A stretch of 64,000 nt of DNA from Psychrobacter sp. P11F6 (GTDB lineage: Bacteria > Pseudomonadota > Gammaproteobacteria > Pseudomonadales > Moraxellaceae): positions 1,922,001-1,986,000 of the forward strand of contig NZ_CM003594.1 of assembly GCF_001435295.1 (NCBI RefSeq), written 5' to 3'. Positions 1 through 64,000 of this stretch are shown piece after piece. The translations under genes were made by a program, and so were the position numbers. Under the pieces are notes generated by a model that saw only the letters and a list, made by a program, of their open reading frames with translations, did no database searches and was not told the origin of the DNA. Numbering within the stretch: position 1 is the first letter of the stretch; the number at the start of each line of letters is the position of its first letter.

Positions 1-1542
1 CTCTACGGCTTTCTCGGCAATGGCTTTGATATCATCAACGCTCGTGTCTTGAGCATTAGGTTTTAACACAATCAAGGCCAATGGACGCTCGCCCCATTGC
101 TTATCACGTATCCCAATCACAGATACGTCAGCGACCGCTGGATGTAACGACAAAATCGTCTCAATCTCTAATGACGATATCCACTCGCCGCCTGACTTAA
201 TGACATCTTTTAAGCGATCAGTAATTCTAATATAACCATCAGGACGTATATAAGCAATGTCTTGGGTGTGCATATAGCCGTTTTCCCACAGCTCTTTGCC
301 CGCATCGTCATTTTTTAGATAGCTTTGCGTTAGCCAAGGTGCGCGCAATACCAGCTCACCCGTATTGTCTTGACCGGTACCAACCGACTCATTATTGGTA
401 CTCCATATTTGAGCATCCACCATCAGTACGGGCTTACCAGTCATACAACGGCGAGCGATATCTTCATCTTCACTCATTTCAGGCTCGTCGAGACTAAATT
501 CTGTCAAGCTAATAAGGGGCGCTGTCTCTGACATACCATAACCAGTATATACTTCGATGCCTTGTGCCATGGCGGTTTTTGCCAGACCTTCTGTCAATCG
601 TGAGCCACCGATGATCATTTTTAAACCATTAAAGCTAGCACCACGATCTTGCGCTTCTTTGAGCACCATTTGCAAAATCGTTGGGACACAATGGGTAATA
701 CTGACTTTTTCATTAATAATCAAGTCCATTAACACATCTGGTGCATAGCGTCCCGGATACACTTGCTTCAGACCAGCCATGGTCGCGGTAAATGGAAAGC
801 CCCACGCATGCACGTGGAACATCGGCGTCATCGGCATATAGACATCACCGTAGCTGACGCCTTGCTTGTCGGGCAGCATACCTAATGTCGCCGCTTCGGT
901 AAGAGTATGCAATACTAACTGGCGGTGGCTAAAGAATACGCCTTTTGGATCGCCCGTCGTGCCTGAGGTATAAAACGTTGTGGCAATGGTGTTTTCATCA
1001 AAATCTGGGAAGTCAAACTCACTATAGGCAGCTTGTAATAACGCTTCATACTCACCTACTACGCGGTTTTGATTACCACCGAAGACTCCTTCAGATGTCA
1101 CGCCATCATCATCTAGCCAAATAATATGCTCAATACTAGAGTTTTCAAACTGATAGCTTTTGACCAATGGCGCAAACTCAGAATTAAGCAGCAGCACTTT
1201 CGGCTTAGCATGATTGATGGTATAAAGAATTTTTTCTGGCGATAGGCGGATATTAACGGTTTGTAAAATATACTCTGACATCGGTACCGCAAAATACGAC
1301 TCAAGATAACGATGGCTGTCCCAATCCATCACCGCCACTATATCACCTGCATCCAGATTCAAACCTGCTAAGACATTGGCCAAGCGATTGATACGATTGA
1401 ATAAATCTTTATAAGTGAGGCGTTTTTTGTCAGCATAAACGATTTCTTGCTCTAGCGACACCGTTTTGGCACGGTTCAATAGTTGCTTAACTAATAAGGG
1501 ATAATCGTAAGCAGAAGGGGCGCTGTGGTAAATATTTGACAT
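1..1542 (-). CDS. Medium/long-chain fatty-acid--CoA ligase, AMP-binding family (3' end outside window)
   Basis: This gene activates fatty acids to acyl-CoA with ATP through an acyl-adenylate, feeding beta-oxidation or lipid synthesis. The reverse strand is open from an ATG at 1542 to the window edge, 514 codons. It starts MSNIYHSAPSAYDYPLLVKQ. The adenylation signature TSGTTGDPKG, the box MFHVHAWGFPF and the adenylate-binding YGMSETAPL are all visible, as is the hinge region ITDRLKDVIKSGGEW. Family members are about 540-560 residues, so only a few dozen C-terminal residues are missing. The ribosome site AAGGA lies about 10 bases before the ATG. The HVHAWG box resembles AlkK-type medium-chain ligases, but chain length cannot be decided from sequence alone. 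Confidence 0.9.
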   Translation of the reverse strand, partial: MSNIYHSAPSAYDYPLLVKQLLNRAKTVSLEQEIVYADKKRLTYKDLFNRINRLANVLAGLNLDAGDIVAVMDWDSHRYLESYFAVPMSEYILQTVNIRLSPEKILYTINHAKPKVLLLNSEFAPLVKSYQFENSSIEHIIWLDDDGVTSEGVFGGNQNRVVGEYEALLQAAYSEFDFPDFDENTIATTFYTSGTTGDPKGVFFSHRQLVLHTLTEAATLGMLPDKQGVSYGDVYMPMTPMFHVHAWGFPFTATMAGLKQVYPGRYAPDVLMDLIINEKVSITHCVPTILQMVLKEAQDRGASFNGLKMIIGGSRLTEGLAKTAMAQGIEVYTGYGMSETAPLISLTEFSLDEPEMSEDEDIARRCMTGKPVLMVDAQIWSTNNESVGTGQDNTGELVLRAPWLTQSYLKNDDAGKELWENGYMHTQDIAYIRPDGYIRITDRLKDVIKSGGEWISSLEIETILSLHPAVADVSVIGIRDKQWGERPLALIVLKPNAQDTSVDDIKAIAEKAVE

Positions 1543-1719
1543 AGATGTGACGTCCTTGTTGGTCATGCGGATAAGTTATTATGCGGGTGAATCATGGATA
1601 ATTGATGGCGTATTGAACAGGCTATATCGATAGTAAGAAAAAATAGGCGCTATGTAAAGCAACCTTACGTAAACATCCTAAGAGGCAATAGCTTGATGAA
1701 AATTGCTCAAAAACAACCA

Positions 1720-2919
1720 TCAAGCCGCGCGTGATTTTGTTTTTATCATACCAAAACTGGCAACCAGTAATGCCAAAATCTGTACAAATAAGAGCAGCCA
1801 TACTGTGAGCGACCACTGCCCGCGCGCATAAGCCATACCGCATAACCACGCACCCATCGTACCGCCAGCATAATACCCCATGTAATATAAACCAGACGCC
1901 AATGAGCGCCCTTTTTTAACATTGACGGCGATATAACTGATGGTGGCAGCTTGGGTGATAAAGACACCTGAGGACATAATAGCAAGACCAATAATAATGC
2001 CCCATAACGGCGTTACTAGCGTTAACAGCACCCCAATCATAGAAACGAAAACAGCCACGCGAACTGTGCGTGCTGAACCAAAGCGACGTAGCAAAGTCGT
2101 CGACAATGGCGTGATGACAACGCCTATCAAATAAACGGCAAAAATATTGGCAAGCGCACCCGTACTCAACTCATATGGCGTCTTAGCAAGATGTAGATTG
2201 ATAAAGGTAAAACAACCCACGAGTGAGAATAAAACACACGCCCCTAGCAGACACGCCGTCACCACATAACGATTGGTTAAATGCTCACCGAGCGTCTGCA
2301 TCGCGGAACGAAAATTCGGATTGGCCACAAACTGCTGTGACGATGGTAGCATCTTGCCGACCCACAGCGCACCGATAAGGGTCATCGCTGCCATCACATA
2401 ATAGCCTGCACGCCAGCCGATAATCTCGTGCAAATGCCCAAGCAAAAATCGCCCCATAAAGCCGCCAAGTACCGATCCTGAGACATAGAACGACATCAGT
2501 TCCGTGACAGCACGTCCCTCAAACTCTTCACCGATATAAGCAATCGTCACCACGGTAATGCCCGGTACAGACAACCCTTGCATAAACCGCCACATGCCCA
2601 TCCAACCAATACTCGGACTTTGGGCAATTAAAGCAGTTGGTATCGCTAAAAATAATAACGCGCCAACGATAAAGGATTTACGCCCCACAGCGTCAGACAG
2701 CATGCCCAAGAATGGCGACATGATAGCAATCGCCATCACCGTTGCACCGACGATCATGCCAGCTTGCACTTCAGTAGCTGAAAAATCTACCATTAGTACT
2801 GGCAATACAGCTTGAATAGAATACACCTGCAAAAAGGCAAACATCCCAATCAAGCCAATGGTGAGCTTTAAGACCCATGATGTTGCATTATTGATTGGCG
2901 TAGATAGAGGTTCTGGCAT
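1720..2919 (-). CDS. MFS transporter, YnfM/AraJ-like exporter
   Basis: A 399-residue inner-membrane protein with about 12 hydrophobic segments. Motif A of the major facilitator superfamily is clear after TM2 (GMLSDAVGRKSF), and the TM3-TM4 region has a proline/glycine-rich motif typical of drug/proton antiporters. The overall pattern resembles the YnfM/AraJ branch of 12-TM exporters, whose substrates are poorly defined. The frame is open about 98 codons further upstream, but that extension is low-complexity and Cys/His/Tyr-rich, unlike a transporter N-terminus. The ATG at 2919, giving MPEPLSTPINN, is therefore chosen. No strong Shine-Dalgarno is seen there. It converges on the end of the acyl-CoA ligase start region and is probably monocistronic. 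The substrate is unknown. Confidence 0.82.
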   Translation of the reverse strand: MPEPLSTPINNATSWVLKLTIGLIGMFAFLQVYSIQAVLPVLMVDFSATEVQAGMIVGATVMAIAIMSPFLGMLSDAVGRKSFIVGALLFLAIPTALIAQSPSIGWMGMWRFMQGLSVPGITVVTIAYIGEEFEGRAVTELMSFYVSGSVLGGFMGRFLLGHLHEIIGWRAGYYVMAAMTLIGALWVGKMLPSSQQFVANPNFRSAMQTLGEHLTNRYVVTACLLGACVLFSLVGCFTFINLHLAKTPYELSTGALANIFAVYLIGVVITPLSTTLLRRFGSARTVRVAVFVSMIGVLLTLVTPLWGIIIGLAIMSSGVFITQAATISYIAVNVKKGRSLASGLYYMGYYAGGTMGAWLCGMAYARGQWSLTVWLLLFVQILALLVASFGMIKTKSRAA

Positions 2920-3331
2920 ATTATTCTGGGGTTTACTGATGGTATTTTTCACAGGGATACAGGCTATGTTGGACGCGGATGATCTGGCGTGAGTAATAGA
3001 AATAGGACGATAATAGCTGAAATAATGACAAAAACAATAATGACAATAATGGCTGATGCTAGGGATAGCCGTCAGGTATGATTTTAACACACCAAATACC
3101 AGACTCTGGTTTCGGTGTGTTATCGCTATTGCTTTATTGATGCTTAGGGTCTGTTGAACACTAAAAACTGCTGATTTATATACTGCATAGGTGACGTATA
3201 TTTTTGACAGCAAACAGATTACTGTCTACTATTATTTTGATCTATTATATATAAATGCGATCCACAAAAACTTATACCAACAAAATATAACCTGCAGCGA
3301 AATCCAACTCACCTATAGCAGACGCTCTATC
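2920..3331. other. Divergent intergenic region with an unexplained stem-loop and a solitary IS-end-like motif
   Basis: This 412-base spacer separates the leftward MFS gene from the rightward cutinase gene and must hold both promoters. At 3086-3121 the arms AACACACC and GGTGTGTT pair, with an inner ACCAG/CTGGT pair. No T-run follows on either strand, so it is not an intrinsic terminator. At 3147-3159 there is a GGGTCTGTTGAAC motif like the end of the IS5-family element found at 41973. Confidence 0.5.
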
Positions 3332-4321
3332 ATGCCCAAATATCCTTCTTATTCGCAATGGATTGTCGCTATAGGTGCACTGGTTTTCTCTATAAGTGCG
3401 TCGGCAGTTACGTTAGACGAAGTAGCCGCAACGAACAAGCTCACAATTAAAGAGCAATCGACCAAAATAGTATCAACCCCGATAGCGTCAGCGGTTGTAA
3501 TAACATCGCCTGTATCAACACCAGCCGTGCCATCAAACTGTATCGCCGACAGTACTATTACAGCGGCTAGTCTGTCAGATACGCGTGGTAAGGGGCCTTT
3601 TTCGGTGGCCAAAAAACCCGTTCCTCGTCAGTTAGCCAACGGCTTTGGTGGCGGAACCATTTATTATCCAACCAACGCAGGCGGCTGTGGTCTGTTAGGC
3701 GGAATCGCCGTGATACCCGGTTATGTGTCCTACGAATCTTCTATTAAATGGTGGGGGCCACGTTTGGCATCTTGGGGATTTGTGGTTATTACCATCGATA
3801 CCAACTCCATTTATGATGACCCAGAGAGCCGTGCGGCGCAGTTAAGTGCCGCGCTTGATCATATGCTTCGTGACAATACGGTAGGCGCTCAGATAGATAG
3901 TACGCGCTTGGGTGCTATTGGCTGGTCAATGGGCGGCGGCGGTGCTCTCGATCTAGCGACAAAACGTCAGACGGTTCGAGCGATTATTCCACAAACGCCC
4001 TATCACGATAAAGACTATGGCGAAATGAACACGCCTGCTTTATTCATTACTTGCCAGAATGACCGTATTGCCTCAAATAAAAAATACAGCAGTCGTTTTT
4101 ATGATAAAGCTACAGGCGCAAAAATGAAGATTGAGATAAAGAACGGTAGCCATTTTTGTCCAAGTTATCGTTTTAATGAGATATTGCTGAGCAAGCCAGG
4201 TATTGCTTGGATGCATCGCTATATTAATGGCGATACCCGCTTCGAGCAGTTTTTATGTCGTAACGACAATTATGGTAACAATCCTCGTATATCCGCTTAC
4301 GACTATAAAAACTGCTCATAA
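3332..4321 (+). CDS. Secreted PETase-like polyester hydrolase / cutinase (Moraxella lipase-1 type)
   Basis: A 329-residue exported alpha/beta hydrolase predicted to cleave ester bonds in lipids or polyesters. A signal peptide ends near Ala25 (SISASA). The lipase box GWSMGGGG places the nucleophile at Ser199, with Asp244 (CQND) and His274 (GSHFC) completing the triad. Tyr131 and Met200 match the oxyanion positions of Ideonella PETase. Cys241-Cys276 sit exactly like the extra active-site disulfide of that enzyme, and Cys309-Cys328 like the C-terminal one. Two further cysteines (70 and 119) could form a third bond. Tyr224 replaces the PETase wobbling Trp, and Phe275 and Tyr252 replace two of its small serines. 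Family knowledge: Moraxella sp. TA144 lipase 1 belongs here and is cold-active. The ATG at 3332 is chosen because it begins the signal peptide. PET activity is inferred, not shown. Confidence 0.88.
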   Translation: MPKYPSYSQWIVAIGALVFSISASAVTLDEVAATNKLTIKEQSTKIVSTPIASAVVITSPVSTPAVPSNCIADSTITAASLSDTRGKGPFSVAKKPVPRQLANGFGGGTIYYPTNAGGCGLLGGIAVIPGYVSYESSIKWWGPRLASWGFVVITIDTNSIYDDPESRAAQLSAALDHMLRDNTVGAQIDSTRLGAIGWSMGGGGALDLATKRQTVRAIIPQTPYHDKDYGEMNTPALFITCQNDRIASNKKYSSRFYDKATGAKMKIEIKNGSHFCPSYRFNEILLSKPGIAWMHRYINGDTRFEQFLCRNDNYGNNPRISAYDYKNCS

Positions 4322-4423
4322 ACAAGGCGCTCATGAGAAAAGCACTGATAAACTAGGTACTGATAAACTAGACACTTATAAACGATCCGCTGGTCAACGT
4401 CTGACTTAGGAGCACTGAGCATA

Positions 4424-4454
4424 GAAAAAAGCTACCGAAATGGTAGCCTTTTTT
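4424..4454. terminator. Bidirectional intrinsic terminator
   Basis: GCTACC (4431-4436) and GGTAGC (4442-4447) form the stem, flanked by A-run and T-run on opposite sides. It lies between the convergent cutinase and ankyrin lipoprotein genes and can serve both. Confidence 0.85.
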
Positions 4455-4472
4455 GTAAAGTCATTAACCCAA

Positions 4473-5264
4473 TTATTCACAGCTCGCTTTGCCAGTGCGA
4501 TGATTCACAGCACCATTGGCGGCTAATAGCTTTTGCATATCAACCAAATCTCGCGAACACGCATATGAATAGGCACCTTGATTATACGAGCCCATTTTTT
4601 TGTCTTTGGTCGTTGCCACTAGATTTGGATTAGCACCTTGCGCCAATAAATATTTGACAGTTTCAAGGCGATTATTACTAGCTGCAACCATAATCAAGGT
4701 TTCACCATCACTTTCTACCGTCTGATCATTTAAGTCCACAGGCGCTTTTTCATTCAATAACGTATGTACTTTTTTGACAATATTGGTATTTTTTCCCAGT
4801 ACAGCAGATTTCATGACGTTATACACATCACCGTCATCTTTAGCATAGATATCAGCGCCTTTACTGACTAAGTAATCGACCATATCTTCATAGCCGATAA
4901 AAGCAGCCCAGCCTAACGCCGTTTGGTTAAGGCTACCTGTATCTTTAACTTCTAAGTCTTGACCATTGTTAACCATGTATTTAACCTTGGCTAGATCACC
5001 ATGTTTTACGGCGTCAAACCAAGTAGCATCTGCACCTATAGAGGGTTTGTCATAAAACACACGCCAAGAAAGTTTGTTTTGATTGGCAAGATCAACATTC
5101 TCAGTAGTGCTGAAACGAAAACCCACTTGTGGGACTGGTACGGTTTGAGCAGCTTGGATAGTGTCCATTTTAGTGACGCTGTTATCATTGTTTAGGCTTG
5201 AGCAACCTGCTAGTAACATCGTTGCCATAACCGCTGATGCGCTCATTTTTCCAAAAAATCTCAT
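4473..5264 (-). CDS. Ankyrin-repeat lipoprotein
   Basis: A 263-residue protein with a lipoprotein signal peptide: MRFFGKMSASAV..., hydrophobic stretch, then lipobox LLAGC with Cys21 as the lipidated residue. Residues about 75-250 contain ankyrin-type repeats: WFDAVKHGDLAKVKYMVNNG, TALGWAAFIGYEDMVDYLVSKG and TLIMVAASNNRLETVKYLLAQG. Ankyrin repeats bind other proteins, so this is likely a periplasmic or outer-membrane-anchored binding protein, possibly an immunity or chaperone-like partner, but no partner gene is adjacent. Ribosome site GAAGG lies about 8 bases before the ATG. The gene stands alone, convergent with the cutinase gene. Function is not known. Confidence 0.82.
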   Translation of the reverse strand: MRFFGKMSASAVMATMLLAGCSSLNNDNSVTKMDTIQAAQTVPVPQVGFRFSTTENVDLANQNKLSWRVFYDKPSIGADATWFDAVKHGDLAKVKYMVNNGQDLEVKDTGSLNQTALGWAAFIGYEDMVDYLVSKGADIYAKDDGDVYNVMKSAVLGKNTNIVKKVHTLLNEKAPVDLNDQTVESDGETLIMVAASNNRLETVKYLLAQGANPNLVATTKDKKMGSYNQGAYSYACSRDLVDMQKLLAANGAVNHRTGKASCE

Positions 5265-5565
5265 GACTCAACCTTCAAATACAAATTAAATAGTGAGAGA
5301 TATTATACAGATTAATTAAATAATAATCTATAAATTATAAGCTATGAATGACAATGACCCTCAGTTAATATAGGCTTATATCCGACTTTAACGTTATACA
5401 CTGAACCTAACAATCAACATCTTTTTTATAACAGACTTTAGGTACATGACTCACCATAATAAGAGGTCATTTATAATAAATTGTCATTTATTGATGAGAA
5501 ATATTCATTATTAAAATTGCTAAGACATCAAGAAACTCGAATAAAAACACTAAGGAATAATTTCA
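5265..5565. other. AT-rich divergent intergenic region
   Basis: About 300 bases of AT-rich DNA between the leftward ankyrin lipoprotein and the rightward MBL-fold gene. It must hold both promoters. No palindromic operator or gene was seen. Confidence 0.4.
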
Positions 5566-6312
5566 ATGGCCGATAAAATTCATGATTTAGGGGCAGGATT
5601 TTGGAATATACGCGGATCTTTTCGCATTGGCGGTGTTCTAAACATTGGTACTCAGTGCTCACTTATACAGTTAAACTCAGGAAAGTTTATATTTTTGGAT
5701 AGCTATTCATTGACTGGTGACGTACGCGATGAGGTGATGGCATTAACCAATAATGGTCAAGATGTCGAAGCAGTACTGAACGTCCACCCATTCCATACGG
5801 TGCACTGTGCACAAATGGCAAAAGACTTCCCGCAGGCGACCTTTTATGGCAGTAGCCGCCACCATAAAAAAGTACCTGAAGTACAATGGGCAGATGACTT
5901 AGTTGAAAGCGATGCGGTCGCCAAGCGTTACCCTGAGCTTAAGTTCTCAATGTCACAAGGCATCCACTATATCTCACCCAATGAGATGATTCATGCAGGC
6001 TCACTATTAGCCTATCATCCTGCCAGTCAAAGCTTGCACGTCGATGATACCTTTATGAGTCCACCGATGAAATTATTAGAGACGATATTACCTGAACTGA
6101 TACTACACCCAACGACCAAAAAAGCGCTAAAAAATGAGCCCGATGCAGGCAAGCAATATTGCGATTGGGCAAGCAATTTGGCACATGAATGGCGCGATGT
6201 GCGTAATTTCTGCGCCGCACATTCCTATTTAGTGACATTTAATGACGGTGAGTTTGAAGTGGCGCTATTAAAAGCCATTGATAAAGCCCGTCCAAAATTA
6301 GAAAAAGCTTAA
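5566..6312 (+). CDS. MBL-fold (metallo-beta-lactamase-like) protein
   Basis: A 248-residue cytoplasmic protein with the beta-sheet pattern of the MBL fold: LIQLNSGKFIFLDSYSLTGDV in the first strands, then a histidine cluster NVHPFHTVHC (His74, His77, His80) where the HxHxDH metal motif would be. A later LHVDDTF supplies a possible Asp ligand. The classical DH pair is altered, so the metal site is either variant or lost. Ribosome site AAGGA lies 9-10 bases before the ATG. The gene is followed directly by a strong terminator and is likely monocistronic. The reaction cannot be named. A hydrolase or oxidoreductase-like role is possible from the family only. Confidence 0.72.
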   Translation: MADKIHDLGAGFWNIRGSFRIGGVLNIGTQCSLIQLNSGKFIFLDSYSLTGDVRDEVMALTNNGQDVEAVLNVHPFHTVHCAQMAKDFPQATFYGSSRHHKKVPEVQWADDLVESDAVAKRYPELKFSMSQGIHYISPNEMIHAGSLLAYHPASQSLHVDDTFMSPPMKLLETILPELILHPTTKKALKNEPDAGKQYCDWASNLAHEWRDVRNFCAAHSYLVTFNDGEFEVALLKAIDKARPKLEKA

Positions 6313-6347
6313 TTGACCGTATAATCTTACATTAGAAGCATAACAAA

Positions 6348-6378
6348 GGGAGTGACCAAGATGGTCGCTCCCTTTTTT
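6348..6378. terminator. Bidirectional intrinsic terminator
   Basis: GGGAGTGACC (6348-6357) pairs with GGTCGCTCCC (6363-6372), followed by six T. It separates the MBL-fold gene from the convergent nsrR-like gene. The A-run is short on the far side, so it is strongest on the + strand. Confidence 0.88.
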
Positions 6379-6406
6379 GCAATGACGCCATCAACATCAA
6401 AAGTTA

Positions 6407-6916
6407 TTAACGAAACAATAAAGACGCTAGCTCATCTTGGTTATTGATGATATCTGCCAAGGTATAGCGCTCAAGGACGTTAATAAATGCCGTCAGCGCT
6501 TCAAAGAACACACTTTTTAGTTGGCATGCTGGGCTAATGATGCAGCCTCTAGCGTTATTTGTCGTTTCATCAATAAGCGTAATAGGCAAACCAGTCTGTC
6601 CACCATCACTACTCTTATCATTCGCGGGTGTCGCAAAGCATTCGACCAAATCAAAGTCTGGCTCTATTTGTTTAATTAATACACCCAAATTGATGTCTTT
6701 TGGCGCACGAGCCAAACGTATACCGCCATTTTTACCACGCACACTTTCTATATAACCAAGCTGACCCAACTGATGAATAATCTTGGTCAAATGACTTTTA
6801 GAAATGCCATAACTGTCAGCAATATCACTGATATTTGCAAGTAATGGCGGCTCTGGTCTCACTGCCAAGTAAATCAATGAGCGCAGCGCATAATCGCTAT
6901 AATTGGTCAATCGCAT
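6407..6916 (-). CDS. nsrR: NsrR-like Rrf2-family nitric oxide-sensing repressor
   Basis: A 169-residue Rrf2 winged-helix regulator. The HTH lies at about residues 27-55 (ISDIADSYGISKSHLTKIIH), followed by the wing with RGKNGGIRLAR. NsrR proteins use three cysteines to hold an Fe-S cluster that reacts with NO. Here they are Cys93 (VECF), Cys125 and Cys131 (GCIISPACQLK). The C-terminal dimer helix with ERYTLADII is typical of NsrR. Odd feature: the Cys93-Cys125 spacing is 32, against 5 in the E. coli protein as recalled, owing to a Ser/Asp/Thr-rich insertion of about 27 residues. The nearest gene in the same direction is nnrS, a standard NsrR target, which supports the call. Confidence 0.88.
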   Translation of the reverse strand: MRLTNYSDYALRSLIYLAVRPEPPLLANISDIADSYGISKSHLTKIIHQLGQLGYIESVRGKNGGIRLARAPKDINLGVLIKQIEPDFDLVECFATPANDKSSDGGQTGLPITLIDETTNNARGCIISPACQLKSVFFEALTAFINVLERYTLADIINNQDELASLLFR

Positions 6917-6994
6917 TTATTTGCGCTCCTATTTTATATAAATCTCTCAAGTATGTATCAGCTTAAATTTTAGCAATGTAACTCTATAAGTTTG

Positions 6995-7090
6995 AAAATG
7001 AGGGTCTTGAAGAATCAGTGTCTCAGACAAACGGTATTTCGGATAAACGGTATTTTAAACAAACAGTGTCTGGAAAACAAAGGTCTTAAA
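6995..7090. repeat. Degenerate 16-bp-period tandem repeat (about six units)
   Basis: Six consecutive 16-base units begin at 6995, 7011, 7027, 7043, 7059 and 7075. The clearest are ACAAACGGTATTTCGG, ATAAACGGTATTTTAA and ACAAACAGTGTCTGGA. They lie between nnrS and nsrR, downstream of nnrS and upstream of the nsrR start. No function is known. Confidence 0.6.
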
Positions 7091-7200
7091 ACCTTATAAC
7101 ATTTGCAAAATAACCTACTTAAAAATATCAACAATCAGTCGATAGACTTGGATAAATCCCCTATTCTTTTGGCGATAGTATTATAACGGCTCTACAGACT

Positions 7201-8433
7201 TTAACCAAACAGACCATCAGGTCTAGGACGTGCCAGCATCGGCAAATAACTGATGCAAAATAGCACGAAGCAAGCAATCCACGCCCCTTGGGCAATAATG
7301 ATCCATAATAGATAGTGACTCATATCAGCAAGTGGCAATAGCACGCGACTGACAAATGCCAATACCATCAGACCGTACATAATATTCACCGTCTTGGGCG
7401 GCTGATGAATGCTGCGTCCCGTATGGCCAAGCGATACCCGCGTCATCATCGCCACGGTCATCATACCAACGCCTGCAATGGCAAGCCCATGCATCGCAAT
7501 ACTATGAGTATAGCCCAACCATGGTTGCAGCGCATACAGCAGAAAACTCAAACACATGCCCAAAAATGCAACATATAATGACCAAAGCAATGGCTTTTGC
7601 CAGATACCGCGATGATACCAGCCTACCAGACGAACGATATTAACCACTGCTACGCCAAGCGCCGTAATAGTCAGCAGATAATGATTAGGATAAAACAAGT
7701 CACTGATAAAAAACGCTAAGAAAAACAATAAACTCGCAATATCCTGTACTTTACTATTGCGCAACTTGATGACTTCCGTCGTTCCAACACTCAGACCACG
7801 TTCAATAAAGAATGGCACCACGCGGCGACCAATGGTCAGCACCAAACCGATAATCAAATAAAACCCTAGATAAATACCTATTTTAGTCATACTCATATCG
7901 GCATTGATAATACCCCAGTAGCAGATTCCATTGCCAACGGTCAATAATGCCAGTTTCGCTAAGATGCCCATTTGCTTATACTGCTTGACCTGTAGTACCG
8001 CTCGACATATCACAAATGCCATCGAAGCGATAAACAATAAATCAAATACTGCGGCGATATATAACAACGATATACTGCTACCCGCAACCGTCATACCAAG
8101 CCCAAAACCTGCCCAGCTCAAACGTGCCAGCAGCCAACAGCCAAATATAGCCAGCAGCTTATAACCATGCGGCATCATTACCCCTGTCCACGTCTTCACT
8201 GCCGTGAGGAGAAATCCTGCAATGACCGCCAAGGCATAACCGTAGACCATCTCATGACCGTGCCAGTACAACGGATTCAGTGCTTGTGCGTCAATATCTG
8301 TATGACCAGTAAATACAAAAGACCATAGCAGCATCGTTATCACGGCAAATAGCGCGGCAGCACTAAAAAATATTCGAAAGCTCAAATTCAAAATGGGATG
8401 CAGAGAGTTGCTGGGTAAGTTGATCGATTGCAT
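7201..8433 (-). CDS. nnrS: NnrS family heme/copper membrane protein (nitric oxide response)
   Basis: A roughly 410-residue protein with 12 hydrophobic segments, matching the NnrS family, integral membrane proteins that relieve nitrosative stress and can bind heme and copper. Family signatures seen are NPLYWHGHEMVYGYALAVIAG near residue 60 and a second histidine-containing stretch HSIAMHGLAIAGVGMMTVAM with MTRVSLGHTGR. An upstream in-frame ATG at 8481 lies inside the NsrR-like operator and has no ribosome site. The ATG at 8433 (MQSINLPSN) is preceded by AAGAAGAG and is preferred. The gene lies just upstream of nsrR on the same strand, with 284 bases between them, so NO-dependent derepression is likely. 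Confidence 0.88.
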   Translation of the reverse strand: MQSINLPSNSLHPILNLSFRIFFSAAALFAVITMLLWSFVFTGHTDIDAQALNPLYWHGHEMVYGYALAVIAGFLLTAVKTWTGVMMPHGYKLLAIFGCWLLARLSWAGFGLGMTVAGSSISLLYIAAVFDLLFIASMAFVICRAVLQVKQYKQMGILAKLALLTVGNGICYWGIINADMSMTKIGIYLGFYLIIGLVLTIGRRVVPFFIERGLSVGTTEVIKLRNSKVQDIASLLFFLAFFISDLFYPNHYLLTITALGVAVVNIVRLVGWYHRGIWQKPLLWSLYVAFLGMCLSFLLYALQPWLGYTHSIAMHGLAIAGVGMMTVAMMTRVSLGHTGRSIHQPPKTVNIMYGLMVLAFVSRVLLPLADMSHYLLWIIIAQGAWIACFVLFCISYLPMLARPRPDGLFG

Positions 8434-8472
8434 GGCACTCTTCTTAGAAGCATGTGAATAGAGTTTAATATA

Positions 8473-8495
8473 AAGATTCATTTTAAATGAATGTT
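8473..8495. promoter_or_regulatory. NsrR-type operator upstream of nnrS
   Basis: A 23-base near-palindrome with halves AAGATTCATTT and AAATGAATGTT around a central T. It agrees at about 20 of 23 positions with the gammaproteobacterial NsrR consensus as recalled (AAGATGYATTT, Y, AAATRCATCTT). It lies 40 bases upstream of the preferred nnrS start. Confidence 0.72.
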
Positions 8496-8632
8496 ATAAG
8501 TTATACAATAGTGATAATTTTATAACTCATTATAACGGTTTGCTATTAGCATAAAAAATAATCGCTAATAAGACTATTAAGCGGTTTAGAAAGTGCTATT
8601 TAGTATTTGTGCTCTAAAATCCATAAACTGCT

Positions 8633-10036
8633 TTAACTTACATGACCGCCTTGCCATTTATCAATGAACTCACCATTGGGATCATATTGCTGGGTTTGCT
8701 TGCGAAGATTAAATTGCCGACATCCTCTTGGATCAGCGCCTACGCCCGCTAGATATTGCCAATTCCCCCAATTACTCGCGACATCATAATCGATAAGATG
8801 CTGCTCAAAATAGGTTGCACCGTAACGCCAGTCTAAACCCAGCTCATGAATAAAGCAGCTAGCAACGATTTGTCTGCCTCGATTGGACATATACCCTGTT
8901 TGCTTTAGCTGATTCATGCAGGCATTTACGATAGGATATGGCGTGCTGCCATTCAGCCATTGCTGCAAACGCTGATCGTCAAAATGAGTAGCTGGTAATT
9001 GATGACCAATGCCCTTAAACAAAAATAGCTTGCTACCATGTTCAATCGCATACCAATAAAAATACTCGCGCCACAGCAGCTCAAACCATATCCAATACGT
9101 TGACTCATTGGCGATAATCTCACGCTCATAATGACGTAAGCGATTCAACAGTATTTTCACAGACAAGCAACCATTTGCCAGCCAAGGCGAGAATTTAGTG
9201 GAATGCGTCCAGTCATCCAGTGCATTACGTGTGGTTTTATAAGTGCGCGGCGCAGCAGAATCAAAATAGTGAGTTAAATGAAGCATTGCATTTGTTTCAC
9301 CACCTTTAAAGCTAAGCGCTTGCTCATCAGATGGTTGTGTTTTAAAAAGGTATTTACTATGAGCTATCAACGCATCAGGCATTGGCGGTAGCGACTTTGG
9401 CGTAGGAGAAACAGCCACCTCGTCGTCAGCATTCAATAAATCATGGCTTGCTTCAACCTTTTTGCGAAACTGGGTAAAGCTTTTGGGCAAGTCTTGTGTC
9501 GGTAAATCAGCAAATAGCGTATGGGTTGATTGCCTGTGCCATATTATCTGCGGATATTTGCTCTGCAAGGCAGCATAGCCTTTATTTTGATTATAGTCTG
9601 CGGTGTGGCTGACACAGATATCGGTGACTTGTTGCTGCTCAATGAGCTGGCATAACTGCGTAAAGGTGTTTAAGGCAGACTCTACCTTATCTGCTGACAA
9701 ATGACTCTTTGATGAATAGCTTGGCGACAGATACAGCAATCGATTACCAAGGCGCTGAAGCGATCGATCCAAATCAGCCAAGCTCTCAGACAAGAACTGC
9801 TGACGAGCAGCGCCCATCTCATTAAAGTGGTAAGCTTGACGGCTCTCTTTCGGTTCAATGCAGTCAGCCAAAAAACCAGCATAGATGAGCATCAGGTTGC
9901 CTTGATTACTTTTAGCCAATGTCGCCGCTTTGACTAACGTTTCATTGTCCTTTATGCGCAAATCGTTATGAAATAAGACCAATACCGTTTTTTTGACTGA
10001 CTTATTTGATGCGTTGTCTGATTGGTGATTTGACAT
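8633..10036 (-). CDS. Cryptochrome/photolyase family protein, DASH type
   Basis: A 467-residue flavoprotein of the photolyase/cryptochrome family, which uses blue light to repair pyrimidine dimers (DASH members favour single-stranded DNA) or to signal. The N-terminal Rossmann domain begins VLVLFHNDLRIKDNETL. The C-terminal FAD domain contains WFELLWREYFYWYA, the MSNRGRQIVASCFIHELGLDW region and the DASH-like tail GCRQFNLRKQTQQYDPNGEF. A GTG at 10069 would add 11 residues, but the ATG at 10036, behind a GAGAG stretch, is the more usual start. The gene stands alone, with no photolyase partner such as a MerR or NnrU gene beside it. DASH assignment is good; whether repair or sensing dominates is open. 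Confidence 0.86.
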   Translation of the reverse strand: MSNHQSDNASNKSVKKTVLVLFHNDLRIKDNETLVKAATLAKSNQGNLMLIYAGFLADCIEPKESRQAYHFNEMGAARQQFLSESLADLDRSLQRLGNRLLYLSPSYSSKSHLSADKVESALNTFTQLCQLIEQQQVTDICVSHTADYNQNKGYAALQSKYPQIIWHRQSTHTLFADLPTQDLPKSFTQFRKKVEASHDLLNADDEVAVSPTPKSLPPMPDALIAHSKYLFKTQPSDEQALSFKGGETNAMLHLTHYFDSAAPRTYKTTRNALDDWTHSTKFSPWLANGCLSVKILLNRLRHYEREIIANESTYWIWFELLWREYFYWYAIEHGSKLFLFKGIGHQLPATHFDDQRLQQWLNGSTPYPIVNACMNQLKQTGYMSNRGRQIVASCFIHELGLDWRYGATYFEQHLIDYDVASNWGNWQYLAGVGADPRGCRQFNLRKQTQQYDPNGEFIDKWQGGHVS

Positions 10037-10236
10037 ACTCTCGATTCCCAAGTAGTTAAACGCGCTCACTTGAAGCTGAGTCTAAACTATAATATTTTAG
10101 AATGTGACACACAGTATAGAGCATGTTACCCGTTCAACTTAAGTCGCTATCCTCGTTGTTATCTGCGTTATACTAGCCATAAGCATTGACTATCACTGAG
10201 CTGACTGCTTAGATGGTTTATAATTAGGAGAATGTC

Positions 10237-10467
10237 ATGACTCAAGAACACGCTTCCCATGAAAAGCGCAAAATCATCGATAAGTTTTTGATGAAACTCA
10301 CCAAAGAAGAGCCGCAAATGTATTATGCTAGCACCTCTGAGGTCGCTCGTAGCATCCATACTATGATAAAAGAGCACACCAATCGCTTGTCGGTAGAAGA
10401 TCAGGCGCTCGTTAGACATATGACCGTCGAGGAGATACAAGGCTTGCTAGGCTTTCACCTTAAATAA
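10237..10467 (+). CDS. Small hypothetical protein (76 aa)
   Basis: A 76-residue, mostly helical and highly charged protein (MTQEHASHEKRKIIDKF...VEEIQGLLGFHLK) with no signal peptide or membrane segment. A strong ribosome site, AGGAG, sits 7 bases before the ATG, and a clear terminator follows, so this is very likely a real monocistronic gene. No domain is recognised. It lies between the photolyase gene (divergent) and the aldehyde dehydrogenase gene (convergent), which gives no functional hint. Confidence 0.75.
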   Translation: MTQEHASHEKRKIIDKFLMKLTKEEPQMYYASTSEVARSIHTMIKEHTNRLSVEDQALVRHMTVEEIQGLLGFHLK

Positions 10468-10488
10468 TCACACTTTCAACGTTCCCAT

Positions 10489-10520
10489 AAAAAAAGCCCG
10501 CTGATTTGCAGGCTTTTTTA
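10489..10520. terminator. Bidirectional intrinsic terminator
   Basis: AAAAAAAGCC and GGCTTTTTTT arms close a hairpin between the 76-residue gene and the convergent aldehyde dehydrogenase gene. It has A- and T-runs on both sides and so can act on both strands. Confidence 0.85.
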
Positions 10521-10561
10521 TTATTGAAACTTTAATTTAGAGCATTGAAAATATACATCGC

Positions 10562-12052
10562 TTAAAACGGATACTCGCGTGGCTCATGTTGCATAGATAT
10601 CCAGTGCGTTCTAGTGAACTCTTCTAGCACCCACTCACCGTTAAAACGACCAATACCTGAGTTTTTCTCGCCACCGAATGGTAAGTTACTTTCATCATTG
10701 ACTGAAATATCATTAATATGTGTCATGCCTGCTCTGATACCGCGAGCAAAGCGCATGCCTTTTGCCATATCTTTTGTAAATACCGCACTCGACAGACCAA
10801 ACATTGAGTCATTGGCGATCGATAACGCATCATCTTCATCTTTGGCACGGATGATACCGACCAATGGTCCAAATACCTCATTACGTGACAAATCCATCTC
10901 GCGCGTCACTTCAGTAAAGATGTGCGGCGGTACAACTTGTCCTTTAATCTCACCACTTAATATCATTTTTGCGCCTTCTTGCTGCGCATTAGCGATTTTC
11001 TCTTTCAACGATTCGACTTGTTTTTTATTAATAATCGGACCAACCGCCGTGTCTTGTTTGCTCGGATCGCCGACATTTAACGTTTTAACGTGTGCCAAGA
11101 AACGCTCAACAAAGTCATCATAAATCTCGTCTTCAACGATAATACGATTAATAGCAATACAGATTTGACCTTGATGTAAGAATTTGCCAAAGGCTGCTGC
11201 TTTGACCGCTTGCTCAATATCAGCGTCTTTTAGTACCACAAATGGACTGTTACCACCCAACTCAAGCGCTACTTGTTTAATGTAGTCGCCGCCATTGGCC
11301 AACTCGCCAATGCGCTTACCGACTGAAGTAGAGCCAGTAAATGATACAAAGCTTGGGGTTTTGTGTTCAACGATCGCATCTCCTATCTCTTTACCTGAGC
11401 CAACCACCACGTTGAGCAAGCCTTTTGGCAAACCTGCTTCTTCAAATACTTTTGCTAGCAGCAAACCACCAGTCACTGGAGTATCACTCGCAGGCTTGAG
11501 TACCACGGCGTTACCAAGTGCTAAGGCTGGTGCAATAGAACGTTGGGTCAAATGTAATGGAAAATTCCACGGACTAATGACAGCGACGACACCGATGGGC
11601 TCACGGTAAACAAAGTTTTCTTTGCCAGAGGTGTTAGAGGGACGAATCTCGCCATGTACACGACTGGGGAAAGTCGCCGCCTCAAGGGTAATGGCGCGGG
11701 TAGCAGCAAACTCAACCATGGCTTTAACACGGGTACTGCCAGACTCTTTAATGAGCCAATCGACCATTTCATCTTGGCGCTGATCTAAAATCTCAACCAC
11801 TTTATATAGTACACCTGCTCGTGTCGCTGGCGTTTGCTGTGCCCACTCTTTTTGTGCCGCACTTGCTGCTTGATACGCTTCATTAAGCTGTGCTTCTGTC
11901 GCCTGCTGAATCTTCACAAGTGTATCGCCATTGTAGGGGTTGGTATTGGTATTAACGCTATCGTCTTGACCGCTTTGCCATTCCCCTGCAATGTACTGGA
12001 GGTGGAAATCATTATAGGCATTGGCTTTCGTATTATCGGTATCAGTTGACAT
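10562..12052 (-). CDS. NAD(P)-dependent aldehyde dehydrogenase (benzaldehyde/aromatic-aldehyde type)
   Basis: A 496-residue aldehyde dehydrogenase oxidising an aldehyde to the acid. Visible signatures are the cofactor-site [12 protein letters not shown], the glutamate motif LELGGNSPF, the catalytic cysteine in [11 protein letters not shown] and the C-terminal [16 protein letters not shown]. The subgroup resembles benzaldehyde or salicylaldehyde dehydrogenases. An in-frame ATG at 12064 exists, but AGAAG, which overlaps it, is the ribosome site for the ATG at 12052, so the latter is chosen. The gene is divergent from the NemR-like regulator, with a palindromic operator between them. It is therefore probably induced by reactive aldehydes or electrophiles together with the downstream genes. 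Confidence 0.88.
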
Positions 12053-12459
12053 AATTCTTCTCATTTATTTTATGGATGTTATGGTGGTTGTCAATAGAAC
12101 AGTATGACTAGCAAATTGAGGCAGCTAAAAAATAATCCTTAACACAGTTATTTATATTAAATAGCCTGCGCTCGCGACATTTGATTAAACACATCAAAAC
12201 GAGACTTGCTAGACGACTGGTCTAATGCTACCATAGACCTCATACAAATAAGCGTATTTTGTCAGCAAGTATTGTTGAAAAAACGTAACGTGACCATAAT
12301 CAGCCCTTACAATAAGCCCTCATTATAAGCAACGATAAAAATCTGCATCGACCCATAGAAAGTATCATGAATAATTGTTAATAGCGCGCTAAGTAGCATT
12401 ATTCGCCATACCTTATCTCTGAAATACATTTATAAAAAATATAGGAGGACATTACCATT
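12053..12459. other. Divergent promoter region of the aldehyde-response block
   Basis: 407 bases between the leftward aldehyde dehydrogenase and the rightward regulator. It contains the NemR-type operator (see separate entry), with a possible -35 TTGCTA and -10 TACCAT spaced 17 bases apart and straddling that operator on the + strand. Confidence 0.5.
12209..12224. promoter_or_regulatory. NemR-type operator, copy 1
   Basis: CTAGACGACTGGTCTA, an interrupted palindrome (TAGAC, 5 bases, GTCTA). An identical 16-base copy lies at 13150. NemR-like TetR repressors recognise TAGAC/GTCTA palindromes, as recalled. It sits in the divergent promoter region between the aldehyde dehydrogenase gene and its regulator. 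Confidence 0.78.
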
Positions 12460-13062
12460 ATGTCTGCGACCTCAACCACAATCCCACCAGATACCAAAAC
12501 GCATCTGTTAGAAACAGGCTATCAACTGATTTCTAAAAAAGGCTTTACTGCCGTCGGTATCAAACAAATACTAGACACAGCCGGTATTCCTAAAGGCTCT
12601 TTTTACCATTATTTTGCCTCAAAGGAAGCGTTCGGTGAAGCTATTATCAGTCATTATTTCACTGATTATAAGATACGCTTAGACACCATTGGTCGTCAAA
12701 AAGTTAATGCTCAGCAAAAGATTTATGATTACTTTCAAAGCTGGTATGACACCCAGCAAAATGGCTGTGATCATGAGAAGTGCTTGGTGGTTAAGCTCAG
12801 CGCTGAGGTTGCAGATCTGTCTGAACCTATGCGCATCACACTGAATGCTGGTTACCAGCAGACCATCAGCTGGCTTGCCGAACAAATCAAAGCAGGCTGG
12901 GCGGATGACTCTGTACCACAACCTGACAATATCGCGGCCGAGAGCATGGCAAAACGTTGGTATTTTGCTTGGCTTGGTGCCAGTTTAATCGCCAAGATTA
13001 GCCAAACCAATACACCGCTTGCAGAAGTATGGCAGATGACTACTTCTCAATTGGGACGCTAA
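12460..13062 (+). CDS. NemR-like TetR-family repressor (electrophile sensor)
   Basis: A 200-residue TetR repressor. The N-terminal HTH (about residues 30-55) reads GIPKGSFYHYFASKEAFGE, very close to E. coli NemR. The ligand domain contains CLVVKLSAEVADLSEPMR. Cys108 aligns with the reactive Cys106 of NemR, which senses quinones, glyoxals and bleach, and a nearby Cys103 could assist. Ribosome site AGGAGG lies about 12 bases before the ATG. It is divergent from the aldehyde dehydrogenase gene and upstream of yqhD, curA, a DJ-1 protein and a GST, all fitting electrophile detoxification. Two identical TAGAC-N5-GTCTA operators frame the gene, so it probably represses both sides and itself. Target set is inferred. 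Confidence 0.85.
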   Translation: MSATSTTIPPDTKTHLLETGYQLISKKGFTAVGIKQILDTAGIPKGSFYHYFASKEAFGEAIISHYFTDYKIRLDTIGRQKVNAQQKIYDYFQSWYDTQQNGCDHEKCLVVKLSAEVADLSEPMRITLNAGYQQTISWLAEQIKAGWADDSVPQPDNIAAESMAKRWYFAWLGASLIAKISQTNTPLAEVWQMTTSQLGR

Positions 13063-13149
13063 TCTCTTGCGTTAAACGCTTTTTAGCCATTTATACTTCC
13101 CCATATCTAAAGCAAAAAATTGAGTTATAAGAGAGTTTTGTAAAAATCA

Positions 13150-13165
13150 CTAGACGACTGGTCTA
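13150..13165. promoter_or_regulatory. NemR-type operator, copy 2, upstream of yqhD
   Basis: Identical 16-base copy of the 12209 operator. A -10-like TACAAT lies at 13173-13178, so the operator covers the likely -35/spacer region of the yqhD promoter. The yqhD start codon is at 13271. Confidence 0.78.
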
Positions 13166-13270
13166 TTTAATGTACAATGCCCACAGTTGCAAAAACGAAT
13201 GGCTAATTTGCCACTGAGATTTTTGCACCCCATACGCCCAACACAAATATTTAATAATTTTAGGAATACT

Positions 13271-14491
13271 ATGAATAACTTCCAATATTACAATCCAGTA
13301 CGTATCGTCTTTGGTGAAGGTCAAATCAAACAACTATCGGAATTGGTCCCGACTGATGCCCGTGTGCTTATCACTTATGGTGGCGGTTCGGCACAGCGCA
13401 CAGGTACGCTAGACGAAGTAAAAGAAGCCTTGGCTGCGAGCGGTACACGTACCGTATTCGAATTTGGTGGTATTGAAGCCAATCCAGAATTCACGACTCT
13501 TTTAAAAGCAGCAGATATGGTCAATGAGCACAATATTGACTTTTTGCTAGCGGTCGGTGGCGGCTCAGTCATTGATGGTAGTAAATTTGTGGCATTGGTA
13601 TCGTCACTTACTGAAGAAGATGGCACGACAGTCTCACGCGAACAAGCATGGAATGCATTAACCAGCTATTGCAGAGACATTGATTCTGCCATCGATTTGG
13701 GTGCTGTTTTGACCATTCCAGCCACTGGCTCTGAGATGAACTCAGGCGGCGTCATCAATTATAGTGAACGTCAAGCTAAGCTCCCATTTGGCAACGCACT
13801 TGCCTTCCCTAAGTTCTCAATATTAGATCCAATCAAAACACTGACATTACCTGAACGTCAAGTGATGAATGGTGTTGCGGATGCCTTTGTCCATGTCATG
13901 GAACAGTACCTAACGTATCCAGTCAATGCAAAAGTGCAAGATGCCTTTGCTGAGAGCTTGCTGAAAATTCTCATTGATGAAGGTCGTATCGTTAAACAAG
14001 ATCCAGAAAACTTAGAAACTCGTAAGAATATTATGTGGACAGCGACCATGGCACTCAATGGTCTAATCGGTGCAGGCGTACCGCAAGACTGGACGACACA
14101 TATGATCGGTCATGAGCTGACCTCGTTACACAGCATCGATCATGCTCGCACCCTAACCATTTTATTACCCTCAGTAATGCGTGAGTTGAAAGAAAGTAAA
14201 AAAGAGAAATTACTTCAATATGCACATAATGTCTGGAATATTACGCTTGATGATACCCATCAAGACGAAGACGCTGTCATTGAAGCCGCTATTGTCCGTA
14301 CAGAAAACTTCTTCCGCGACCTTGGCTTGCCCGTCAGTTTAGAAGATGCAGAACTTGATGCCTCAGCTATTGACCCGATTATCAAGCAGCTTGAAGCGCA
14401 CAACATGGTTCAGTTAGGCGAGCACAGCAACAATGATTTAGAAGTGTCACGCCGTATTCTACAACGTGCTATTAGTAGCAAAGCTGCTTAA
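13271..14491 (+). CDS. yqhD: YqhD-like NADPH-dependent iron/zinc alcohol dehydrogenase (aldehyde reductase)
   Basis: A 406-residue group III metal alcohol dehydrogenase. YqhD reduces short-chain and lipid-derived aldehydes with NADPH and protects against glyoxals and acrolein. Strong matches to the E. coli protein include the nucleotide site LLAVGGGSVIDGSKF, the start MNNFQYYNPVRIVFGEG, metal-binding GVADAFVHVMEQY and HELTSLHSIDHARTL, and the segment ALNGLIGAGVPQDW. Translation could begin at 13187, but that extension does not match the family, and AGGA precedes the ATG at 13271. The gene heads a rightward run of detoxification genes and has its own copy of the NemR-type operator. Confidence 0.92.
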   Translation: MNNFQYYNPVRIVFGEGQIKQLSELVPTDARVLITYGGGSAQRTGTLDEVKEALAASGTRTVFEFGGIEANPEFTTLLKAADMVNEHNIDFLLAVGGGSVIDGSKFVALVSSLTEEDGTTVSREQAWNALTSYCRDIDSAIDLGAVLTIPATGSEMNSGGVINYSERQAKLPFGNALAFPKFSILDPIKTLTLPERQVMNGVADAFVHVMEQYLTYPVNAKVQDAFAESLLKILIDEGRIVKQDPENLETRKNIMWTATMALNGLIGAGVPQDWTTHMIGHELTSLHSIDHARTLTILLPSVMRELKESKKEKLLQYAHNVWNITLDDTHQDEDAVIEAAIVRTENFFRDLGLPVSLEDAELDASAIDPIIKQLEAHNMVQLGEHSNNDLEVSRRILQRAISSKAA

Positions 14492-14647
14492 TAAAAACAC
14501 CACCGTAATAAGAAACACATATTGTTATGCTATTTATAGTAGTTGCTCAGCACTGAGTAACTACTCCATTCACTATTAAATATCAAAACCAGTAAATATT
14601 AAAATCAATAGAATCTTAAAATCAATAAATAGAAAAGGAATCTGATA

Positions 14648-15697
14648 ATGAGCTTTGATAAACAACAAAATCAAAAAACAAACCGTCAAATCAAATTGGC
14701 AAGCCGTCCAACAGGTGAGCCAAAAGCTGAAAACTTTGATATGGTAACCAGCGATATCCCATCGCCAAATAACAATGAAATGCTGCTGCGTACCGTTTAC
14801 TTATCATTAGATCCATACATGCGTGGACGTATGAGCGATGCAAAAAGCTATGCTGATCCGCTAGAAGTGGGTGATGTCATGATGGGTGGAACGGTTGCCC
14901 AAGTCGTTGAATCCAATATCGATAAATTTGCTGTGGGTGACTTAGTGGTCTCAAACTCAGGCTGGCAAGACTATAGCGTCAGTGATGGCGAAGGCGTCTT
15001 AAAGCTTGACAAAAATATGTCAAATCCTTCTTATGGTTTAGGTGTATTAGGTATGCCCGGCTTTACCGGTTACATGGGTTTGACCGACATCGGTAAGCCG
15101 CAAAAAGGGGAAACTTTGGTCGTCGCTGCCGCAACGGGTCCCGTTGGTGCAACGGTAGGTCAAGTTGGCAACCAATATGGCTTACGTACCGTTGGTGTGG
15201 CTGGTGGCAAAGAAAAATGTGACTTTGCTGTCAATGAGCTAGGCTTTGATGTCTGTATTGACCATAAAGCTGATGACTTTGCCGAGCAATTAAAAGCGGC
15301 GTGCCCAGATGGCATCGATATCTATTACGAAAACGTCGGTGGCAAAGTATTTGATGCCGTTATGCCATTATTAAATGCGCATGCACGTATCCCAGTCTGT
15401 GGTCTGGTCTCGCAATACAACGCCACCGAGCTGCCTGATGGTAAAGATCGTCTAGGCGTATTAATGGGCAACATTCTAAGCCGTCGTCTCACCATTAAAG
15501 GGTTCATTATTTTTGAAGAATATGGCGATCACTTCCCAGAATTCTTAAAAACCATGAGTAAATGGGTCGAGTCAGGCGATGTTAAAACCAAAGAATATAT
15601 CGCTGAAGGCTTAGACGATGCACCAAACGCCTTTGTTCGCATGCTAAATGGCGATAACTTTGGTAAAACAGTGGTTAAAGTTTCTGAGGTTGAATAA
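14648..15697 (+). CDS. curA: NADPH-dependent curcumin/enone reductase, zinc-independent MDR family
   Basis: A 349-residue medium-chain dehydrogenase/reductase without structural zinc. It reduces the carbon-carbon double bond of alpha,beta-unsaturated carbonyls. Very close to E. coli CurA: VYLSLDPYMRGRMSD, GVLGMPGFTGYMGL, the nucleotide loop VVAAATGPVGATVGQ and DIYYENVGGKVFDAV. A ribosome site, AAAAGGAA, lies about 10 bases before the ATG. It follows yqhD with a 156-base gap that has no terminator, so partial co-transcription is possible. It fits the electrophile-detoxification set of this block. Confidence 0.92.
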   Translation: MSFDKQQNQKTNRQIKLASRPTGEPKAENFDMVTSDIPSPNNNEMLLRTVYLSLDPYMRGRMSDAKSYADPLEVGDVMMGGTVAQVVESNIDKFAVGDLVVSNSGWQDYSVSDGEGVLKLDKNMSNPSYGLGVLGMPGFTGYMGLTDIGKPQKGETLVVAAATGPVGATVGQVGNQYGLRTVGVAGGKEKCDFAVNELGFDVCIDHKADDFAEQLKAACPDGIDIYYENVGGKVFDAVMPLLNAHARIPVCGLVSQYNATELPDGKDRLGVLMGNILSRRLTIKGFIIFEEYGDHFPEFLKTMSKWVESGDVKTKEYIAEGLDDAPNAFVRMLNGDNFGKTVVKVSEVE

Positions 15698-15916
15698 CCG
15701 AACCAATGGTTACCAGTTGGTTGAATCGCAAATAACGACTTAACAACATAACTTGCTAAGACAACCACTGAAAATGACCTCTCAACCATGAATACTGTTC
15801 TATGAATACCGCTAGCAGTCATTGCAAATACTCATATTGATTACAGATGATTAATTAAGCATGACTGCTAACAACCCATGATTTAAGAACAACATCAATA
15901 ATAAATAAGGACGACT

Positions 15917-16594
15917 ATGAATATTTTAATGGTACTAACCTCACATGATAAGTTGGGCGATACTGGCAAAAAAACGGGCTTTTGGCTAGAAGAATTTGCC
16001 GCGCCTTATTACGCTTTTATCGATGCGGGCGTCAATGTGACACTTGCTTCTCCTGCTGGCGGGCAGCCACCGCTTGATCCGAGCAGTGACACTGAAGACA
16101 CCCAAACGAAAGATACCAAGCGTTTTAAAGAAGACAGCGATGCTCAAAAGCATCTTGCCAATACTGAAAAACTCGCTGATATGAACGCTGAAGATTTTGA
16201 TTCAGTCTTTTATCCAGGCGGTCATGGTCCACTATGGGACTTGGCAGTTGATAAAAATTCGATCAATTTGATTGAGACGTTTGTCAAACAAGACAAACCT
16301 GTCGCCTTTGTTTGTCATTCTCCAGCCGCTCTTAAAAATGTCAAAATTGACGGTGAGTATTTAGTCAAAGGCAAAACAGTGACTGGCTTTACCAATTCAG
16401 AAGAAGACGCCGTTGGTCTAACAGATGTCGTGCCATTCTTAGTAGAAGATGCACTAAAAGCCAATGGTGGTAACTATGAAAAAGCCGCTGATTGGGAATC
16501 ATTTGTGGTCGAAGATGGCTTGCTGATTACTGGGCAAAACCCAGCGTCATCAGAGGAAGCTGCCAAGCGCTTAATCACTAAGCTGAAAGGTTAA
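15917..16594 (+). CDS. DJ-1/PfpI family protein (class I glutamine amidotransferase-like, glyoxalase III-type)
   Basis: A 225-residue flavodoxin-like domain protein. The nucleophile elbow FVCHSPAAL puts Cys133 next to His134, and Glu25/Glu26 (FWLEEFAAP) can complete the site as in DJ-1/HchA-like enzymes. YPGGHGPLWDL is the family's Gly-rich loop. Members act as glyoxalase III or protein deglycase-type enzymes against methylglyoxal, or remain uncharacterised. A ribosome site, AAGGA, precedes the ATG. The location between curA and a GST supports a role in dicarbonyl detoxification, though the exact reaction is inferred. Confidence 0.86.
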   Translation: MNILMVLTSHDKLGDTGKKTGFWLEEFAAPYYAFIDAGVNVTLASPAGGQPPLDPSSDTEDTQTKDTKRFKEDSDAQKHLANTEKLADMNAEDFDSVFYPGGHGPLWDLAVDKNSINLIETFVKQDKPVAFVCHSPAALKNVKIDGEYLVKGKTVTGFTNSEEDAVGLTDVVPFLVEDALKANGGNYEKAADWESFVVEDGLLITGQNPASSEEAAKRLITKLKG

Positions 16595-16641
16595 TATCTT
16601 TTTAACGTTAATATAATAGACCATGCAAAAAGGCCACTATC

Positions 16642-17271
16642 ATGATTCGCTTACATCATCTCAACCAGTCTCGCTCATTACGTATTTTATGGCTTTTAGA
16701 AGAGCTGGGCGTGCCTTATGAGACCATTAGTCATCAACGCGATCCTAATACTCACTTGGCACCAGACAGTTTAAAGGCGGTACATCCACTCGGTAAATCT
16801 CCGGTTATCGAGATGGATGGTCAATTTTATGCCGAGTCGGGTGCAATCACTGAGTTATTGATTGAGCGATTTGCGCCAGAGCGCTTACGTCCTGCGACTG
16901 ATAGCGTAGACTATGGACATTATCTGCAATGGATTAACTTTGCTGAAAGCTCGCTCATGTTGCCGTTATTACTGGAGCTATTTACCAAAAAAGCCGGTAT
17001 CGTCGATAACGAGTTTTTAGATGGTTATATCAGTCAAGAAAAACACAGACTGTTGAGCTATCTAAACGAGGAAGTTGCAGATAAGCCATTTATCGTTGGT
17101 CATAAGCTAAGCGGCGCTGACTTTATGCTGTCTTTTGACTTAATCATGCTGGCTAAGCGTGAAGCGTTAGATGATTATCCGCATATCAAGCAGTATGCTT
17201 TACAACTTGCCAGTCTTGATAGCTATCAGCGCAGCATGCGTTTAGAGGCGAATTATGATCACTCTATTTAG
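16642..17271 (+). CDS. Glutathione S-transferase family protein
   Basis: A 209-residue cytosolic GST. The thioredoxin-like N-domain (residues 1-80) has a Ser/Arg start region (LNQSRSLRILWLLEELGVPY), the cis-Pro motif GKSPVIEMDG and the glutathione gamma-glutamyl contact AESGAITELL. The helical C-domain follows, with GHKLSGADFMLSF. It would conjugate or reduce electrophiles with glutathione. It lies 47 bases after the DJ-1 gene and is followed by a terminator, ending the detoxification run. A half operator, TAGACC, lies at 16617 upstream of the start. Substrate unknown. Confidence 0.88.
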   Translation: MIRLHHLNQSRSLRILWLLEELGVPYETISHQRDPNTHLAPDSLKAVHPLGKSPVIEMDGQFYAESGAITELLIERFAPERLRPATDSVDYGHYLQWINFAESSLMLPLLLELFTKKAGIVDNEFLDGYISQEKHRLLSYLNEEVADKPFIVGHKLSGADFMLSFDLIMLAKREALDDYPHIKQYALQLASLDSYQRSMRLEANYDHSI

Positions 17272-17307
17272 TACCATGGTCTAACTGTTTATCGACTATT
17301 TAATGTA

Positions 17308-17339
17308 TAAAAAACAGCTCTTTATAGAGCTGTTTTTTA
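17308..17339 (+). terminator. Intrinsic terminator after GST
   Basis: ACAGCTC (17314-17320) and GAGCTGT (17327-17333) form the stem, flanked by A-run and six T. It closes the electrophile-detoxification transcript. Confidence 0.87.
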
Positions 17340-17374
17340 TGGGTAAAAATGACCTGAGTCGTAGCTATGTGACA

Positions 17375-17482
17375 TATAGTCAAGGAATTTTAGAATCGCT
17401 ACAAGGCGACCGACCGCAGATAGTACACTGAGTACATCTAGGGCGAGTAACACCGTAGCGGTTTAAAAGTGCTCTGACTATA
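17375..17482. mobile_element. MITE-like hairpin element (108 bp)
   Basis: Both ends carry TATAGTCA / TGACTATA, and the similarity continues inward to GCTAC / GTAGC, giving imperfect terminal inverted repeats of about 28 bases. The centre is itself near-palindromic (AGATAGTAC, spacer, AGTACATCT), so the whole unit can fold into one long hairpin. It has no reading frame. It sits in the 472-base gap between the GST and MFS genes. Confidence 0.6.
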
Positions 17483-17743
17483 GCACTGTGTTTCTTATCG
17501 TCTATCATTGACAGACAGCTGCATCTATCTTTTAACTTGATTTTCAATGTGTTAGTTATGCGTGATAAATGCTCAACAAAAATTATGATAAAGTATTCAA
17601 AACAGGGTTTAGAATACTTTTTTGGTTTTATCAGTCTACTAAATGACTTTGAACGTCTTGAGTCTTATGACTATCCGATGAGCGTGATGCTTCTTTAACA
17701 ACTGCTATATACCATTTTATCCCTCTACGCAGATTATCCATCC

Positions 17744-19360
17744 ATGAGTACTGAATACCAGTTTAAGCCCCATGAACGACCATTCATGCTTGGCTCGCCT
17801 GCCACCCCTGATCACCCTGTGCGCCGTAAAGTATTTTATTTACTGATTGGTATTTTTATCGGCTTAACTGCCAGCTTTCAGAATGGTCTATTGGTCGCGA
17901 ATCTCACTCAAATCCAAGGTGAAATGGGCTTAACACCAGTAGAAGGTGGCTGGATATCAGTCGCTTACAATATGACCAATGCTTGTGTCACGGTGCTGCT
18001 GTACAAAATTCGCCAGCAATTTGGCATGTCGTTATTTAGCAAAATCACTTTGTTCTTTTTATTGGCAGCCACCAGTATGCAGTGGCTGGTCAGTAGCAAT
18101 CTGCTCAGTACAATGACTGGCATCAGCATCGAGCCTTATTATTTAGAGCTGGTTGCCCGTGGCTTTAGTGGTGTGGTGGCTAGTGCGATGACAGTATTGT
18201 CTATTTTTTATTGTCTACAAGGCATGCCAACTGCTCGGCGTATCAGCGGACTTATTTTGGGCTTTGGCTTGGTGCAGTTTGGCATTCCACTGTCACGGAT
18301 TATCTCGCCTTATTTAGCCGTTGATGGTCAGCTTGAAGGTTTATTTTTATTTCAAGTGGGATTATCGCTGATTTGCTTTGGGCTTATTAACATTCTTGAG
18401 CTACCACCGGGCAACACGGAAAAGGTCTTTGAAAAACTTGATTTGGTGAGTTTTGGCTTTTTTGCCAGTGGTCTTGCCGCCCTATCCGTATTTTTAGTAC
18501 AAGGTAGAATTCAATGGTGGACGATGCCTTGGCTTAGCTATCCATTGATCATTGCCGTCGTAACTATCTCAATTGCTTTATGGATCGAAACGCACCGCAA
18601 AAACCCTATGTTACAAGTGCGCTGGATGCGTAGCCGCACCATTATTGCCTTTATGATAACAGGCGCTGTGATGCGTATTTTGTTGTCTGAGCAAAGTGTG
18701 GGCGCCGCAGGATTATTAGCAAACCTTGGTTATGGTAATGACCAGCTGATTGTTTTCTATGCCATCATCTTGGTGGCTAGCATACTGGCATTAGTGATTA
18801 GCATTTTTACCACCAAAGCGACGGATCTGCGCCGACCAGTGATTTTTGCGGTTGCATTGATTGCGATTGGTGCATGGATAGATACGGGTGTGTCGCTAAA
18901 CTCTGCCCCTTATATGTTCTATTTCAGTCAGTTTATAATCGCTTTTGCTGCCGTTTACTTCATGGGACCAATGGTATTTGAAGGTATGTTTCGCGCCATT
19001 GCTAACGGACCTGCCTATATTATTAGCTTTTCGGTGATTTTTGGTATTTCACAAACGATCGGCGGTTTGGCAGGCGCGGCAGGTATTCAAGCATTTACCA
19101 CCATTCGTACTCAGATGCATTATGCCGATATGGTCAGTTCAATGAATACCACTGATCCTGCTACGATGACCCAAATGCTACAGGGTGTGCAACGTCAAGC
19201 AACGGTCGCCGCTTATGACGATTTATTCTTTTTGATGGCCGTGAGCGCCACCATCACCGCGCTATATTTATTGATGGTTTATTTTTATTACCTTTATCAT
19301 AAACGCAATCCACTTGGTAAAGAACTTGCCGCATTGGCAGAAATGATGGGCAAAAAATAA
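17744..19360 (+). CDS. DHA2-type MFS efflux transporter (EmrB-like)
   Basis: A 538-residue inner-membrane protein with about 14 hydrophobic segments, the layout of DHA2/EmrB-type drug exporters. The start region LLIGIFIGLTASFQNGLLVANLT and EMGLTPVEGGWISVAYNMT are typical of TM1-TM2. The next gene encodes an HlyD/EmrA-type periplasmic adaptor, so the two form a tripartite efflux pair that would borrow a TolC-like outer-membrane protein from elsewhere in the genome. No clear ribosome site precedes the ATG. No local regulator is seen, and the substrate is unknown. Confidence 0.83.
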   Translation: MSTEYQFKPHERPFMLGSPATPDHPVRRKVFYLLIGIFIGLTASFQNGLLVANLTQIQGEMGLTPVEGGWISVAYNMTNACVTVLLYKIRQQFGMSLFSKITLFFLLAATSMQWLVSSNLLSTMTGISIEPYYLELVARGFSGVVASAMTVLSIFYCLQGMPTARRISGLILGFGLVQFGIPLSRIISPYLAVDGQLEGLFLFQVGLSLICFGLINILELPPGNTEKVFEKLDLVSFGFFASGLAALSVFLVQGRIQWWTMPWLSYPLIIAVVTISIALWIETHRKNPMLQVRWMRSRTIIAFMITGAVMRILLSEQSVGAAGLLANLGYGNDQLIVFYAIILVASILALVISIFTTKATDLRRPVIFAVALIAIGAWIDTGVSLNSAPYMFYFSQFIIAFAAVYFMGPMVFEGMFRAIANGPAYIISFSVIFGISQTIGGLAGAAGIQAFTTIRTQMHYADMVSSMNTTDPATMTQMLQGVQRQATVAAYDDLFFLMAVSATITALYLLMVYFYYLYHKRNPLGKELAALAEMMGKK

Positions 19361-19467
19361 CAGGTGATAATCATATCGATTTGTTGCTGTTACCTTTTCT
19401 TCTTATGCTAATCACTATATTTTAAAAAGTTATCCACTATGTTTACTAATCTCATTAGGAGCGCGTC

Positions 19468-20763
19468 ATGAGCGAAGACAAATTAAATGATCTTGATGAC
19501 CATAATCAAGACACTGCTCAAGATGCCACCCAAAATACTGCTGAAAACAATCAGACATCATCCAATGCAGCAGCAATAGAGATGCCTCTAAACCAATCGA
19601 AAAATGATGATACTGTGACCGTACCGAAAAAAGAGGGCTCGGTAATAACGTCAGTTGCTGATACTGATGAAACGCCAATGCCGCCAAAAGAGCCTATTCC
19701 TGACGCTACTGGTTGGTCGCCTAAAAAGAAATCTTACTTTAACCTAGGCTTATTGATTGCACTAATCATTATTGGCGTCCTTTTGATTCTTTATGCATGG
19801 AAGCTACCGCCCTTTACGCCTACGGTTCAGCAGACTAATAATGCCTTTGTAAAAGGTCAAACAACGATTATCAGCCCGCAAGTTTCTGGCTATGTCACAG
19901 AAGTGGCAGTGCAAGATTTTGAAAATGTACAAGCAGGTGATTTATTGGTCAAGATAGACGACCGTGCCTTTTTGCAGCAGCTCGAACAAGCACAAGCCAA
20001 TATCGAAGTCGCTATGACCGACCGCTCAAGCAATGCGCAAGATACGGGCACCAGTCAGGCACAAATCGAAGCACGTAAAGCGGACTTATATAGTGCCAAA
20101 GTCAGCGTTGATAGTGCACGCGAAGATGTAAAGCGCTATCAAGGGCTTGATGCGATTGGCGCAGTATCCAAAGCAGAAGTTGCTCATGCCCAAGCTCAGC
20201 TCGCTCAAGCACAAGCTGGCGTGCAGCAAGCAGAAGCCAATCTACAAGTCGCCCTTGAGGCCAGCAAAAAAACCAGTGGTAGCCGCTCATCACTCGATGC
20301 CAATATTAAAAATGCAGAAGCAGTTGCTAAGCAAGCACAGATTAATTTAGACAATACGATTATTACTGCCCCTGAATCAGGACAACTGAGTCAAGTCAGC
20401 GTCAAAGCGGGGCAATATGTCAGCGCGGGTACACAGCTCATGTATGTGGTGCCAAAAGGCGTGTGGATTATTGCCAACTTTAAAGAAACCCAAGTGGCAA
20501 ATATGACTGTCGGTGAGCCTGCAACTATTCATGTCGATGCGCTGAGCGGCGTTAAATTTCGTGGTCATGTCAGTAATATTTCACCAGCGACTGGCAGTGA
20601 ATTTAGCGCAGGCGCATCAAACCCTGCGACTGGCAATTATATTAAAATCGCTCAGCGTATTCCGGTACGAATAGATTTAGAGCAAGGACAACCTGAGCTT
20701 GCTCAGTTGCGCCCCGGTATGTCAGTTTCAGTCGATGTCGATACCAAAAAAAATAAAAAATAA
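19468..20763 (+). CDS. HlyD/EmrA-family membrane fusion protein
   Basis: A 431-residue periplasmic adaptor. Residues 1-85 are a hydrophilic, Asp/Gln/Asn-rich cytoplasmic tail, longer than usual. A single membrane anchor spans about 91-111. The lipoyl-like half motif GQTTIISPQVSGYVTEVAV follows, then an Ala/Gln-rich coiled-coil hairpin (about 165-285), the second lipoyl half (TIITAPESGQLSQVSVKAG) and the beta-barrel region. AGGAG lies 8 bases before the ATG. The 107-base gap to the MFS gene has no terminator, so the two genes are probably co-transcribed. Confidence 0.87.
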   Translation: MSEDKLNDLDDHNQDTAQDATQNTAENNQTSSNAAAIEMPLNQSKNDDTVTVPKKEGSVITSVADTDETPMPPKEPIPDATGWSPKKKSYFNLGLLIALIIIGVLLILYAWKLPPFTPTVQQTNNAFVKGQTTIISPQVSGYVTEVAVQDFENVQAGDLLVKIDDRAFLQQLEQAQANIEVAMTDRSSNAQDTGTSQAQIEARKADLYSAKVSVDSAREDVKRYQGLDAIGAVSKAEVAHAQAQLAQAQAGVQQAEANLQVALEASKKTSGSRSSLDANIKNAEAVAKQAQINLDNTIITAPESGQLSQVSVKAGQYVSAGTQLMYVVPKGVWIIANFKETQVANMTVGEPATIHVDALSGVKFRGHVSNISPATGSEFSAGASNPATGNYIKIAQRIPVRIDLEQGQPELAQLRPGMSVSVDVDTKKNKK

Positions 20764-20902
20764 AGGGATATCTGCAACTCGGCCTTTCTCCTATTTAAAT
20801 GGTAAGACTAGAGCAAGAAAATCTTGATACTATCAATCAATTGTTATGCTGCTTACACCTACAGTCAATTTATGATGAATTTACTATATGAAAGGAACGA
20901 TA

Positions 20903-21337
20903 ATGCGACATAAAATAATAGGGTTAAGCATTTTACTAATTTTATCAGGATGCATAAAAAATCATAAGAATACGGAAGTTCAATTGGTCGAATTTAAACG
21001 GACATCATCATATTATGAAATAACTTTCCTATCAGAAGCTAATTTTTCAATACGTGAATCAACTAGAAATACAGGGAGTTATATACATTGTATCAACGAG
21101 AAACACATCTATGGTGATAAATACATTCCTGACTACTCTTCGAATAATTATTTGAGCGGCAATATTCCTAAAAACACCAAACCTACTGCTGATACACTTT
21201 CAGCTCAATACATCTATAGCATCAAACTTGATTCTTCAACATACTTAGAGAACGACAAAACTTTATATTGCCGTATATTTACAGGAAACTTCCCAGGAAA
21301 GCTAAAAAAGTCGCAAATACTCGAGCTTATACCATAA
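20903..21337 (+). CDS. Small putative lipoprotein, AT-rich
   Basis: A 144-residue protein with a lipoprotein signal peptide (MRHKIIGLSILLILSGC, lipidated Cys17). The body is polar with three further cysteines and no recognised domain. An ATG at 20888 exists, but AAAGGAA, overlapping it, is the ribosome site for the ATG at 20903. Codons are visibly more A/T-rich than those of neighbouring genes, suggesting recent acquisition or weak selection. It stands alone between the efflux pair and pdxH. Function unknown. Confidence 0.65.
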   Translation: MRHKIIGLSILLILSGCIKNHKNTEVQLVEFKRTSSYYEITFLSEANFSIRESTRNTGSYIHCINEKHIYGDKYIPDYSSNNYLSGNIPKNTKPTADTLSAQYIYSIKLDSSTYLENDKTLYCRIFTGNFPGKLKKSQILELIP

Positions 21338-21344
21338 AGCTTTT

Positions 21345-21386
21345 AATAAAATTAGGTGCTGTTGCTGCTCTGAATAGCAACAGCAC
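21345..21386 (-). terminator. Terminator of pdxH
   Basis: GTGCTGTTGCT (21356-21366) pairs with AGCAACAGCAC (21376-21386). On the minus strand the stem is followed by a moderately U-rich tail (AATTTTATT). The + strand lacks a T-run. Confidence 0.6.
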
Positions 21387-21435
21387 TTAGAGAAACTACT
21401 CTCTACTCATATCTAAATATCAGTAGCAAGTATGT

Positions 21436-22086
21436 TTAAGGCAAAAGGCGCTTGGTAGTCCAGCTTTCACCATTGTCTTTAGTATAGACAATACGGTCAT
21501 GCATACGATTGGCACGACCTTGCCAAAACTCAATCTCATGAATGCTAATCTCGTAACCACCCCAAAATTCTGGTGTTGGCACTTGGCTACCTTCTGGATA
21601 CTGATTTTGCAGCTCATCAAACTTGGCTTGCATCACCTCACGATCAGCAACTTCACCACTTTGAGGTTGACTGACCCACGCACCCACTTGACTGTCGTGA
21701 GGACGCTTTTGAAAGTAAGCAGCTGACTTATTAGCATCGATTTTAGCAATACTGCCACTAATACGTACTTGACGCTCCAGCTCTTGCCAAAAGAATAGCG
21801 CTTCGACATTCGGGTTTTCGGCAATATCTTGACCTTTAGCACTTTCATAATTGGTATAAAACACCACACCATTTTCGGTAATCTCGCGCATAAGTACGAT
21901 GCGCACGCTAGGTTTATTATCAGCACCGCACGTCGCCAGACTCATCGCATAAGGCTCTTGCACCTTTTGTGCTATTGCCTCATTCATCCATTCTTTTAGT
22001 AGCTCAAATGGGGAGTCTGGGACGAACTGTTGATCAAGCTCACCTTTTTCGTATGACAAACGCTGATCGGTAAAATCCATGCTCAT
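21436..22086 (-). CDS. pdxH: Pyridoxamine 5'-phosphate oxidase
   Basis: A 216-residue FMN enzyme that oxidises pyridoxamine or pyridoxine phosphate to pyridoxal phosphate, completing vitamin B6 synthesis and salvage. Family motifs are all present: PYAMSLATCGADNKPSVRIV, FYTNYESAKGQDIAENP, LFFWQELERQVRI and the C-terminal FWQGRANRMHDRI ... WTTKRLLP. Length is normal. A ribosome site, AAGGA, lies about 9 bases before the ATG. It is in the same direction as glmM and 37 bases downstream of it, so the two may be co-transcribed. Confidence 0.96.
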   Translation of the reverse strand: MSMDFTDQRLSYEKGELDQQFVPDSPFELLKEWMNEAIAQKVQEPYAMSLATCGADNKPSVRIVLMREITENGVVFYTNYESAKGQDIAENPNVEALFFWQELERQVRISGSIAKIDANKSAAYFQKRPHDSQVGAWVSQPQSGEVADREVMQAKFDELQNQYPEGSQVPTPEFWGGYEISIHEIEFWQGRANRMHDRIVYTKDNGESWTTKRLLP

Positions 22087-22123
22087 AAAATATTCCTTAT
22101 TTTAATACAACTATATTATGACG

Positions 22124-23494
22124 TTAACCCAATACTGCTTTGATATGGTCAGCCAAATCATTTGCCAATACATCACATTCTATTTCATCATCCAACTCAA
22201 CCATCACACGTATCATAGGTTCTGTACCTGATTGGCGAATGAGCAGACGACCACGACCCTCTAAAGTGGCCTGTGCTTTTGCAAAAGCAGCAACCAGCTC
22301 TTCATGCTCAAACGGATCTTGCATTTTACTTAAGCGCACATTGACCAGTTTTTGTGGCAATTTTTCAAAGCCTTCGGTCAAATCACTGAGTGCTTTACCA
22401 CGTGCTTCCATCACCGCAAGCACTTGCAAGCCGGCGATAATTGCATCGCCCGTACGACTCTTATCCAAACATAGAATATGACCCGATGGTTCGCCGCCCA
22501 GTATCCAGCCATTCGCTTCAAGCTCATGCATCACATAACGATCGCCTACTTTCGCACGCGTAAATTTAATGTCTGCCGCTTTGAGTGCCAACTCTAAGCC
22601 CATGTTACTCATGAGCGTACCAACCACACCTTTCGCCTTAGTCTGACCTTGGGTAGCAAGTACGTATAAAATGCCATCGCCGTCAACCAGATTACCAGCC
22701 TCATCAACCATCACAATACGATCGCCATCACCGTCTAGTGCGATACCAACATCTGCCTCGTGCTCAATCACTGCTTTCTGTAAGCCTTCAGGATGGGTAG
22801 AGCCGCAGTCGGCATTGATATTGATGCCATCAGGCGTATTGTTAATAGCAATCACATTGGCACCCAACTCACGCATGACTCTTGGTGCCACGCTATAGCC
22901 TGCACCATTGGCACAATCTACGACGACAGTCAGATGACTCAAGTCGTACTGATAGGGAAAACTGCCTTTACAGAATTCGATATAGCGACCTTTGGCATCA
23001 TTGATTCGATTGTTTTTCCCCAATTGTGCTGGATCAAGAATAGGCATGATCACATTATTGTCCGCTTCAGAGGCACTCATAATCGCTTTTAGCTTGTCAT
23101 TAATAGAGTTTTGCATCTCATCAGTCAGCTTTTTGCCATCACCTGAAAACAGTTTGATACCATTATCATAGTAAGGATTGTGCGACGCTGAAATGACCAC
23201 CCCAGCATCTGCATTGAAACTACGAGTCAAATGCGCAATCGCTGGTGTGGGTAATGGTCCCAGCATATGCACATCGACACCAGCGGCATTAAACCCCGCT
23301 TGCAATGCGCCTTCAATCACATAACCTGACAGCCGCGTATCCTTACCGATGACCACGCTTGGCTTGCGAGCAGGGTTGTCATTATTCTCTATCAGCACAC
23401 GTCCCGTCACATAGCCCAATTTTAAAATAAAGTCTGGTGTGATCGGCGACTCACCGAATTTTCCGCGAATACCATCGGTGCCAAAGTAGCTCAT
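22124..23494 (-). CDS. glmM: Phosphoglucosamine mutase
   Basis: A 456-residue enzyme converting glucosamine-6-phosphate to glucosamine-1-phosphate for peptidoglycan and LPS precursors. It shows the N-terminal [12 protein letters not shown], the phosphoserine loop [14 protein letters not shown] (active Ser near residue 102), the metal loop [13 protein letters not shown], the sugar loop GEPSGH and the phosphate loop [12 protein letters not shown]. The ATG at 23494 is chosen because it is preceded by GGGAG and begins the conserved MSYFGTDG. An upstream in-frame ATG adds five unconserved residues. Confidence 0.96.
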
Positions 23495-23596
23495 TATGTA
23501 TGCTCCCAAATCTAAGAGTGAAAACCAGACGAATACGCAAACAATAACGTATAAACAGTCTAAGTAGTTATTATTATAATCCGCTTGTGTATTTTA

Positions 23597-23640
23597 CAAA
23601 AAAAACAGCCAACAATAACAAGGCATTGTTGGCTGTTTGT
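23597..23640 (-). terminator. Intrinsic terminator after guaB
   Basis: An 11-bp stem, CAGCCAACAAT (23606-23616) with ATTGTTGGCTG (23625-23635). On the minus strand an eight-U run follows directly. It separates guaB from glmM. Confidence 0.9.
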
Positions 23641-23707
23641 ATCTTAAGGTCACTGCAGCCCTGCAAAACAGCTATCGTTGACGTAATGCAGGATTATAAA
23701 ACACTTT

Positions 23708-25582
<1,875 letters not shown>

Positions 25583-27595
25583 TTACTGGTCTTGACCCTT
25601 CAATATTAAACGTTCAGCAGGCAGATAAGCTTTTTGTTTGCTATATAAATAATTCAGCATCTGCTCACGTATCTCACAGGCCAGTGTCCATGCTTCTATG
25701 GGACCTACCGCTGAAACAGCGCCGCGCAGGTGAATAATGTTGGCAGTCACCTCAACGACAAACATTTCAGGCTCAGTTTTGTTGTCCCAAAGCTTATTGT
25801 CTTTAACCGCCGATATAAATTGCTGGCGAATGGCGTCAATATCTGCGCCATAATCGACATATAAAAACACAGGACAGGTCTGATGTACTTCTGTATGTGA
25901 CCAGTTTTCTACCGTTTCGGTGATCAGTTCACGCATCGGCACGATTAATCGACGTTCATCCCATGTTTTGAGTACCGCATACGTATAACGCAGGTCTTCA
26001 ACGGTACTAAAGTTGCCATCCATTATCACACTGTCGCCAATTCGTACCGGCTGGGTCACTGCCACCTGTACCCCAGCAATGATATTACCCAGTATCGGCT
26101 GCGCGGCAATTCCGATGACCACGCCTGCGATACCAGCCGAGGTCAATAGCGTTTTGCCAAGACCTTCCATGTTGGCAAATTCACTGAGGCCAATCCAAAT
26201 ACTGCCCAAAATCATGACAAAAATAAAGACGCGGCGAAATATCGATACATAAGTACGGCGACGGCGCTCTTTATCAAAGTGCTCTTCAGCCAGATTTTCA
26301 ATTTGTAGGCTTTGATAGCGATTAGCAAAAAAGTTAATAATGCGAATGCCAAGCCATAAGGTACTAAATACTAGCCCAATCCAGATAAGCGGACGAGTCG
26401 ATGAAGCTACCGCATCCAAATAAGGAAAGCCCCCTGACACCAAAGTAAAGACGAGCAAAAAACTGATGGTAAAAGTCAACGGCACGGTCAGCTTATTAAC
26501 CAAATCTGCCACGCCATTCGTACTACCAACATAATTGCTGTATTTTTCATCGTCGATATAACGGCTGATGATTTTTTCCGTGCCTTTACTGAGTAACCAT
26601 CCTACTCCCATGGTCACTAAGAAAAACAATGCTAATGCCAAAAACTCCCATAGTGCGATACTGAAAATTTTAAGTTTTAACCACCCAGGTAAATAACGCT
26701 CAAATTCCGCTGGATGATATTGCTCATAGAGATTGTCGATATTATCAACTGTCTGTGCAGAAAACACCCAAATAGGCGCAGCTTCACCAACCCGTACTCG
26801 TTGCAAATAGATGGGGACACGGCGCTCACGATAGTCGATATAGCCTAGCTGAATCGAACGTCTAGGGATGCCCATGATACTACTGGTATTGCCAAGTGGC
26901 GGCTCGATTAAACCATCTGGGCGATCTGGCAGATCATCAAAAACGTAAAGCTCTTTTTCCGTTAACAAAAAATCCAACCGTTTTGATAACTCAAGCGCGT
27001 GGTTACGCTGAATTTTCTGATCGATTAAATTCATGTTGAGTGCATAAGCAGCCAAGTCGTATTGTTGCTTCATGACCGCTGACTGAAAAAACTCTAAAGT
27101 CGCCAGTGGCGTGGTTAAATTTGGCGGCTCCGATAATGGCGGCAAGCCTACATTGAGCTTGTCTAGCAAATAATAACTTTCATTGTATTCACCCGTCAGT
27201 CCAGAATCTCCCTGCAAATTACCCGCTTGCTCTACTACATTGCGCTCGGTAGGATCAAATATTTCTTCTGCAACACCAGAGATGCTGAGGCTTTCATCTT
27301 TAATTGTATTGATTTTCTGAGTGGCATATTCAGCTAGATTATCGGGCTTACTGACTGAGGTCGATGACGAGCTGGACTGCTCATCCGCAGCTTGTTCGCT
27401 ATCGCTTTGCCTATCACTAGTGCTTGCGGCATTAGCGGGTGCAAACACAGCACTCATGCTGACTATGAAAAAAACCAATAGTAATGACAAGGTACTGGCG
27501 CGCACATTCCAACGCTGGGCTTTAGGATAGTAGTCATCGTCGGTATCAGTTGCTATACGATGACCGCCAACAATGCTCTTTTTGAGAATATTCAT
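25583..27595 (-). CDS. MscS-family mechanosensitive channel, large form
   Basis: A 670-residue inner-membrane protein. After a hydrophobic segment near residues 31-55 comes a Ser/Gln/Asp-rich linker, then a periplasmic domain of about 230 residues and further membrane helices. The MscS core is about residues 490-600, with the pore-lining AGIAGVVIGIAAQPILGN and the beta domain IAGVQVAVTQPVRIGDSVIM. The cytoplasmic alpha/beta end follows. Such channels open under membrane tension to protect from osmotic downshock. The larger size resembles YbdG/YnaI-like relatives, but exact class is not fixed. No strong ribosome site is seen before the ATG, and the N-terminal 30 residues before the first helix are unusually long. 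Confidence 0.86.
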   Translation of the reverse strand: MNILKKSIVGGHRIATDTDDDYYPKAQRWNVRASTLSLLLVFFIVSMSAVFAPANAASTSDRQSDSEQAADEQSSSSSTSVSKPDNLAEYATQKINTIKDESLSISGVAEEIFDPTERNVVEQAGNLQGDSGLTGEYNESYYLLDKLNVGLPPLSEPPNLTTPLATLEFFQSAVMKQQYDLAAYALNMNLIDQKIQRNHALELSKRLDFLLTEKELYVFDDLPDRPDGLIEPPLGNTSSIMGIPRRSIQLGYIDYRERRVPIYLQRVRVGEAAPIWVFSAQTVDNIDNLYEQYHPAEFERYLPGWLKLKIFSIALWEFLALALFFLVTMGVGWLLSKGTEKIISRYIDDEKYSNYVGSTNGVADLVNKLTVPLTFTISFLLVFTLVSGGFPYLDAVASSTRPLIWIGLVFSTLWLGIRIINFFANRYQSLQIENLAEEHFDKERRRRTYVSIFRRVFIFVMILGSIWIGLSEFANMEGLGKTLLTSAGIAGVVIGIAAQPILGNIIAGVQVAVTQPVRIGDSVIMDGNFSTVEDLRYTYAVLKTWDERRLIVPMRELITETVENWSHTEVHQTCPVFLYVDYGADIDAIRQQFISAVKDNKLWDNKTEPEMFVVEVTANIIHLRGAVSAVGPIEAWTLACEIREQMLNYLYSKQKAYLPAERLILKGQDQ

Positions 27596-27765
27596 ATTTT
27601 AAAAGCCATTAATTCACTTGATGTTTGCATCTCTTGAAGTTTGCCTACAAAGCTTATTCTTACATATATTGCATAGCCAATTTAGCTTCATCTTTCTTGT
27701 TTGACTGCAATTTGCTTTGTTCTTAGCACCATTTTTAGAATGATGATATACCCTAGTTTAGCCTA

Positions 27766-27792
27766 TAAAAAAAGCCAGCTCAAAGCTGACTT
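27766..27792 (-). terminator. Intrinsic terminator after cysS
   Basis: AAGTCAGCT and AGCTGGCTT arms on the minus strand close over a three-base loop, followed by a U-run of seven. Confidence 0.85.
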
Positions 27793-27834
27793 AGTTTATG
27801 ACTATCTATATGAGTGTTCTGTAACGTGATTGCC

Positions 27835-29295
27835 TTAAGCGCGGCGCCATGTCGTGCCAGCACGGCTGTCTTCAAGCTCAATGCCAGCATCTTTTAGCTG
27901 CTCACGTATCTCATCAGCACGCGCAAAGTTTTTATTGGTTTTGGCATCCGCACGCTCAATGATTAAATTATCGATAGTGTCATCGGTTAAACCATCATCC
28001 GCCTGTTCACCAATTATTGCTTGCAAAAACTGTTGAACTGGCTGCTGTAAAATATTGAGTACCTGTGCCAACGCTTTGAGCTGCTCTGCTAATTGCCATG
28101 CAGTGTCTACCTCTTCGGCTTTAATGGCTTTATTAATATCACGCGCCAGCCCAAACAGTACACTAATTGCCGTTGAACTATTAAAGTCATCGTTCATGGC
28201 TTTGATGAAGTCTTGTCCAGCACTGCTGCTATAAGCATCATTTATCAGCGTATCACTGACTACGAGCATCTGCCCTTTTTGCTGCTCGGCCAATTTTAAC
28301 GCATTATATAATCTGCTTAGGCTATTATGTGCTTCGTCCAATGCGTTATCAGAAAAATTAACTTGGCTGCTATAATGGCTTGATAATAAGAAAAAGCGCA
28401 CCGTTTCAGGCAGATATCTTGCCATCACGTCACGAATGGTAAAAAAGTTACCCAACGACTTGGACATTTTTTCACCATCGACATTAATGAAACCGACATG
28501 CATCCAGTTACGCGCGTATTCACAGCCAGTCGCGGCTTCAGACTGCGCTATCTCGTTTTCGTGATGCGGAAATTGCAAGTCATGACCACCGCCATGAATA
28601 TCAAAGGTGCTACCCAAGCACTTAGTCGACATCGCTGAGCATTCGATATGCCAACCTGGACGCCCTTGACCCCATGGTGACGCCCATTGTGGCTCATTAG
28701 GTTTTGCTGCCTTCCATAAGACAAAATCAAACGGATTGCGCTTGTCATTTTCGACATCGACACGTGAACCTGCTTGCATCTCATCGAGATTGCGCTTAGA
28801 TAATTTACCATAATCTGCAAAATTATCGACGGCATAGTAGACATCACCATTGTCGCCAGCGTACGCATAGTCGCCTGTGACCAAGGTCTCAATCATTTGC
28901 TGCATATCATCGATATGATCAGTCGCGCGCGGCTCAGCGTCTGGCATCTCGCAGCCAAGAGCGGTTGCATCTTCGTGCATGGCTTCAATAAAACGCTGCG
29001 TTAACGTACCAATCTCTTCGCCGTTTTCGGTGGCACGAGCGATGATCTTGTCATCAATATCGGTGATATTGCGCACATAATTAACGTCATAGCCTAACTG
29101 AGCCAACCAGCGCACTACCATGTCAAAACCAACCATCACCCGCGCATGCCCAATATGACAATAATCATAAACGGTCATACCGCACACATACATGCCTACT
29201 TGCCCTGATTTGAGTGGTACAAACTGACGTTTTCCGCCAGTCAGTGAGTCATGAATAGCAAGCTGAGACATCGCATCGGCAAGTGGTGTGGTCAT
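27835..29295 (-). CDS. cysS: Cysteine--tRNA ligase
   Basis: A 486-residue class I aminoacyl-tRNA synthetase charging tRNA-Cys. Signature HIGH is at residues 47-50 ([11 protein letters not shown]), with the zinc-ligand Cys in [10 protein letters not shown] and WHIECSAMS. The KMSKS loop is [11 protein letters not shown], followed by the C-terminal helical domain and a DALR-type region ending in [14 protein letters not shown] ribosome site, AAAGGC, precedes the ATG at 29295. An internal ATG eight codons later is also possible. Length is normal. It is transcribed alone with its own terminator. Confidence 0.96.
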
Positions 29296-29513
29296 GGTTA
29301 AAAAGCCTTTTAATATAAATGAAATAGATAAAATAAAAACAAAAATATAATCAATGTTTGGATATTAAACAGTACTGACTATGGTCGCTATAACTGTAAA
29401 AATAGCGGCAACATAAAACCTAACCCATTATCTTAGCGAAAACAGCCATAAAATACTACAATGAGCCCGCAACTAACATCATTCAATCATAAAAAACTGT
29501 TAAGGATTTAGAT

Positions 29514-30110
29514 ATGGGCAATCGTTTAAGCAAAATATATACGCGTACTGGAGATGACGGTAGTACTGGCATGGCAGACGGCAGCCGCGTTAGCAAAGCA
29601 GACAATCTATTTAGCGTAATAGGTGATATCGACGAACTTAACTCACACATTGGTCTGGTACGTGCTCAGTTACAGCATAATAAAGGGCAATCTATAGAGA
29701 AAGAGTTTTCTCAAGCGTTAGTCATCATTCAGCATTTATTGTTTAATATCGGTGGTGAGCTGGCTATGCCAGAATATGAAGGCGTCAATGCCACTCACAT
29801 TACATGGTTAGAACAGCAAATTGATGCGATGAATATGACCTTGCCGCCGCTAAAAGATTTTATCTTGCCCACAGGTTCGGTATTGGTCAGCCAACTGCAC
29901 GTTGCGCGTACGGTCTGTCGCCGTGCTGAGCGCCAAGCAGTGCTATTACAGCAAGAGCGTCCACAAGCGATTCGCAGTACGGCCGTGAGCTTTATCAATC
30001 GCTTATCGGATTGGTTGTTTGTCGCTGCTCGCTTTTGTACAGATCCCAACAAAGTCTCTGAAGTCTTATGGGACAGTCAAGTATTACAAAAATTCGCTGA
30101 TAAAAACTAA
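29514..30110 (+). CDS. Cob(I)alamin adenosyltransferase, PduO type
   Basis: A 198-residue ATP:corrinoid adenosyltransferase that makes adenosylcobalamin from cob(I)alamin. The family start YTRTGDDGSTGMADGSRVSK is followed by GDIDELNSHIGLVRAQL, then RTVCRRAERQAV and INRLSDWLFVAARF, the nucleotide and corrinoid contacts of PduO/MMAB proteins. AAGGA lies about 8 bases before the ATG. No other B12 gene is close, so it probably serves cofactor salvage for a B12 enzyme elsewhere. It is followed by a short triple repeat and a terminator. Confidence 0.93.
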   Translation: MGNRLSKIYTRTGDDGSTGMADGSRVSKADNLFSVIGDIDELNSHIGLVRAQLQHNKGQSIEKEFSQALVIIQHLLFNIGGELAMPEYEGVNATHITWLEQQIDAMNMTLPPLKDFILPTGSVLVSQLHVARTVCRRAERQAVLLQQERPQAIRSTAVSFINRLSDWLFVAARFCTDPNKVSEVLWDSQVLQKFADKN

Positions 30111-30151
30111 TTGCGCATGAATACTTCAGTGGACTAAAACGCTAAAATAAC

Positions 30152-30190
30152 GCCCTAGAATCAAGCCCTAGAATCAAGCCCTAGAATAAA
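30152..30190. repeat. Three tandem 13-bp repeats
   Basis: GCCCTAGAATCAA occurs at 30152 and 30165, and GCCCTAGAATAAA at 30178. It lies directly before a terminator hairpin, downstream of the adenosyltransferase gene. Confidence 0.85.
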
Positions 30191-30194
30191 ATAT

Positions 30195-30229
30195 AAAAAA
30201 GCCCGCAACCTTAACACTGCGGGCTTTTT
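30195..30229. terminator. Bidirectional intrinsic terminator
   Basis: AAAAAGCCCGCA and TGCGGGCTTTTT arms separate the PduO-type gene from the convergent lipoprotein gene. Confidence 0.88.
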
Positions 30230-30292
30230 ACTGACTAATCGATACTATTCAGTCACGACAATATCATTCGAGAACAGCTTAAATCTTACCAA

Positions 30293-31228
30293 TTAGTAAG
30301 TAGCGCTGTCATCTTCAATAATGACCATATCGATACTTTCATCTTTGGGTACTGATTTCGGTACAGCGGGTGTGGCTGGGGTTTTAACCTCAGGAGTGGC
30401 TGACGCGCTGCTATCCGTATTACTACTGCTTGGATTGTTAATAGTCGGCGGCGTGGCAGGCTGAGTAGGACGAATCGGCTCAACTGGCTTAACTACTTGA
30501 GGCTGACGAACGGGTGCTGACTGACTGTCATCGTTTTGTGCTGCACGGCGCTCAGTGCTACGTTGGGCGCGCTGCTCATCCATCGCTGATTTAAATACAG
30601 AACCTGCCATCACATCAGCGACCACAGTAATCAATGCTGGCTGCCCAGCAATACGTGTGCGTACTTGACCGCCTTGAGTACCAACGACATAGGTAAAGGC
30701 ATCATCAACCAACATGTTATTGTTGATACGAATGTTATTTTGCGCTAAGCGTGATTGTAGGCTCGGCAGATTGTTGGCTGCTTGTACTTGACTGGCTTGA
30801 TACAAATCTTCGCTTGGCAACGTCATGCTCACACTTGCCTGACAAGTCGTCATACCATTGTCATTGGCTGCTTGTAAAACTGCAGCATTTTGTACATCAA
30901 TCACAATGCCGTTGGTTTTATTAGTGATAGCGCCGCTAGCGAGACTGATCTCTGCATCATTTGCGTAGTTGGCAGCCAGCGTTTGTGCTTGTTGATTGAG
31001 CGTGTTTTTTAGAGCCGTTTTGAGACGATCTTGTACCATTGGGTCATCACAGCTCACCGCAGTAGCTGCGGTGTTTTCAGTAGACGCAGACTCTTGCTCT
31101 GTGAGCTCTGCCGCCTCAGTGGTATCTTCCTTCTCTGAGCGATCACAGCCAGCAAGCGCTAAACCACATACCATGCCAATACCAGCCACTTTATACCACT
31201 TGCTCACGTTTTTATTTGCTACGCTCAT
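30293..31228 (-). CDS. Putative lipoprotein, proline/serine-rich C-terminus
   Basis: A 311-residue protein with a lipoprotein signal peptide (GIGMVCGLALAGC, lipidated Cys28). A middle domain with two cysteines (SCDDPMVQDRL and TTCQASVSM) and two similar copies of a beta-alpha pattern spans about residues 60-195. From about 215 onward it is low-complexity (Pro/Ser/Thr/Gln), ending in the acidic MVIIEDDSATY. GGGAGC lies about 10 bases before the ATG. No domain is named with confidence. Likely envelope-located. Function unknown. Confidence 0.75.
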   Translation of the reverse strand: MSVANKNVSKWYKVAGIGMVCGLALAGCDRSEKEDTTEAAELTEQESASTENTAATAVSCDDPMVQDRLKTALKNTLNQQAQTLAANYANDAEISLASGAITNKTNGIVIDVQNAAVLQAANDNGMTTCQASVSMTLPSEDLYQASQVQAANNLPSLQSRLAQNNIRINNNMLVDDAFTYVVGTQGGQVRTRIAGQPALITVVADVMAGSVFKSAMDEQRAQRSTERRAAQNDDSQSAPVRQPQVVKPVEPIRPTQPATPPTINNPSSSNTDSSASATPEVKTPATPAVPKSVPKDESIDMVIIEDDSATY

Positions 31229-31666
31229 ATTTCTTTTGCTCCCAATTTACTAATACGTACCGCCACTGATGGACAGTGATTGATGTTCAAACCGCAACCC
31301 TAGCTGCCCTAGGTTTGAAAACCAGATTATTATACGGTGTTTAAATAAAATGTTCATTAGTGTAGTCCATGGATATACAAATAACGCCCCTCATTATAGG
31401 TAAAACCTGTATTTAGTTGCAAAAACATAACAAATACATACTTATGAATTCGTTATAAATACGCTTTTAGACTACCGCGATCAACTAGGGTCTGTTGAAT
31501 GTTTGACAGACAGTAAACCTATTCTAAGATTTCGCTCAGCTCATATCTATAAAGTTTTTGGATAAAAGGAACCACATATTAATATTGCTCTATCGAGCAA
31601 ATTTTATTAGACGCTGTTGTTTTAGCACTATATGATTGCGCGTATCACTAACCAACCATATAAATT
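31229..31666. other. Divergent intergenic region with solitary IS-end-like motif
   Basis: 438 bases between the leftward lipoprotein and the rightward glycerophosphodiesterase. A small hairpin (TTCAAACC/GGTTTGAA, 31286-31319) and GGGTCTGTTGAA at 31488, similar to the IS5-element end, are the only structures seen. No gene was found. Confidence 0.45.
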
Positions 31667-32395
31667 ATGATAAATTTTGAAAACACGCTTTTATTGGGTC
31701 ATCGCGGTGCGCGCGGCGAGGCATTAGAAAATACCTTTTCAGGCTTTGAGTACGCTCAACGTCTTAACATTCAGGGTCTAGCAGGGGTTGAGTTTGATGT
31801 ACAACTGAGTGCGGATGGTCATTTAATCGTCTTTCATGATGACACGCTGCAACGCATGTGTGGTCAGCAAGCACGTGTTGATCAGTTAAATCTTACTGAG
31901 ATTCAACGCCATTCGCAGTTTGGTCATCAGATTATCACATTAGGGCAGGTAGCGCCGTTGCTAAAGGGCTTTACTGATATTGAACTGGAGATTAAAACGC
32001 ATGACCGTACTGATTATGCTAAATTGGTAAAAGCATTGACACACAACCTCATCGATAGCCCACTTGCCAAACTACCCATTGTGTTGACCAGCTTCGATGT
32101 AGAGCTACATGCTCGCTTGCAACGTCATCCATTACTAAAGCATATCTCCCGCGGCTTGCTCATTCGCACACCTGAAGTCTTAATGACTGCACCGAATACC
32201 GCCTTGCAACTTGGCTGTATTCAGCTAGGTATCCACTATCCGCTGATTAGTCGAGCAGTCATTAAACATAGCCACCGTTATGGCTTGCCAGTGAGTGCGT
32301 GGACGGTCAATGATATTGACACGATTAAACAGCTGATCGCATGGCAAGCTGACGTCATCATCACTGATTATCCAAGTCATTTACTGCTGGGTTAA
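31667..32395 (+). CDS. Glycerophosphodiester phosphodiesterase
   Basis: A 242-residue TIM-barrel enzyme hydrolysing glycerophosphodiesters to glycerol-3-phosphate and an alcohol. The family start LLGHRGARGEALENTFSGFE gives His12 and Arg13. EFDVQLSADGHLIVFHDDTL supplies the metal Glu/Asp and second His. The C-terminal VSAWTVNDIDT...DVIITDYPSHL is typical. No signal peptide is present, so it is cytosolic (UgpQ-like). No ribosome site is obvious. Neighbours are unrelated. Confidence 0.92.
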   Translation: MINFENTLLLGHRGARGEALENTFSGFEYAQRLNIQGLAGVEFDVQLSADGHLIVFHDDTLQRMCGQQARVDQLNLTEIQRHSQFGHQIITLGQVAPLLKGFTDIELEIKTHDRTDYAKLVKALTHNLIDSPLAKLPIVLTSFDVELHARLQRHPLLKHISRGLLIRTPEVLMTAPNTALQLGCIQLGIHYPLISRAVIKHSHRYGLPVSAWTVNDIDTIKQLIAWQADVIITDYPSHLLLG

Positions 32396-32619
32396 TAAGC
32401 ATCGCCTTTATTTGATTTATTTAAAATCATCTACATATCTACGGTGTTACTTACACTTCTCCTCAATGCCTGATAAGTCATCCATTATTTTCGTTAATAC
32501 ATTCCATAATCAATACAAGTTATTGTTATTTAGCAATATTTTTACAGTGTATAACTGTTCACTTTATTGATTTTTTAAGGTATCATATAGGCTTAAATTA
32601 ATACCGCTAGGGATATTAT

Positions 32620-34023
32620 ATGATTGCAAAAAAAGCACTTGGCTTACCGCTTAAAGGCTTACGTTTCGCTATCAAATCTGGTGATACGCTTATCAAAGCC
32701 GCCAGCACTCAAGCCACACGTTTTAAGACACGTTTTGACGAGAGTAAAACTGCAAGCTCGCTTAATGAGCAGCCTGTTGCCAAACGCAACTACGCCCATG
32801 CTGCGGGAGAGCAAGATGTCTCTACTAAAGAAGACAGCATTGATATGCGCGAGTTTGAGTTTACAAAAGCGCCGATCAACTGGATTCCAGCGACTATCTT
32901 GGTAGCCACACCTATTGCTGCTGCGATCATTACACCATGGTATTTGTTTACTCATGATGTTAGCGCGCCAGTTTGGGGCGTATTTGGTGCCTTTATGGTA
33001 TGGACAGGCATTAGTATTACCGCTGGTTATCATCGCCTGCTATCGCATCGTGCTTATAAAGCGCATCCAATCGTCAAAAACTTTTTATTGCTAGGTTCCA
33101 CCTTTGCCGTACAAGGTTCAGCATTTGATTGGGTTTCTGGTCACCGTACGCATCATCGTCATGTCGATGACCGCTTAGAAGACCCGTACTCAGCAAAGCG
33201 TGGCTTTTTCTTTAGTCATATGGGCTGGATGCTACGCAATTATCCTAGCGGTAAATTTGACTATAAAAATATCCCTGACCTAACCAAAGATAGAACCTTA
33301 CAGATTCAGCATAAATATTACGGTCTCTGGGTTGCGGCATTGAACATCGGTGCAGTCGCTGCGATCGGTTGGTTATTGGGTGATGTTTGGGGTACTTTGG
33401 TCATCGTAGGCTTACTACGTCTGGTACTGACGCACCACTTTACCTTCTTTATTAACTCGCTATGTCATATGTTTGGCACGCGTCCTTATACGGATACCAA
33501 TACTGCTCGCGATAACTTCTTCTTAGCTATCTTTACGTGGGGTGAGGGTTATCATAACTACCATCACTTCTTCCAATACGATTATCGTAACGGTGTAAAA
33601 TGGTGGCAGTATGATCCTACTAAATGGTTGATTGCTGGCCTATCAAAGCTGGGCTTAACCAGTGAGCTACGTACCGTTGATGACACCACTATCAAGCATG
33701 CAGAAGTACAAATGCAATTTAAAGCGGCTCAGCAGCAAATCGATACAGCAGCAGTAAGCGGCATTGATCTTCCTCATGCGATGAAGAGCTTCCAAGACCG
33801 TATTAAGTTTGAATATGATGCCTTTATGCAGACTGTTGAAGAATGGCAAGCACTCAAAGCCAAAACGATTGAGCTGAAAAAGACAGAATATGCCGATCGC
33901 TTGCATGAAGTGGAAGATGAGCTAAAGCATGACTATGCCAAAATTGAACAGAAAATCCTTGAGCATAACAGCAACTTAAAAACCGCGTTTCGCTCTATCG
34001 GAATCAGTAAAAAAGCGGCATAA
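32620..34023 (+). CDS. Acyl-CoA/fatty-acid desaturase (delta-9 type) with long C-terminal helical tail
   Basis: A 467-residue membrane di-iron desaturase placing a double bond in fatty acyl chains, important for membrane fluidity in the cold. Three histidine boxes: HRLLSH (138-143), HRTHH (175-179) and HNYHH (312-316). Hydrophobic helices lie at about 90-165 and 235-280. Two unusual extensions flank the core. The first 75 residues are a basic then acidic leader, and residues about 355-450 form a long charged helical segment rich in Glu/Lys/Gln that looks coiled-coil. Desaturation position is inferred from family. It is followed by a strong terminator. Confidence 0.9.
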   Translation: MIAKKALGLPLKGLRFAIKSGDTLIKAASTQATRFKTRFDESKTASSLNEQPVAKRNYAHAAGEQDVSTKEDSIDMREFEFTKAPINWIPATILVATPIAAAIITPWYLFTHDVSAPVWGVFGAFMVWTGISITAGYHRLLSHRAYKAHPIVKNFLLLGSTFAVQGSAFDWVSGHRTHHRHVDDRLEDPYSAKRGFFFSHMGWMLRNYPSGKFDYKNIPDLTKDRTLQIQHKYYGLWVAALNIGAVAAIGWLLGDVWGTLVIVGLLRLVLTHHFTFFINSLCHMFGTRPYTDTNTARDNFFLAIFTWGEGYHNYHHFFQYDYRNGVKWWQYDPTKWLIAGLSKLGLTSELRTVDDTTIKHAEVQMQFKAAQQQIDTAAVSGIDLPHAMKSFQDRIKFEYDAFMQTVEEWQALKAKTIELKKTEYADRLHEVEDELKHDYAKIEQKILEHNSNLKTAFRSIGISKKAA

Positions 34024-34087
34024 TCGCTGATTATTAAACTGTATTTTATTACCTTTGTGATGAACGATAATTGTAAAGCTTCTCCTT

Positions 34088-34120
34088 CCCTCTATCTGCT
34101 ACAGATAGAGGGATTTTTTT
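34088..34120 (+). terminator. Intrinsic terminator after desaturase
   Basis: CCCTCTATCTG (34088-34098) and CAGATAGAGGG (34102-34112) make an 11-bp stem with a three-base loop and a seven-T run. Confidence 0.92.
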
Positions 34121-34346
34121 GCTCATCTTTTATAGATCGTGTCGAACATTGATTTATAGAAATCAAAAGGACAAGTGGAAGCAATATCTTTGTTTGATAG
34201 GCTAAATGCATTCAATATTACTCATGGTTTTTGGGTGCGCTATTACAAGAGATGGACAGAGTGAAATGATGTAATATCAAGGCTATGCTATAGTGCTTTT
34301 ATCGCCCCTACACTTTACTTATACTTCAAAAGCAGGAACGGCTTGT

Positions 34347-35813
34347 ATGCGCTATCAAAATACCTATATCAATCTAGACACACGCCTTTATCATGAGCAA
34401 CCGCCGACGCCGCTGGACAATCCACGTGCTGGACACTTCAACATGCACGTTGCGCAGCAGTTAGGCTGGACAGATGATGAAGATCTGATGACACATTGGG
34501 TAGAGATACTCGGTGGTCAATACGTGCCAGCGGATTTTAAGCCATTGGCCATGGTTTATGCGGGTCACCAGTTTGGACAATGGGCAGGTCAATTGGGTGA
34601 TGGGCGCGGCTTGCTGATGGCACAAGTGCTCGATCACAATAATCAATTGCAAGACTTGCACCTTAAGGGTATTGGTCTGACGCCTTATTCGCGGATGGGT
34701 GATGGTCGCGCTGTCTTGCGCAGCACTATTCGCGAGTATTTATGTGGTCATGCCCTTACACAATTAGGTGTTCCTTCCTCTAATGCTTTGGGATTTGTTG
34801 TCTCCGATACGAGGGTGCGCCGTGAGCGCATGGAAGCAGGTGCGGCATTGATGCGCGTGGCTGATAGTCACATTCGCTTAGGTCATATCGAGTGGATTGC
34901 CAGCTTTGCTCCTGATTTACTCGCTGAGTTCACTGATTATATGATCGACACTTATTATCCAGAGTGCCGTGATAGTGACGCTCCCATACTGACATTTTTA
35001 ACCACGGTGGTTGAGCGAACCGCACGAATGATTGCTGACTGGCAACTGATTGGCTTTGCGCATGGCGTGATGAATACTGACAACCTCTCTATCACTGGTA
35101 GCACCTTAGACTTTGGTCCATTTGGTTTTATGGAGCGCTTCAACCCTGCTTGGATCAACAACCACTCTGATCATACTGGTCGCTACGCTTATCAGAATCA
35201 ACCTGCTATTGGTCACTGGAATCTCAATGCTTGGCTGCCACATTTTATGCGCTTAGAGGGCGTAACGCGTGAGGCGTTAGCAGACTGTCTAGCGCCTTAT
35301 GAGGCTACCTTTATGCAGCATTATCAGCAAGGATTGTGCCGTAGACTTGGGCTGCCGCATGCAAAAGAGAGTCTAACCTTGGCTTTCGAATGGCTAACCT
35401 TACTAGAAGACAACTTGCTGGACTATACCAATAGCTTCCGTGCGCTACTCGGTTTGGTCGCGCCGAATGAGCACCATTATGAAGAGCAGCTATTGTCAAC
35501 CATGACAAATGAGCTTAGCGATGATGCCCAACAAGTCTGGCAAGATTGGTCGACTCGTTATGTGGCTCAAATACAACAGCTGCCACTTGAGCAAGTTATC
35601 GATGATATGCAGCACAACAATCCTGTTTATGTACTGCGTAATAGTATGGCGCAGCGTGCCATTACGGCAGCAGAACAAGGACAGTTTGAAGAAGTGAGTC
35701 GAGTATTCGATTTACTGGCTAACCCTTATCAGGTACAAGCAATCGCTACCCTTCTCGACACGATGCCGCCTACCCCACATGCGCCGCAAATGCCGATTAG
35801 TTGCTCGTCTTAA
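34347..35813 (+). CDS. selO: SelO/YdiU family protein adenylyltransferase
   Basis: A 488-residue pseudokinase-fold enzyme. SelO transfers AMP from ATP to Ser/Thr/Tyr of target proteins in redox stress. Family segments seen are AMVYAGHQFGQWAGQLGDGRG, DLHLKGIGLTPYSRMGDGRAVLRS and GFAHGVMNTDNLSITG with its Asp/Asn pair, then DFGPFGFMERF. The C-terminus ISCSS carries Cys where eukaryotic SelO has selenocysteine. The frame is open 18 codons upstream, but family homology begins at MRYQNTYINLD (ATG 34347), with AGGA about 11 bases upstream. Transcribed alone. Confidence 0.94.
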   Translation: MRYQNTYINLDTRLYHEQPPTPLDNPRAGHFNMHVAQQLGWTDDEDLMTHWVEILGGQYVPADFKPLAMVYAGHQFGQWAGQLGDGRGLLMAQVLDHNNQLQDLHLKGIGLTPYSRMGDGRAVLRSTIREYLCGHALTQLGVPSSNALGFVVSDTRVRRERMEAGAALMRVADSHIRLGHIEWIASFAPDLLAEFTDYMIDTYYPECRDSDAPILTFLTTVVERTARMIADWQLIGFAHGVMNTDNLSITGSTLDFGPFGFMERFNPAWINNHSDHTGRYAYQNQPAIGHWNLNAWLPHFMRLEGVTREALADCLAPYEATFMQHYQQGLCRRLGLPHAKESLTLAFEWLTLLEDNLLDYTNSFRALLGLVAPNEHHYEEQLLSTMTNELSDDAQQVWQDWSTRYVAQIQQLPLEQVIDDMQHNNPVYVLRNSMAQRAITAAEQGQFEEVSRVFDLLANPYQVQAIATLLDTMPPTPHAPQMPISCSS

Positions 35814-36160
35814 TGATATGTTATTAAACTGCTATTCTGTAATATTTTGAAACATTATGAGATTAAGGTTGATATTTAACCCTATTTTTTGGCATTATTA
35901 ATTGGCTAAATAATGAATATCATTTTACTATATTATTCTCGCCGTTCACGGCAGCTGACTAGGCAGTGAATTGGCAATAGTGCTAGAATAACTATTCCAC
36001 TAGATTACTTTTTTGGCTCAATGCTTAATCGCTAATCCTGACACTTTGAATTATTAACTGTTTAGCGTCACGTTGCCCTTAGAGGATTATTATTCCATGA
36101 TTTTTTGAGGGTAAAACGTTATTTTTATCTCCATTTACTTTATTCCAATTTATTCTAACC
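35814..36160. other. Intergenic region upstream of maeB
   Basis: 347 AT-rich bases after selO. It should hold the maeB promoter. No gene, RNA or palindrome worth naming was seen. Confidence 0.4.
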
Positions 36161-38494
36161 ATGGCAATTATTATGAATGACGATACCACTTTGAATACGG
36201 ATAACCTTAGTACAGAAAAAGAGCAGTTTGAACAAGCTGCCTTACATTATCATGAGTTCCCACGTCCAGGCAAAATCTCTGTCACCCCTATTAAGCAGTT
36301 GGCAAACCAACGTGACTTAGCACTTGCCTATTCACCAGGTGTGGCAGTTCCTTGTCTTGAGATTCAAAGAGATCCGACGTTAGCGGCTAAATATACCGCC
36401 CGTAGCAACTTGGTTGGTGTTATCACCAACGGTACAGCGGTACTGGGTCTAGGTAATATCGGGCCATTGGCATCGAAGCCTGTAATGGAAGGTAAAGGGG
36501 TTCTATTCAAAAAATTCGCAGGTATCGATGTTTTTGATATTGAAATTGCACAAAATGATCCAGACAAATTCATCGAAGCGGTCGCCTCTCTTGAGCCTAC
36601 TTTCGGTGGCATCAATCTAGAAGACATCAAAGCACCAGAATGTTTCAAAATTGAGCGTGAATTACGTAAGCGCATGAACATTCCAGTATTTCATGATGAC
36701 CAACATGGTACGTCAATCATTGTTGCAGCAGCGATGCTCAACGCGCTATTGATTACTGGCAAAAAAATCGAAGAGATTAAAATCGTCTGTTCAGGTGCCG
36801 GTGCCGCCGCCATTTCTTGTTTAGATATTATTTGCGCACTTGGTGTAAACAAAAACAATATCTTTGTTTCAGATTCACGCGGTATCATTACGACTATCCG
36901 TGAAAATCTTGACGAAACCAAACAGCGCTATGCGCGTGAGACGACTGCGACCACTATCGACGAAGTGATGGATGATGTCGATATGTTCCTTGGTCTATCG
37001 ATGCCTGGTACGTTATCTGAAGATATGGTTCGCCGTATGGCAAAAGACCCTATCGTCTTTGCACTTGCTAACCCAACGCCTGAGATCATGCCAGAATTGG
37101 CGCACGCCGTACGTCCAGATGTCATCATGGCAACGGGTCGCTCAGACTATCCAAACCAAGTAAACAACGCTTTATGCTTCCCTTATATCTTCCGCGGCGC
37201 ATTAGATGTTGGTGCCACGACTGTTAACGAAGAGATGAAAGTTGCTTGTGTAAGAGCTATCGCTGCGATGGCACACGTTGAAGCAACGCCGACCACCAGC
37301 GCTAGAAACATTGAAAAAATGCAAAGTTTCGGTCGTGATTACTTGATTCCAGGACCTTTAGAGCCAAACCTAATCATCGAGATCGCGTCTGCGGTCGCTC
37401 AAGCTGCGATGGACTCAGGCGTTGCAACCTTACCTATCGCTGATATGCAAGCTTATCGTCAGCGTCTGTCTGAGTTTGTCTATAACTCTGCCTTCGTGAT
37501 GAAACCAATCTTTGCTCGCGCTAAAGCCGATCCAAAACGCATCGTTTACTGTGAAGGTGAAGACAATAATATCTTACTTGCTGTGCAAGTGGTCGTTGAT
37601 GAAAAGCTAGCCCAACCTATTTTAATTGGTCGTCCTTCAGTCATCGAAGCCAATATCGAAAAACTAGGGTTACGTCTAAAAGATGGTGTGAACATCTCTA
37701 TCGTCAATATCGATGACGATCCTCGTTATAAAGACTACTGGCAGGGTTACTACGAGAAGAACAAACGTCTTGGTGTGAGTATTGAACTTGCTCGTCGTGA
37801 TGTTCGTCGTAAGACCACATTGATCGGCTCACTATTGGTCGAAAATGGCGCTGCAGATGGCATGGTATGTGGTACGTTTAGCCATTATCAGTTGCACTTA
37901 AAATATGTACAAAGCGTTATTGGCAAAAAAGAAGGTGTGAATGACTTCTATGCTATGAATGCGGTACTCATGCAAGATCGTAATATTTTCATCGCCGATA
38001 CTTATATCCACGAAGATCCAACGGCTGAACAATTGGCTGAAATGACTGTCTTGGCAGTTGATCAGTTACGTCGCTTTGGTATCACACCACGTGTCGCGCT
38101 CGTTTCTCATTCTAACTTTGGCGCTTCAAATCGCACCAGTGCTGTAAAAATGCGCAAGGTCTATGAACTGCTAACAGACATGAATGTAGACTTTGAATTC
38201 GACGGCGAGATGCAAGGTGACGCCGCGTTGAATGAACATATTCGTTTAAACAACATGCCATCAAGTCCATTAAAAGGTGCTGCAAATCTGCTCATCTTAC
38301 CAACACTTGACGCCTCAAATATTGCCTTTAATCTACTCAAGACAGCAACTGGTAGCGCCTCTATTGGTCCTATTTTATTAGGTACTAGCAAACCGGTACA
38401 TATTCTCACACCATCAGCAACTGCACGTGGTATCGTTAATATGACCGCTCTTTCCGTTACTGAAGCTCAAGATTTGGCGAGCGAAAATCAGTAA
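36161..38494 (+). CDS. maeB: NADP-dependent malic enzyme (with C-terminal phosphotransacetylase-like domain)
   Basis: A 777-residue two-domain protein. Residues about 25-435 are malic enzyme: [15 protein letters not shown], the catalytic Lys region [38 protein letters not shown] and the nucleotide loop [11 protein letters not shown]. It oxidatively decarboxylates malate to pyruvate, giving NADPH. Residues about 450-770 match phosphate acetyltransferase, including [23 protein letters not shown], a domain thought to be regulatory in MaeB. A start at the fifth codon (MNDDTT) is equally possible, and neither start has a clear ribosome site. Confidence 0.95.
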
Positions 38495-38571
38495 TTCATC
38501 CTGCGCTACCTAGTAGTATGTATTATCAAGATGGTCTCTGTTATTCATTTATAGAGACCGTCTGCTATACT

Positions 38572-38614
38572 AAAACCAGTCAATGCTATTAAATAGCGTT
38601 GACTGGTTTTTTTT
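38572..38614 (+). terminator. Intrinsic terminator after maeB
   Basis: AACCAGTCAA and TTGACTGGTT arms close over an internal hairpin (GCTATT/AATAGC), followed by eight T. Confidence 0.9.
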
Positions 38615-38701
38615 GCTTGTTATACATTGGCTAAGACGCAACGTAGCCTTATTCAATATCAGTCATCACTTGCTCAATAAAAACAAAAGATAGAGGCATT
38701 C

Positions 38702-39877
38702 ATGCAAATTTACCTTGTTGGCGGCGCGGTACGCGATCAACTGTTAGCACGTCCTATTAAAGATAAAGATTTTGTCGTCGTTGGTGCAACTGTTGCAGAA
38801 ATGCTTGATGCAGGGTTCCAGCAAGTGGGTGCAGATTTCCCTGTATTTTTGCATCCTAATAGCCATGAAGAATACGCACTGGCACGCACTGAACGCAAAG
38901 AAGGCTTGGGGTATAAAGGCTTTAGCATACATGCCAATCCTGACGTCAGCTTAAAAGAAGATCTACAACGTCGAGACTTGACGATTAATGCCATGGCGAT
39001 AGAAGTCACCAGCTTAACTGATGATACGCCTATCAACGGTGACGTCATTGACTATTATGGTGGAATGGCTGATATAGAAAGCAAAACCTTGCGTCATGTA
39101 TCAGGTGCATTTAGCGAAGACCCTCTACGAGTGCTTCGAACCGCTCGCTTCTATAGCCGTTATTATGACCTAGGTTTTATCATTGCTGATGAAACTTTGA
39201 CGTTGATGCGCCAATTGGTTGACTCTGGAGAGCTTGCGCATTTAAGTGCAGAGCGTATTTGGCAAGAATCTAGCCGTGCAACCATGCAGCTATCGCCCCA
39301 GGTATACTGGCAACAACTGTTTGAGATTGGTGCGCTCACAGAATATTTTGCCCCACTACATCAAGCTTGGGCTAATACTCAGATACGTGAAACGGTACAG
39401 ACGGCGCTATATTTCTCAGGTCAAATGCAATTGAACTTGTCACAACGCTGGGCTCTATTAATGAGTAGCCTTAATTCATTTTTATTTACCTCAGAACATA
39501 CAAATGAAAACGTGAATAAAGCAGCCAATATAAAAGGCATCAATGATATAGGCAACGCCGCTAAGGTACCAAAGGCACACACTCAATTTGCGACTCTCTT
39601 CGCTCAGCAAGCCACAAAGCTAAGCACAATAAACCATTTAAGCGCGGCTGAAAAAATTGACCTCATACAGACTTGCGGCGCTCATAAAGAGCCTGATAAG
39701 TTATCGCAGCTATTAGTAACCAGCCACGTGTTGCAATTGGCAACACAGCACCGTCAGATGATGCTAGCGCTGAATAGCTTTCATGCCATTAACATGCAGG
39801 ATATTGACTCAGCACTAACAGGCCCTGCGATTGGTGCTGCATTACGACAAGCCAGAATTGAGCACTTGCAAGTATGA
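38702..39877 (+). CDS. cca: CCA-adding tRNA nucleotidyltransferase
   Basis: A 391-residue class II nucleotidyltransferase that adds or repairs the 3' CCA of tRNAs. Start: YLVGGAVRDQLL with the GGxxR loop at residues 7-11, the metal DxD at Asp21 and Asp23 (DKDF), then EYALARTERKEG, LQRRDLTINAMA and the RVLRTARFYSRY helix. The C-terminal HD domain of longer homologues is absent, so it is the shorter form. GAGG lies about 6 bases before the ATG. The gene is intact and is followed directly by an SDR fragment and a tRNA gene. Confidence 0.95.
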   Translation: MQIYLVGGAVRDQLLARPIKDKDFVVVGATVAEMLDAGFQQVGADFPVFLHPNSHEEYALARTERKEGLGYKGFSIHANPDVSLKEDLQRRDLTINAMAIEVTSLTDDTPINGDVIDYYGGMADIESKTLRHVSGAFSEDPLRVLRTARFYSRYYDLGFIIADETLTLMRQLVDSGELAHLSAERIWQESSRATMQLSPQVYWQQLFEIGALTEYFAPLHQAWANTQIRETVQTALYFSGQMQLNLSQRWALLMSSLNSFLFTSEHTNENVNKAANIKGINDIGNAAKVPKAHTQFATLFAQQATKLSTINHLSAAEKIDLIQTCGAHKEPDKLSQLLVTSHVLQLATQHRQMMLALNSFHAINMQDIDSALTGPAIGAALRQARIEHLQV

Positions 39878-39878
39878 A

Positions 39879-40067
39879 ACCAATGTTAAGACATTTAAAA
39901 AGATGCAGCAGCGCGATATCATTGACTTAATTCCTATGCAGCGTATAGGTCGACCTGACGAGATTGCCCATCATGTGTTGTACCTCGTACAGGCCAATTA
40001 TGTTACTGCTGAGATTATTACTGTTGATAGTGGTCGCAGCCTGACATTGGCTGATGGTCATATTTGA
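39879..40067 (+). pseudogene. C-terminal fragment of a short-chain dehydrogenase/reductase gene
   Basis: About 60 codons downstream of cca read as the end of an SDR: DLIPMQRIGRPDEIAHHVLY followed by YVTAEIITVDSGRSLT. The Rossmann nucleotide motif and the YxxxK catalytic part are absent, and the frame enters from cca's 3' end. FolM/pteridine-reductase-like SDRs have this kind of tail, but the parent cannot be fixed. Best read as a remnant of a deleted gene. Confidence 0.6.
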
Positions 40068-40162
40068 TAGAAAAGTAGAGCATCATAAAAAATATCTTGA
40101 TTACTATCTATCTTTTACTTGAAAAATTAAAAAATTCAGGTATCATTGTCCGTCTAGCATTA

Positions 40163-40239
40163 GGGCCCATAGCTCAGTTGGTTAGAGCAGAGGACTCATA
40201 ATCCTTTGGTCGTAGGTTCAAGTCCTACTGGGCCCACCA
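40163..40239 (+). tRNA. tRNA with CAU anticodon, most likely tRNA-Ile2 (lysidine-modified)
   Basis: A 77-base cloverleaf with encoded CCA. The acceptor stem is GGGCCCA/TGGGCCC, the D-arm GCTC...GAGC, the anticodon loop CTCATAA with CAT at 34-36, and the T-arm GTAGG/CCTAC with TTCAAGT. The TTGGTC variable loop and the TTCAAGTCC T-arm resemble tRNA-Ile(CAU) of E. coli (ileX) rather than elongator tRNA-Met. In that case C34 is changed to lysidine to read AUA. Met remains an alternative. Confidence 0.9.
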
Positions 40240-40245
40240 AATTCG

Positions 40246-40279
40246 AACCCTTATAAGCATTGGCTTGTAAGGGTTTTTT
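40246..40279 (+). terminator. Intrinsic terminator after tRNA
   Basis: AACCCTTATAAGC (40246-40258) and GCTTGTAAGGGTT (40263-40275) form a stem with one G-T pair, then a T-run. Confidence 0.87.
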
Positions 40280-40471
40280 GTTGTCTAAAATTTATGTGAA
40301 TGCATTGATGTAATTGTTTTTTTGATACTATCTTGATACTTTGACCCGTGTAGTAATTAAAGTATGATAACTACTAACACTATGGTTATGTACTGCTGCA
40401 TGGGTGTGAGCTACGCTGAAGAAGCCGTACAAGTAAACTTGGTAAACTAAGCGTATTCACAGGAGTTTACC

Positions 40472-40771
40472 ATGACCAAGAAAATCAGAACCTACAGTAC
40501 AGAATTCAAAGCAGAAGCCGTCAAGAAGATAGCGGACAATAACGGCAATATTTCAGCGACTGCAAAGCAACTTGGCATCGCCATGCAAACGCTATCGAAC
40601 TGGAACAATAAAGCCAATCAAGGCAAGCTTATCGGTACAGAACAATATGATCCTGATCTTATGACGGCTATTCAGGAAATAAAGCAGCTCAAGCGGCAGC
40701 TTAAAATGGCTGAAGAGGAACGAGAGATACTAAAAAAGGCCACCGCGTACTTTGCCAAACACAGCTCGTGA
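40472..40771 (+). CDS. IS3-family transposase OrfA (HTH)
   Basis: A 99-residue DNA-binding protein. The start TYSTEFKAEAVKKIADN and the HTH SATAKQLGIAMQTLSNW are typical of IS3 OrfA, followed by the leucine-zipper-like region KRQLKMAEEEREILKKATAYF. AGGAG lies 7 bases before the ATG. It ends overlapping the orfB start in GTGA, so translation is likely coupled. IS3 elements often instead fuse the two by frameshift, and no slippery A-run is obvious here. Confidence 0.92.
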   Translation: MTKKIRTYSTEFKAEAVKKIADNNGNISATAKQLGIAMQTLSNWNNKANQGKLIGTEQYDPDLMTAIQEIKQLKRQLKMAEEEREILKKATAYFAKHSS

Positions 40772-41637
40772 AGTACGCTTTTATAAAAAATAATAAACCA
40801 TTCTTTACTATCGCAAGCATGTGTAAGGTCTTAGCTATTAAGCCATCAAGTTATTACGACTGGCTGAGTCGCGATATTAGCGACCAACAAATACATCGTA
40901 ACCACTGCGAGCTACTGGTGAAAGCCGCTCACAGTGAAACCCGTGAGCGCTACGGTGTTGAGCGACTGCATGCAAAGCTAGCTGATCAAGGGCACGATAT
41001 TAGCCTATATATGGTTCGACGTATCAAAGAAGAGCATGGCATCAAATGTCGTCGCCATAAGCGCTTTAAAGTCACCACCAACTCCAATCATAACAAGCTT
41101 GTCTATCACAACGTGCTTGATCAAAAGTTTGATGCGAAGACTCCTAATGAGTCTTGGGTCAGTGACATCACCTATATTTGGACCGATGAGGGCTGGCTGT
41201 ATTTAGCAGGTGTTAAAGATCTCTATACCAAAGAGCTTGTCGGCTACGCTACAAGTAAGCGCATGACAGCAGACTTAGTATGCCGTGCGCTTAATATGGC
41301 CATTAAGAACAAACGTCCAAGCCAAGGGCTGATTGTGCATTCTGATAGAGGCAGTCAGTACTGTAGCCATGCGTATCACAAGATCATCGAGCAGCATCAT
41401 TTTAAAGGCTCAATGAGTGGTAAAGGTAATTGCTTTGACAATGCTCCGATAGAAAGCTTCTGGGGTACATTAAAGAATGAGCTTGTATACCATCAAGAGT
41501 GTAAAACAAGGTTTACAGCGACCAACGAGATCACACAGTATATCGAGCTGTATTACAACCAGACTAGGATTCAAAAAGGTTTAGGCTATAGATCGCCAAG
41601 GCAGGTGTGGTTTGACTTTTATCGTCAGGCTGCGTAA
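40768..41637 (+). CDS. IS3-family transposase OrfB (DDE integrase)
   Basis: A 289-residue transposase with rve integrase domain. Catalytic residues: Asp in SWVSDITYIWTDEGW, Asp in LIVHSDRGSQYCSHAYH and Glu in DNAPIESFWGTLKNE. The start codon is GTG, overlapping the orfA stop by four bases. The C-terminal IELYYNQTRIQKGLGYRSPR is standard. The element appears recently active because both frames are intact. An altered copy of the 3' end of this gene lies at 62118. Confidence 0.93.
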   Translation: MKYAFIKNNKPFFTIASMCKVLAIKPSSYYDWLSRDISDQQIHRNHCELLVKAAHSETRERYGVERLHAKLADQGHDISLYMVRRIKEEHGIKCRRHKRFKVTTNSNHNKLVYHNVLDQKFDAKTPNESWVSDITYIWTDEGWLYLAGVKDLYTKELVGYATSKRMTADLVCRALNMAIKNKRPSQGLIVHSDRGSQYCSHAYHKIIEQHHFKGSMSGKGNCFDNAPIESFWGTLKNELVYHQECKTRFTATNEITQYIELYYNQTRIQKGLGYRSPRQVWFDFYRQAA

Positions 41638-41696
41638 CTAAAATTTCCCAAGTTTATGTGTACGGATTTGACGGCAGGGGTCAATCAAACGTTATT

Positions 41697-41951
41697 GCCT
41701 CTGTGGGTACAGGCGATTATTCACAGGACAATGCATTGGCTGAAACGGTCAATAGCCTTTGTAAGACTGAAGTAGTTTGTTATTTAAAAGAGAACTGAAA
41801 TGGCATTAACGATGTTGAACTGGTAATCATTGAATGGATAGATTTGTTTAATAAAAAACGATTGTACAGTGCGATTGATTATGTGTCACCCTTTGAGTTT
41901 AAAAGACGGTATTATGACAATGTAGCCTTAAACTGGATCATAAATAGTTAG
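41697..41951 (+). pseudogene. Fossil IS3-family OrfB, 3' part, with premature stop
   Basis: This open stretch reads ASVGTGDYSQDNALAETVNS, then LCKTEVVCYLKEN, a TGA, NGINDVELVIIEWIDLF, NKKRLYSAIDYVSPFEFKRR. It matches the C-terminal part of IS3 OrfB proteins of another subgroup. The in-frame TGA stands where family members have Trp. The N-terminal part is absent: the complete IS3 lies immediately to its left. Confidence 0.75.
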
Positions 41952-41972
41952 GTGATTTCACCTTCGATATTA

Positions 41973-42830
41973 GGGCGTGTTGAACATTCAAAGTTTCAAC
42001 CAAAGATAAGCACAAGCGAGAGCCACCGTATTCTCATAACTTTGCTTGAGCTTATCAAATCTAGTTGCAACCGCCCTGTAGTTTTTTAACTTAGCAAAAG
42101 CATTTTCTACTAAGTGTCGAGCCTTGTACAAGTGCCAGTCCATATGGTTATTGGTGGACTTAGTATTCTGTTTTCGAGGAATATTATTGAAGCAACCTGC
42201 TCGTTCAATATGCGCTCGCAGTGGATCAGAATCATAGCCCTTATCGGCACATAGTATGTCTGTACTACTTAAATTAATCTCATCAATTAAGTCTGGAGCC
42301 ACCTTTACATCGTGAGTCGTGCCATCTGATAGGATAAAAGTAATAGGGTTGCCATGAGCATCAACTGCTAAATGAATCTTGGTTGCGCGTCCTGCCACAC
42401 TTTTACTAATGGCTTGTTCCACCTCATTGCTACCATTACTGTGCTGATGTGCTTTAATGTGTGTGCCATCGATAAACACCCATTCACAGTCTGAGTCTTT
42501 AGTTAATAAAGCGAACAGTGCAATCAGTTTATTGCTACGAAACCAGCGCTGATAAGCCTTGTAGACGGTATTAGGCTTACCAAAGTAAGGTGGCAGATCA
42601 CGCCAAGGACAGCCAACACGCATCCGATATAATACGCCTTCAAAGGTTTGTCTAAGATTCCCTTTGTCATAGATATTAAGTTCTAGTAATATAGGTCTTA
42701 GTCTTGTCCAGTGTTGATCTTTGAGCATTGTACGAGGCATAGCAAACGATGTCTTTTTTGTGTGAGAACTTAAAGACTAACCGTTTGCTATTTTTTTGCT
42801 ACTATTTTATTCCCAATGTTCAACACGCCC
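41973..42830 (-). mobile_element. IS5-family insertion sequence (IS427/IS1031-like), complete, 858 bp
   Basis: Perfect 16-base terminal inverted repeats, GGGCGTGTTGAACATT, at 41973-41988 and in reverse at 42815-42830. A TA flanks both sides, a likely 2-base target duplication. One transposase gene fills the element. Solitary related ends occur at 3147, 31488 and 61194. Confidence 0.9.
41988..42740 (-). CDS. IS5-family transposase (single frame)
   Basis: A 250-residue DDE transposase. The N-terminal DUF4096-like region (GVLYRMRVGCPWRDLPPYFG) precedes the catalytic Asp in WVFIDGTHIKAHQH, the second Asp in ILCADKGYDSDPLR and the Glu in HLVENAFAKLKNYRAVATR. Many IS427-group elements need a frameshift to join two frames, but this one is a single uninterrupted frame. 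The stop lies 15 bases inside the element end. It is flanked by other IS debris. Confidence 0.92.
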   Translation of the reverse strand: MPRTMLKDQHWTRLRPILLELNIYDKGNLRQTFEGVLYRMRVGCPWRDLPPYFGKPNTVYKAYQRWFRSNKLIALFALLTKDSDCEWVFIDGTHIKAHQHSNGSNEVEQAISKSVAGRATKIHLAVDAHGNPITFILSDGTTHDVKVAPDLIDEINLSSTDILCADKGYDSDPLRAHIERAGCFNNIPRKQNTKSTNNHMDWHLYKARHLVENAFAKLKNYRAVATRFDKLKQSYENTVALACAYLWLKL

Positions 42831-42840
42831 TATATTGTTC

Positions 42841-42992
42841 AAAATATTAATGTTATCCACGTATACCATATGTCAACCTTGCTTTGACTAGGTTGAAAAT
42901 ACCTAAACACTTTTAGTTATATAGTATAGAAGGCTTAAGCATGAAGCTTACCTTTTTCAGGTGATGTTGTTTATATTGGGGTTTACGCTACA
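42841..42992 (+). repeat. Degenerate repeat, copy A (left of the tgn cluster)
   Basis: About 150 bases aligning with 53221-53371 in direct orientation. Best-kept parts are AAAATAT at the start, TTATATAGT.TAGA, and the end AGGTGA, ATAT.GGGGTTT. Shorter matches occur at 61343 and 61975. Contains no reading frame. Confidence 0.6.
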
Positions 42993-43065
42993 ACTGGTCT
43001 TTATGGCCTTTTGATAATTATAACTCCCCCCTGCTTACTCTCTTAATTAAAGTATTATCTAAAAT

Positions 43066-43112
43066 AAAAAAAGCCTTCCAAGTATTATAATACAAAGCTT
43101 GGAAGGCTTTAT
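43066..43112 (-). terminator. Intrinsic terminator after tgnE-like gene
   Basis: A 13-bp stem, AAAGCCTTCCAAG / CTTGGAAGGCTTT, with a U-run on the minus strand. Confidence 0.9.
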
Positions 43113-43178
43113 TGATCACATATTCTTTTAATTAAGAGTCTTGGAATTAGATTCTTACTACGTCCTATTATTTTAATT

Positions 43179-44630
43179 CTAATTAATATCTAAACAAATA
43201 TACTTAGTCTCAACATACTCTTCGATACCATATTTTGAGCCCTCACGTCCCAATCCAGATTCTTTGATACCACCAAACGGTGCCAACTCTGTCGTCAGCA
43301 TTCCAGTATTGACTCCGACCATACCCACTTCGAGTGCTTCAGCAATACGCCATACACGCCCGATATCTCGACTATAGAAATAACCTGCTAAACCATATTC
43401 AGTACGATTTGCGAGAGCAACGCCCTCTTCGTCTGTCTCAAATTTGAAAATTGGCGCAATAGGACCAAAAATTTCTTCATCAGCAACGCGCATATTGTTA
43501 TTAACGTCAGTCAAAATAGTTGGCTCAAAAAAATTGCTAACAGCCTCAACTCTTTGACCGCCACATAATACAGTTGCTCCTTTACTTTTCGCATCAGCAA
43601 CCAACGCCTCCGCATTATCTGCTGCAGACTGAGAAATCAAAGGTCCTTGTGTTACGCCTTCTTCTAAACCGTTACCAATTTTTATAGCTCTTACTTGCTC
43701 TGCTAATTTTTTGGTAAACTCATCATAAACACCTGCCTGTACAAAAAGACGATTGGCACATACACATGTTTGACCGCTATTACGGTATTTGCTCATCATT
43801 GCGCCTATCACAGCAGCATCTATATCTGCATCATCAAAAACGATAAAAGGTGCATTGCCTCCCAATTCTAATGACATCTTTTTGACAGTATCAGCACACT
43901 GTTTTATTAGGATTTTCCCCACCCGCGTGGATCCAGTAAAGCTGATTTTTTTAACTAAAGCATTTGTCGTCATCTCCTCTCCGATGGCTATCGGATCACC
44001 TGTGACTACGCTATATATACCGTCAGGAACACCCGCTTTCTGAGCCAGATAAGCCATTGCTAATGCAGAATAAGGCGTTTCCATTGCAGGCTTAACAATC
44101 ATTGGGCATCCCGCTGCTAACGCAGGACCTGCTTTGCGGCTGATCATAGAGTGCGGAAAATTCCATGGGGTAATGGCTGCAGTGACGCCGACAGGCTGTT
44201 TAATCACTACTAAACGCTTATCTGTCATGTGCCCAGGGATAAAATCACCGTAGATACGTTTCGCTTCTTCAGCAAACCATTCTAAGTAATCCAGCCCACT
44301 TTGTATTTCGCCTTTTGCTTCAGCGATGGGTTTGCCTTGTTCATGGGTCATTAAGACAGCCAAGTCTTCCATATTTTCAGCAATCAGCGTGTGCCAACGA
44401 CGCAAAATGCTACTACGTTCCTTACCTGTTTTTTTCGACCAAGTTGATTGAGCGATATCTGCAGCTTCAATGGCGCGTCGAGTCTCGTCACTTCCCATCA
44501 TTGGTACAGTACCAATCAGCTCTCCCGTTGCAGGATTCAGTACTTCATGGGTTTCTTTATTATCAGCATCACACCACACGCCATTGATAAAGGCTTGCTG
44601 TCTAAACAACGCTTTATTTTTTAATTGCAT
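43179..44630 (-). CDS. tgnE: Succinate-semialdehyde dehydrogenase (GabD/TgnE type)
   Basis: A 483-residue aldehyde dehydrogenase oxidising succinate semialdehyde to succinate. Seen: TPWNFPHSMISRKAGPALAA, the glutamate motif SLELGGNAPFIVFDDAD, the catalytic Cys in RNSGQTCVCANR and the C-terminal APFGGIKESGLGREGSKYG, all matching GabD. GGAG precedes the ATG. It ends the leftward operon of GntR regulator, AhpD-like protein and this gene. In the Acinetobacter trigonelline pathway the last step makes succinate semialdehyde, which TgnE oxidises, so the pathway name is given by context; gabD would fit the sequence alone. Confidence 0.85.
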   Translation of the reverse strand: MQLKNKALFRQQAFINGVWCDADNKETHEVLNPATGELIGTVPMMGSDETRRAIEAADIAQSTWSKKTGKERSSILRRWHTLIAENMEDLAVLMTHEQGKPIAEAKGEIQSGLDYLEWFAEEAKRIYGDFIPGHMTDKRLVVIKQPVGVTAAITPWNFPHSMISRKAGPALAAGCPMIVKPAMETPYSALAMAYLAQKAGVPDGIYSVVTGDPIAIGEEMTTNALVKKISFTGSTRVGKILIKQCADTVKKMSLELGGNAPFIVFDDADIDAAVIGAMMSKYRNSGQTCVCANRLFVQAGVYDEFTKKLAEQVRAIKIGNGLEEGVTQGPLISQSAADNAEALVADAKSKGATVLCGGQRVEAVSNFFEPTILTDVNNNMRVADEEIFGPIAPIFKFETDEEGVALANRTEYGLAGYFYSRDIGRVWRIAEALEVGMVGVNTGMLTTELAPFGGIKESGLGREGSKYGIEEYVETKYICLDIN

Positions 44631-44656
44631 TTCTCACTCCAACTGGTTTTTTAGGA

Positions 44657-45037
44657 CTACAACAATCCGCGTGTCGTCAGTACTTCACGGGCAATTCGAA
44701 AGCACTCTACACCTTGTGGTACACCGCAATAAATCGCAATAGCATGTATAGCAGCGCGTATCTCTTCAACAGAACAACCATTATTAACTGCTCCATTTAG
44801 ATGCAACTCCCATTCATGCATTTTCCCCAAGGCAGCAATCATAGTTAAGTTCATTAACGAACGGGTTTTGGCATCAATCGTCTCATCGCCCCATCCAAAT
44901 CCCCAGCACCATTCGGTCATTGCTTCTTGAAATGGACGGTTAAAATCGTCAGCAGCTTGTAGGTTTTTTTCGACGTACTCAGCACCCAAAGTGGCTTTGC
45001 GTTGAGTAAGTCCCAATTCAAATCGTTGTTTGTCCAT
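44657..45037 (-). CDS. Carboxymuconolactone decarboxylase/AhpD-like family protein
   Basis: A 126-residue helical protein of the CMD/AhpD family. The core TRSLMNLTMIAALGKMHEWELHL, with a following GCSVEEIRAAIHAIAIYCGVPQG, is typical. The AhpD CxxC pair is not present, so it resembles the 4-carboxymuconolactone decarboxylase branch, though that reaction does not belong to trigonelline breakdown. AAAGGA precedes the ATG. It sits between the GntR regulator and tgnE, 12 and 26 bases from them, thus firmly in the operon. Its role here is unknown; a lactone- or decarboxylation-related side step is conceivable. Confidence 0.82.
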   Translation of the reverse strand: MDKQRFELGLTQRKATLGAEYVEKNLQAADDFNRPFQEAMTEWCWGFGWGDETIDAKTRSLMNLTMIAALGKMHEWELHLNGAVNNGCSVEEIRAAIHAIAIYCGVPQGVECFRIAREVLTTRGLL

Positions 45038-45049
45038 TATTATTTCCTT

Positions 45050-45703
45050 TTACTGTTTATTAAGATGCAACCCCATATGGCAGGCTTCATCAATGTGTTT
45101 TCGACAAGCTTCAATTGCCGACTTACTGTCACCTTTAACAATACTATTAACGATCTCTTGTAGGTTATTAGGACCTTTAGTAGCACGCTCTTGCGTAGAT
45201 AAAGTCATAAAACGCAGACGTCCAATACGTCCATTCAATCTCTCTGTCAACTCCCATGCGACCGTCATACCAGCCGTCACAAATAAATGCTCGTAAAATG
45301 AATAAGAATACGCAAGCGCCTCCACCACATCTCCTGCATGTAAGTTTTCTCGGATCTGGACTAAGTGGCTTTGTAATTTATCTACTAGTTCAGGCGTCGG
45401 TTGTTCAGCGCAGTAGCGAACTGCTTCGCTCTCTAGCATCGTACGTAAATGATAAATTTGACGAATCTCATCACTTTCTAAAACAGCAACTGAAGACCCT
45501 CCTGCAGAAAAAGTCACCAAGTGCTCGCTTTCTAAATGTCTTATACATTCACGTACAACAGTGCGGCTGACACCTAATTGCTCACAGATAGTGCGTTCAA
45601 CCAAACGCTTACCTGGTTCAAGTTGTCCGATCATGATCGCTAAGCGTAGCTGTTCTAGTGTTGTCTCTTTCAACGTTTTTGGTTTTTCCACTTTCTCTAA
45701 CAT
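45050..45703 (-). CDS. GntR-family transcriptional regulator (FadR/FCD subfamily)
   Basis: A 217-residue repressor. The N-terminal winged HTH is RLVERTICEQLGVSRTVVRECIRHLES (about 32-58), then an all-helical FCD ligand domain with the metal-type residues Asp/His in LRTMLESEAVRYCAEQ and the C-terminal KHIDEACHMGLHL. AGAGG lies about 8 bases before the ATG. It leads the leftward operon and is divergent from the rightward catabolic genes. The two GGTATACC palindromes in the intergenic region are likely its operators, so it probably represses both operons until the substrate or an intermediate appears. Confidence 0.86.
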   Translation of the reverse strand: MLEKVEKPKTLKETTLEQLRLAIMIGQLEPGKRLVERTICEQLGVSRTVVRECIRHLESEHLVTFSAGGSSVAVLESDEIRQIYHLRTMLESEAVRYCAEQPTPELVDKLQSHLVQIRENLHAGDVVEALAYSYSFYEHLFVTAGMTVAWELTERLNGRIGRLRFMTLSTQERATKGPNNLQEIVNSIVKGDSKSAIEACRKHIDEACHMGLHLNKQ

Positions 45704-45777
45704 ACGACCTCTATTTTGTAAGATGTAAATGCAGAGTATAACGACTGTGAAGCAAAAAAACAGTACGCTTTAATATA

Positions 45778-45798
45778 GTATTACGGTATACCATAATA
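45778..45798. promoter_or_regulatory. Candidate GntR operator 1
   Basis: Contains the palindrome GGTATACC (45785-45792) within TATTACGGTATACCATAATA. The same core and AT-rich flank occur in inverted form at site 2. Confidence 0.65.
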
Positions 45799-45833
45799 TT
45801 TTTTTCAAAAAAAAGCTAGCAATTAATTAAATA

Positions 45834-45853
45834 CCGTATTATGGTATACCAAG
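45834..45853. promoter_or_regulatory. Candidate GntR operator 2
   Basis: GGTATACC at 45843-45850 within TATTATGGTATACCAA, 58 bases from site 1. The shared 14-base TATTATGGTATACC is on opposite strands at the two sites. Confidence 0.65.
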
Positions 45854-45890
45854 ATTGTTAAAAATTATTCATTACTGTAGGGAACTAATA

Positions 45891-46493
45891 ATGCTAAAAC
45901 CAGAAATCAGAAAAATCGTAACTTTTGAAGAAGAAACGTTCATTGAAGGATTCAAGGCCGCTGATACACCGCTTCGAATGTTTGCTGTTGCGGCAGTGAT
46001 TACCAATCCGTGGGCTGGAAGATATGTCGAAGATCTAAAACCTGAGATTCAAGCGTTCGGTCCTATACTGGGTAAGCTAATGACCGATAAGATCATCGCT
46101 CTAGCTGGTGGTGCAGACAAAATACAAGCGTATGGTAAAGCGGCTGTCGTTGGACTTAATGGTGAAATTGAACACGCCTCAGGCCTGATTCATACGCTGC
46201 GTTTTGGCAACTTTTATCGTGAAGCTTTGTCTGCCAGTAGTTATTTATCGTTTACTAATATGCGCGGCGGGGCAAACTCCCCCATTATGGTGCCGTTGAT
46301 GGATAAAGATGATGTTGGTCGACGCTCACATTATCTGACCATTCAATTCGCCATTCCGGATGCTCCTCGTGATGATGAAGTAGTCATCGTTTTAGGAGGT
46401 GCTACTGGTGGCCGTCCGCATCATCGTATTGGTGACCGTTATCAAGACTTAAAAGATTTGGGTCGCGATCTAGATAATCCAGCAGCCGTATAA
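45891..46493 (+). CDS. Amino acid synthesis family protein (DUF1185/AA_synth)
   Basis: A 200-residue protein matching the AA_synth (DUF1185) family: MLKPEIRKIVTFEEETFIEG, AVITNPWAGRYVEDLKP, GKAAVVGLNGEIEHASGLIH, RGGANSPIMVPLMDKDDVG and GATGGRPHHRIGDRYQD. The family name is historical, and no reaction is known for it to me. AGGGA sits before the ATG at 45891. Twelve upstream in-frame codons lack a ribosome site. It is the first gene of the rightward catabolic operon, 13 bases before the hydrolase gene. Its strict position suggests a pathway role, perhaps lactone or amide handling. Confidence 0.83.
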   Translation: MLKPEIRKIVTFEEETFIEGFKAADTPLRMFAVAAVITNPWAGRYVEDLKPEIQAFGPILGKLMTDKIIALAGGADKIQAYGKAAVVGLNGEIEHASGLIHTLRFGNFYREALSASSYLSFTNMRGGANSPIMVPLMDKDDVGRRSHYLTIQFAIPDAPRDDEVVIVLGGATGGRPHHRIGDRYQDLKDLGRDLDNPAAV

Positions 46494-46506
46494 GGAGCAG
46501 ATATCA

Positions 46507-47343
46507 ATGAAGTGGTCACGTAAAATTTCCGATGGAATCGCTTATCACTATAGTGATAACAACGATAAAAACATTGATGAAAAAGCCACTCCTATCGTCT
46601 TTATTCATGGTGTGGGCTTACGAGCAGAGAGCTGGAACCAGCAGTTATCTGCATTTACTGAACACTATCGCTGTTATGCGATTGATATGCCAGGACATGG
46701 AGAAAGCGACTTACTATCTAGCCCCGTGCTCACGCTACAAGACTTTGCTGACGTACTAACAATCTTTATTAATAATGTTGTGGGTCAACCAGCCATCATT
46801 GTCGGTCACTCATTAGGCGCGATGACGGCTTTACAGACTGCGGTCTCGTCTCCCAAAGTAGTACTTGGTATCGCTGCATTAAATGCTATTTATAATCGCC
46901 CAGATGAGGCGGCTAAAAATGTACAAGCTAGAGCTGAATCACTGATAAACGACCTCAATCAAAATGTTACTGATCAACCGATCGCCAGATGGTTTGATAG
47001 CAATCCTAAATACCGCTCAGAAGCAGAGCTGTGTCAAAGATGGTTAGATAATGGCAGTCGTTTAGGATATGCACGAGCTTATCAGATGTTTGCACATTTA
47101 CGTGGTATTGCAGAAGCGGACTTGCGAGCTATTACAGTCCCTGCATTATTTTTGACAGGTGGTCTGGATGTCAACTCCAAGCCCGAAATGTCATTAGCGA
47201 TGGCAAATATATTACCCAAGGCTGATGCCATTATCGTACCCGAAGCACGTCATATGACTCAAATGACTCATTCAAATACGGTTAACGCTGCATTGGCAAA
47301 ATTTTTTACTCAATGTGACTCACACAATATGACGCTTGCTTAA
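46507..47343 (+). CDS. tgnD: Alpha/beta hydrolase, TgnD-like
   Basis: A 278-residue alpha/beta hydrolase. The oxyanion loop VFIHGVGLRAESW, the lid-side DMPGHGESDL, the nucleophile elbow VGHSLGAMTAL (Ser about 101), the acid in TGGLDVNSKPEMS and the base His in EARHMTQ are clear. In Acinetobacter baylyi the (E)-2-((N-methylformamido)methylene)succinate hydrolase TgnD is such an enzyme, releasing succinate semialdehyde, methylamine, formate and CO2. Here it is 35 bases before tgnB in a full pathway operon, which supports the assignment. AAGGAG precedes the ATG. Confidence 0.8.
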   Translation: MKWSRKISDGIAYHYSDNNDKNIDEKATPIVFIHGVGLRAESWNQQLSAFTEHYRCYAIDMPGHGESDLLSSPVLTLQDFADVLTIFINNVVGQPAIIVGHSLGAMTALQTAVSSPKVVLGIAALNAIYNRPDEAAKNVQARAESLINDLNQNVTDQPIARWFDSNPKYRSEAELCQRWLDNGSRLGYARAYQMFAHLRGIAEADLRAITVPALFLTGGLDVNSKPEMSLAMANILPKADAIIVPEARHMTQMTHSNTVNAALAKFFTQCDSHNMTLA

Positions 47344-47378
47344 TATAAAAGCATGCCTATTTTTAAAAAGAGGTTCTC

Positions 47379-48290
47379 ATGAAGCAACTTGATCCTAAAA
47401 CTCTACGTAATGCCTTTGGCAGCTACATGACTGGTGTTACTGTCATAACTGCCATGTCTAATGACGGTAAACCTGTCGGTTTTACTGCTAATTCATTTAC
47501 ATCGGTATCACTTGATCCACCGCTCCTACTGGTATGCCCAGCAAAATCATTGTCCAGTTTTGACGTCTTTGCTAACTGTAAGCATTTTGCTGTTAATATT
47601 TTGAGCGAAGATCAACAGAGTATTTCTAATATTTTTGCCGGATCAAAAGACGATCGCTTTAGTCAAATTGAGTGGAATAAAGATGAACATGGTAATCCAA
47701 TCATAAAAGGCGCCTTAACGCATTTTTCTTGCAAAACAGATCGTAATCTAGAGGCTGGCGACCACCACCTCTTGGTTGGTGAAGTGCTTGATTTTTCATC
47801 TAGTGAAGGATATGGCTTGGGCTACGCGTCTGGAGGTTATTTCAGCTTAGCACTAGAGCGTGAAGCCGCAGAAATCAGCACCCAAGAAAAACATGTCAAT
47901 GTGGGTGTGATTATAGAGCACAATGGAAAAATCCTACTCAGTCAAAAGGATGGCAAAGCAACCTTGCCTAGTAAGCCTACCGATGACAATACCAATGCTG
48001 TTAGCACGATCCAACAGTTTTTAGCAGACAGTAATATTGACGCTCAGTTGGGCGCTGTCTTCTCTATTTATGAGAATAGCAAAACAAATACCAATTACAT
48101 TTTTTATCGAGCTACCGCTCAATCGGCTGACCCTAAAGGGCTAGGTGAATATATCTCAATCAATAATATTTCCGAACAGCATTTTGTTACACCGGCCATG
48201 AGTTCGATGATGACACGCTACGCAACTGAAAGCGAAAATGGCCTTTATGGCGTGTATGTTGGCCAAGAAGAACAAGGTCACGTCCATTAA
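47379..48290 (+). CDS. tgnB: Flavin reductase with C-terminal degenerate Nudix-like domain, TgnB-like
   Basis: A 303-residue protein. Residues 1-165 form an FMN-dependent flavin reductase of the HpaC/RutF group: RNAFGSYMTGVTVITAM, GFTANSFTSVSLDPPLLLVC and the DHHLLVGEV segment. Residues about 172-295 resemble a Nudix fold (VNVGVIIEHNGKILLSQKDG) but lack the glutamates of the Nudix box. The reductase part would supply reduced flavin to the next gene's monooxygenase, as TgnB does for TgnA in trigonelline ring opening. GAGG lies 6 bases before the ATG. Confidence 0.82.
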   Translation: MKQLDPKTLRNAFGSYMTGVTVITAMSNDGKPVGFTANSFTSVSLDPPLLLVCPAKSLSSFDVFANCKHFAVNILSEDQQSISNIFAGSKDDRFSQIEWNKDEHGNPIIKGALTHFSCKTDRNLEAGDHHLLVGEVLDFSSSEGYGLGYASGGYFSLALEREAAEISTQEKHVNVGVIIEHNGKILLSQKDGKATLPSKPTDDNTNAVSTIQQFLADSNIDAQLGAVFSIYENSKTNTNYIFYRATAQSADPKGLGEYISINNISEQHFVTPAMSSMMTRYATESENGLYGVYVGQEEQGHVH

Positions 48291-48352
48291 AATTTATATT
48301 TAAATCAAATTGAACCAAAGTAAATTAAACCAAAAAGCAAAGGATTTGCCTC

Positions 48353-49390
48353 ATGAAATTTTCACTATTTTTACATATGGAACGCCTCGACGAATCACAG
48401 AGCTATCAACAACTGCATGATGAGTTCATTGAGTTGGCGAAAATAGCCGACCAAGGCGGCCTGCATGCTATTTGGACTGGTGAACACCATGGTATGGATT
48501 TTACCATCGCCCCAAACCCATTTTTAAATCTAATTGATCTATCCCATCACACCGAAAACGTACGTTTAGGTACTGGTACGGTGATTGCACCGTTTTGGCA
48601 TCCGATCAAACTGGCTGGTGAAGCGGCCATGACTGACATTATCACTAACGGCCGATTGGATTTGGGAATTGCTCGCGGTGCTTATAATTTTGAGTATGAG
48701 CGCTTAATGCCTGGTATGGATGCCATGGAAGCAGGCGGTCGCATGCGTGAACTTGTCCCTGCCGTACAGCAACTATGGAAAGGTGACTACGCCCACAATG
48801 GTAAGTATACCCAATTCCCATCAACCACTTCAGCGCCAAAACCTTTACAAAAAGGTGGCGTACCCATGTGGATTGCAGCGCGCGACCCTCATAGCCACAA
48901 CTTTGCAGTAGAACATGGCTGCAACGTGCAAGTCACCCCGCTATGGCAAGGCTTAACAGAAATCCAAAATTTAATGACAGCCTTCAAAAATGCCAAAGCT
49001 GAACACGGCGAAGGTAAAAATCCAAAAATCATGCTGTTGCAACATGCATATGTTGGGAGTGATGCCAATGACGTAGCTGAAGCTGCTAAATGTATCAGCC
49101 GTTTCTACTGTTATTTTGGCGCGTGGTTCAAAAACGAACGTCCTATTCGTCAAGGACTACTTGAGCCATTAAGCGAAGAAGAAATGGCAAAAATCGACAT
49201 GTATGCTCCTGAAAAAATGTTAGAGAACATGCCTATTGGCACATCTGATCAGGTCATTGAAAAACTCAAAGTATACGAAGAGCTTGGCTATGACGAGTTT
49301 GCATTTTGGATTGACTCTAGTATGACTTATGAGCAGAAACAAGCATCCTTGCGCCGTTTTATTGATGATGTCATGCCAGCATTTGCATAA
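48353..49390 (+). CDS. tgnA: Luciferase-like flavin-dependent monooxygenase, TgnA-like oxygenase
   Basis: A 345-residue LLM-class TIM-barrel monooxygenase. Seen: GLHAIWTGEHHGMDFTIAPN, VRLGTGTVIAPFWHPIKLAGE, GRLDLGIARGAYNFEYERL and PMWIAARDPHSHNFAVEHG. These enzymes use reduced flavin from a partner reductase and O2. TgnA opens the pyridinium ring of trigonelline. The reductase gene is directly upstream and the dehydrogenase for the ring-opened product directly downstream, as expected for tgnA. AAAGGA precedes the ATG. Confidence 0.85.
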   Translation: MKFSLFLHMERLDESQSYQQLHDEFIELAKIADQGGLHAIWTGEHHGMDFTIAPNPFLNLIDLSHHTENVRLGTGTVIAPFWHPIKLAGEAAMTDIITNGRLDLGIARGAYNFEYERLMPGMDAMEAGGRMRELVPAVQQLWKGDYAHNGKYTQFPSTTSAPKPLQKGGVPMWIAARDPHSHNFAVEHGCNVQVTPLWQGLTEIQNLMTAFKNAKAEHGEGKNPKIMLLQHAYVGSDANDVAEAAKCISRFYCYFGAWFKNERPIRQGLLEPLSEEEMAKIDMYAPEKMLENMPIGTSDQVIEKLKVYEELGYDEFAFWIDSSMTYEQKQASLRRFIDDVMPAFA

Positions 49391-49451
49391 CCATACTTAG
49401 TTTCTAGTAGATGACAAACAGATAACCCAATAAGAAATTTGGAGAACCACT

Positions 49452-50939
49452 ATGGCTAAACCTCATTATCAACTTTATATTAATGGCGAGTGGTGCGAAG
49501 GGAGCACTAACCAAGTCCTAGACAGCTATAATCCTGCAACGAATGAAGCATGGGCAACATTCGCTTGTGCTAGCTCTGCTGATGTCGAACGCGCTGTCGA
49601 TGGTGCTAAGACTGCACTGAATAATCCTGAATGGGCAAAGATGACTGCCACCCAACGCGGTAAGTTATTGTACCGCTTAGCAGATCTGATTGAGCAAAAT
49701 GCCGAAACACTAGGGGAAATTGAAACAACGGATAGTGGCAAATTGGCTCATGAAACTGTGGCTCAGACACGTTATGTCAGCGACTATTATCGTTACTTTG
49801 CAGGACTGGCTGACAAAGTAGAAGGCGCTACACTACCAATTGATAAGTCAGATATGCATGTTTTTACCACGCGTGAACCTATTGGCGTAGTGGCTGCTGT
49901 TGTGCCTTGGAATGCGCAAATGTTTTTAACAGCGACTAAGCTAGGTCCAGCTCTAGCAGCAGGCTGCACGATCATTCTAAAAGCTTCCGAGGTAGCACCT
50001 TGCCCTATGTTTGCTTTTGCTGAACTAGTAGAACAAGCAGGCTTCCCTAAAGGTGTCGTATCTATCATTACAGGTGATGCTGAAAACTGTGCCATTCCAT
50101 TGACCAGTCACCCTGATATAGACAAAATCGCATTTACTGGTGGGCCCGATGCAGCAAGGCACGTAGTCAGAAACTCTGCCAATAGCTTTGCGGTAACGAG
50201 CTTGGAGTTAGGTGGTAAATCACCCATCATCGTCTTTGAAGATGCGGACTTGGAAAGTGCGGCAAACGGTTTGATTGCTGGTAATTTTGGCGCTTCCGGT
50301 CAGTCTTGTGTGGCAGGATCTCGTGGTTTTATTCACCGTTCTATCTTGCCTGAAATTATCAAACGTGTAGAAGAAAAAGCCAAAAATATTGTCATTGGTA
50401 ATCCTCTTGATACCAGTACTCACGTAGGCCCTTTATGCACTAAGGCTCAAGTAGATCGTATTAAAGATACGCTTGAGAAGGCAGTTTCACAAGGGGCGAC
50501 CATTCGTTTCGGTGGCCAGCCGCCTACTGATCCTGCTTTAGCTAGCGGCAATTACTTTACGCCTACCTTAGTAGAATGTCCTAATACTGATATTGAAACA
50601 CAAAGTGTGGAGATGTTTGGACCTGTCATGTCTTTAGTTGCTTTTGACACTGAAGACGAAGCTATTGCTATGGCAAATGACAGTGTCTATGGCCTAGGCT
50701 CTGGTGTCTTCACTCAAAACTTAGCTCGGGCGCACCGTGTCTCACAACAGATTCGTTCAGGTATTTGCTGGGTAAATACCTATCGAGCTATCTCTCCTAC
50801 AGCACCCTTCGGTGGTTACAACCAATCAGGTTATGGACGTGAAGCTGGGAGCGAATCTGTACTGCAATATACTCGCACAAAAACGACATGGATTAATATC
50901 TCGGCGGAGCCGATGGCCAATCCTTTTGTTATGAGGTAA
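49452..50939 (+). CDS. tgnC: Aldehyde/lactone dehydrogenase, TgnC-like
   Basis: A 495-residue NAD(P)-dependent aldehyde dehydrogenase. Cofactor segment PWNAQMFLTATKLGPALAAG, glutamate in TSLELGGKSPIIVFED, catalytic Cys in FGASGQSCVAGSRGF and PFGGYNQSGYGREAGSES at the end. In the trigonelline pathway TgnC oxidises the 5-hydroxy-butyrolactone intermediate to the methylenesuccinate. GGAG lies before the ATG. It lies 61 bases after tgnA and 42 bases before the transporter gene. Assignment depends on gene order; sequence alone gives only the ALDH family. Confidence 0.82.
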   Translation: MAKPHYQLYINGEWCEGSTNQVLDSYNPATNEAWATFACASSADVERAVDGAKTALNNPEWAKMTATQRGKLLYRLADLIEQNAETLGEIETTDSGKLAHETVAQTRYVSDYYRYFAGLADKVEGATLPIDKSDMHVFTTREPIGVVAAVVPWNAQMFLTATKLGPALAAGCTIILKASEVAPCPMFAFAELVEQAGFPKGVVSIITGDAENCAIPLTSHPDIDKIAFTGGPDAARHVVRNSANSFAVTSLELGGKSPIIVFEDADLESAANGLIAGNFGASGQSCVAGSRGFIHRSILPEIIKRVEEKAKNIVIGNPLDTSTHVGPLCTKAQVDRIKDTLEKAVSQGATIRFGGQPPTDPALASGNYFTPTLVECPNTDIETQSVEMFGPVMSLVAFDTEDEAIAMANDSVYGLGSGVFTQNLARAHRVSQQIRSGICWVNTYRAISPTAPFGGYNQSGYGREAGSESVLQYTRTKTTWINISAEPMANPFVMR

Positions 50940-50981
50940 CCACTCGATGCAATCCACTACATTAGTTTTAAGGAAGAAACT

Positions 50982-52718
50982 ATGTCTATTCGTCCCCCAT
51001 TGACAGAGCTAAACATAAAAACTCACGACAAAGGTTTTTATAAAGGTTTTAACCGTATTGTCACTATAACATCAAAGATTTTGGTGACAATAATGGTTAT
51101 CTGGATCCTAAGTGACATCGATCGTTCCGGCGCAATTCTAGATAATATGAAAAACTGGTCTTACACCAATCTCAATGGCTACTATACCTATTCTGTCGCA
51201 TTTTATATATTTGTTTGCCTAACCGCTATTTTATGGCCATCGTTTGGACGCACGAAACTTGGCTCCGACCCTAATGGAAAACCTGAATTTTCAAATTTTT
51301 CATGGTTTTCCATGATTTTTGGGGCAGGTATTGGTATTGGTGTACTGACCTATAGTGCTGCCGAACCTATCTGGCATTTGGCAAACAATCCTGACACTAT
51401 TATGTCAAAAGAAATAATAATGTCAGCGTTGAACGCTAACGGCCTGAAACTGCCTCAAGGTGCTGACGTGTTCAGTTTTTATCAAGACCAAGTGGCAGCC
51501 AGTACTTTAACTGCTATCGATGGCGTGGTATTACCCAAAACTGAATCAGCGCTAGACGCGGCCTTTCGCTATTCCTTTCTACACTGGGGTATCAGTGCTT
51601 GGGCAACTTATTGCCTAGTCGGTATTTGTTTGGCGTACTTTAGTTATTCTCGTGGATTACCATTAACTATGCGCTCAGCACTATCACCTTTGTTTGGTAG
51701 ACACTTAGAAGGGTTATTGGGCCATATTATTGATATATCTGCCGTCATTGCCACTATATTTGGTATTGCACAAACGATTGGTATTGGCTTAAGCTCATTT
51801 GCTTCTGGGCTATACAGTATTACTGGTATTACTTGGTTGGTGACCAATACTAATAACCCTGAGCCCACCACTGGAGCATTATTACTATCGTTGTTTGTGG
51901 TCATGTGCCTAGCGATGATTTCTGCTTTGTCAGGTGTTGGACGAGGCGTCAAGTGGTTAAGTAATATCAATATGATATTATCATTTTCCCTTTTAGCTTT
52001 TTTCTTGATTTTTGGGGCCTCTATGTTCGCCTTAGAAATGCTAGGCAAGGGGATTTTTACCTACGTTGTGCACTTGCCTGCAATGGTATTTACCGTCTGG
52101 GATCCCGATACTGAACTGGGCAGCTGGCAAACCAGTTGGTCTATTTTTTACTGGGCGTGGTGGATTGCTTTTGCACCATTCGTTGGTATGTTTTTAGCAC
52201 GTATTTCCAAAAACCGTACCATTCGTGAATTTGGATTGATTGGTATCGTAGCACCTAGTCTGACACTGTTTGTCTGGTTCTCTTTCATTGGTGGTACTGG
52301 CATCGATTTAGAGTTAAGTGGTATTGCTGGTGGTAAAATATTTGAGTCAGGGTTAACTGCTCAGCTATTCGAAATTATTGGCTTTATGTTAGAGCCAATG
52401 ATGGCAAAAATATTATCAGCTATGGTGGTGGTATTGCTATTAACCTATTTGGTTACTTCTGCTGACTCTGCATTGCTAGTTGTCAATATGCTCAATGCTG
52501 GTGGTGAGATCGCAGTTGAAAATGGTCAAAAACACATTGTCGTATGGGGTCTTGCTCTGGCTTCCGTTATTGCAGCACTGTTATTAGCTGGTGGACTGAG
52601 TGCTATTACCTCGGCTATGATTATTGCCGCAATACCCTTTTCACTCATCATTATTTTGATGGCAGTCAGTTTACTGAAGGCTCTTATTTTAGATGGCGTA
52701 CGAAAAAGAGAAAAGTGA
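50982..52718 (+). CDS. BCCT-family betaine/carnitine/choline-type transporter
   Basis: A 578-residue inner-membrane transporter with 12 helices. The glycine stretch MIFGAGIGIGVLTYSAAEPIWH and the BCCT signature WSIFYWAWWIAFAPFVGMFLARIS are present, then VTSADSALLVVNML. BCCT carriers take up quaternary-ammonium compounds; trigonelline is a betaine (N-methylnicotinate), so this is the natural uptake gene for the cluster. Cation dependence is not predicted. AAGGA precedes the ATG. Last gene of the rightward operon. Confidence 0.87.
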   Translation: MSIRPPLTELNIKTHDKGFYKGFNRIVTITSKILVTIMVIWILSDIDRSGAILDNMKNWSYTNLNGYYTYSVAFYIFVCLTAILWPSFGRTKLGSDPNGKPEFSNFSWFSMIFGAGIGIGVLTYSAAEPIWHLANNPDTIMSKEIIMSALNANGLKLPQGADVFSFYQDQVAASTLTAIDGVVLPKTESALDAAFRYSFLHWGISAWATYCLVGICLAYFSYSRGLPLTMRSALSPLFGRHLEGLLGHIIDISAVIATIFGIAQTIGIGLSSFASGLYSITGITWLVTNTNNPEPTTGALLLSLFVVMCLAMISALSGVGRGVKWLSNINMILSFSLLAFFLIFGASMFALEMLGKGIFTYVVHLPAMVFTVWDPDTELGSWQTSWSIFYWAWWIAFAPFVGMFLARISKNRTIREFGLIGIVAPSLTLFVWFSFIGGTGIDLELSGIAGGKIFESGLTAQLFEIIGFMLEPMMAKILSAMVVVLLLTYLVTSADSALLVVNMLNAGGEIAVENGQKHIVVWGLALASVIAALLLAGGLSAITSAMIIAAIPFSLIIILMAVSLLKALILDGVRKREK

Positions 52719-52865
52719 TTGATATTTATTTAAAAGTATCATCTTTGTTAGATCTCTTATAATCCGATTGCTACTTCATAGGAGCTCTTTTTTTAATAAA
52801 TAAAAATCGTGCTGTTTCTACGTAACGGATATGTTGTTTAATTTATATTATTGCACAGATAAAAA

Positions 52866-52900
52866 ATCACCCTAGCTATTTAAGTGAGGGTGGTTTTTTT
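52866..52900 (+). terminator. Intrinsic terminator after BCCT gene
   Basis: CACCCT (52868-52873) and AGGGTG (52887-52892) with flanking A-run and a seven-T run. Confidence 0.8.
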
Positions 52901-53220
52901 AGGTTTGAGAAACTACTTTCTAAGGAAATAAGTACAACGCAAGTCACCTTTCTAATACTGTATAAAGCAATTACATATTTATGAGTGTTCTTATTTTTCG
53001 GGGAAACTACCCTTCCACCGAGATGTGGCAAGCGCTCAAGCAAAGAACTTGCATGCTGCCATTACTTATATTTACTTCACTGAACTAGTGCCTGATAGTC
53101 TGATTAATCTAGCTAATAATCCTTGAGATTGATATTAGACATAGTTAACGCTAAAGTAGATCAATTTCTTATTGAAACTATAACTTATTAGGTAGTAAAT
53201 CCCTGAATATTATGGTGTTT

Positions 53221-53371
53221 AAAATATCATCATACTCTGCATATACTATGGTCAATCTTACTCTGACAATTCGGAAAAGCTCTATATGCTATTATTTATA
53301 TAGTGTAGAGGGCTGGGGTATGAAAATTATTTTTCTTAGGTGACGCTATTAATATCGGGGTTTGACGCTCT
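53221..53371 (+). repeat. Degenerate repeat, copy B (right of the tgn cluster)
   Basis: Direct counterpart of 42841-42992. The two bracket the trigonelline-type cluster. The best-kept 3' part ends AGGTGACGCTATTAATATCG then GGGTTTGACGCT. Confidence 0.6.
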
Positions 53372-53597
53372 TGATCACTTGCGTTCGAAAGTCTGCTGAA
53401 TAGGTCATGGATTCTTCTGCTACTTCGCTTATTTTAAAAGTATTGTATCTTATTTATAAAAGACTGACTATATGCTGTTAACAGCACCTTTTTATTTAAA
53501 GTTTTACTTCGGTTTAGGTAATACTGTTAGTATTAGGACTTGTGAAAAATCTGTATTTAAGATACCTCATTAAGAATTTCCAATAAGTTAGAGGTAC

Positions 53598-53653
53598 TTT
53601 TTTATTGATCATTATTTTTTGCATATTGGTAAAAAATAATGATCAATAAAAAA
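53598..53653. repeat. Perfect 23-bp inverted repeat with 10-base loop
   Basis: Left arm 53598-53620 and right arm 53631-53653 are exact reverse complements, AT-rich, with core ATTGATCATTAT. The loop is GCATATTGGT. It directly abuts the terminator at 53648. Confidence 0.85.
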
Positions 53654-53683
53654 GACGCTAGCCTCTCGGTGTAGCGTCTTTTT
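53648..53683 (-). terminator. Intrinsic terminator after the D2HGDH-like gene
   Basis: GACGCTA (53654-53660) and TAGCGTC (53672-53678) close the stem. On the minus strand it is followed by a U-run that is part of the neighbouring inverted repeat. Confidence 0.82.
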
Positions 53684-53709
53684 ATTTGAGATAAGTGTTA
53701 AACATCTAA

Positions 53710-55137
53710 TCACATATCAAAAATTTTACCACGGTTCATAATGTTGTTTGGATCGAATACTTTTTTGACTTCTTTTAAGTACTCAATCTCAGTCTCACTG
53801 CGGCTATAGTGCAAGTACGGCTTCTTTGTCATACCAACCCCATGTTCAGCAGACACGGAACCGCCATATTTCTGTACCGTCTCAAACACATATTTATTGA
53901 CGACCTGACACTCAGCAAAGAAATCATCTTTGCTCATGTTTTCAGGTTTTAAGATATTCAGATGCAAATTGCCATCGCCAATATGACCGAACCAGCACAC
54001 TTCAAAGTCAGGATAGTTACTGCTGACAATATGATCAATCTCTTCTATAAAGGTCGGTACATGGCTTATCAGTACAGAGACGTCATTTTTGTAAGGGGTG
54101 AATACAGAGATAGTCTCAGAGATATATTCACGTAGCTTCCACAGCTCTGCTGCTTGCGTGAGGTTCTGGCTCATGACGCCATCAGCGACCCAACCTTGCT
54201 CCATACAGTGCTCAAATATGGCCATGGCTTTATCCATAATCGGCTCATAAGGTGCTTCAAACTCTAATAGCGTATAAAACTTGGTGCGTGATTCAAACGG
54301 TTCTTGTACTTGACCATGTGCCATCAGCTTATCAATCGCCACATCATCAAAGAATTCAAAGGCGGTCAAATCAATCTTCGCTTGAAAGGCAGAGAGCACG
54401 TTCATCACATCGTTAAAGCTGTCCATGCCAAGCACCATGACGTTTAAGTCTTTTGGCTGACGCTCAAGTTTGATTTGCGCATGAGTGACGAGACCTAGTG
54501 TGCCTTCACTACCGATGAATAATTGGCGCAAGTCATAACCAGTAGCGTTCTTTATCATGCCGCGATTCAGCTGCAAGATATCGCCTTTACCCGTGACGAC
54601 AGTCAGTCCCATAATCCATTGACGAGTCATGCCATAACGAATGACTTTGATACCGCCAGCATTGGTACCGATGTTGCCACCGATTTGACTAGAGCCTGCT
54701 GAGGCAAAGTCGACAGGGTAGTATAAGTCTTTTGATTCAGCGAATTCTTGCAACTGTTGGGTGACCACACCGGCTTCGACTTCAACTATTCGATCGGCAG
54801 GATAGAACTGTCCGATGTGGTTCATTTTATCCATACTGACGACTATCTCACCGTTGGCTGCGACGGCACCGGCAGACAGGCCTGTACGACCGCCACTTGG
54901 GGTTAGGACGACGTTATGCTCATTGGCCAGCAGTACGATAGTCTGTACTTGTTCGGTGGTCTTTGGAAAGACGATGGCAGAGGCAGCAGGGGCAAAGTGC
55001 TTGGTCCAGTCTTTACCCCAATGCTCTAGGCTTTCAGCATCGGTTTTGATTTGGCTGGGATCGAAACTATGATCTTGTTGCAACTTTTGAATGATAAGAT
55101 CAACCACCCCTTGTGATAGGTCTAAAAAACTATTCAC
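53710..55137 (-). CDS. FAD-linked D-2-hydroxyglutarate dehydrogenase-like oxidase
   Basis: A 475-residue FAD enzyme of the GlcD/D2HGDH family. The PCMH FAD-binding domain shows TPSGGRTGLSAGAVAANGEIV and GGNIGTNAGGIKVIRYGMTRQW. The C-terminal domain shows FGHIGDGNLHLNIL and GGSVSAEHGVGMTKKPYL with the metal-binding histidines. Members oxidise D-2-hydroxy acids (D-2-hydroxyglutarate to 2-oxoglutarate, or D-lactate). Directly upstream in the same direction are a DUF1338/HglS gene, whose product in Pseudomonas is D-2-hydroxyglutarate, and an aminotransferase, so D-2-hydroxyglutarate is the likely substrate. Start is GTG at 55137. Confidence 0.85.
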   Translation of the reverse strand: MNSFLDLSQGVVDLIIQKLQQDHSFDPSQIKTDAESLEHWGKDWTKHFAPAASAIVFPKTTEQVQTIVLLANEHNVVLTPSGGRTGLSAGAVAANGEIVVSMDKMNHIGQFYPADRIVEVEAGVVTQQLQEFAESKDLYYPVDFASAGSSQIGGNIGTNAGGIKVIRYGMTRQWIMGLTVVTGKGDILQLNRGMIKNATGYDLRQLFIGSEGTLGLVTHAQIKLERQPKDLNVMVLGMDSFNDVMNVLSAFQAKIDLTAFEFFDDVAIDKLMAHGQVQEPFESRTKFYTLLEFEAPYEPIMDKAMAIFEHCMEQGWVADGVMSQNLTQAAELWKLREYISETISVFTPYKNDVSVLISHVPTFIEEIDHIVSSNYPDFEVCWFGHIGDGNLHLNILKPENMSKDDFFAECQVVNKYVFETVQKYGGSVSAEHGVGMTKKPYLHYSRSETEIEYLKEVKKVFDPNNIMNRGKIFDM

Positions 55138-55248
55138 CGGATATATTCCCTACGATAGTAAATGAGAACGCATTAATAGCTGCCACTATTTTTATCAATA
55201 GTGACACAGATATTTTGCTATTTTAAGCCGACTATATGTGTTTAAATC

Positions 55249-56676
55249 TTATGTCGTCTTTTGCAAGGCAACAAAACAATTTTGCAGACTCTGAGCTTGG
55301 GTCATCTCATACAAAGCCAATTCATCTTGAACATGAGTACCCAGTGCTTTTTCAAACGCCTGTTGATTTGAATTTCCCTCATAGCTACTTTGTTTATCAT
55401 CACGTAGATTCGACTGAAAAATTCCTGCCGCACTCACAGGTAAAAAATCTTCGTAAACAATAGGCTCAATACGCATCACGTTTTTTTCGATCAGCTCGAT
55501 AATCGCAGATTTGGACTCAGCCATCTCCAAGCTCGTGAACTGCAAGTCAGTATTGCTGTTATCCACGGGTTGATAATAAAAATACGCCAAGCCTTCGCTA
55601 TGTAGCGTTTGATAATCATCAGGAAATTCATCAAATGTCGCTTCTAAAATCTGATAATACTGTGAGGCATTGGCTTCATTTGGGGTCATACCTAGCTGGT
55701 TACGAGCGTCACTCAGCAGTTTGTCATATAGTGCTCGACCCTTTGGCGTCAATGCCACGCCGCGCTGCTCAATCTCACCAAAGCGTGCCGTATGTTGGCC
55801 TTGCTCATAGCTATTTTGTCCTGCATCGGCCAACGTATTCTTAAAGCGAACCGCCTCCTCTAGTGCCTTAAAGCTCGTTTGTCTTAACAAAATCGGGCAA
55901 TTTCGTTTTGGTGGCCCTTCGATGATCGCTTTTGGCGGTATCCCTCTTGCTTGCATGCTATGCTGTACAGAATCAATATCCAAGGTTCGAGGGGTTAGGT
56001 GGTTGATATGTGGGCCTTTGAACCCAACCACATCAGCGATGAGACCATGTTGCTGCAACAGCTTTTCATACAGCGTCTTTGACACAGGGGTATTATCATG
56101 CCAGCGAAACGTTTCTAGTGCCTCAGCGACGAACTGTTGACCTGCTTGCTCACTCAATCCACCTTGCGCCTCAAAAGACTCAATAAGTTCGATGACAGTA
56201 TTAGTAAAGATATTACGGCGGGCCAAAGCTGCTACGGCCTCTTCTTTGAGCGCTTCATCACCAATGAGATCTAAGCGTAATAATGACGTAAATACTCGGA
56301 AAGGACTTTTGCTCAATGACTCTGCATCTATCGCTCGAAATGCGGTGGAGTGTACGGGCACGCCAGAAGGGGCTAAATCATAGTAGCCCACAGGATACAT
56401 ACCCATCACCGCAAACAATCGACGCATCATACTAAGCTCAGCAGCAGTACCCACTCTAATGGCACCGTGGCGCTCCATACTGAGCCTATTCATTTCGCCA
56501 GTACGCTCAAGCTGCGCTTTAAGATCAGGTTGAGCAGCTAAAACCTCAGTATTCACGTCAGTGACCAAATCAACAAGATTACCATATAACGGTACTTCTG
56601 CTTGATACATCGCTGACATGGCCATAGAAAACTCATGGCGAATGTCATCACTGCTCATAAAGCTGTTATTATTCAT
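55249..56676 (-). CDS. hglS: 2-oxoadipate dioxygenase/decarboxylase (HglS, DUF1338)
   Basis: A 475-residue DUF1338 protein. HglS of Pseudomonas putida converts 2-oxoadipate with O2 to D-2-hydroxyglutarate and CO2 using iron. Likely metal and substrate residues are His70 and Arg74 (MERHGAIRVG), His226 (GFKGPHINHLTPRTLD) and a Glu near 301 (ARFGEIEQRG). The His70/Arg74/His226 numbering agrees with the Pseudomonas enzyme as recalled. AAGGA lies about 11 bases before the ATG. It is 63 bases after the aminotransferase gene and 111 bases before the D-2-hydroxyglutarate dehydrogenase gene. Confidence 0.86.
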   Translation of the reverse strand: MNNNSFMSSDDIRHEFSMAMSAMYQAEVPLYGNLVDLVTDVNTEVLAAQPDLKAQLERTGEMNRLSMERHGAIRVGTAAELSMMRRLFAVMGMYPVGYYDLAPSGVPVHSTAFRAIDAESLSKSPFRVFTSLLRLDLIGDEALKEEAVAALARRNIFTNTVIELIESFEAQGGLSEQAGQQFVAEALETFRWHDNTPVSKTLYEKLLQQHGLIADVVGFKGPHINHLTPRTLDIDSVQHSMQARGIPPKAIIEGPPKRNCPILLRQTSFKALEEAVRFKNTLADAGQNSYEQGQHTARFGEIEQRGVALTPKGRALYDKLLSDARNQLGMTPNEANASQYYQILEATFDEFPDDYQTLHSEGLAYFYYQPVDNSNTDLQFTSLEMAESKSAIIELIEKNVMRIEPIVYEDFLPVSAAGIFQSNLRDDKQSSYEGNSNQQAFEKALGTHVQDELALYEMTQAQSLQNCFVALQKTT

Positions 56677-56739
56677 AGATATTTATCCTTTTTTACATCT
56701 ACGGCGGGCTTGAATCCCATTAATAATTAATCTGTATAT

Positions 56740-58017
56740 TTAAGACCACTCGACTGGATTTTTATTAGGAATCGTACTTAATACGTCTCTTAAAATATCA
56801 AGGCCATCTTGCAGCGTTTCAGGCTCAATGGTCAGAGGTGGTAACAATCGAATGATATGACGGTATTTACCACTTGGCATGAGCAGTAAGCCTCGCTTTC
56901 GCGCTTGGGTTAGTACGTGAGTCATCACACTAGGATGCGAGCCATACGTAGCATGACGCAGCTCAATACCGCGCATCGCTCCAATACCCGTGAGACCATA
57001 TAGCCAAGGGGAAACGCCTTCCGCCTGCCATTGCGCGATACTTGTTTCAATCTCTTGCGCATAGTGCTTAGCAGATGCCCATATCTCATCCTCTTGCATG
57101 ATGTCTATCGTGGCATTTGCCGCTGCACATGCCACTGGATTACCAGAGTATGTACCGCCCAAACTGCCTTTAGGCAGGCCATTTATGACACTGGCCTTGC
57201 CTACAACCGCACCTAAGGGCAAGCCGCCTGCGATGCTTTTGCCCAGTAGTATCACATCTGGCTCAATGCCCAAATGTGAAAAGGCAAAAGGTGAACCAGT
57301 ACGCCCATAGCCTGATTGAATCTCATCCATAATCAACAAGATACCGTGCTCATCACAAAAGGCGCGCAAGTACTGAGCAAAAGAGGGTGACATTAATTGA
57401 AACCCACCCTCCCCTTGTATGGGCTCTGCGATAATCGCACCAATATTACTGATGTCAGTTTCTACTTCAAACAAACGATTTAGCGCATCGATTGCCTGTT
57501 GGTCGCTCACCTCATTATCTGGACTAGGGAAAGGAATGTGATAGACACTGCCGGCTAACGGCCCCAATCCTCGCTTGTAAGGAGCAACTTTACCATTCAA
57601 GTTGACAGCAGCAAGTGTCCGTCCATGGAACCCACCATCAAACGCAATGACACCGACGCGCTGGGTTTTGAGACGGGCAATTTTTATGGCGTTTTCTGTG
57701 GCTTCCGCACCAGAATTGGTGAGCATGCCCGAGAGCTCACCACTGATAGGAATGAGCTCGCACAATCGTGGCATGAAGGTTTGATAGGGAGTGTGAGCAG
57801 CTGCATTGTAAGCATAATGAATGAGCGATTGGGTTTGATTGATAATGGCCGTCACGATGTGAGGGTGGCAATGTCCGAAGTTCAAGACGCCAATACCACC
57901 CACAAAATCAATATAGCATTGGTCGTTATTATCCCAAACTTTTGCATTTTTACCTTTAGTTAAGGTGATGGGATGCACCATCGTAAAAGCATCAGTGACA
58001 TTGTATAACTTATCCAT
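56740..58017 (-). CDS. Class III aminotransferase (probable 2-aminoadipate transaminase)
   Basis: A 425-residue PLP enzyme of the GabT class. Seen: DFVGGIGVLNFGHCHPHIV, NSGAEATENAIKIAR, FDGGFHGRTLAAVNL, the Asp motif LLIMDEIQSGYGRTGSPFAF and the PLP Lys region PDVILLGKSIAGGLPLGAVVG. GabT-class enzymes act on 4-aminobutyrate, 5-aminovalerate or 2-aminoadipate. Because the next two genes convert 2-oxoadipate to D-2-hydroxyglutarate and 2-oxoglutarate, 2-aminoadipate is the best-fit substrate. The longer frame to 58116 begins with unconserved residues; ATG 58017 (MDKLYNVTDAFTM) is chosen. Confidence 0.84.
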   Translation of the reverse strand: MDKLYNVTDAFTMVHPITLTKGKNAKVWDNNDQCYIDFVGGIGVLNFGHCHPHIVTAIINQTQSLIHYAYNAAAHTPYQTFMPRLCELIPISGELSGMLTNSGAEATENAIKIARLKTQRVGVIAFDGGFHGRTLAAVNLNGKVAPYKRGLGPLAGSVYHIPFPSPDNEVSDQQAIDALNRLFEVETDISNIGAIIAEPIQGEGGFQLMSPSFAQYLRAFCDEHGILLIMDEIQSGYGRTGSPFAFSHLGIEPDVILLGKSIAGGLPLGAVVGKASVINGLPKGSLGGTYSGNPVACAAANATIDIMQEDEIWASAKHYAQEIETSIAQWQAEGVSPWLYGLTGIGAMRGIELRHATYGSHPSVMTHVLTQARKRGLLLMPSGKYRHIIRLLPPLTIEPETLQDGLDILRDVLSTIPNKNPVEWS

Positions 58018-58296
58018 TAAGAGTCTCTTATCTTCCTTAAGTGTGACCCTCATTTCAGCAAAACCTGATGCACTCAGCAAACGAATAATAGTTGTGCGTT
58101 CATTCCTTTTTGTCATTGTGGTAAAAAATCAAAGCTAAAACAGGAAAGACCTAAGCATAAATATATGTTCAATCAAAGTCTTATGAAGCCTTTCAACAAA
58201 TTCCAATTAAATGCACTTGCACTGATTACTATCGATTAGCGGTAAATATTTATCTGACCAACAAGCACGATTCGTTTTTTGACGGTTCAATATGCC

Positions 58297-59208
58297 CTAA
58301 GTTTCAAGATAAGCAGATATCCAATTTATAATAATTTTTATTCTGTGTGATTCACCAAGTGATAATGGATAGGTCATATAATAAGACCCTCTGCCTTTTG
58401 CAGCATAATCCCATGCGGTGACCAGCGCCCCTGACTGCAGCTCACGCTCTACCAAGCGTAGCGGTACCAGCGCGAGACCATACCCCAATAATGCCGCTGA
58501 TATACATGCCTGAAACGTATCAAAACGTGGGCCAATGAACGTCGTGTTAACACTGATATCCTGTTGATCAAAATACTCATGCCATGCATTTAAGCGCGAG
58601 TTGAGGTGCAATAAGGTACAATTAGCGACAGTGCTCGTGAAGGGTTTTTCGTCTTTTAAATAATCAGGATGACAGACAGCCACACTGTATTCATCAAACA
58701 GCTTAATCGCTTCCATGCCACCCCAAATACCCGTACCATACAAAAACGCGATATCGACATTTTGGTCTTCAGAGAAAAACGGTCCAACCTGTTCTTTGAT
58801 TTCTACATTTATTAAAGGATGCGCCTCATTGAACCCACTCAACGCAGGAATGAGCCAGCGTGAACAAAACGTTGGGTGCGAGACAATTCTCAACACCTCA
58901 GTATTATCACTGTGCGACACTAAATTGGTCGTTGCCATCTCGATATGTTTTAGTATATCTAGCACATCCAGATAATACATCTTGCCAGCAGGCGTCAATG
59001 AGATTTTTTGCGGTGTTCGATAAAACAGAGCAATATTTAGCACTTCCTCTAGCTGCGCAACTTGCTTACTGATGGCGCTTTGAGTCATGTGCATCTCTTG
59101 CGCGGCATTGGTAAAACTTAAGTGTCTAGCCGCTGTCTCAAAACATTGTAAAGCTTTGGTGGAAGGATATTTTCTAAAATCTAGCGAACTGTTGGTATCC
59201 GTTTTCAT
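58297..59208 (-). CDS. LysR-family transcriptional regulator (GcvA-like)
   Basis: A 303-residue LysR regulator. HTH at about 20-75 (ALQCFETAARHLSFTNAAQEM, MTQSAISKQVAQLEE), followed by a periplasmic-binding-like effector domain (LRIVSHPTFCSRWLIPAL). It is upstream of, and in the same direction as, the aminotransferase gene, with 279 bases between, and divergent from the symporter gene with about 446 bases between. It may control one or both. Effector unknown, perhaps 2-aminoadipate or a dicarboxylate. Confidence 0.86.
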   Translation of the reverse strand: MKTDTNSSLDFRKYPSTKALQCFETAARHLSFTNAAQEMHMTQSAISKQVAQLEEVLNIALFYRTPQKISLTPAGKMYYLDVLDILKHIEMATTNLVSHSDNTEVLRIVSHPTFCSRWLIPALSGFNEAHPLINVEIKEQVGPFFSEDQNVDIAFLYGTGIWGGMEAIKLFDEYSVAVCHPDYLKDEKPFTSTVANCTLLHLNSRLNAWHEYFDQQDISVNTTFIGPRFDTFQACISAALLGYGLALVPLRLVERELQSGALVTAWDYAAKGRGSYYMTYPLSLGESHRIKIIINWISAYLET

Positions 59209-59654
59209 AACTTATTTTTAAATCCAAAATAGTAATTGTGGTTAGGGTCTGCTGGTATAATCCTGCCTCGCTTGCTGTGTACAAAACACTCCAAAGGCTG
59301 TAAAACCTATCCCAACCATCCTGTATCCGCTTTAAATTGATCGACTATATATCAAGTAAAGCGCCTAAGCATTCGCTAAAAATAGGCGCACATTCCTCCC
59401 TTAGCAAGAAAAAAAGGAATGCTCGCCATAATTTAATTCGCTTGTCTCAGTGATTGTTGGTGTTTAGTATCCTTACCTTAAGGAAAAATTCTAATATCAC
59501 ATGTCTGAAAGCTGACAGCATCCGTATCAAGCCAAAGCGTTTGAATCATACAGGACTGGACAATGGAATGTCTAAAATCAAAATATTCTCTTGCCCATCT
59601 CGACATATCCTTCTCAAGGTCAGTAACAGATATTGTAAATAACAGGAGATAGTA
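59209..59654. other. Divergent intergenic region
   Basis: 446 bases between the leftward LysR gene and the rightward symporter gene, presumably with both promoters and the LysR site. No convincing T-N11-A palindrome could be chosen by eye. Confidence 0.4.
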
Positions 59655-60947
59655 ATGGGAATAATTTGGCGTTGGTATACCAGTATGTCATTCATGGTAA
59701 AAATGACGGGCGGCTTTTTAATAGGTATCTTTTTGGCACTGGTACTGGGCGAGCACAGTAGTTTTCTATCACCGCTTGGGACTCTGTTTTTAAACTTATT
59801 AAAGATGGTCGTGATACCTCTTGTCCTTTTTTCTTTGATGGTCGCCGTCAATCACTCCAACCCTAAAGAGCTCGGTCGCATAGGGCTAAAAATATTCCCC
59901 TTTTATATTGTCTCGACTGGTATTGCTGTGGTCGTTGGTATTATTTTGGCAAAAATGACCAATCCGGGTGCAGGGTTTTCGTTGCCCACCGCCGTCACTA
60001 TGGACGCCCCTGCCCGCCCATCTTTCATTGATACCTTACTGAACATGGTACCCAGTAATATTTTTCATGCTTTTGCTCAAGGTGATATTCTCGCGGTCGT
60101 ATTTGTCGCTGTTATCTCTGGATTGGCTATTTTGTTCATGCGCCATTCAGCAGACGAAAAGCAACAAGAAATGGGCAATTTTTTATTCAGACTGCTCGAA
60201 GCTTGCAACGAAGTCGTCTCTAAAATACTAAACGGCATTCTATTATATGCACCGATTGGCGTATTGGGCATCACTGCTAATACCTTTGGTACACAAGGAT
60301 TGGATGTTGTTATTGCGCTAGGAAAATTCATTGGTACATCATACCTTGGCGTCATCATACTGGTGGGTGTTGTGTTCCCAATCATGTTGAAACTGTTTGG
60401 CGTAAAAGTCATTCAATTCTATAAAAACATCAAAGAAGCGGCCTTTACTTCATTTGTGACCAGCAGTAGTCTGAGCACGCTACCTATTACCATTAAATGT
60501 GCAGAAAAAGCAGGTATTGGTGAGCGTGTCGCCAAGCTGACATTGCCTATTGGCGCAACCGTAAATATGAATGGGACGGCATTACGTTTCGGTGTCGCTG
60601 TCATCTTTGCAGCAGAAATCATGGGGATGTCGCTATCGGTACCTGAATTGGCCACTATTGTCATCATTGGCACCATGGCCGCGATTGGTACGGCTGGTGT
60701 CCCAGGTGCTGGATTAATCGGTATGTCTATTGTCTTTACCCAAGCAGGACTGCCCATCGAAATCGTTGCACTCACTGCAGGTATCAATATCTTGGTCGAT
60801 ATGATCTTCACCTTTGGCAATGTCGTTGGTGACTTAGTGGGTGCCAAAATAGTAGATCAGACTGAGAAAAAAAGTAACTTTGGAAACTTAACTGATGCTA
60901 ATTTGGGACATCAAAATGAGATGCAAAAAGTGATCGCTATTGAATAA
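59655..60947 (+). CDS. Dicarboxylate/amino acid:cation symporter (DAACS, GltP/DctA-type)
   Basis: A 430-residue membrane protein of the glutamate-transporter fold. Key motifs are the serine-rich hairpin TSFVTSSSLSTLP, PIGATVNMNGTALRF and the final AGINILVDMIFTFGNVVGD. It takes up acidic amino acids or C4-dicarboxylates with cations. AGGAG precedes the ATG. Being divergent from the LysR gene beside the 2-aminoadipate-type operon, it may import 2-aminoadipate, glutamate or a dicarboxylate; the exact substrate is unknown. Confidence 0.87.
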   Translation: MGIIWRWYTSMSFMVKMTGGFLIGIFLALVLGEHSSFLSPLGTLFLNLLKMVVIPLVLFSLMVAVNHSNPKELGRIGLKIFPFYIVSTGIAVVVGIILAKMTNPGAGFSLPTAVTMDAPARPSFIDTLLNMVPSNIFHAFAQGDILAVVFVAVISGLAILFMRHSADEKQQEMGNFLFRLLEACNEVVSKILNGILLYAPIGVLGITANTFGTQGLDVVIALGKFIGTSYLGVIILVGVVFPIMLKLFGVKVIQFYKNIKEAAFTSFVTSSSLSTLPITIKCAEKAGIGERVAKLTLPIGATVNMNGTALRFGVAVIFAAEIMGMSLSVPELATIVIIGTMAAIGTAGVPGAGLIGMSIVFTQAGLPIEIVALTAGINILVDMIFTFGNVVGDLVGAKIVDQTEKKSNFGNLTDANLGHQNEMQKVIAIE

Positions 60948-61342
60948 ATTTTAACTAGAAAAATTAATAATATCTGAATATATTCTAGGATTACTCACAT
61001 GAGTATTATGCACATCACATAACACTCATGTCGATATTGCCGTTTGCCTATAACGCCGCTTAGAGTGTCTCAAGTTTGCAACATATCAACGCACCTTAAA
61101 TAAACGGAGTAGTCGCAATAGGACTGCAAACTCAAGGTTGTATGTATAAGGTGTTTGAAAGGCACTAACATTAATTAATGAAGATATTATAGGGTCTGTT
61201 GAACATTCAAACATTAGGGCTGATGATCGCTAAAATTACACCAAATTAGGCGCAAGCCGACTATGTCGAGACCTTAGCTAGGCTTACAACAACGTTTGGG
61301 GAGATTCTAGCATCAGCCTTTCATGGCAGTACTAATTATAAC

Positions 61343-61458
61343 CATCCTCTTATACTTTTAGTACGAAAAGACCTTTGGATCTTTAGATTTCATAGCTTAG
61401 AGTATTTTATCGATTTCATGTTTTTATCTAGGTAAGCTTCTTAATATTGGAGTTTCCT
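61343..61458 (+). repeat. Degenerate repeat, copy C (short)
   Basis: Related to 42841 and 53221 only in part. The best-kept stretch is AGGTAAGCTTCTTAATATTG then GAGTTT. Confidence 0.45.
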
Positions 61459-61528
61459 CTATTAATGTTCCATGTCCTCAATCAACACCATAATCTTTAA
61501 GTAAATATCTAAAAACTGGTTTTTTCCG

Positions 61529-61693
61529 CTATCCAAAACTCACTACTAACCATCGTTCTAGCCGTTGTATTGGTTCACGTAACGCAGTTGAATACGTTGC
61601 CATACCACCACTTAATCCCATCAGGCAGCCTAATCCAGTATCAGTCAAATGCGCTTGGATAACCGCTTTATAGTTCTGAAGGAGACTGGCAAG
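61529..61693 (-). pseudogene. Unidentified gene remnant (55 codons)
   Basis: Open frame on the minus strand reading YKAVIQAHLTDTGLGCLMGL and then ATYSTALREPIQRLERWL before a stop. Composition looks protein-coding, possibly TetR-like C-terminal, but upstream is broken by stops. Low confidence as to identity. Confidence 0.35.
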
Positions 61694-61974
61694 TCGCTAC
61701 CATATTCAGCAATAAATATTGTTAGCGGTGTAATAAACACTACTGCTATAGTCAGTCTACAATAAACTTAGCACAACCCATATCATAGAACAATTCGTCT
61801 AAATAACTCTCCATCTATCCTTGGTATAGAAACTCCTCTTGCACCCATTTTTTTCAATAGAGTTTAGATTAGGCTCACCTACGAAGCACTGCTTCTAAGA
61901 CAGATATTCTTAAATAACAATGGCATAACCTTCATGATAGCTAATATAGCAATATTATATAATTTACTTAAGAG

Positions 61975-62076
61975 ACTATAACCTTCAAAAAATTTTAAGC
62001 TAGGTTGTATATGATATATACCTGTCTCAGGCCTTTATTATTCTTAGGTAAATTTTTCAATATCGGGGTTTACAGA
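61975..62076 (+). repeat. Degenerate repeat, copy D (short)
   Basis: Matches 53330-53365 in CTTAGGTAAATTTTTCAATA then TCGGGGTTTAC. Weaker elsewhere. Confidence 0.45.
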
Positions 62077-62117
62077 GATGCAAGACAAGAGTTGTTCTCA
62101 CAGTGGGACGAGCATTT

Positions 62118-62197
62118 AAAAGGGTTTAAGCTATAGATCGCCAAGACAAATGTAGTTTAACTTTTACCGTCAGGCTGCATAACTAAGATATCCCAAG
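62118..62197 (+). pseudogene. Relic of the IS3 orfB 3' end
   Basis: 80 bases aligning without gaps to 41573-41652 (the end of the intact IS3 transposase and beyond its stop). 11 differences, nearly all transitions, seven of them G in the intact copy and A here. Confidence 0.8.
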
Positions 62198-62402
62198 CTA
62201 GTTTCTACTAGTTTTACAGCATAGATCAAGCCCGCCTCTAATATGCTCGGAGAGGGTCACTTAAACTAATTTTAGATAACGTGTGAAGTCCATAGTTTTT
62301 TATATGAAAAAATGGTGCAGACATTAATAAAACCTACAATAAGGTTGCGATTTTTAAGTTGCAACCTTAATTTGGTACGTATAATATTACATAACAACGC
62401 CA

Positions 62403-63554
62403 TTATTGACTAAGCTGCTGCTCAACCAAGGTTATCCAATAATCAACGCCAATGGCTAAAATACCGTCGTTAAAATCATAAAGTGGGTTATGTAGAGCAG
62501 TACCGCCACACTCGCCTTCACCATTACCAATCAAAATATAACAACCATCAATCTCACGTAACATAAATGAGAAATCCTCACTGATTGTGTATCGTTCACA
62601 ATTGCCATTTACGTTATCAGCGCCAACCACTTTTTTTGCCGCTGTGACAGCATGAGTCGTCTCAACTGGAGCATTGACCGTAGACAAACAAGTGCTGTTG
62701 AAGTGATATTCATAATCAACTCCTGCAGATATACACTGCCCTTCCACCACACGTTCAATGGCCTTTTCAATTTTACCCAATGCTGAATCGGTAAAACTGC
62801 GCGTGTCACCAGTGATCGTAACTTGTGAAGGAATAACATTAACCGTACCATTGGTCTCAAAGTTGGTCACTGAGATTATAGCAGTTTCATCTATGGCACT
62901 TAAATTACGCGAAACAATCGTTTGCAATGCAGTAACCACTTGCGCACCAACAACGATCGGATCTGTACCCATATGCGGTAATGCCGCATGCCCACCAGTG
63001 GCATTGATAACAATTTTAAAGCTGCTTTCACTTGCCATCAATGAGTTTGGTCTAGTTATAAACTGTCCTGCTGGAACACCAGGGATATTATGCATACCAT
63101 ATATGGCTTCCATCTTCCAGCGGGTGAATAAGCCGTCAGCAATCATTGCTTTTGCACCAGTAGCTCGCTCTTCATCTGGCTGAAAAATGAAATGCACTGT
63201 ACCATCAAAGCGTTTATTATTTGCCAGTGCGTAAGCAGCCCCTAGCAACATAGCAGTATGCCCATCATGCCCGCAAGCATGCATCACGCCATCATTCTTT
63301 GAGGTATGGCTGAACGTGTTTTGTTCATGTATTTGTAGCGCATCTATATCAGCACGTAGACCAATTGAGCGCGCACTAGTACCATTTTTTAAAATGCCAA
63401 CCACACCAGTGCCACCAATATTGCGATTAACTTCCAGTCCAAACTCTTCGAGTTTATTAGCGACAAATTCTGCAGTCTTAAACTCTTTGGTACTCAGCTC
63501 AGGGTGCTGATGTATATGATGACGCCATTCGACTACTTTTTGTTCTAAATTCAT
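62403..63554 (-). CDS. M20-family amidohydrolase (N-acyl-amino acid/hippurate hydrolase-like)
   Basis: A 383-residue zinc-type peptidase-like amidohydrolase (M20D). Metal motifs: MHACGHDGHTAML, DEERATGAKAM and the bridging region ISEDFSFML...LHNPLYDFND. The lid domain (about 175-290) has GGHAALPHMGTDPI. Such enzymes cleave N-acyl-amino acids, hippurate or indole-3-acetyl amino acids. AAAGGA lies before the ATG at 63554. The next gene upstream is an Asp/Glu racemase-family gene. The pair could belong to amino-acid or hydantoin/ectoine-type breakdown, but no pathway is established. Confidence 0.87.
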   Translation of the reverse strand: MNLEQKVVEWRHHIHQHPELSTKEFKTAEFVANKLEEFGLEVNRNIGGTGVVGILKNGTSARSIGLRADIDALQIHEQNTFSHTSKNDGVMHACGHDGHTAMLLGAAYALANNKRFDGTVHFIFQPDEERATGAKAMIADGLFTRWKMEAIYGMHNIPGVPAGQFITRPNSLMASESSFKIVINATGGHAALPHMGTDPIVVGAQVVTALQTIVSRNLSAIDETAIISVTNFETNGTVNVIPSQVTITGDTRSFTDSALGKIEKAIERVVEGQCISAGVDYEYHFNSTCLSTVNAPVETTHAVTAAKKVVGADNVNGNCERYTISEDFSFMLREIDGCYILIGNGEGECGGTALHNPLYDFNDGILAIGVDYWITLVEQQLSQ

Positions 63555-63633
63555 GAATATATCCTTTTATTGCTATTAAAAAAGCTTCCTCATTACCGTT
63601 ATTCCTCCACCAATATAAGCTTATCAATGGAAA

Positions 63634-64000
63634 TTATTTTTCACCATTTAGCAATTTACCGTAGCCTGAACATTTAGCTGTTTTGCCACAAAGTTGCATA
63701 GAATGCCAAAATAGAGCTGAATTACTAGAAATGATAGGAATACCATATTTATCTTCAAGATACTGAATATGTTCTACTGCTCGAAGACTGGTACAAGACA
63801 TAAATATTGCTTCTGCTCCAGTATCTTTTACAAGGATTTCAATACCCTCTTCAAAACTACTTAATGACGCTTTATGAATCATATTATCATCCATAATCCC
63901 TAACCCAGTTAATGCGACTAATTCAAAACCAGAATCTTCTAATCGCAGTTTAAGTTGGTAGTTAACATCGGTTGGATAGGGAGAAAATATAGCTATTTTC
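63634..64000 (-). CDS. Aspartate/glutamate racemase / maleate isomerase family protein (5' end outside window)
   Basis: The 3' 122 codons of a protein reading in from the window edge (KIAIFSPYPTDVNYQLKLRL) to AKCSGYGKLLNGEK. The segment AIFMSCTSLRAVEHIQYLEDKYGIPIIS includes the second catalytic cysteine, of the kind found in maleate cis-trans isomerases, arylmalonate decarboxylases and EutA proteins. The first catalytic cysteine lies upstream of the window. The gap to the amidohydrolase is 79 bases, so the two are likely in one operon. Confidence 0.75.
   Translation of the reverse strand, partial: KIAIFSPYPTDVNYQLKLRLEDSGFELVALTGLGIMDDNMIHKASLSSFEEGIEILVKDTGAEAIFMSCTSLRAVEHIQYLEDKYGIPIISSNSALFWHSMQLCGKTAKCSGYGKLLNGEK

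Follow-up and report, generated by a model that had tools for sequence, protein, structure and literature searches.

The locus and its neighbours

The 64,000-nucleotide stretch of Psychrobacter sp. P11F6 DNA analysed here (hereafter the window) carries at 3332-4321, on the forward strand, an open reading frame of 329 codons closed by a single terminal stop. Translation, Pfam search, alignment to Mors1 and phylogenetic inference identify it as a PETase/cutinase-like polyester hydrolase gene orthologous to Mors1 of Moraxella sp. TA144. The encoded protein matches the PETase family PF12740 with 287.6 bits (curated cut-off 28) and PDB entry 8spk_A with an E-value of 1.7e-138, values that rule out a chance reading frame and confirm the PETase-like gene proposed in a preliminary description of this DNA. 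With the NCBIfam BHET hydrolase equivalog NF051441 the protein scores 244.9 bits, below the curated cut-off of 520. The gene is present as a single copy in the P11F6 genome, whose suspected psychrophile-type character agrees with a scan of close relatives, in which 34 of 34 loci belong to Psychrobacter.

The first 25 residues (3332..3406, forward strand), ending in SISASA, form a probable Sec signal peptide, with a boundary placed by eye and a similarly hydrophobic N-terminus in Psychrobacter relatives. Residues 26-69 (3407..3538, forward strand), ahead of Cys70, make up a variable and probably disordered leader, residues 1-69 having pLDDT values below 50 in a weak structure model. Between 48 and 87 residues precede the Cys70 equivalent across 47 Psychrobacter sequences, and such a span before the first conserved cysteine is what would be expected of a flexible spacer. 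No clear ribosome-binding site was seen by eye before the ATG at 3332, and promoter matches at the gene (6 versus 4.5 by chance) show no clear excess. On the 3' side, a stem followed by a T run resembles an intrinsic terminator (4431..4454, forward strand); this signal is only suggestive, with four terminator-like sites on both strands of 3000-4700 versus 1.5 expected in shuffled sequence.

An open reading frame of 248 residues at 5566-6312 (forward strand), with no Pfam match at 1e-3, is found on the downstream side of the PETase gene at 33/34 Psychrobacter loci, and locus L125 has two tandem matches to it. Elsewhere in the window, a 538-residue reading frame at 17744-19360 (forward strand) has no Pfam match at E-values up to 1e-10, and genes for a luciferase-like monooxygenase, an aldehyde dehydrogenase and a BCCT transporter stand in a row at 48353-52718 (forward strand). 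Another row, at 53710-58116 on the reverse strand, comprises an FAD-linked oxidase, a 2-oxoadipate dioxygenase/decarboxylase (HGLS) and a class-III aminotransferase, which we take to be a lysine/2-oxoadipate breakdown cluster.

Active-site residues and the third cysteine pair

All residues singled out in the preliminary description are found at their numbers (Cys70, Cys119, Tyr131, Ser199, Met200, Tyr224, Cys241, Asp244, Tyr252, His274, Phe275 and Cys276), and the protein contains six cysteines, at 70, 119, 241, 276, 309 and 328. The traits of PF12740 are present, namely the Ser-Asp-His triad (Ser199, Asp244, His274) and a Met following the nucleophile (Met200). Residue checks and alignment locate, all on the forward strand, the catalytic Ser199 and oxyanion Met200 of the GWSMGG motif at 3926..3931, the segment from Cys241, half of the active-site disulfide, to the catalytic Asp244 at 4052..4063, the catalytic His274 with Phe275 and Cys276 at 4151..4159, and the segment between Cys309 and Cys328, the ends of the C-terminal cutinase disulfide, at 4256..4315. 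The proposed resemblance to Ideonella PETase (IsPETase) holds for the triad and for the oxyanion residues Tyr131 and Met200, and both members of the Cys241-Cys276 pair are in place.

To place these residues among relatives, we compared 47 distinct Psychrobacter sequences with 30 other relatives. The Psychrobacter set merges identical sequences from the loci of 30 matches in a 105-genome scan, 34 close-relative loci and family and order scans; it takes in L031, which ends early, and L004, which has an altered C-terminus, and omits a second copy in genome G204 and the pieces found in G213. Tyr224 (4001..4003, forward strand) occupies, by residue check, alignment and census, the column of the PETase Trp, presumably Trp185 in IsPETase numbering; the substitution had been read correctly and is present in 47/47 Psychrobacter sequences and in 3/30 of the others. 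The further claim that Phe275 and Tyr252 replace small residues stands against IsPETase, which has Ser at both positions, but only in part against the wider family. Phe275 (44/47 Psychrobacter sequences) is found in 21/30 other relatives, only two of which have Ser, and is therefore the common state; only Tyr252 is unusual, present in 43/47 and 0/30, where the residue is His (18), Gln (10) or Ser (2). Position 163 is Asp in 24 Psychrobacter sequences, Asn in 19, Arg in two, and His and Lys in one each, so that 43/47 have Asp or Asn; 17/30 of the others have Gln. The active-site loop stretch 270-295 spans 26 residues here; LCC has 24, and IsPETase and PET6 each have 27.

The window protein corresponds, in Psychrobacter, to Mors1 (lipase 1, P19833; PDB 8spk), and neither the kind of enzyme nor the third disulfide nor the residue set is new, all three being known from Mors1. 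The two proteins are identical at 194/261 ungapped positions (74%), the remaining 26% differing, and share the triad, the oxyanion residues, the Tyr replacing Trp185, Asp163, Tyr252 and Phe275, along with every one of the six cysteines and all four loop residues compared (279-282). Because the first cysteine of Mors1 is residue 60 rather than 70, the leader of the window protein is about 10 residues longer. We take P19833 to be one of the three TA144 lipase genes of Feller et al. 1991. According to the available text of a review (PMC11509169), Mors1, which has a Tm of 52 °C, clears PCL optimally at 25 °C and breaks down amorphous PET film at that same temperature; its subsite I includes Tyr214 and Asp153, its active-site disulfide is Cys231-Cys266, and its third disulfide, Cys60-Cys109, was confirmed in a 1.6 Å crystal structure. 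With an offset of 10, these residues correspond to Tyr224, Asp163, Cys241-Cys276 and Cys70-Cys119.

The activity and temperature range of the window protein would follow those of Mors1, and the cold activity suggested earlier is thus probable by analogy with Mors1 at 25 °C. With 74% identity to Mors1 and a position 163 that varies within the genus, the window protein may differ in PET activity. An ordinary secreted lipase or esterase acting on lipids, with no useful PET activity and resembling PETases through shared ancestry alone, is an unlikely reading of the gene. It would suit the history of TA144, a strain originally used for the cloning of lipase genes to judge by the title of Feller et al. 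(1991), and the alteration of subsite I by Tyr224, Tyr252 and Asp163 relative to IsPETase, but Mors1, with the same residues at 224, 252 and 163, breaks down amorphous PET as well as PCL at 25 °C in the published account available.

Alignment to Mors1/8spk and review identify Cys70 (3539..3541, forward strand) as the counterpart of Mors1 Cys60, and Cys119 (3686..3688, forward strand) as that of Cys109. Cys119 lies inside a two-residue insertion missing from the aligned PET6, L098 and IsPETase. The placement of this pair for a third disulfide, from leader to loop, is well founded to the extent that its Mors1 counterparts are bonded in the crystal, and by this analogy Cys70 and Cys119 would be bonded in the window protein. 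Two predicted structures, built from too uniform alignments, reached mean pLDDT values of 57.5 and 68.5, with the Cys70 arm below 50 in both.

Both cysteines are present in 47/47 Psychrobacter sequences and in 0/30 other relatives, every one of which has a residue other than Cys in the 119 column. The Cys70 column contains Cys in 23/30 of these relatives in an alignment where some PDB rows are matched stretches whose N-terminal cysteines may have been cut off, and 20/30 have a close cysteine pair (two to five residues apart) within their first 75 residues. Two distant relatives of the same order have a lone cysteine (L117:88, L118:107) 49 residues past the N-terminal pair, a spacing equal to that of Cys70-Cys119, yet this cysteine aligns with residue 128, not 119, and at about 26% identity we read the likeness as probably due to chance.

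We also considered whether the third disulfide of PET6 is the homologous bond and rejected this possibility, since PET6 has Gly in the Cys119 column and its third disulfide joins Cys27 and Cys30, as given in the accessible part of PMC9679969. The remark 'also reported in PET6' in the available text of PMC11509169 therefore refers to two distinct bonds. In Mors1 and PET6 the third disulfide lies at different places and most likely had separate origins, so that the two are not one shared cold adaptation. What is added here to the knowledge of Mors1 is the genus-wide keeping of Cys70 and Cys119, their joint absence from 30 other relatives, the distinction between this bond and that of PET6, and the conservation of the locus.

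Distribution and phylogeny of the gene

Matches to the enzyme at E-values up to 1e-20 were found in 50/105 Psychrobacter genomes, a count that includes P11F6 itself and G213, with its broken copy. In a PF12740 scan of 199 genomes of the family, all matches stronger than 1e-78 belong to Psychrobacter, the best outside the genus reaching 2.5e-29. With the own genome counted in each, the order scan gave matches at 1e-15 or better in 18/293 genomes, four of them Psychrobacter, and the class scan in 3/369.

The patchy presence of the gene in the genus could be taken as a sign of recent acquisition, for instance in response to plastic pollution. We regard this as highly improbable. An MFS gene on one side and the 5566-6312 reading frame on the other flank the enzyme gene in 33/34 loci (the exception being L023), a conserved gene order on which we reject a recent horizontal gain; identity to the window protein within Psychrobacter ranges from 61% upward, a deep divergence, and matches on plasmids are limited to five records, with at most 43.9% identity. 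Among viral contigs, 28 pattern matches included no relative of the enzyme. The enzyme gene is an old chromosomal gene of Psychrobacter. The MFS gene is kept in 12/12 examined genomes without an ortholog, and in 6/12 of these loci, covered to about 1.5 kb past the MFS match, an ankyrin reading frame or the 5566 frame adjoins it on the near side. No recognisable enzyme remnant was found in the 12 loci by tblastn at E-values up to 10, which returned four matches of 13 to 23 residues with E-values of 1.6 or worse. The history of the gene is either an early gain with losses or several gains at one place.

Several individual copies depart from the common form. Genome G204 has two divergent copies (C12:40258-41103 and C11:8548-9384), and in G213 the enzyme is split into two overlapping pieces (C41:9190-10096), the larger with an internal TGA. 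The L004 frame extends to 400 residues between stops, and its altered C-terminus has no Cys328; the L031 frame stops ahead of the catalytic His; these two frames are either sequencing errors or cases of decay.

A phylogenetic tree was inferred from residues 77-326 of 71 rows after removal of the Cys119 column. Seven sequences (L031, L110, L111, L114, L115, L116 and L118) were omitted from the tree, and L104, which has a masked stretch, was dropped ahead of alignment. The 46 Psychrobacter rows and Mors1 form one clade with 100/100 support, on a stem that is long at 0.78 changes per column. Mors1 is nested inside Psychrobacter, where L089 is its sister (99/75) and L042 joins them in a starred group (95/84); the source strain of Mors1 also appears in print as Psychrobacter sp. 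TA144, in a reference title in PMC4224046 and a table in PMC10312091, as far as these sources were available. Outside the clade follow, in order, PET6 with same-order relatives, then 7ec8, 8ais and Ple628, then L095/L096, the type I rows and IsPETase. These deep placements are rough, because the ultrafast bootstrap had yet to converge completely, at a correlation of 0.978, and because the outgroup does not fall on one side of a branch, two of its six rows lying on the wrong side.

A distinct subclass of possible cold-active polyester hydrolases had been proposed for the window protein, and the distinctive residues and strong clade support bear out its distinctness; its novelty does not hold, because Mors1 has been crystallised and assayed. 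That the group is a new, previously unrecognised subclass is accordingly improbable, and we rejected it: the long stem, a cysteine pair peculiar to the group, Tyr224 and the loop, one residue short of that in IsPETase and PET6, would fit it, but Mors1 has every named feature, and its solved structure, assayed activity, third disulfide and subsite-I changes are described in the published text available. A weaker proposal, which we hold tentatively and at somewhat less than even odds, would set the Psychrobacter/Mors1 enzymes apart as a PETase subtype of their own, next to IIa and IIb. Its marks would be a genus-specific Cys70-Cys119 staple of the N-terminal arm, with the second Cys supplied by the two-residue insertion, together with Tyr in place of Trp185 and the loop shorter by one residue, all fixed before the carriers diversified, and the staple would make cold-flexible active-site loops affordable. 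The genus offers natural variants of Mors1, as little as 61% identical to the window protein, that could help to separate cold activity from stability.

Proposed function and comparison with known PET hydrolases

With a probability of about 95%, the gene product is a secreted serine ester hydrolase that belongs to the type IIa-like PET hydrolases and is the ortholog of Mors1 in Psychrobacter; its activity would resemble that of Mors1. We infer a signal peptide, an export route and a natural substrate. The signal peptide would direct export, DsbA-type enzymes would form the three disulfides Cys70-Cys119, Cys241-Cys276 and Cys309-Cys328, and the mature alpha/beta-hydrolase may leave the cell by type II secretion; the genome contains a GspL-family match (49.7 bits, cut-off 25.5) and three DsbA-family matches, which make type II secretion and disulfide formation possible. 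Ser199, activated by His274 and Asp244, would attack the ester carbonyl, the backbone of Tyr131 and Met200 would hold the oxyanion, and the acyl-enzyme would then be hydrolysed, catalytic steps of the triad that are established for the family. By tethering the N-terminal arm to the loop ahead of the next strand, the Cys70-Cys119 bond would act as a staple and may stabilise a cold-adapted fold that is otherwise flexible. As TA144 first served as a source of cloned lipase genes, going by the 1991 title, the natural substrates are most likely lipids or natural polyesters, with PET probably a side activity. A search of the genome for the Tannase family (MHETase-like), run without a working control, gave no match.

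In the accessible parts of PMC12442448 and PMC11509169, type IIa enzymes conserve the active-site and C-terminal disulfides. The corresponding cysteines of the window protein, Cys241/Cys276 and Cys309/Cys328, align with those of type II enzymes and would pair as they do. At the position of IsPETase Ser238, where type IIa enzymes have Phe or Tyr, the window protein has Phe275. The type IIa loop is three residues longer than that of type I; the loop of the window protein is two residues longer than that of LCC and one shorter than usual for type II. LCC (type I; 4eb0) shares the fold, the triad and the oxyanion residues and differs in its shorter loop and in lacking the active-site disulfide. 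IsPETase (type IIb), represented here by entry 8j5n, possibly an engineered variant, likewise shares fold, triad and oxyanion residues and differs in having Trp, Ser and Ser at 224, 252 and 275 and in lacking Cys119. PET6 of Vibrio gazogenes (PDB 7z6b) has in common with the window protein the active-site and C-terminal disulfides, Phe at 275 and some third N-terminal disulfide, but differs in having Trp at 224, His at 252 and Gly at 119, and its Cys27-Cys30 bond does not link the arm to a later loop.

Nearer relatives have also been recorded. Candidate PET hydrolase genes have been reported in Moraxellaceae (PMC10312091, available part), and a table in the accessible text of PMC8540959 lists PET8 (P19833) and PET9 (Psychrobacter sp., A0A0D4L7E6), the latter, known here by accession and length alone, being the same kind of gene in the same genus. 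The genome of P. nivimaris LAMA 639 was annotated with a PET hydrolase 69.5% identical to P19833, according to the available text of PMC8857425. This strain corresponds to our locus L022, with the same kind of gene in the same genus between the same flanking genes, and its product is 65% identical to the window protein.
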